Source: a virus. Taken from it: a stretch of 27,000 nt of DNA. Both the position numbers and the translations under genes were made by a program. Below the pieces are notes generated by a model. It had not been told where the DNA came from, did no database searches, and saw only the letters and a program-made list of their open reading frames with translations. The stretch's first letter is position 1; each line of letters begins with the position of its first letter. Shown here in pieces: positions 1-27,000 of the stretch. The stretch is taken from IMG/VR virus record IMGVR_UViG_3300035698_003773, positions 1 to 27,000 of that record, one strand, 5' to 3'.

Positions 1-3000
1 AAAATCTTTCTCCTGAGTATTTCGTTACCGATAAAAAGAGAATAGGTACCAATGAACAAATTAGATGGTTTAAGTTATCTAGTAATGACAAAAATACATT
101 AGATAAGGTTGTCGACGATAGAGTAGAGGGGACACTAGAAAGACTCATCAATAATGCCATTGAATTATTAGAAGATAATGTCACATTTGGAAAAAGTAGA
201 AATGAAAAGTTAATTCTAAAGGATAGTCTTACCATTACGCCAATTTCTCTCACAATGTTAAAGAATATAGAGGTTTTTTATGTTCAAAAGACAACAGTTG
301 GGGTTGATATTGATGGGGTTATGGATGCAATATATCTTGTTTTCCGAAATTTCATTGAACAACGAAACAAATTGGAAAGTGATGTCGAAGTTCATATGAA
401 TAAAATCATTAAGGCAACAAACAAGGGAATTGGGTTCGAACCAACTATTCGAAATATTATTGGTGTGGTTTTGGCCAATGCTGACACTTATGTTCGGTTG
501 ATGAAGGACGTTCACACGAAAGCGTTTGAAAGTGCTCAGGTTAGAAAGAAAATATTAACGGGGGTTCTAACTGATAGCGACGATCAAGCCAATTGTATCT
601 ATCCATGGCCTGAAATAAAGGTACAATCCGCAGGTGGTAGAGAATTAGTATTAAAGTACCCCGGATCTCGCGAGATGATCAGCAAGTTACGAAGTAATGA
701 TCGAGTTGTGTGGCCAGAGGTTGAATTCATTGAAAACTTTTATGAGATAGCGACGAAAAAGTCAGACCCATTAACAGGGGCTGAAGGTGACGTTGATACT
801 GTCGAATATATTTTTGATACCCAAGGTGGTGTGGAAAAGACAGATTTAAGTGTTTTAACAAATGTAAGAAATAACATCCCATATTCTGATAAATCGTTTA
901 GTTCTGTTTTATTTGAAATATATGAAAGGGCGAAGTACACAACGTCGATGAGTCCATTTAGTAATGATGTGATAAAGGAATTGGCGAACGCAGAATTTAA
1001 GAATTTGGAAGCTCATCTCTCGGAGGATATCGACGTTGTTGATATGTTGCAGAATAACATATCCAGTCCTAATGATCTTCTTTCATTTATGGAGGCGATG
1101 TCTACATACGATAGATTCCCATATTATGTAGATCAACTACCAACAGTATGGTACATGAAAGAGGCAATAGCACAGGATTTTACTGTGGGAAAATATATTA
1201 CGGGTACAGACGATACGGGAAGTAAAGATTTAATTTACCCAGAACTTGCGAAGTTTATAAATGAATATAAACCAGAAAGTTATAGAACAGACATTTATCC
1301 CTTTAATTCAGACACATATAGTGGGTATACAGGTGAAAGACTCGACGCTCAGGACTTACAAGTTAATGGGTTATTAACGTTAAACACCCCGAATGATTTT
1401 ATTGTTTCCCCAGAGAAACCGAAGATGTGGGTTAAAGATGGTTTTACAACCAATTTGTTTGATTACACCATAGACATTGATGGGACGGCAAAACAAATGT
1501 TAAACACCCCATATTTCCATAAACAACTTTATAGTGACTATACAAAATCCCAGGCGCGTGAGAAGTATGTGGGGTCAGCTTATCTTTTATTGAATTCATT
1601 ACCATTTAAGGACTTGGATGATACAATTAAATACACAGACGATGGTGTCCCAACATTAATGTCAACACTTTTCAGAGAAATCGGAGCTACTCACTACGTT
1701 CCATATCATATGATGTTAAAATGGGGTTCGATTTATCACAGGTATAAAAAGAGTATTGTTGATAGCGTCGACATCATTGATGGGGTTAAAGTTCCAATTG
1801 ACGGTAGTTTCTTTTATGACCAAGATAATGGGTTATATTATAACGCCATCGACGAAAGTATCGGTTTCCACCCATTTTATGAAAATGTGTTTTACGATGT
1901 TGTTAACGGAAGTGGATTCTTTGACTTAACAGAACTTGGGTACGCCACATCAATTACAACTGGTATAACCCATTTATACACACAGGAGGTTATTGACGCT
2001 AACTCATACACGAGTTTCGTCGATAATACCAAATTGGGGTTTAGCGGATATACGTTATTACCAACGAATGGTTATAACACAACTTACGGAACAGACTTCA
2101 CGAAAGCAGAACAGGAGAACTTCCGGATTGTATGGGGAACAGGAACATCGGATCAAGAGGTTATAGATTATAGCGGACAGACCATACCTAGTTATAATGA
2201 ATATTTTAAAATTACTGGGTCAACAGGGACATATTCATTATCTTCGAATCATAGAAAGGTTATTGATTTAATAGCAACTTTTAAACCAGACATTTTAGAC
2301 GTATTTGAACAGGCGTTCTTGGATTTCTCAAGTGAAAAACTTAATGAAGAGGTGTCATATTCACCATACGACATGACCTATTCTAAGTTTCAAGATTTAA
2401 TGAAGAACATTGTGTCGGTAACAAAAGAATCTAACGACATCCCAACTCCAATAACGGGAACTACCGATGAAGATCGAATTAAGTTAATGACAAAAATTAA
2501 GGGTCGACAAGTTTCCCAACTTAAAACTTTATCAAATCAATTATTATCGCCAGAAAACTTAGTAAAAATAGTATTAGCCAACCCAAGGGAAGTGGATAAC
2601 TATGTTTTAGGTGGGTTTACGGGTGTTAACGTTCAAAACTTCTCAACTAATCCATATAGTTCAGCATCTCCAGATGATATTGAACTTTATCTTGGTGAGG
2701 ATATCGACGGATACTACAACGATTTCTTCCGAACAATGGATATTGAGGTAAATGATACGAATGTTAAACAGTTCAGACCGTTGACTTATATGCACGCTGG
2801 GTTAAGAGTGAAGAATGAATATCAAAATAAAACTCAGTTTGTTGAATATTTGAAAGAAAATCTCATTTCTCCGAATTATGCCGATCCAACGACGGGAGCC
2901 CCATTAACTTCAGATAAGACTACCAATGTGAGTGGGCAAGATAAGAGGTTGTTTATTTACCTAACACGATTAATTGAGCAATTTAAGGATCTCGTACCAC

Positions 3001-4742
3001 CAACGGCAGCAGAACGGGCAACAGCCCAAAGAGGTTATAATGACGACCCAATCAAATTAGAATTGTATAATTATTTCAAATCCTTTAATGATAAATGGAC
3101 GGCAGGAAATTCAATTGGTCAAAGAACATTAATGGAAGAGTTTTTGTTCTTGGATAAAGCTAATAAGGACATCGGAAACGAGGTTTTCCTTGACATGCAG
3201 AGACTAACTAGATTGGGAGAAGCTGGAAATCGGAAGATTAATTTATTTAGTTTAATTAGTCTACTGGTTCAAGACTCAGGATTTGATATTAGAGCATTAC
3301 CTGCTTATGTCAATTTTTATGGTAATGATTTCACAAATTCGTTAAGAACAACGCCATCAAAGGATGTAGCCCAATCTATGTTTGGGGCATTTCTGGATGT
3401 GGATCATCAAGATTCATCTCCGAAGATTATTTTACAATATACAGGACCAACATCTAAACATCTTGAATTGGCGGATATTGATAAGAAACAAAATTATAAG
3501 AATGACGGGTTCGATATTGGTAATGTGACTAACAACCCAATCATCGTATCCCCGGATGTCTTTACTAAAACCGATTTTACTAAGTCAAATAAGGTTGTGG
3601 CTTTCGAAGTAAGTTTCGGTGACCAGAATCAGTCTATATTTAAAGGTGTAGAATTGGATCAATCGACATTAAAGAACACATCTGAATCCTTTGAAGTATT
3701 AGAACGACTTGGTCGAAATGAGACGGGTTCAAGTACCTCACAGATCGATATCGGGTTGTTTAACATATATAGACAGTCATCATATCAATGTACGGTGACT
3801 GCTATGGGTAACATGATGATTCAACCGACAATGTACTTCTATATTAAAAACATTCCATTATTTAGGGGGTCATATCTGATTACGGAAGTCACACATAATA
3901 TTAGAACAACTGGTGTTGAAACGTCGTTTAAGGGTACAAGAATACCCCAGGCTTCGTTACCAGATCCGTCTGACTCATTTTTAGCAAGTTATCGACCATT
4001 GTTTGATAAATTGGTAAGAAAAGCAACCGCACAAGTCAATGCTGAAATCGCGGCCTCGTTAACAGGAAATACTAGCAGTACAGCAACAACCTTAATAGAC
4101 ACTGAGGGTAAAGCCTATTCTACCGATCCAGGTGCGGTTAAAATTAAGAATGAGAAACTTCTTTCCAAAGATGTTGGTATAACTTCTTATGGAGTACCAT
4201 ATAATGGATACTTAGGCCAGTCCGATACACAATTAGTAAGATATAAGAATAAGAATATCCCAACATCGATTTATAGGCCAGAGAAGGATAAAGAGTGGTT
4301 ACGCGCGGTAGTACTTCAGATGGGTGGTCCGAATTATCCAATTGACCCCGATTCCATAATGAATATTGTGTCAAACTTAACATATGGGACAGAAGGTAAC
4401 GTTAAAAACGTAAAATGGTCAGATGTTGTATATTGGTCAATTAGTCGACCATTTTATTCGGCTAATTTTATTGTGAACGCCCCTACCCCTTCACTTAACG
4501 TAACTCCGGATAATATTCACCACAATTATAGTGTGACAGAATTTTTTAATCCATTACTTACGGGTGAGAACTCTGGATTAATTACCATTGCAGAAAATAG
4601 AAGTAATTTCACTGGTGACGTATATACTGGACCAATCAACATTGGGCCATCACTTAATGGATATGGCCTCGGATTATCTATTAATTTAATGCAAAGATTA
4701 GCGGTAAAAGATGGACAAGTTGTGTATTTCAGGATGACATAG
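1..4742 (+). CDS. Giant tail / baseplate-hub-like structural protein (5' end outside window)
   Basis: The frame is open from position 3, so the gene begins before the window. The ATG at 255 is internal: the 84 codons before it are open and read as ordinary protein. About 1,579 residues are visible, ending at TAG 4740-4742. Most of the protein is not recognisable to me; it is rich in Asp, Tyr and Asn, as large virion proteins are. Near nt 3,835-3,960 there is a stretch with PLFRGSYLITEVTHNIRT followed by ETSFKGTR. This resembles the C-terminal part of contractile-tail hub proteins (gp27/GpD-like), where a strand pair reads 'F.G.Y.I..V.H.I....F.T.F...R'. The last ~300 residues look like a separate module. 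Context with baseplate wedge genes downstream supports a tail role. The structural call is fairly secure; the hub assignment is inference. Confidence 0.6.
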   Translation, partial: NLSPEYFVTDKKRIGTNEQIRWFKLSSNDKNTLDKVVDDRVEGTLERLINNAIELLEDNVTFGKSRNEKLILKDSLTITPISLTMLKNIEVFYVQKTTVGVDIDGVMDAIYLVFRNFIEQRNKLESDVEVHMNKIIKATNKGIGFEPTIRNIIGVVLANADTYVRLMKDVHTKAFESAQVRKKILTGVLTDSDDQANCIYPWPEIKVQSAGGRELVLKYPGSREMISKLRSNDRVVWPEVEFIENFYEIATKKSDPLTGAEGDVDTVEYIFDTQGGVEKTDLSVLTNVRNNIPYSDKSFSSVLFEIYERAKYTTSMSPFSNDVIKELANAEFKNLEAHLSEDIDVVDMLQNNISSPNDLLSFMEAMSTYDRFPYYVDQLPTVWYMKEAIAQDFTVGKYITGTDDTGSKDLIYPELAKFINEYKPESYRTDIYPFNSDTYSGYTGERLDAQDLQVNGLLTLNTPNDFIVSPEKPKMWVKDGFTTNLFDYTIDIDGTAKQMLNTPYFHKQLYSDYTKSQAREKYVGSAYLLLNSLPFKDLDDTIKYTDDGVPTLMSTLFREIGATHYVPYHMMLKWGSIYHRYKKSIVDSVDIIDGVKVPIDGSFFYDQDNGLYYNAIDESIGFHPFYENVFYDVVNGSGFFDLTELGYATSITTGITHLYTQEVIDANSYTSFVDNTKLGFSGYTLLPTNGYNTTYGTDFTKAEQENFRIVWGTGTSDQEVIDYSGQTIPSYNEYFKITGSTGTYSLSSNHRKVIDLIATFKPDILDVFEQAFLDFSSEKLNEEVSYSPYDMTYSKFQDLMKNIVSVTKESNDIPTPITGTTDEDRIKLMTKIKGRQVSQLKTLSNQLLSPENLVKIVLANPREVDNYVLGGFTGVNVQNFSTNPYSSASPDDIELYLGEDIDGYYNDFFRTMDIEVNDTNVKQFRPLTYMHAGLRVKNEYQNKTQFVEYLKENLISPNYADPTTGAPLTSDKTTNVSGQDKRLFIYLTRLIEQFKDLVPPTAAERATAQRGYNDDPIKLELYNYFKSFNDKWTAGNSIGQRTLMEEFLFLDKANKDIGNEVFLDMQRLTRLGEAGNRKINLFSLISLLVQDSGFDIRALPAYVNFYGNDFTNSLRTTPSKDVAQSMFGAFLDVDHQDSSPKIILQYTGPTSKHLELADIDKKQNYKNDGFDIGNVTNNPIIVSPDVFTKTDFTKSNKVVAFEVSFGDQNQSIFKGVELDQSTLKNTSESFEVLERLGRNETGSSTSQIDIGLFNIYRQSSYQCTVTAMGNMMIQPTMYFYIKNIPLFRGSYLITEVTHNIRTTGVETSFKGTRIPQASLPDPSDSFLASYRPLFDKLVRKATAQVNAEIAASLTGNTSSTATTLIDTEGKAYSTDPGAVKIKNEKLLSKDVGITSYGVPYNGYLGQSDTQLVRYKNKNIPTSIYRPEKDKEWLRAVVLQMGGPNYPIDPDSIMNIVSNLTYGTEGNVKNVKWSDVVYWSISRPFYSANFIVNAPTPSLNVTPDNIHHNYSVTEFFNPLLTGENSGLITIAENRSNFTGDVYTGPINIGPSLNGYGLGLSINLMQRLAVKDGQVVYFRMT

Positions 4743-4785
4743 TGAAATTAACAATTTTGCTGATATTTATATTAAAATACACTCA

Positions 4786-4983
4786 ATGGAAAACACAAGT
4801 AAAGTATTAGACACCTTTCTAGAATCCCCAATTGTAAAGGATGTTTCAGAAGATGGAAAAGAACAAACTGTATGTGACCGAGAGACTGGTGAATGTTATG
4901 TTATAAGATCAAAAGATGGTCTAGTTGAACGCATAAATAAAAAATACATTATCGAAGACGGTAGACAATTATTACAGGATTAA
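4786..4983 (+). CDS. Small hypothetical protein, 65 aa
   Basis: I do not recognise a family. The protein is charged and has no membrane segment or signal peptide. Its middle reads DRETGECYVIRSKDGL, with two cysteines (CDRETGEC) spaced like a possible metal or disulfide pair, followed by a beta-like strand and a basic stretch (ERINKKYI). It starts 43 bases after the giant tail gene and ends 2 bases before the next start, so the three are probably co-transcribed. There is no Shine-Dalgarno sequence; the leader is A/T-rich and contains TATTTATA at 4764-4771. Good codon structure and tight packing suggest a real gene. Confidence 0.6.
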   Translation: MENTSKVLDTFLESPIVKDVSEDGKEQTVCDRETGECYVIRSKDGLVERINKKYIIEDGRQLLQD

Positions 4984-4985
4984 CT

Positions 4986-5639
4986 ATGAAAAAGATAGAC
5001 ACCGACATGGGACTTGAGAGGTTTCGAGAGATAAACAAATACTCGGAAACTTTCATTACTGAACAGGCAGCACCTGCACCCCCACCACCAGCCGCGGCTC
5101 CAGATCCACTTGAAGATCCAAACGCATTACCACTCCCAGGCGGAGATGAGCCTCTACCACCTATGGATGCCGAGCCTCTAGAAGGTGACCCAACGGCAGA
5201 AGCCGACCCAACGGCAGATGATACAACTGAAGAGATTGACATCACCGATTTGGTTAACATGGTTAAAGATGTTAAAAAACAAATGGACGAACCCCAACAG
5301 CAAAATCAGGACGAACTTCAGAAAATGGACGGTATTTTCTCAAAATTGGGTGAGTTAGAAGGTAAATTGGGAGAAATGGATAGTGTGTTAGCTAAAATCG
5401 ATCAATTGGGGGCACAAATAGAAGATGCTAAACCAGCGACCCCTGTTGAGAAACTTGAAATGAGATCTTTAGACTCGTACCCATTTAATCAAAAACCTGA
5501 CGAGTTTTTCCACGATAAAAAAGAGGAAATGAAGAAGTCAGGTAAAAACGAGTATGTATTGACAAAGGGTGACGTAGACAATTACGGGAAATATGATATG
5601 ATGAAGTCATTTAATCCCGCAGTGGACGACAATTATTAA
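4986..5639 (+). CDS. Pro/Ala-rich, acidic coiled-coil protein, probably structural
   Basis: This 217-residue protein has three visible parts. A short N-terminus (1-27) is followed by a low-complexity, Pro/Ala/Asp/Glu-rich linker (about 28-85, including APPPPAAAPDPLEDP). Residues about 88-147 form a likely coiled coil with regular Leu/Ile/Met spacing (KMDGIFSKLGELEGKLGEMD). A charged C-terminal region (155-217) holds DEFFHDKKEEMKKSGKNEY. No enzyme motif is visible. It is the last gene before the terminator at 5741-5767 and follows tail genes, so a virion or assembly role (linker, chaperone or scaffold) is plausible but unproven. The Pro/Ala linker creates a long antisense open frame (4949-5260) that is not a gene. 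Confidence 0.65.
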   Translation: MKKIDTDMGLERFREINKYSETFITEQAAPAPPPPAAAPDPLEDPNALPLPGGDEPLPPMDAEPLEGDPTAEADPTADDTTEEIDITDLVNMVKDVKKQMDEPQQQNQDELQKMDGIFSKLGELEGKLGEMDSVLAKIDQLGAQIEDAKPATPVEKLEMRSLDSYPFNQKPDEFFHDKKEEMKKSGKNEYVLTKGDVDNYGKYDMMKSFNPAVDDNY

Positions 5640-5653
5640 TATTAGTACAATTA

Positions 5654-5690
5654 GCCGTATACGGCAACAATAACAATAGGGCGGGGCCCG
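5654..5690. other. Palindrome GCCGTATACGGC and adjacent GC-rich patch
   Basis: Positions 5654-5665 form a perfect 12-base palindrome. Fifteen bases on, GCGGGGCCCG (5681-5690) is a sharp GC-rich patch in an otherwise very AT-rich spacer. It lies just after the coiled-coil gene and before the terminator at 5741-5767. It could be a protein-binding site, part of a second RNA structure, or a recombination scar. No function can be assigned from sequence alone. Confidence 0.35.
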
Positions 5691-5740
5691 AACATGTGAT
5701 GGAAAACATATTTTTTACATATATTTTAAAAATAACTAGG

Positions 5741-5767
5741 GCATGATTTTGTTATCATGCTTTTTTT
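5741..5767 (+). terminator. Rho-independent terminator after structural block 1
   Basis: A perfect 7-bp stem (GCATGAT at 5741-5747, ATCATGC at 5754-5760) encloses a 6-base loop and is followed directly by seven T's. It closes the transcription unit ending with the coiled-coil gene and separates it from the replication block starting at 5822. Confidence 0.85.
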
Positions 5768-5821
5768 ATTTATATTTTATTCACAATAATACGTTTTATA
5801 AACAATTAAAAATTTTAAACA

Positions 5822-6739
5822 ATGGGAACATTCGAAGCCGTACAAGCACAGTACGAAAAGAACAAAGCCGCAAGCGGCAACAAATTTCAGAATCAAGAAG
5901 AGAGAATGAAGAAGTATTTCACGACTATTCTACCGAAAGGTACATCGTCAGGTGAAAAACGAGTACGCATTCTACCAACAGCAGATGGAGGAAGTCCGTT
6001 TGTTGAAATCTATTTCCACGAAATCCAGGTGGATGGCCGATGGCTCAAATTATGGGATCCAAAGCAAGAAGGTAAACGCTCTCCATTAAATGAGGTTAAG
6101 GATAGCCTTGAAGCAACGGGGAGAGAAGAAGACAGTATTTTGTCACGATCATACCGGGCTCGTAAATTCTATATCGTCAAAGTGATTGATAGGGATAACG
6201 AAGCTGACGGAGCAAAATTCTGGAGATTCAAACACAACTCTAAACAGGATGGTATCCTCGACAAAATCTGGCCTATTTTCCGTAGTAAAGGTGATATCAC
6301 CGATCCGGAAACAGGTAGAGACCTCATCCTTTCCTTAACATTGGCGAAATCCAATAACGGTAAAGACTACACCTCAATCAGTTCAGTAATTCAGGAAGAC
6401 CCTGGTCTATTACATGCGGACAAAGAAACCGCAGCGAAATGGGCAGCTGATGAATTGGTATGGTCTGATGTTTATGCCAAGAAATCCGAAGATTATCTTG
6501 AAATGGTGGCCAATGGCGAAACACCAAAATGGGATAATGATAAAAAAGGATGGGTATCAGGAACATCCTCAGAAGAAACGATTGCCGGATCAACTGATTC
6601 ACCGAAAACTGAGGTGGCGACACCTGCAACCCCTGCAACACCAGTTGAAGAGGTTAAACCCCCCGTGGCTAAAGCCCCTGCCGAACCTGTGGTAGATCCA
6701 CAGGCAGGTGATAACGAGGTCGAAGATTTACCATTCTAG
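5822..6739 (+). CDS. Single-stranded DNA-binding protein, T4 gp32-like
   Basis: Likely the phage replication SSB that coats single strands and recruits partners. At 305 aa it matches the size of T4 gp32 (about 300). The core (about 25-210) has the aromatic and basic pattern of gp32-like proteins (KKYFTTILPKG, RWLKLWDP, RARKFYIVKV, AKFWRFKHNSKQ). A low-complexity Pro/Ala/Thr/Glu linker (about 245-290) leads to an acidic tip, DNEVEDLPF, at 297-305. That tip resembles the partner-binding tails of SSBs, which end in acidic residues plus Pro-Phe. It contains no cysteine at all, so the zinc site of T4 gp32 is absent. There is no Shine-Dalgarno sequence; the start is AAACAATGGG in an A/T-rich leader. 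It is the first gene of the replication block, directly upstream of the recombinase. Confidence 0.8.
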   Translation: MGTFEAVQAQYEKNKAASGNKFQNQEERMKKYFTTILPKGTSSGEKRVRILPTADGGSPFVEIYFHEIQVDGRWLKLWDPKQEGKRSPLNEVKDSLEATGREEDSILSRSYRARKFYIVKVIDRDNEADGAKFWRFKHNSKQDGILDKIWPIFRSKGDITDPETGRDLILSLTLAKSNNGKDYTSISSVIQEDPGLLHADKETAAKWAADELVWSDVYAKKSEDYLEMVANGETPKWDNDKKGWVSGTSSEETIAGSTDSPKTEVATPATPATPVEEVKPPVAKAPAEPVVDPQAGDNEVEDLPF

Positions 6740-6747
6740 TACCACAC

Positions 6748-6791
6748 TCACCAACACTTCCGGTTCAACTTAGAATCGGGAGTTTTGGTGA
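6748..6791 (+). promoter_or_regulatory. Long intergenic hairpin between SSB and recombinase genes
   Basis: Two arms pair almost completely: TCACCAA (6748-6754) with TTGGTGA (6785-6791), a C/T mismatch, then ACTTCCGGTTC (6756-6766) with GAATCGGGAGT (6773-6783), including two G-U pairs. The loop is AACTTA. This gives 18 of 19 possible pairs. No T-run follows (only TTTAATAAG), so it is not a standard terminator. It could be a weak terminator that lowers downstream expression, an RNA-end stabiliser for the abundant SSB mRNA, or a processing site. It lies 32 bases before the recombinase ATG. Confidence 0.7.
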
Positions 6792-6823
6792 TTTAATAAG
6801 GAAGTAGTTAATATCAACAATAT

Positions 6824-8911
6824 ATGGCCATCAAGAAGAAAGATTTTAAAAGCATCAAAGCAAAATATTCCCAAGAAGCGTCATTTAAACCTGACAGGTT
6901 TTTTGATTTGGGTGATGCGTTTTTAGATGCTTGTGGCGTACCTGGTCCTGCGATGGGACATTTAAACATGTTACTTGGTCATTCGGATACGGGTAAATCA
7001 CAACCACTACATTGTAAAATTTTATCCCCAAATGGTTGGAAAAAAATGGGGGATATTAAATTAGGTGATGAAATTTTTGGGAGGGATGGTAACCCACAAA
7101 CTGTTATTGGGGTATACCCACAAGGAGAACGACCAGTCTATCAAATCACTATGAGTGATGGTGGAACTACTATGTGTGATATTGAACATTTATGGTCAAT
7201 TAATTCACGTAAAGATAAAAATAGAAGAGAAAAAAACACAACTCAACGATATTTTCCAGATGAAACATTTAAAACGTTATCATTATCGGAAATAATATCA
7301 AAAGGGGTTAAAATGGGATTAAATTCCAATAATTTTAAAATACCATTAGTAGAACCAATAAATTTTGGTGACAAGACATTACCCATCGACCCATATGTTT
7401 TAGGTTGTATATTAGGGGACGGCCATATTGGAAAAAATGGAAATATAGTAAAAATATCAACAAAAGATGACGAGCTCACCGAATCAATTTCAAATACACC
7501 ACATTTTAGAAACGTCAACACATATACACAGGATGCAGGTACCACATTAAGAACATTACAATCCATTTCAATTACAAATGAAACTAAAAAAGAATTATAT
7601 AAATTGGGGTTAAGTGGAGTAACATCTGCAACTAAATTTATCCCAAATATATATATATTTAATTCATCGATAAGTGATAGGATATCTTTGTTACAGGGGT
7701 TAATGGATACTGATGGACATTGTAATAAACATGGAAATTCAGAATTTTATACCGTATCAGAAAAGTTAAGAGATGGTGTTACAGAAATTGTAAGAAGTTT
7801 AGGTGGTATTGTTAAGGTCACATCCAAAATACCTAAATACAAGTATAAAGATGAAACGAGAATTGGTAAAGAATCATATACCCTTAGAGTTCGTTTACCA
7901 AAAAATATTAACCCGTTTCGTTTATATAGAAAATCATCACAATTAAATAAAAATAGACGAAATGTTGATAGATATATCACTAACATATCTTACGTTGGTA
8001 TGGAAATGTGTCAATGTATCAAAGTTAGTAATCCAGATTGTTTATATATTACTGATGATTACATTGTAACACATAATACGACGGCATTAATTAATACTGC
8101 TATTGACGCTCAGAAAAAAGGGATTCTACCCGTGTTTTTAATTACAGAACAAAAATGGACTTTTGATCACGCCAAACTCATGGGTTTTGAATGTGAAAAA
8201 ATAGTAGATAAAGAAGGTGGTTCGTTATGGGATGGTTTTTTCCTTTTTAACAATCACTTTGATTATATCGAACAAATTACAGATTATGTAAATGAATTAC
8301 TAGATGCACAAGATAAGGGTGAGTTAGATTATGATTTGTGTTTTCTTTGGGATTCCGTAGGGTCTGTACCATGTAAAATGACATTTGAAGGTAAAGGTGG
8401 AAAACAGCATAACGCCGCCACGTTAGCCGACAAAATTGGAATGGGACTGAACCAGAGAATCACGGGTACCAGAAGAATGGATAAAAAACACACCAATACA
8501 TTGGTGATTGCTAACCAACCTTGGGTTGAAATTGCTGACAATCCGTTCAGTCAACCGAAAATTAAAGCTAAAGGTGGAGAGTCAATATGGCTTAATTCAA
8601 CCTTAGTTTTCTTATTTGGAAATCAGAAAAATGCAGGTATCACTAAGATATCATTCACAAAAGATGGTAGAAAAGTGAAAATCGCAACCAGAACCAAAGT
8701 TAGTGTGATGAAAAACCACGTAAATGGTCTGGGATATGAAGATGGAAGGGTTTTGGTTACAGCCCATGGGTTCATGAAGGGACGGGACACACCCACCGAG
8801 AAGAAATCCATCGAAGAATATAAGGTGTCCGCTGCGGATTATATCACAAAAAATCTAGGGGTTAACCCGTTGGATAGTGATGTTGAAGTAATAATGGAAT
8901 CAGGAGATTAA
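6824..8911 (+). CDS. uvsX: UvsX/RecA-type recombinase containing an in-frame intein
   Basis: ATP-dependent strand-exchange recombinase for phage recombination and recombination-dependent replication. The 695-aa precursor has extein parts 1-59 and 419-695; removal of the intein (60-418) leaves about 336 aa, close to RecA. Splicing would rebuild the P-loop GHSDTGKS (52-59) with TTAL following. The C-extein shows TEQ at 441-443 (E442 in the place of the RecA catalytic Glu), Walker B LCFLWD ending at D510, NQPW (564-567) and the L2-like KGGESIW (583-589). The protein cannot bind ATP normally until it splices, because the intein cuts straight after the P-loop Ser. It starts 84 bases after the SSB gene; the 98-aa gene begins 1 base after its stop. 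The RecA/UvsX family is certain; the exact subfamily is inferred from neighbours. Confidence 0.88.
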   Translation: MAIKKKDFKSIKAKYSQEASFKPDRFFDLGDAFLDACGVPGPAMGHLNMLLGHSDTGKSQPLHCKILSPNGWKKMGDIKLGDEIFGRDGNPQTVIGVYPQGERPVYQITMSDGGTTMCDIEHLWSINSRKDKNRREKNTTQRYFPDETFKTLSLSEIISKGVKMGLNSNNFKIPLVEPINFGDKTLPIDPYVLGCILGDGHIGKNGNIVKISTKDDELTESISNTPHFRNVNTYTQDAGTTLRTLQSISITNETKKELYKLGLSGVTSATKFIPNIYIFNSSISDRISLLQGLMDTDGHCNKHGNSEFYTVSEKLRDGVTEIVRSLGGIVKVTSKIPKYKYKDETRIGKESYTLRVRLPKNINPFRLYRKSSQLNKNRRNVDRYITNISYVGMEMCQCIKVSNPDCLYITDDYIVTHNTTALINTAIDAQKKGILPVFLITEQKWTFDHAKLMGFECEKIVDKEGGSLWDGFFLFNNHFDYIEQITDYVNELLDAQDKGELDYDLCFLWDSVGSVPCKMTFEGKGGKQHNAATLADKIGMGLNQRITGTRRMDKKHTNTLVIANQPWVEIADNPFSQPKIKAKGGESIWLNSTLVFLFGNQKNAGITKISFTKDGRKVKIATRTKVSVMKNHVNGLGYEDGRVLVTAHGFMKGRDTPTEKKSIEEYKVSAADYITKNLGVNPLDSDVEVIMESGD
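7001..8077 (+). mobile_element. Class 3 intein with LAGLIDADG homing endonuclease in recombinase P-loop
   Basis: This 359-codon insertion covers precursor residues 60-418 and ends in HN, followed by Thr419. It begins with Gln60 (QPLHCKILSPNGW), not Cys or Ser. The three residues that define class 3 inteins are present: Trp124 two residues after the block B His (EHLW), Cys398 at the block F position (CIKV), and Thr416 just before His417-Asn418 (VTHN). Between the splicing blocks are two LAGLIDADG-type motifs, VLGCILGDGHI (192-202) and LLQGLMDTDGH (289-299), so a homing endonuclease is probably intact. The DNA is visibly more AT-rich than the flanking extein, consistent with later arrival. Known class 3 inteins use the block F Cys as first nucleophile; this one fits that scheme. 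Confidence 0.87.
8902..8906 (+). promoter_or_regulatory. Strong AGGAG ribosome binding site
   Basis: AGGAG lies 6 bases before the ATG at 8913 and inside the last codons of the recombinase gene. It is one of only two clear Shine-Dalgarno sites in the window and supports translation of the 98-aa gene from 8913. Confidence 0.7.
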
Positions 8912-8912
8912 T

Positions 8913-9209
8913 ATGAAAGTAGGAGAAACAGAACGAGGCGTCATTCATGACATACTTTGGAGGGCATCGAGGATTTATCAGGATGGTGCGGGATCCCCAA
9001 CCAAGGGAGATTTAGATGATCTGGAGGATGAATTGTATGATAGCTTATTTGGATTTAGGGATGAAACCGGGGAAACCCCACTAAATCGACCAGTAAAATT
9101 TCCATTAGTGGATATTTTAAAGACACTGAAATTTGGTAGAACAATGGAGAGTCAGAAACAATTGGACGAATTTATTCGCCAATTAGGTAGTGAGAGTACA
9201 AACCAATAA
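8913..9209 (+). CDS. Hypothetical protein, 98 aa, in replication block
   Basis: No family recognised. The protein is acidic in the middle (KGDLDDLEDELYDSLFGF) and looks mainly helical, with no cysteine, signal peptide or membrane segment. Its start is 1 base after the recombinase stop and has a good AGGAG site. The next gene (nuclease) starts 10 bases after its end. Position between recombinase and nuclease suggests a role near DNA replication or recombination, but nothing in the sequence proves it. Confidence 0.7.
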   Translation: MKVGETERGVIHDILWRASRIYQDGAGSPTKGDLDDLEDELYDSLFGFRDETGETPLNRPVKFPLVDILKTLKFGRTMESQKQLDEFIRQLGSESTNQ

Positions 9210-9219
9210 ATGAAAAAAA

Positions 9220-9975
9220 ATGACAACCTTATTAGTTGACGGAGACAATCTGTTAACAATCGGTTTTTACGGAGTTAAAAATTACTTTTACAAGGGAGAA
9301 CACATTGGGGGAATATTCCATTTCCTCAATACCCTCCGTTTATCTTTTGAGAATTACCATTTAGATAAGATAGTGGTCTTTTGGGACGGCGAGGATGGTT
9401 CTCAAGCCCGGAAGAAAATATATAGTCATTATAAAGAGTCGAGAAAGACCAAGGGTAGAACCAAAACAGAACACGAAGTTGCGTCATATGACTACCAACG
9501 CAATCGAATCAAACAATATTTAGAAGAAGTATATGTTCGCCAGGGCCAATTCTATGGATGTGAGGCGGACGATGGGTTAGCGTACTACTGTCAAAATACC
9601 CCCGATGAGAAGAAGATCATTTATTCCTCAGACGGCGACTTAGCTCAACTTGTCAGCGATAAGGTACAACTATATAATCCCCAACATAGGAAATTATACG
9701 GACCAAAAGATAGTTTCGTGTATAACAAAGAAGAGGTGTTAATTGAAAACATTGCTTTAGTTAAAATGTTGTGTGGGGATTATTCTGACGATATTGCGGG
9801 AATAAAAGGGATGGGCATTAAAACCCTGAAAGGTTTATTCCCCGAAATTACAACTCAGCCTCTTACTTTAGATTACATTCGATATAAAACAAATTTCCTG
9901 TTCGAACAGGACAAAGACAGTAAGATCGTAAAAAAATCTAATAACTGGGGTTACCAAGTATGGTGTTTATGGTGA
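9220..9975 (+). CDS. rnh: 5'-3' nuclease of the FEN / T4 RNase H type, N-terminal part (frameshifted gene)
   Basis: Removes RNA primers and 5' flaps during lagging-strand synthesis. The metal-binding acids of the FEN/PIN fold are visible: D7 and D9 (LLVDGDN), D56 (VFWDGEDG), E115/D117/D118 (CEADDGLAYY), D138 and D140 (SSDGDLAQL), and D187/D190/D191 (CGDYSDD). A helix-hairpin-helix follows (GIKGMGIKTL, 195-203). The basic helical-arch region (about 64-97) is present. After codon 238 the frame crosses seven A's (9930-9936) and ends within 13 further codons (SNNWGYQVWCLW and TGA). The natural C-terminus continues in another frame (9932-10246), so the intact protein would be about 341 aa. All catalytic residues lie before the break, so activity of the short form is possible. 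Confidence 0.85.
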   Translation: MTTLLVDGDNLLTIGFYGVKNYFYKGEHIGGIFHFLNTLRLSFENYHLDKIVVFWDGEDGSQARKKIYSHYKESRKTKGRTKTEHEVASYDYQRNRIKQYLEEVYVRQGQFYGCEADDGLAYYCQNTPDEKKIIYSSDGDLAQLVSDKVQLYNPQHRKLYGPKDSFVYNKEEVLIENIALVKMLCGDYSDDIAGIKGMGIKTLKGLFPEITTQPLTLDYIRYKTNFLFEQDKDSKIVKKSNNWGYQVWCLW

Positions 9976-10246
9976 TGAGTTTTTTGATATCAATAACACC
10001 ATTGTAAGTTTAGACGACCCGTTTTTAACTGAGGAAGCGAAAGAGGGTGTACATGAAATTATTAACGAGAACCTAGACCCCGAAGGAAGGTCATACAAAA
10101 ACACAATGAAGATGATGATGGAGGACGGTTTGTTTAACGTTTTACCTAAATCGGATGATGCGTGGATTAAGTTTCTTAATCCCTTTTTAAAATTAACAAG
10201 AAAAGAAAAGAATAAGAAAAAACAATTAAAATTTCTAAAAAATTAA
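9932..10246 (+). CDS. rnh: C-terminal part of the FEN / RNase H-type nuclease in a shifted frame
   Basis: This frame has no start codon of its own at the break but is open from 9932 to TAA 10244-10246. It reads KNLITGVTKYGVYGDEFFDINN onward, a natural continuation of the nuclease, then an acidic helical region (LTEEAKEGVHEI) and a very basic end (LTRKEKNKKKQLKFLKN). Compared with the upstream frame, the ribosome would have to skip one base (or slip back two). With six A's instead of seven at 9930-9936 the two parts would be one gene. The next gene starts 4 bases after its stop, which is normal spacing and supports this stop as the real gene end. Confidence 0.75.
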   Translation, partial: KNLITGVTKYGVYGDEFFDINNTIVSLDDPFLTEEAKEGVHEIINENLDPEGRSYKNTMKMMMEDGLFNVLPKSDDAWIKFLNPFLKLTRKEKNKKKQLKFLKN

Positions 10247-10250
10247 GATT

Positions 10251-10697
10251 ATGCAAAATCAGGACATAACAAAATTCGAGTTTATTTTAACCCTTGAGAA
10301 GAACATTGTAATTCAGAGGTTTTTCAATGTGAGTCATTATAATCCCGCAGCAAAAAATTCTTTGGATCTTCACGAAATAATTACAGAAATTTGTGAAGAG
10401 ATTGCCAGTGATTTGAAAATGAAAACATTGGAATATATGAGTGATAATATGGAATTTATCTCCGATTCACAGCGTGCAGATGAACGTGCGAACTTAAAAG
10501 AGGAGTACTTTTTATTGAAAATAAAATTGGGTGAAAGAGTATTTATTTCTAGACAATTCCCCGCTCACATTTATCACCCAAAAGCGAGATACGCGGTGGA
10601 CATTCGACCAAAAGTAAGAAAGATTCTAGGTGACTTAACTAACGTCCTGTCATCGACGGAATTGAATAAAACTTACTTACAATATGAGTTAAAATAG
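10251..10697 (+). CDS. Hypothetical protein, 148 aa, with internal duplication
   Basis: No known family recognised. The two halves resemble each other with a constant offset of 78 residues and no gaps. Matching positions include F9/F87, L15/L93, I21/I99, R23/R101, F25/F103, Y30/Y108, P32/P110, A34/A112 and D39/D117, plus conservative pairs such as K35/R113 and L40/I118. Each half looks like strands followed by a helix. A charged linker (about 58-82) joins them. This suggests a fused dimer of a small domain. The gene starts 4 bases after the nuclease's true stop and ends 13 bases before the helicase start, inside the replication block, so a role at the replication fork is plausible but unshown. 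Confidence 0.75.
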   Translation: MQNQDITKFEFILTLEKNIVIQRFFNVSHYNPAAKNSLDLHEIITEICEEIASDLKMKTLEYMSDNMEFISDSQRADERANLKEEYFLLKIKLGERVFISRQFPAHIYHPKARYAVDIRPKVRKILGDLTNVLSSTELNKTYLQYELK

Positions 10698-10700
10698 GAG
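10696..10700 (+). promoter_or_regulatory. Strong AGGAG ribosome binding site for the helicase
   Basis: AGGAG overlaps the TAG stop of the 148-aa gene and lies 10 bases before the helicase ATG at 10711. This overlap suggests translational linkage and fixes the helicase start. Confidence 0.65.
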
Positions 10701-10710
10701 CGGGAAAAAT

Positions 10711-12285
10711 ATGAATGAGAAAAATTTTGGACACTTGGGGACGACTTTTCAACAGTCGTTGCTCAAGGCCATCATCGAGGACAAAAAATTCGCAATTACC
10801 ATTATAGATGTTATGGATAGTAAGTACTTTGACGGTCCTTACTTCAAATATCTGATGCAGAACATTAAAGAAATCTATGAGACTTTAGGTATCGTCCCCA
10901 ACTACGAAACATTAACTCAGAAAATCCTTGCAGAAAATTCCGAGACAACTTGTAAAATCCATATTGATACTTTAACAGCGATCAAGGATAAGAAAATTGA
11001 AGATGAAGGTTTATATGTGAAAAAAACATCTTTAAATTTTTGTAGACAACAGGTTTTAAAGAAGGGTCTAAAGGATTCTGAAGATATCATGGCCAATGGT
11101 GACTTCGAAGAATATGATAAAATCGAGGGAATAATCCAATCGGCGTTACAAGTTGGGGTAACATCTGACGATATACAAGATATCGGGGATAATGTTTTAG
11201 AGTCACTAGAGGAGGATTCTAGAACTCCATTTCCAACCGGGATCATAGGAATTGATAATCTTCTTAAAGGTGGTATTGCAAAGGGTGAAATGGCATTATT
11301 GCTAGCACCGACAGGTATAGGGAAAACAACTTGGTTGACAATGATGGCGAATGCAGCATATGTCGCTGGAGCAAATGTTTTACACATATTTTTCGAGGAT
11401 AATATCCACGATATTCGTAGAAAACATTATACCATATGGACAGGCGTTGCTCCCGACGAGTTACCCAAACAGAAGAAGTACGTCAACGATTTTATTCAGG
11501 AAAAAGTGTCGAAAAATAAGAATTTCCTTAAACTAGCCAAATACCCATCAGGGGATCTTTCAATTAGTGAGATTAAGAATAAAATCAGAAAACTTGCGTC
11601 TGAAGGACACAAAATCGATCTATTGGTTATTGATTATATTGATTGTATTTCCGGAGAATCTACCATGACAGGTGAAGAATGGAAAGGTGAGGGGGCAATC
11701 ATGAGAAGTCTAGAAGGAATGACCGACGAATTCGATATTGCCGTATGGACAGCAACTCAGGGAAATCGTGATAGTATTGTAACCGAAGTGGTTACCACGA
11801 ATCAAATGGGTGGGTCTATTAAGAAGGCTCAAATTGGTCATGTTGTGATTTCAATAGGTAAAACTCTCGAACAAAAAGAAAACAATCTCGCAACCGTTAC
11901 ATTACTCAAATCTCGTATCGGAAAAGACGGAATAGTTTTCCAAAATTGTCTATTTAATAATGAACTACTGGAGATCAACACTGACACTCAGAACACACTT
12001 CTAGGACATAAAGAAGAGAGAGCTGAAGAACAAGAACAACACAGAATCGATGTCTACCAGACGTTCATCGCAAGAAAAAGAGAGGTTGAACGAGTAATAA
12101 TGAATGATAATACGGATTTAACCCCACCCGAAGAACCGGAAGAACAACCGAATGATGGTGTAAATGATGGTGTAAGTGAGGGTGTAAATGAGGTTGCAAA
12201 TATAGAAACCCCAATGACGCCTGGACAACGAGCAGCTGCGGTTTATAAGGCAAGGAACCATAAACTTGTCCCCATTGAAGAATAA
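10711..12285 (+). CDS. Replicative DNA helicase, DnaB / T4 gp41 type
   Basis: Hexameric 5'-3' helicase that unwinds DNA at the phage fork. The 524-aa protein has an N-terminal helical domain (about 1-150) and a RecA-like motor domain (about 170-425). Visible motifs are Walker A APTGIGKT (199-206), the catalytic Glu in FFEDN (E229), Walker B DLLVIDY (303-309), the Gln of ATQGN (Q350) and SRIGKDG (401-407), the DnaB-type arginine-finger region. Lengths match T4 gp41 (475 aa) with an extra tail. That tail holds a four-unit repeat (NDGV NDGV SEGV NEVA, 481-496) after an acidic Pro/Glu stretch and ends with a basic segment. A separate primase is not seen in this window. Confidence 0.9.
   Translation: MNEKNFGHLGTTFQQSLLKAIIEDKKFAITIIDVMDSKYFDGPYFKYLMQNIKEIYETLGIVPNYETLTQKILAENSETTCKIHIDTLTAIKDKKIEDEGLYVKKTSLNFCRQQVLKKGLKDSEDIMANGDFEEYDKIEGIIQSALQVGVTSDDIQDIGDNVLESLEEDSRTPFPTGIIGIDNLLKGGIAKGEMALLLAPTGIGKTTWLTMMANAAYVAGANVLHIFFEDNIHDIRRKHYTIWTGVAPDELPKQKKYVNDFIQEKVSKNKNFLKLAKYPSGDLSISEIKNKIRKLASEGHKIDLLVIDYIDCISGESTMTGEEWKGEGAIMRSLEGMTDEFDIAVWTATQGNRDSIVTEVVTTNQMGGSIKKAQIGHVVISIGKTLEQKENNLATVTLLKSRIGKDGIVFQNCLFNNELLEINTDTQNTLLGHKEERAEEQEQHRIDVYQTFIARKREVERVIMNDNTDLTPPEEPEEQPNDGVNDGVSEGVNEVANIETPMTPGQRAAAVYKARNHKLVPIEE
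12151..12198 (+). repeat. Four tandem 12-base units in the helicase tail
   Basis: Four in-frame 12-base units encode NDGV, NDGV, SEGV and NEVA. The first two are identical at the DNA level (AATGATGGTGTA) and the next two have drifted. The unit keeps the reading frame, so copy number could change without breaking the helicase. Confidence 0.8.
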
Positions 12286-12311
12286 TTACGAATTAAACAA
12301 ACTAATAACCG

Positions 12312-14882
12312 ATGTTGGAAACATTACAAAAGACTTACACTAAAGACGAAGTATTAAAGGCGACTTTAGAATATTTTAATGGCGATGAACTCGCCGCAGA
12401 TGTGTGGACAAGAAAATATTGTCTGAAGGACGATAAAAATTATTATGAATTAACCCCGGACGATATGCATCGAAGACTCGCTAAAGAATTGGCGAGGATC
12501 GAACTAAAATACCCAAACCCAATAAGTGAAGCCGAGATCTTTGAGACCATCAAGAACTTTAAAAGAATAGTTCCTCAAGGGTCACCCATGTCGGGTATCG
12601 GAAATAATTTTCAAGTAGTTTCATTATCTAATTGTTTTGTTATTGGAAATGAGGGCGATAGCGACAGTTATGGTGGAATCATGAAACTCGATCAAGAGTT
12701 AGTACAGTTGGAAAAACGCAGAGGAGGGGTCGGAACAGACTTGTCTTTTGTTAGACCAGCTGGTAGTCCAGTGAAAAATAGTGCAATTACCAGTACAGGT
12801 GTTGTACCATTTATGGAGAGATTTTCTCGTAGTACAAAGGAAGTTGCCCAAGACGGACGGAGGGGAGCACTCATGGAGAGTATTTCTATTAAACATCCTG
12901 ACTCAGAAAAATTTATTGATGCTAAATTGGTTTCAGGGACAGTAACAGGCGCAAACATCTCTGTTAAATTGGATAATGAATTTATGAGGTGTGCAATGGA
13001 GGGTGAGAAGTATACCCAACAATTTCCTATTGATAGTAACAACCCCACCTTCATTCAAGAAATTGATGCTCAGAAATTATGGAAAAAAATTATTTATAAT
13101 GCTTGGAAATCGGCAGAACCCGGGATTCTTTTTTGGAATACTATTATCGAAGAGAGTGTTGCCGACTGTTATGCCGACCAAGGATACAAAACAATCAGTA
13201 CCAATCCATGTGGGGAGATCCCACTTTCTGCTGATGATAGTTGTCGCCTATTGGCTGTTAATTTATTTGGATATGTCAGAAACGCATTTTATCATAACAA
13301 TGCCGTGGTTGCTGATGCATATTTTGATTGGAATCGATTTGAAAAAGATGTTCAGATCGCCCAACGATATATGGATGATATTATTGATTTGGAAATTGAA
13401 AAGATTGATGCCATTATCACTAAGATCCATTCTGACCCTGAAGATGAGTCCTTAAAACATGTTGAATTGGACTTATGGAGGAGGATTAAGGATAAAACGA
13501 TTAGAGGTCGTAGAACGGGTCTGGGTGTCACTGGTGAAGGGGATATGTTGGCGGCTTTGGGTTTCAGGTATGGAACTGCCGAAGCGAGTGAGTTTAGTGA
13601 GAAAGTTCACAAGGCATTAAAACTAAATGCATATCGTTCAAGTGTTATTATGGCTCGTGAAAGAGGACCATTTTTCATATTCGACGTAAAAAATGAGGTA
13701 AATAACCCTTTTATTCGACGTATTAAAGATGAAGACCCCGATTTATATGACCAGATGGTCATCTATGGACGTAGAAATATTGCTTTATTAACCATCGCCC
13801 CGACAGGTACTTCAAGTATTATGACTCAAACCACATCGGGTATCGAACCAGCTTTCTTACCAGTTTATAGGAGACGTAGGAAAATTAACCCACAAGAAAA
13901 GGATGCTAGAGTGGACTTTATCGATGAAGAGGGTATATCATGGCAAGAATATCCCGTGTTCCATCATAATTTTGAGTTATGGTTGGAAATTAACGGGTAC
14001 AATATTGAAGAGGTTAAAGAGATGAAAATGGGTGAAATCGATGAGATCATCAAAGAATCACCATATTATAAAGCAACCTCAAATGATGTTGATTGGGTTG
14101 AGAAAGTTAAAATGCAGGGTAGGATACAGAAACATGTTGATCATTCTATCTCAGTTACCGTTAATTTACCAAAAGATACGACTGAAGAAGTGGTTTCCAA
14201 AGTATATGAAACAGGTTGGAGATCCGGATGTAAGGGGATTACCGTATATCGTGACGGGTCAAGGAGCGGAGTTCTCGTTGGTGTCGAAGAAAAGAAAGTA
14301 GAGCCGACTGAAATCCACGTCGCAAAGAGACCTAAAAGATTAAAGGGTGACATTCATTATTTTCAGAATAATTTGGAGAAATGGATTGCTGTTGTTGGGA
14401 TTAGAGATGGGAGGCCATATGAAATATTCACGGGAAAATTTGAAAATGGATTAAGCCAACTCCCCACTAACTTGAGAGAGTGTGAAGTTGTAAAAAATAT
14501 TGTTGATAGTTTCGATGCGGACGGGAAACCAATCAAGATTAAAAGATATGACATCGAATATGTGGATAAAGATGGCGAGAAACACGTTCATATGGGTTTA
14601 AACCATGCATTTAACCCGGAATTTTGGAATTATGCGAAATTGGTGTCGGGTGTCCTTAGACAACGTATGCCGATGGTTTATGTTCATGATTTGGTTGATT
14701 CCTTGAACTTCACCGAAGACCATATCAATATATGGAAAAATGGCGTTGGTAGGGTTATTAAGAAGTATATCAAGAATGGTGTGAAAGGTAAGGGTGTTTG
14801 TCCAGAATGTGGTAGTGAACATGTTTATTTTGTTGAGGGTTGTTTAACTTGTCAATCTTGTGGAAATTCAAAATGTGGATAA
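12312..14882 (+). CDS. nrdJ: Class II (adenosylcobalamin-dependent) ribonucleoside reductase
   Basis: Reduces ribonucleotides to deoxyribonucleotides, using a radical made from adenosylcobalamin. The 856-aa protein shows the reductase barrel motifs: first redox Cys C108 (SNCFVIG), NPCGE (298-302) with radical Cys300 and general-base Glu302, second redox Cys C311 (SCRLLAVNL), RRTGLGVTG (400-408), APTGTSS (496-502) and TSGIEP (508-513). The C-terminus is Cys-rich: C830, C833, C844, C847, C850 and C855 (CPECG and CLTCQSCGNSKCG), as in the NrdJ family where such cysteines bind zinc and pass electrons to the active site. No ATP-cone is evident at the N-terminus, and no small radical subunit gene follows, which fits class II. 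Cobalamin would come from the host. The gene follows the helicase by 26 bases. Confidence 0.88.
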   Translation: MLETLQKTYTKDEVLKATLEYFNGDELAADVWTRKYCLKDDKNYYELTPDDMHRRLAKELARIELKYPNPISEAEIFETIKNFKRIVPQGSPMSGIGNNFQVVSLSNCFVIGNEGDSDSYGGIMKLDQELVQLEKRRGGVGTDLSFVRPAGSPVKNSAITSTGVVPFMERFSRSTKEVAQDGRRGALMESISIKHPDSEKFIDAKLVSGTVTGANISVKLDNEFMRCAMEGEKYTQQFPIDSNNPTFIQEIDAQKLWKKIIYNAWKSAEPGILFWNTIIEESVADCYADQGYKTISTNPCGEIPLSADDSCRLLAVNLFGYVRNAFYHNNAVVADAYFDWNRFEKDVQIAQRYMDDIIDLEIEKIDAIITKIHSDPEDESLKHVELDLWRRIKDKTIRGRRTGLGVTGEGDMLAALGFRYGTAEASEFSEKVHKALKLNAYRSSVIMARERGPFFIFDVKNEVNNPFIRRIKDEDPDLYDQMVIYGRRNIALLTIAPTGTSSIMTQTTSGIEPAFLPVYRRRRKINPQEKDARVDFIDEEGISWQEYPVFHHNFELWLEINGYNIEEVKEMKMGEIDEIIKESPYYKATSNDVDWVEKVKMQGRIQKHVDHSISVTVNLPKDTTEEVVSKVYETGWRSGCKGITVYRDGSRSGVLVGVEEKKVEPTEIHVAKRPKRLKGDIHYFQNNLEKWIAVVGIRDGRPYEIFTGKFENGLSQLPTNLRECEVVKNIVDSFDADGKPIKIKRYDIEYVDKDGEKHVHMGLNHAFNPEFWNYAKLVSGVLRQRMPMVYVHDLVDSLNFTEDHINIWKNGVGRVIKKYIKNGVKGKGVCPECGSEHVYFVEGCLTCQSCGNSKCG

Positions 14883-14900
14883 TTATAAAGAAAAGAACCT

Positions 14901-15101
14901 ATGAAAGAAAATTTTTATGAGATGCATCGGTCAGAAGCTGTTCAGGTGTTATTAGGAAAAGATAAATTCGCTTCAAGATTCACTAACTTAAAATTGGCAG
15001 CACAACTGGAATCTCATTTCCCTGAAAAGTCGAGAATGTATTTGGTTAAAGAAGATCATTTACCGTTGGATAAAACCCGTCTAACCGCAAAGTCATTTTA
15101 A
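14901..15101 (+). CDS. Hypothetical protein, 66 aa, end of replication block
   Basis: No family recognised. It is a small basic, mostly helical protein (EAVQVLLGKDKFASRFTNLK) without cysteines or membrane segments. It starts 18 bases after the reductase and is the last gene before the terminator at 15132-15161, so it belongs to the replication and nucleotide transcription unit. Confidence 0.6.
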   Translation: MKENFYEMHRSEAVQVLLGKDKFASRFTNLKLAAQLESHFPEKSRMYLVKEDHLPLDKTRLTAKSF

Positions 15102-15131
15102 AACATTAAACAATTTACATATTCATTCCAA

Positions 15132-15161
15132 AGCGTGGTATTAATTTATCACGCTTTTTTT
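15132..15161 (+). terminator. Rho-independent terminator after replication block
   Basis: AGCGTG (15132-15137) pairs with CACGCT (15150-15155). The stem extends inward by a G-U and two A-T pairs around a TTAATT loop and runs directly into a tract of seven T's. It separates the replication block from the baseplate genes starting at 15183. Confidence 0.88.
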
Positions 15162-15182
15162 ATTTCTGAATATTTATGAAAT

Positions 15183-15632
15183 ATGAGCACATACGGTATA
15201 GATTATCCATTTAGAGACAGCACCGTTGGGAATTATGTTTCACTAACATCAACTCCTGAGAGGGAAGTTCGTGCTAATTTAATCCATTTGTTGTTGACAC
15301 GTAAAGGTAGTCGTTATTTTTTACCAGATTTTGGTACTAGGTTATATGAATTTATTTTTGAACAAAATGACTCTGTGTCGTATAGTCAGATTGAGGATGA
15401 GATTCGCGAGGGTGTAAGAAAGTATATCCCGAATTTAGATATTAACGAAATAAGTGTCATCAGCGCAGAAGATGATCCAGAAGAACCAACCTCACCTCAA
15501 GAAGAACAGGATGAAAGGTTATTTAGGGTTGGAGACTCTTCATCAAAACCATATACGGCTAAAGTACGGGTAGATTATACGGTTAATAATGGTGCATTTT
15601 CAACATCAGATTTTATAATATTAAACATTTAA
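15183..15632 (+). CDS. Baseplate wedge protein, T4 gp25 / GPW family
   Basis: Small baseplate wedge subunit that anchors sheath assembly in contractile tails. The 149-aa length matches the family. Characteristic features are the N-terminal YGIDYPFRDS, the helix TPEREVRANLIHLLLTRKGSR and the following FLPDFGTRLYEFIFE (about residues 54-68), typical of the gp25 core where 'R.G.R...P.fG..L..' is conserved. An acidic insertion (EDDPEEPTSPQEEQDE, about 96-111) interrupts the C-terminal strand region. It starts 22 bases after the terminator and ends 1 base before the next gene, as gp25-gp6 pairs commonly do. Confidence 0.85.
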   Translation: MSTYGIDYPFRDSTVGNYVSLTSTPEREVRANLIHLLLTRKGSRYFLPDFGTRLYEFIFEQNDSVSYSQIEDEIREGVRKYIPNLDINEISVISAEDDPEEPTSPQEEQDERLFRVGDSSSKPYTAKVRVDYTVNNGAFSTSDFIILNI

Positions 15633-15633
15633 C

Positions 15634-17466
15634 ATGTCAAAACAGATATCATACGGAGTAAGGGATTTTGCCGGTTTAAGGGATGAATTGGTTAAGTTGA
15701 CAAAAGAATACTATCCCGATTTAGTGTCTAATTTTAATGATGCATCGATTTATTCAGTATTACTGGATTTAAATGCTGCTGTGTCGGATAACTTACATTT
15801 CCACATTGACCGAGTATGGCAAGAAACAATGTTAGATTTTGCTCAAGAAAGAAAATCATTATTCCATATCGCAAAAACGTATGGGATTAGATTACCTGGT
15901 GCCAGACCATCTACCGCATTATGTGATTTTAGTATTAACGTACCAGCTTATAGTGATAAAGAAGATGAAAGATACGAGGGGATATTAAAAGCAGGATCTC
16001 AAGTATCGGGTGGTGGTCAGGTCTTTGAAACTCTTGAGGATGTTGATTTTTCGAGTCCATTTGATAGTAGCGGGGTGACGAATAGAACAAAAGTACCTAA
16101 TTTCAATAGTAACAATAAACTCATTTCTTATACGATAACAAAAAGAGCCGCTGTTGTTAATGGGATCTCTCGTATATATCGAAAAGTTGTCACTTCTACC
16201 GATCAAAAACCATTTTTAGAATTATATCTACCAGAACGAAACATTCTTGGGGTAACATCTGTCATTCACAAAAGTGGAACAGGTTACAATGCAAATCCGA
16301 CTGACGACGAGTTTATGTCAGCAACGAATAAGTGGTATGAGGTTAAATCGTTGATTGAAGATAAAGTTTTCATCGAAGATCCAACCGAAGCTTCCGATAG
16401 TGACACATATAAAGCGGGGGATTATACTTCAGTAACTAAGAAGTTTTATAGCGAGTATTCCCCAGAGGGTTATTTCTCATTAACTTTTGGTTCTGGAAAT
16501 GTCGACCCAATGGATAATCTGGACGATTATATGATAGGTTCAATGCAAGTCAATCTGGCAACTTTCTTAAATAACACCTCTTTAGGTGAAATTCCAAAAC
16601 CCAACACCACATTGTTTGTTAAATATCGTGTTGGAGGGGGTAAAGATACGAATATAGGGGTTAATGTCATCACAACTATGGATTCCTATGATTTCGTTGT
16701 AAACGGTCCAAATGCGTTTGTAAACAATCAAACAAGTCAATCGATGAGAGTGACCAATATCACACCAGCAATTGGTGGTGCCGACGCCCCGACCATCGAG
16801 GAAATGAGAAATATGATATCATATAATTTTTCAGCACAAAATAGAGCTGTCACGTTGCACGATTACAAATCATTAGTAGAGAACATGCCATCGACATACG
16901 GGGCACCCGCGAAAGTGAGTGTAATGGAAGAAGATAATAAGGTTCGAATTAAATTATTATCTTACGATGAGGCTGGTAACCTAATTGACACGGTATCCAA
17001 CACATTAAAAAATAACGTCATAAATTACCTGGCAAATTATAGAATGTTAAATGATTATATAGACATTCAGAGTGGTGAGGTAATTGACATGGGTGTAGAG
17101 GTGGATTTGGTTGTTAATAAGAACGAAAACTCAACCGATATAGTAAAGAATGTTATCGCCGAAATTACGGACTTTTTCTCAATTACCAAAAGAAAGATGG
17201 GTGACCCATTATTGGTTGGGGATTTATCGAAAGAGATTGGTAATGTTGGTGGCGTTGTCAACGTGGTTGAAATCCGAGTTTTCAACAAAATAGGTGGTAA
17301 TTATTCATCTGCCGAAGTGGCTCAATCATACGAGGATGATACCACCAAAGAAATTTTACAATCTGAAAGTACAATCTACATGAAAAACAATCAGATTTTC
17401 CAAATCAGATTTCCTAGTACTGATATAAAAATTAGAACAAAAAATTTATCTTCCACTACATATTAA
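15634..17466 (+). CDS. Baseplate wedge protein, T4 gp6 / baseplate J-like
   Basis: Likely the gp6-like wedge protein that joins wedges into the baseplate ring. The 610-aa length is close to T4 gp6 (660). The N-terminus (ISYGVRDFAGLRDELVKLTK, then FNDASIYSVLLDLNAAVSD, about 38-56) is typical of gp6/J-like proteins in this position, including the helical stretch in which each subunit contacts the next. The middle contains the beta-rich region (FSLTFGSGN-like) and NRAVTLHDYKSLVENMP (about 404-420), a hallmark of J-like proteins. The C-terminal part (DPLLVGDLSKEIGNVGGVVNVVEI) is also typical. It follows gp25-like directly. The TnpB element begins right after its stop. Confidence 0.82.
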   Translation: MSKQISYGVRDFAGLRDELVKLTKEYYPDLVSNFNDASIYSVLLDLNAAVSDNLHFHIDRVWQETMLDFAQERKSLFHIAKTYGIRLPGARPSTALCDFSINVPAYSDKEDERYEGILKAGSQVSGGGQVFETLEDVDFSSPFDSSGVTNRTKVPNFNSNNKLISYTITKRAAVVNGISRIYRKVVTSTDQKPFLELYLPERNILGVTSVIHKSGTGYNANPTDDEFMSATNKWYEVKSLIEDKVFIEDPTEASDSDTYKAGDYTSVTKKFYSEYSPEGYFSLTFGSGNVDPMDNLDDYMIGSMQVNLATFLNNTSLGEIPKPNTTLFVKYRVGGGKDTNIGVNVITTMDSYDFVVNGPNAFVNNQTSQSMRVTNITPAIGGADAPTIEEMRNMISYNFSAQNRAVTLHDYKSLVENMPSTYGAPAKVSVMEEDNKVRIKLLSYDEAGNLIDTVSNTLKNNVINYLANYRMLNDYIDIQSGEVIDMGVEVDLVVNKNENSTDIVKNVIAEITDFFSITKRKMGDPLLVGDLSKEIGNVGGVVNVVEIRVFNKIGGNYSSAEVAQSYEDDTTKEILQSESTIYMKNNQIFQIRFPSTDIKIRTKNLSSTTY

Positions 17467-17475
17467 TTTGTTTTT

Positions 17476-17520
17476 ATATCAAATAAATTATTTTAACTAA
17501 AATTTGATATTTAGTTAAAA
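17476..17520. repeat. Two interleaved perfect inverted repeats upstream of tnpB
   Basis: ATATCAAAT (17476-17484) is perfectly complementary to ATTTGATAT (17502-17510), and TTTTAACTAA (17491-17500) to TTAGTTAAAA (17511-17520). The order is A-B-A'-B', so the two stems overlap. A full pseudoknot looks strained because no base separates A' from B'. Mutually exclusive hairpins are more likely. It could be the left-end structure of the element, or a regulatory switch between the gp6-like gene and tnpB. Confidence 0.75.
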
Positions 17521-17559
17521 ACGTTGTACTTTCACAAATGACAGACTATTTAATAATAG

Positions 17560-18678
17560 ATGTTTAAAGGATATAAATACAGAATATTCCCAACCGAAAA
17601 ACAAAAAGACCAATTGCAACGGTATTTTGGGGTAAATAGGTTGGTTTATAATCTTGGTTTGGAAACGAAGACTGTTGCATATGTGTCTAATGAAAAGTCA
17701 ATATCTAAATATGATTTAATAAAACAATTACCCGAACTAAGAAAAGAGTTTGATTATATAAAGGACTGTCCAAGTCAAGTATTACAATATAGTATAATTA
17801 ATCTTGATACCGCCTATCAAAATTTTTTTAAATGTAAAGGACAATTCCCTAAATTTAAAAATAAATACACTAAACAGTCAATTACGTTCCCACAAGGGTT
17901 TGAAATATCTTTTGAGAATGATATTTTAAAATTACCTAAACTAAAAGAGGTTTCTATTGATTATCATAGAGAATTTAAAGGGGTACCTAAAAGAGTTACA
18001 TTAACAAAAACTACAACGGATAAATACTTTGCATCAATATTAGTTGATACCCAAACAGAATACCCAAAACAAAAGTCGGTTAAAACAGAAACATCGGTTG
18101 GTGTTGATTTTGGAATTAAAGATTTAGCAATTACTTCTGATGGTGCAGTATACGAAAATAAAAACTTTTTCAAATCACAACAAAAAACATTAAGAAAAGA
18201 ACAAAGAAGCCTTGCGAGAAAACAGAAGGGTTCAATAAATAGAAGAAAACAAAAATTAAAGGTAGCGTTACTGCAAGAGAAAATTCGTAACCAAAGGGTT
18301 GACTACTTACATAAAATATCTACTGAATTAGTAAACGCTTATGAAACAATTGTATTGGAAGATTTAGCGGTTAGCAATATGGTTAAAAACCATTGTCTCG
18401 CTAAAGCTATTTCTGATATGGGTTGGAGACAATTAAGAACGATGCTTGAATATAAAACTGAATGGCAAGGTAAAAACCTTGTTGTAATTGGTAGGTTTGA
18501 ACCAAGTAGTAAAGTGTGCTCTAATTGTGGATACCACAAGAAAGATTTAAAACTTTCAGATAGAATATATAATTGTAATAAGTGTGAGAATTCAATAGAT
18601 AGGGATTTAAATGCCGCGTATAACATAAAGAATTTTGGGGTTAGGGACAACCCTTTGTACGCTAATGTAAACCATTAG
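17560..18678 (+). CDS. tnpB: TnpB, RNA-guided nuclease of IS200/IS605 family
   Basis: TnpB proteins use an omegaRNA from the element's right end to cut DNA next to a short target motif; they are relatives of Cas12. The 372-aa protein appears complete: N-terminal helix-turn-helix/wedge region (KGYKYRIFPTEKQ, NRLVYNLGLE), RuvC-I D183 (GVDFGIKDLA), RuvC-II E267 (TIVLEDLAVSNM), a four-Cys zinc finger C320, C323, C339 and C342, and RuvC-III DRDLNAAYNI (347-356; D349 is the likely catalytic residue). All three catalytic acids are kept, so nuclease activity is plausible. The start at 17560 has no Shine-Dalgarno sequence. Codons are more AT-rich than those of the neighbouring tail genes, which fits acquisition. 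Confidence 0.92.
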   Translation: MFKGYKYRIFPTEKQKDQLQRYFGVNRLVYNLGLETKTVAYVSNEKSISKYDLIKQLPELRKEFDYIKDCPSQVLQYSIINLDTAYQNFFKCKGQFPKFKNKYTKQSITFPQGFEISFENDILKLPKLKEVSIDYHREFKGVPKRVTLTKTTTDKYFASILVDTQTEYPKQKSVKTETSVGVDFGIKDLAITSDGAVYENKNFFKSQQKTLRKEQRSLARKQKGSINRRKQKLKVALLQEKIRNQRVDYLHKISTELVNAYETIVLEDLAVSNMVKNHCLAKAISDMGWRQLRTMLEYKTEWQGKNLVVIGRFEPSSKVCSNCGYHKKDLKLSDRIYNCNKCENSIDRDLNAAYNIKNFGVRDNPLYANVNH

Positions 18679-18728
18679 GTTAAGCATTGTGCAAGAAACC
18701 ACACATCTTTTTAGTGTGGGTAGTTCAC
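18630..18728 (+). ncRNA. Putative omegaRNA (guide RNA scaffold) overlapping tnpB 3' end
   Basis: Three hairpins follow one another at the end of tnpB: GGGTT/AACCC (18638-18642 with 18649-18653), CTAATG/CATTAG (18662-18667 with 18673-18678, the second arm covering the stop codon) and CCACAC/GTGTGG (18699-18704 with 18714-18719). They end at GTAGTTCAC (18720-18728). In this family the guide RNA overlaps the tnpB 3' end and runs through the right end into the flanking DNA, which supplies the guide. The guide here would start about 18729. The exact 5' end of the RNA is not known. Confidence 0.5.
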
Positions 18729-18735
18729 GTATCTT

Positions 18736-18758
18736 ATAGAAAACTATAAAGTTTCTAT
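18736..18758 (+). other. Hairpin just before the giant tail gene, in the putative guide region
   Basis: ATAG (18736-18739) pairs with CTAT (18755-18758), and AAACT (18741-18745) with AGTTT (18750-18754), around an ATAA loop with one bulged A. It lies directly downstream of the TnpB right end and 11 bases before the ATG at 18770. It is probably original phage leader rather than element sequence. Confidence 0.55.
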
Positions 18759-18769
18759 TTATATTACAT

Positions 18770-21700
18770 ATGACACAAAAACACAGAATAAACACCAATA
18801 TCGGGAGAGATCAGAAAGTTAGTGTCGAGATTAATCAATCATGGGATTTGATGGAAATTCTCTCTCTGAAATTTTCACAAAAAGATGTTTTTGCTTCCGG
18901 TAATTGCTCTGAGTACGGTGTGGTTGTTGGACGCGTATCAGCCAACGACGGATTCGGTATCCCAAACGCAAAGGTTTCAATATTTATTCCACAAGATACT
19001 ATGGATGCGGATGACCCAGTCATCTCAGCATTATACCCATATCAAGAAATAAGTGATGTGGATGAAAATGGATATCGTTATAATTTATTACCTGAAAGAC
19101 AACAGCATTCTGGGCACGCTCCAACAGGGACGTTCCCCGACCAACAAGACATTTTAACCAGAGAAGAAGTTCTCGAAGTTTTTGAAAGTTATTACAAATA
19201 TACAGTAAAAACTAACGATGCTGGTGACTTCATGATTTGGGGAGTCCCAATTGGCGTTCAGACCATACATGTCGACTTAGATTTATCCGATATTGGTTGT
19301 TTCTCACTCAGACCTTATGATTTCATTAAAAAAGGATACGGGATTGATGATTTTGAGAGATATTACCAGTTCAAATCAAGTTCAGATATCGCAGGATTAC
19401 CACAAATTGTGACATTTGATAGAAGTATTGAAGTTTACCCATTATGGGGTAACGAGGATCTTTGTGAAATCGGGATAAGTAGAACTGATTTCGATTTGTC
19501 CGACAAAGGAATTAAGATAGAACCAATATCGTTGGTTTTATTGTCAACAGTTACAGATGATAGTAGTGATGCTGTTAAAAGGAACGGTAAGATTAGAAAG
19601 AACACTGGTTATAAATGTAATATACAAACTACGGGTGGACAAATTGAATGTGTTAGACAAACAGGTCAACAAGTTTATGGGTCAGACGGAGAAACAGTAT
19701 ACCCTGAGTTAGAATACTTTAACATATCAGAGGTTATTAATGAGGATGGCGTCGCGATGGTTCCCATCCCAATGAACTTGGAATATGTATACACAAATGA
19801 GTTTGGCGAAGAGGAAATCACAAATAACCCGAATAAAGGAATCCCAACCACTACGGTCACTAGGTTTAGATTTAGTTTAGATTATAAGTCATCAAAAATT
19901 GCAACGGCGAAATATCTCGTACCGAACATTCGAGAATTCAACCCATCTTCAACAGGAGAAAATGACAAATATGAATATCAGGAAAGTATGGTTACATCGT
20001 ACATGTTCTCTGATGTCTTTGAAGATTATTTAACAATTCCAACGGGTTCTACGATAACATTATCTAGCACAAATTATGGTACAACAGAAAAAGATCATAA
20101 AAAGGATCTAATGTTGGGGACAAATAATGATGGAATACCTGAAGATTATTTCTATAAATTTGTTTACGGTAAGGTTTATACGGTTTCTTCTTTTCAAGGA
20201 ACACATTATGAGACGGCAAGACGGGACGCATTTCTTGGTATTAAACAAATTCGTCCAGCTGAGGATGAGGATTGTGCCTCTCAAACGAATTATATTCCAA
20301 CAAATTTTGGATTTAAAAACCGAACAAAATTCTCATTATTACTCGCACAGGTAATATTATTTGTTCAGTATATTTTCGCGATTATTCTTGTAAAATTTGC
20401 TGAGGTCTTTGGGGCGTTTTTATATCGTGTGGGGGTACAGATGTATAATGTTACAATTTTAAAACGATGGAGACCACTCCAAAGGATAGGGGAAAGGTTT
20501 CAAGATATGGGGTATCGAATACAAGATAGATTCACAAAAATATTACCATTAACAATTTATCCTGATTGTGAAGAATGTACGAGTGATGATGATGCGTTTA
20601 CAACCGATTCATCATATATTGACAATTATTGTCGAATGGGAGAATTGGGCATGAACGTTATTGTTGATAATGGTACTGTCTACGCCTATACTCCACTTTA
20701 TAACCCCGCCTTTTACTATACAGGGTCAACGCCTAGTTATTTATCCAACGGAGACGATCCATATAATGGATTATTTCCAGAGGACACAGCCCAAGATATT
20801 GAAGATTTATGCTCAGGTAAAACCCCTGTTAGTTTTTGGGATTTACGTGATATGGACGACGAAACAGTAGTACCGATTACCCCAGATTATAGAACAGAAC
20901 AATTTTTTGCTCAAATGTATTCATTTCGAGAAGATTGGGATCAACCATCTATTGTTAGTGGTTCAACGGGGTTTGGTGAGGTGACACTTTTCTTTAATGA
21001 TCGAGCCTCCCCATATGACAGGCCGGAAGACACTATTATGAATTATGGTAATCCGGGTGCTTGGGGAACTGATACCTTATATATTCAGAAAACATATGCT
21101 GAATGGTTAGAACTAACAGGTATGGATTTGGAAACGGATAGTGATTTGGTAGATTGGATAAACGATGAGCGTGATTTGAATATTGTATTGAGATTATATA
21201 ATAAAGACTGGCCAAAAAACACGCCAGACGATAGTGGTGGTCTTGATATTGAAACCGGATGTGAGAAATATGATAAAATGTATAATGAAACGGTAACTCT
21301 TGGTTATATATGGTCGTCTGGATCCACATATGGTTCATTTTTACAACCTTGGAATCCAACCGGAATACCTGAATCAGTTGAGAATGTGGCATCATATTCC
21401 GACGCTCCAGGTTTCTTAGAATTCCTTCCAGATACAATCCCCGTAGCTCCGTATGCAAATTTAATGTCCACATTGGTTGGTAATTCGTCGACAGGTAGGA
21501 TGCCATTTAAACTTTTCTTTAAGAAAATTGGGTTACAGGTGTATGATAGGAAAACAAAATCGGGATTATCAGAATTTAGGGATGGGATCTTTACTATTAT
21601 TCCAGTAATTTCGGGAAAGAGTTATAGTGTGAAATTTTTACAAGAATGGTACAGAAGAAAACGAATCGGATTAACGTTTTGTGGTGGTGTTGTGAATTAT

Positions 21701-23773
21701 TCATTTATAGATAATTGGTTACATGGGTTATTTTATTTCTTTAAGTTCGATAATCGGATAAGGTGGGATAGTGAAGAAGATTATGATCTTAATCAAAGGG
21801 GGTCAAAATATCCGAGGGAGTTGGTTTTTTATAACATCACAGATAAAGAATTTTATTATAGAAGTTGCCCATATTCTGGAAACACATTTATCGGTCAGAC
21901 GTTTGATGGAATTAAAGAAATATTACACCCAACCACATTTTATGATGTTGGTGTAAGAGATGAGTTTTTAAATGAAATATGTTTAGATCCAAGAGTCGAC
22001 CCAAACTGTTCTGTCGTTAGGGACATTTCAAATACATCCTACCAAGATCCTGGAACAGTGGTGGAACACGCCATTAATTATCGTTTAGATGTGACTGACG
22101 GAGAGTTCGATGTTGATGATTTCTTTAGTGGGTCAAATTATGGGTCAAATATAAAGGTGTTTGATGGCGACGTTACCCAATTAATGTCAATTAATTGTGA
22201 GACAGGAATCGAGGCGTTTGATTTAGACACCCCACATTATTTTATGTATAACGGCGAGCTTATGGATCCCGAAACCCCTACATTTGATGACTATTTTAAA
22301 GGTGGTGGATTTACTTTTGGTCCAGTACCAATTGATTTAAAACTTGATAGTAATGGGGCATATATCAGAAGTTGCTTAAATTCTCGCCTTGGTGATTATA
22401 GTCAGAAAGTACCCTTTTATTTGTGGGATAAGGGTGCCGAAGGATTTGGCCCATATAATACTACCACATCAGACGACCAAGCGTGGGATAAGACCGAAAT
22501 TGGACATATGAGATTACAAAGATTATTTTCAGTGAGCGGAACGACTACTGCCGATCTTCTGAACTCCAATTATGTGATGAAAGATAATGAAGAAGAATAT
22601 CTTTTGAGACCTATGACAATTGACCACCCAGATTACTGGTTTAATGGTGATTATGAAGATTCTTTGGAACGATTTGAAGTTATTGAATATCATAATAATC
22701 CAGCAGTTGACACATCAATAGGGGCGGCTCAGGCGGCAGGATATATAGAGGGTAACTTATGGTTGGCCGTAGTGTCTGGATCAAAATCAGATCCACAGTC
22801 GGGTTACCTTTATGTTGTTGTCAATAGTACGTGGACAGTACAATCTGAATCGTATTTTAAGGGGGTATATGAAACATTCTTACCAGAAACCGCACTAAAT
22901 TACGTGGGTAACAAACAAGTCCTCTCAACACCATTTTTATTCTATTTCGGAATTAGACCAGGAAAAACCGCAATAGATTTATTAACAAAATATTTTGGTA
23001 CTAAAGGGGCGTTTGCAACAACCGCAATAGATTGTCCGACGTATGGCGCCACACCAACACCATCCCCAACTCCGGCGTCATCTCAATTACCTGAGCCAAC
23101 CCCACTACCGACTGGGGCGTTTGTCACACCAACACCATCCCCAATTTATGGTAACCTATATTATCAAAACGACACATATGGAAATACTGGCACGGAGGAC
23201 GCAACTATTTACCATCCGGCTTACTCCACGTTTACCGTTATGGATAACGATACAGATATAACACTGGCTGGTAGTATTTCCAGTAGCCCATTAGGTGTTC
23301 GAGTAATGAAACCAGGAGCAACTGAATATGATCTAGCCGATGGGGCGGTATTAATACCACATCGTAGAACTAAAAACACAAGTGGTTCTTGGAGTACATT
23401 AACGGGAGTTCCAAATTATCTTTCTACCGATTATAGTTGTGATTTTGGTACATATGATTATTTGATAGAAATTTGGACGCCAGGAACACCAACACCCCCA
23501 ACTCCAGAGATATTTGGATATTGGGACACCACATTTGGATCTGAAGCTCTGGCATGTGCCCAATATTATCCTAACGAAAATTCTTATTTATGCCCCGCTG
23601 GAACAACAACACCAGTTGTTGGTAATTATTTATACTTGAACTCAGATTGTACATCAGGATTACCATATGCGGGGTATAATCAATGGTATATGTTATATTA
23701 TAACGGAACTAAATGGGCCGTTCAAACCTCAAATACGGGTTCGGGTTATATATCCGCAATAAGTTCTTGTTAA
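18770..23773 (+). CDS. Giant virion protein, probable tail-tip / fibre-network protein
   Basis: 1,667 aa; function not recognised overall. Near the N-terminus a carboxypeptidase-regulatory / Cna-B-like fold is suggested by EYGVVVGRVSANDGFGIPNAK and, after an insertion, by VKTNDAGDFMIWGVPIGVQT. Residues 521-541 are strongly hydrophobic (FSLLLAQVILFVQYIFAIILV), continue as an amphipathic stretch to about 552, and lead into a basic segment (LKRWRPLQRIGERF). The bulk (about 600-1420) is rich in Tyr, Asp and Gly, like tail structural proteins. A Pro-Thr linker (about 1423-1462) precedes a small domain, then a second linker (about 1570-1580), then a Cys-flanked C-terminal module (to 1667) ending in ISSC. 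It follows the TnpB element and leads into two further tail-like genes. There is no Shine-Dalgarno sequence; the leader has TATTTATA at 18756-18763. Confidence 0.72.
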   Translation: MTQKHRINTNIGRDQKVSVEINQSWDLMEILSLKFSQKDVFASGNCSEYGVVVGRVSANDGFGIPNAKVSIFIPQDTMDADDPVISALYPYQEISDVDENGYRYNLLPERQQHSGHAPTGTFPDQQDILTREEVLEVFESYYKYTVKTNDAGDFMIWGVPIGVQTIHVDLDLSDIGCFSLRPYDFIKKGYGIDDFERYYQFKSSSDIAGLPQIVTFDRSIEVYPLWGNEDLCEIGISRTDFDLSDKGIKIEPISLVLLSTVTDDSSDAVKRNGKIRKNTGYKCNIQTTGGQIECVRQTGQQVYGSDGETVYPELEYFNISEVINEDGVAMVPIPMNLEYVYTNEFGEEEITNNPNKGIPTTTVTRFRFSLDYKSSKIATAKYLVPNIREFNPSSTGENDKYEYQESMVTSYMFSDVFEDYLTIPTGSTITLSSTNYGTTEKDHKKDLMLGTNNDGIPEDYFYKFVYGKVYTVSSFQGTHYETARRDAFLGIKQIRPAEDEDCASQTNYIPTNFGFKNRTKFSLLLAQVILFVQYIFAIILVKFAEVFGAFLYRVGVQMYNVTILKRWRPLQRIGERFQDMGYRIQDRFTKILPLTIYPDCEECTSDDDAFTTDSSYIDNYCRMGELGMNVIVDNGTVYAYTPLYNPAFYYTGSTPSYLSNGDDPYNGLFPEDTAQDIEDLCSGKTPVSFWDLRDMDDETVVPITPDYRTEQFFAQMYSFREDWDQPSIVSGSTGFGEVTLFFNDRASPYDRPEDTIMNYGNPGAWGTDTLYIQKTYAEWLELTGMDLETDSDLVDWINDERDLNIVLRLYNKDWPKNTPDDSGGLDIETGCEKYDKMYNETVTLGYIWSSGSTYGSFLQPWNPTGIPESVENVASYSDAPGFLEFLPDTIPVAPYANLMSTLVGNSSTGRMPFKLFFKKIGLQVYDRKTKSGLSEFRDGIFTIIPVISGKSYSVKFLQEWYRRKRIGLTFCGGVVNYSFIDNWLHGLFYFFKFDNRIRWDSEEDYDLNQRGSKYPRELVFYNITDKEFYYRSCPYSGNTFIGQTFDGIKEILHPTTFYDVGVRDEFLNEICLDPRVDPNCSVVRDISNTSYQDPGTVVEHAINYRLDVTDGEFDVDDFFSGSNYGSNIKVFDGDVTQLMSINCETGIEAFDLDTPHYFMYNGELMDPETPTFDDYFKGGGFTFGPVPIDLKLDSNGAYIRSCLNSRLGDYSQKVPFYLWDKGAEGFGPYNTTTSDDQAWDKTEIGHMRLQRLFSVSGTTTADLLNSNYVMKDNEEEYLLRPMTIDHPDYWFNGDYEDSLERFEVIEYHNNPAVDTSIGAAQAAGYIEGNLWLAVVSGSKSDPQSGYLYVVVNSTWTVQSESYFKGVYETFLPETALNYVGNKQVLSTPFLFYFGIRPGKTAIDLLTKYFGTKGAFATTAIDCPTYGATPTPSPTPASSQLPEPTPLPTGAFVTPTPSPIYGNLYYQNDTYGNTGTEDATIYHPAYSTFTVMDNDTDITLAGSISSSPLGVRVMKPGATEYDLADGAVLIPHRRTKNTSGSWSTLTGVPNYLSTDYSCDFGTYDYLIEIWTPGTPTPPTPEIFGYWDTTFGSEALACAQYYPNENSYLCPAGTTTPVVGNYLYLNSDCTSGLPYAGYNQWYMLYYNGTKWAVQTSNTGSGYISAISSC
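23050..23144 (+). repeat. Exact 20-base direct repeat in a Pro-Thr linker
   Basis: The same 20 bases occur at 23050-23069 and 23125-23144, 75 bases (25 codons) apart and in frame. They encode the TPTPSP core of the linker. Such repeats can recombine and change linker length or swap the domain that follows. Confidence 0.85.
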
Positions 23774-23780
23774 AAATTAA

Positions 23781-26042
23781 ATGAAAAAGAAACAAATAAT
23801 ATCACCTAATTTAAGATACGAAAACGCACCAGCAGTTGACATGTCTTTGCGCGTCGGATTAGAAGAGGACAAATCACTTCTAAGAACCGATGATAGGGAT
23901 GTTGTTTTGGACCTAGCTGAACAGTTTGCAACCGAAAGGGCTAATAGTAAAAGATATAAGTTCTATGGGAAAATGAAAATGATTTTCAGAAACCTATATC
24001 TTGGAACAACACCTTATTCGTATTTAGAACCAAAATTAGCGTTAGCTAGTGATGGGTCGGATAATTGTTTTGCTGGTTACTTACCATATGATGAATTTTC
24101 ATTTCTGAGAAAAGAATTAGACCGTGAAGTTATTACTACCGAATCGGTAGATACGTTGGGGGAATTTAACGGGTTCAATATCGCAAGATCGGGGTCAACA
24201 TGGGAACATGTGGAAATCACCACGGAAAACGCCCCTCTATTTAATTGGAACCTTTATTTAACGTATGTGTCTGAACATGATACGGGGTTCACTATGAATT
24301 ATACGATAACTGGAGAGACCTCCGCAACATTTACCCCCGTACTTGATTTTGTGAGTGGCGATGGGATACCATTTAGGGTTGCGAAAGTGGGAGATCAGTC
24401 ATTCGTTCTTACAAGCCCAGTAAAACATGGTATCTCTCAAGGCGAATATATTTTTATCGATGAAATTCCAACTCCATTTTATGTAAACTCTGTTGGAAAC
24501 ACGGTTTATCGATCTGACGATTATGTTTTAACGATATCGAAAGCAGAGGTGGGTGGTTATGACCTTAATGGTTTGGTCACAGGTAGACGATGCACCGATG
24601 TTAATGATACGGCTAATTCCACATCAGAGTATTACGTACACAAACACACAGTTTTAGATGAGGTCACAGACCATATCTTGGACAAAGTTGGGTTCGAGTC
24701 CCCAATTTGGGAAGATGAGAAAAAACTATTATATGAAAATAGTGTGGGTACAAACGATGTTGTCGTTGAAAGAAATAGAATGGAAGCGGTTTTATTTGAC
24801 CATTTCACACCATTTGTGTTAAGTGGTATCACAAATAATTTAGGTTATCCCCCAACTGACATTTATACAAGTGTTATTTTTAGAAACCGCAATGGTTATT
24901 TTGAGTATCCACCAAAAGTTGGATATTCATTCCATTTTCACGACACTTGGATAGATGAACATTTTTCTGGGGTCACGGCATGCGAGACGGGTATTACAAC
25001 ATCAAGTATTCTTTTAGATTCAATCAGGTTTTATCCTGGGAATGTGATCCCAATTGGAACAATATTACATGGTGCATTCGTTGAATATGACCCCAAAGAA
25101 ATGAAAGAACGAATCATTTCCGAAGCATTTCATAAAATTGTGAATCCCACGACCATCTTCAATTATGGACAAGATTTACCTGCAACATTATCAGGGGCGT
25201 CGGCCACCAATATGGTGGGATTATATTATCAACCCCACTATCGATTCAAGGTACGAGAATTATCACCATACACAGAGACATCGAAGACGGATAAAATTGT
25301 TAATCTACCAGAAAACGCTCGATATTTTCAGGATGAAAAACTATGGAGATGGAGAGATTTATATGATGAAGGTTATGTAGATCCGGATGGATTTGGAACA
25401 GATTACCCATATATGAACGACATTCATTATGTTCACAAAGATATTAATTTCTATTTAAGAAACGAACAAATTTACACGAATAAGAAAGACGACATTATTG
25501 AATTCAATAAGAGTAAATCGAGTGAGAACTGTGCTAAATCAGCACCTGGCGTTCCAGTAAACATTGATGTGAATCCAACACCAAGTAACACCCCATCAAA
25601 TACTCCACCTGTAACACCAACAACAGTCGCCCCCACACCGTCTGCAACGTGTGCTCGACCTGGAGGGTTAACCACATATAATTTCAATTCTAGTGACACG
25701 GAACATCCATTTTACTTCGCCTCGTTAATAGAGGCTTGTGCCGCACTTACTGAATGGCCATCATATCCATTTACACCAGCCCCACATGGAACGGTTTCTC
25801 AGGATGCCCAGTCGGTTAACCTCTCAGTTGGACGAACGGTATATAATTTATCAAGTGGCACTTGTGAACTTAAGCCAGATGGATATTATATTGTTATATC
25901 GGGAACAACAATTGGTGTTCTTCATGTGGTGGATGGACTTATTGTGGCATATCCAACAAACTGTCCAAACCCAACACCATCGATAACCCCAACGCCATCA
26001 CCAACGATAACACCCACACCCACACCAAGCCTATGTCCATAA
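23781..26042 (+). CDS. Large tail-associated protein with Pro-Thr linkers and Cys-flanked C-terminal module
   Basis: 753 aa; no family recognised. The N-terminal ~590 residues are beta-rich and look structural (LRYENAPAVDMSLRVGLEED; YFEYPPKVGYSFHFHDTW). A Pro-Thr/Ser linker (about 598-622, NPTPSNTPSNTPPVTPTT) is followed by a ~105-residue module with CARPGGLTTYNF, IEACAALTEW, SVGRTVYNLSSGTC and a final TNCP. It resembles the C-terminal module of the preceding gene: an ACA near the start, then VG..LY/VY, C, GY and a final C. The protein ends inside a second Pro-Thr run (about 730-753, ending PTPSLCP), with no domain after it. The gene starts 7 bases after the previous stop, and its TAA overlaps the next ATG. 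Host-binding or tail-fibre function is inferred. Confidence 0.68.
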   Translation: MKKKQIISPNLRYENAPAVDMSLRVGLEEDKSLLRTDDRDVVLDLAEQFATERANSKRYKFYGKMKMIFRNLYLGTTPYSYLEPKLALASDGSDNCFAGYLPYDEFSFLRKELDREVITTESVDTLGEFNGFNIARSGSTWEHVEITTENAPLFNWNLYLTYVSEHDTGFTMNYTITGETSATFTPVLDFVSGDGIPFRVAKVGDQSFVLTSPVKHGISQGEYIFIDEIPTPFYVNSVGNTVYRSDDYVLTISKAEVGGYDLNGLVTGRRCTDVNDTANSTSEYYVHKHTVLDEVTDHILDKVGFESPIWEDEKKLLYENSVGTNDVVVERNRMEAVLFDHFTPFVLSGITNNLGYPPTDIYTSVIFRNRNGYFEYPPKVGYSFHFHDTWIDEHFSGVTACETGITTSSILLDSIRFYPGNVIPIGTILHGAFVEYDPKEMKERIISEAFHKIVNPTTIFNYGQDLPATLSGASATNMVGLYYQPHYRFKVRELSPYTETSKTDKIVNLPENARYFQDEKLWRWRDLYDEGYVDPDGFGTDYPYMNDIHYVHKDINFYLRNEQIYTNKKDDIIEFNKSKSSENCAKSAPGVPVNIDVNPTPSNTPSNTPPVTPTTVAPTPSATCARPGGLTTYNFNSSDTEHPFYFASLIEACAALTEWPSYPFTPAPHGTVSQDAQSVNLSVGRTVYNLSSGTCELKPDGYYIVISGTTIGVLHVVDGLIVAYPTNCPNPTPSITPTPSPTITPTPTPSLCP
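25571..25653 (+). repeat. Pro-Thr/Ser-coding low-complexity linker
   Basis: CCA/ACA/ACC-rich sequence encoding NPTPSNTPSNTPPVTPTTVAP joins the structural N-terminal part of the 753-aa protein to its Cys-flanked module. Confidence 0.75.
25967..26036 (+). repeat. Terminal Pro-Thr-coding tract
   Basis: Repeats of (A)C(A)CC(A) encode NPTPSITPTPSPTITPTPTP, immediately before the stop of the 753-aa protein. Its sequence is close to the Pro-Thr tract of the next gene (from about 26871), a possible site of recombination between the two. Confidence 0.75.
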
Positions 26043-27000
26043 TGAAGATATTACGATCAGATACAGACAAGACTATTCTTTTAAATAGTGAAACTAATTT
26101 CGGTACGGATTTGGGATGGGAGGAGAATTTTCAAGAATTTGAACAGGAGACTTTAAAATCAATCATCAATCCAGCCGAGAATTTTGAAACTGTTAGGTAT
26201 GTCCATAGCGGGTATACAAGTGATACGGGTATATATCAACATGATATTTGGTTTGAATTTTATTTTGCTAATTACACTGGTGGAACAGATGGTGGTTTAA
26301 ATTACGAACTTGTTGGTTTATCCGCAGAAGATAATTCTAAATTATTAAGGTCTGATGAAACAAGTTTTTTCAGATTGGAATTTTATAAGGTACCAGTCGG
26401 GGAAAATCCAAATAGTACGAATAGAAAATTAGTTTTTACGAAAAATCTCCCAATTCCATTTGGCGAAGAGGTTTTCTACACACCTATCACTCGAAATATT
26501 TATGTTCCCGTGTTTGTGGGGTCAAATTATAGAAACAAAGAGAATATGTATCTATATTGGTTCCAAGATGATTCGGTTTTGGATGGAACACTACTTTCTG
26601 GTGACACGTTTTATATGACCACAAAATTTTATAACACAATTGATGGTACGAGTATTGCGTTTTTAAATAAACCGAAAAATGTTTCTGAACAGATCGTTGA
26701 AGAGGACGATATGTACTTTAAAATGGTACTTAATCGGGACGACTATTCATATGTAATATATAGTGGAAATACTGACTGGTTAGTTACACATAGAGTTGGT
26801 GAGAGTACCTCCACAACACCGATTAAATGTTTCGCAGCTAATGCGTCGAGTAGTTCACTTGACCCATATATGCCCCCAACACCGAGTATTACACCAACGA
26901 TGACTGTTACACCAACCCAGACACCGACTATTACGCCAACCACTACGATAACACAAACACCAACCCATACGCCAACCCAGACACAAACACCAAGTATTAC
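26042..27000 (+). CDS. Tail-associated protein with Pro-Thr tract (3' end outside window)
   Basis: The frame opens at ATG 26042, whose A is the last base of the previous stop codon, and stays open to the window end (319 full codons). The N-terminal ~275 residues are beta-rich with many aromatic residues (IYQHDIWFEFYFANYTGG, NMYLYWFQDDSVL, DDMYFKMVLNRDDYSYVIY), as in small receptor-binding or carbohydrate-binding folds, but no family is recognised. From about residue 278 a Pro-Thr tract begins (PPTPSITPTMTVTPTQTPTI) and is still running at the window end, so another module probably follows outside. The overlapping ATG suggests translational coupling with the 753-aa gene and a shared role at the tail tip. 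Confidence 0.75.
   Translation, partial: MKILRSDTDKTILLNSETNFGTDLGWEENFQEFEQETLKSIINPAENFETVRYVHSGYTSDTGIYQHDIWFEFYFANYTGGTDGGLNYELVGLSAEDNSKLLRSDETSFFRLEFYKVPVGENPNSTNRKLVFTKNLPIPFGEEVFYTPITRNIYVPVFVGSNYRNKENMYLYWFQDDSVLDGTLLSGDTFYMTTKFYNTIDGTSIAFLNKPKNVSEQIVEEDDMYFKMVLNRDDYSYVIYSGNTDWLVTHRVGESTSTTPIKCFAANASSSSLDPYMPPTPSITPTMTVTPTQTPTITPTTTITQTPTHTPTQTQTPSI
26871..27000 (+). repeat. Pro-Thr-coding tract running off the window
   Basis: Forty-plus codons of ACx/CCx/ATx encode alternating Thr and Pro with Ser, Ile, Gln and His. This is the longest of the Pro-Thr tracts in the three consecutive tail genes. The complementary strand is open for 66 codons here only because of this composition. Confidence 0.8.

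Follow-up and report, generated by a model that had tools for sequence, protein, structure and literature searches.

A class 3 intein with a LAGLIDADG endonuclease in the Walker A motif of a phage UvsX-like recombinase

Results

The window, by which we mean the whole stretch of DNA analysed, is a 27-kb IMG/VR virus record. One of its open reading frames (6824–8911) encodes a UvsX-like recombinase whose Walker A motif is split by an intein, and three related viral contigs, L001, L002 and L182, carry a UvsX intein at the same site. The features of the locus are as follows.

6824–8911, + strand: uvsX-like recombinase gene, an ORF encoding an intein-containing precursor of 695 aa (phrog_97 UvsX match for the precursor and for intein-free homologues)
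6824–6997, + strand: N-extein, Met1–Lys58, the last residue being the Walker A lysine (GHSDTGK), from alignment against intein-free alleles
6998–8077, + strand: intein of 360 aa, Ser1 (Ser59) to Asn360 (Asn418), from exact empty-site comparison, profile alignment to residue 1 of 6rix, and structure
6998–7000, + strand: intein residue 1, Ser59 (TCA); Ser in L001, Ala in L002 and L182
7187–7195, + strand: block B His122 (B:10), Leu123 and Trp124 (B:12, the W of WCT); His in 97 and Trp in 96 of 97 distinct sequences
7400–7426, + strand: first LAGLIDADG/DOD motif, LGCILGDGH, conserved in the family alignment
7688–7720, + strand: second LAGLIDADG/DOD motif, LLQGLMDTDGH (PF14528, E = 1.6e-7)
8015–8017, + strand: Cys398 (F:4, intein Cys340), the presumed initiating nucleophile; present in 97 of 97 distinct sequences and aligned with MchDnaB1 Cys124
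8069–8077, + strand: Thr416 (G:5, the T of WCT), His417 and Asn418, each in 97 of 97
8078–8911, + strand: C-extein, whose first residue, Thr419, is the putative +1 nucleophile and the Walker A Thr of the spliced protein

The description of the host in an earlier note on this DNA, as a UvsX/RecA-like protein interrupted at its P-loop, is borne out. Intein-free homologues match phrog_97 (UvsX) with E values of 1e-11 to 6e-14 and PDB chains of RecA fusions with an E value of 1e-10, their Pfam RecA score lying under the cut-off of that family. A gp32-like gene lies upstream, and an RNase H-like exonuclease gene and then a DnaB helicase gene lie downstream; Flavobacterium phage immuto has the same gene order, with uvsX between the gp32 and RNase H genes. 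In the window, the ORF of this RNase H-like 5' exonuclease (9220–10247) stops early, at 9975, and the C-terminal part that one would expect is encoded in a different frame, as far as about 10247; in L182, a single ORF encodes the homologue. This frameshift, near a GGGG run, is either genuine or an assembly error.

The limits of the insert follow from comparison with empty sites, a search that the earlier note had proposed for related phages. Related viral contigs provided 84 distinct 150-nt contexts of the site, 80 of them intein-free, with Thr immediately 3' of GK, and the other four intein-bearing. The intein-free alleles read GH(S/T)DTGK-T at both the protein and the codon level. Because Thr directly follows GK in every intein-free context, the insert comprises Ser59 to Asn418 (6998–8077). 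The same register is found in a profile of related inteins, in which Ser59 aligns with the first residue of 6rix, the crystal chain of the class 3 intein MchDnaB1, and in a structural alignment, in which it pairs with the first residue of 6bs8, also of class 3. The insert had previously been placed at 7001–8077; its end stands, but its start was one codon late. Thus, residue 1 is Ser59 and the supposed Gln1 is residue 2. Among the four UvsX inteins found, the window and L001 copies have Ser at residue 1 and the L002 and L182 copies have Ala, so the special interest that had been attached to Gln1 is gone. A chimeric assembly can be ruled out, as the independent contigs L001, L002 and L182 show the same arrangement. 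One related phage class 3 intein, in L175 (from 2501), truly starts with Gln (GGGK-QQPLSSK, where the hyphen marks the insertion point).

The residues that the earlier note had read as a class 3 signature, Trp124 in EHLW, Cys398 in CIKV and Thr416 ahead of the final His-Asn, lie where it had put them. Across 97 distinct related inteins, these three are present in 96, 97 and 97 sequences, respectively, which supports a class 3 intein with Cys398 as nucleophile. Residue 1 is far freer. In 86 relatives, the residue right after GK is Ala (46), Gly (9), Phe (7), Ser (6), Glu (5), Leu (4), Val (3), Cys (3), Asp (2) or Gln (1), and a position so variable is unlikely to be a nucleophile. Of 99 related inteins, 92 have Thr at +1 and 7 have Ser. 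Cys64, raised beforehand as the competing nucleophile, is Cys in 3 of 97 relatives, and the three UvsX inteins outside the window all have Ser there; this position is not conserved, which rules it out. The only cysteines kept in all four UvsX inteins are, in intein numbering, Cys340 (Cys398 of the precursor) and block B Cys60; neither Cys64 nor Cys396 is retained.

Two published definitions can be applied to these data. In the working definition of PMC7891396, a class 3 intein has WCT and a residue 1 other than Cys; here WCT is present and residue 1 is Ser. In PMC5222942, residue 1 is dispensable as a nucleophile; it is Ser1 here and Ala1 in two same-site relatives, and the position is free across the family. 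This pattern of conservation strongly supports a class 3 mechanism that would be initiated by Cys398, although Ser1 could in principle leave a minor class 1-like route.

We modelled the intein with AlphaFold2 from an alignment of 71 inteins (window and viral-contig rows) and obtained a mean pLDDT of 95.4. As a whole, the model resembles PI-SceI (Z about 27 over 331–337 residues). Its splicing domain is closest to the class 3 DnaB intein 6bs8 (Z = 19.8, rmsd 1.4 Å, 123 residues), with the class 1 gp41-1 intein slightly below (Z = 18.2) and the RecA intein further below (Z about 16 over 132 residues). This best fold match of the modelled splicing domain, together with the sequence profile match to 6rix (E = 5.5e-23), would group the intein with those of class 3.

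Both DOD motifs noticed earlier are confirmed at their positions and are intact. With their acidic residues and the two-domain, PI-SceI-like fold of the model, they point to a LAGLIDADG endonuclease. The coding sequences of both domains bear the mark of purifying selection: between the window and L001, dN/dS is 0.20 for the endonuclease (bootstrap 0.12–0.30) and 0.26 for the splicing part (0.15–0.40). Base composition differs between intein (GC 30%, GC3 18%) and extein (GC 38%, GC3 33%). The exteins of the window and L001 are 97% identical, with a dS of 0.46 against 0.53–0.90 in neighbouring genes, whereas dS for the intein is 1.31, a synonymous rate possibly inflated by the AT bias of the insert. 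The high value is compatible with separate histories for the window and L001 inteins, or else with faster evolution.

The UvsX inteins form one clade (support 96/97) and sit on separate branches of the extein tree, which needs at least two changes between presence and absence. Their occurrence is sporadic, with the four intein-bearing contexts set against 80 empty ones, and may reflect independent gain or vertical inheritance with losses. In the L002 UvsX intein (3175–4035), the endonuclease has decayed (LGGVNSF, GLIESDSF; mostly lost) and WCT is intact; this allele is a natural step toward a mini-intein.

In a phage collection, 771 of 50,697 records have relatives of the intein, with a best identity of 37.7%. 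Among the phage matches listed, the annotations are mostly helicases, terminases and primases, in agreement with the earlier remark that class 3 inteins are known mainly from helicases and terminases, and no UvsX host occurs among these records. The only UvsX hosts among 99 related inteins are L001 and L002. We do not claim an origin from DnaB P-loop inteins, whose grouping with the UvsX clade is weakly supported (86/31). Nor did a scan of genome contigs yield a cellular source for the UvsX intein; the single relative was in L259, where a terminase-like gene carries a class 3 intein.

Other inteins occur in the related contigs. The DnaB helicase genes of L001 (ORF from 6885) and L002 (ORF from 6338; also L117) have class 3 inteins of their own at GK-T, near the UvsX intein; the DnaB site of the window (GIGK-TTW) is empty. 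In L182, an ORF from 4949 resembling a ribonucleotide reductase small subunit holds a second intein-like insertion, which starts CVSPETMVLTDKGYF and is class 1 in appearance.

Discussion

Our results are best explained, with high confidence, by a mobile, full-length class 3 intein, consisting of a Hint domain and a two-motif LAGLIDADG endonuclease, between Walker A Lys58 and Thr419 of a UvsX-like recombinase. In the expected pathway, Cys398 would attack the Lys58-Ser59 bond to form a thioester (the block F branched intermediate), the acyl group would transfer to Thr419 at +1, and Asn418 would then cyclise. An O-N shift would leave GHSDTGK-TTAL as an intact P-loop in a recombinase of 335 aa, rather than the GHSDTGKS-TT that had been anticipated and that has one residue too many. 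The endonuclease, for its part, would cut the intein-free GK-T site in co-infecting phages, and recombination would copy the intein into the cut site.

Several known systems resemble this one. The mycobacterial class 3 DnaB inteins (MsmDnaBi1, 6bs8; MchDnaB1, 6rix) have in common with the window intein the Hint fold, WCT, the THN end, the register of residue 1 and an ATPase host (PMC6195587, PMC7664689), but they are mini-inteins without an endonuclease in a cellular DnaB, and residue 1 is Ala in 6rix rather than Ser. In phages, the full-length class 3 inteins of helicases, terminases, primases and SNF2/DarB-like genes share an A-Q-P-L-type start, WCT and the LAGLIDADG endonuclease; most occupy the same GK-T site as here, and the host gene differs. 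The mycobacteriophage TerL1-a inteins likewise lie between the Walker A Lys and Thr, in a terminase, and this TerL site is a classic P-loop insertion (PMC5050341). The Mycobacterium tuberculosis RecA intein is also inside a RecA-family recombinase (PMC5050341); unlike the window intein, it belongs to class 1 (PMC6195587), and it is a weaker structural match.

Two other readings concern the start of the intein and its first residue. If the intein began at Gln60, as previously proposed, the recombinase would keep Ser59 and the spliced junction would read GHSDTGKSTTAL. Its Walker A motif, GKS, would be a legal P-loop, but this boundary is almost certainly wrong: it leaves one surplus residue relative to every intein-free allele, it would give GKA in L002 and L182, and it departs from the crystal class 3 inteins, which put residue 1 at Ser59. 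It is likewise very unlikely, if somewhat less so, that splicing follows a class 1 route in which Ser59 forms the initial ester, with Cys398 merely a structural or assisting F:4 residue. The window and L001 inteins do have Ser at residue 1, and an F:4 Cys is known in class 1 inteins too (PMC4031507). However, the same-site inteins of L002 and L182 have Ala1, most relatives have a non-nucleophilic residue at position 1 but a nearly invariant WCT, and the closest matches of the splicing domain are class 3 crystal structures.

The remaining alternatives concern what the class 3 intein does in its host. We consider it extremely unlikely that the intein is dead or decaying and has lost splicing. 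Decay is found in the family, as in the L002 endonuclease, and a class 3 pseudogene has been described in Arthrobacter FB24 (PMC3196547), but in the window the splicing residues and both DOD motifs are complete, the frame is open and both domains are under purifying selection; loss of splicing would, moreover, inactivate the recombinase. Judged from these features, the insert is a genuine phage intein of class 3 that carries a homing endonuclease and is probably active. Because the P-loop is split in the unspliced precursor, the recombinase should stay inactive until splicing, and the earlier note had suggested that splicing could act as a control point. We give a small chance to the idea that the intein is kept as a switch, restraining UvsX until conditions for splicing, such as redox state, are suitable. 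The class 3 DnaB intein MsmDnaBi1 has a redox-sensitive catalytic cysteine (PMC6195587), and the window intein has CQC, with Cys338 two residues from the catalytic Cys340, as well as the conserved block B Cys60. Yet CxC in combination with Cys60 occurs in just 16 of 97 relatives, L002 has Thr at 338 and close relatives lack the intein. Sporadic presence and an intact endonuclease under purifying selection are what is expected of a mobile element, and a control point is not supported. A slightly smaller chance attaches to a fuller scheme in which splicing regulates UvsX in infection: the endonuclease would make a break, excision of the intein would free the recombinase that repairs it, and CxC with Cys60 would be a redox gate on recombination-dependent replication.

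The insert, then, is an ordinary mobile class 3 phage intein, and the open-licence papers searched describe no intein of this class in UvsX. Class 3 inteins number 1701 in nr, 82.5% of them with LAGLIDADG (PMC7891396); the kind is well known, and a UvsX host adds modestly to it. A phage recombinase joins the hosts of class 3 inteins, and GK-T is occupied in both UvsX and DnaB of related phages. In T4, mobile introns need UvsX/RecA function for their homing (PMC2988022), so a UvsX intein has to splice before the recombinase on which its own homing probably depends is released. The presence of full, decayed and absent alleles within one gene family makes the intein life cycle testable, and the corrected boundary is important for the design of splicing constructs.

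Elsewhere in the window are two very large ORFs, at 255–4742 (1495 aa; no Pfam or PHROG match) and 18770–23773 (1667 aa; no Pfam match). An IS605 OrfB/TnpB-like gene at 17560–18678 (PF01385, with a Cas12f1-like TNB domain) adjoins the baseplate genes.
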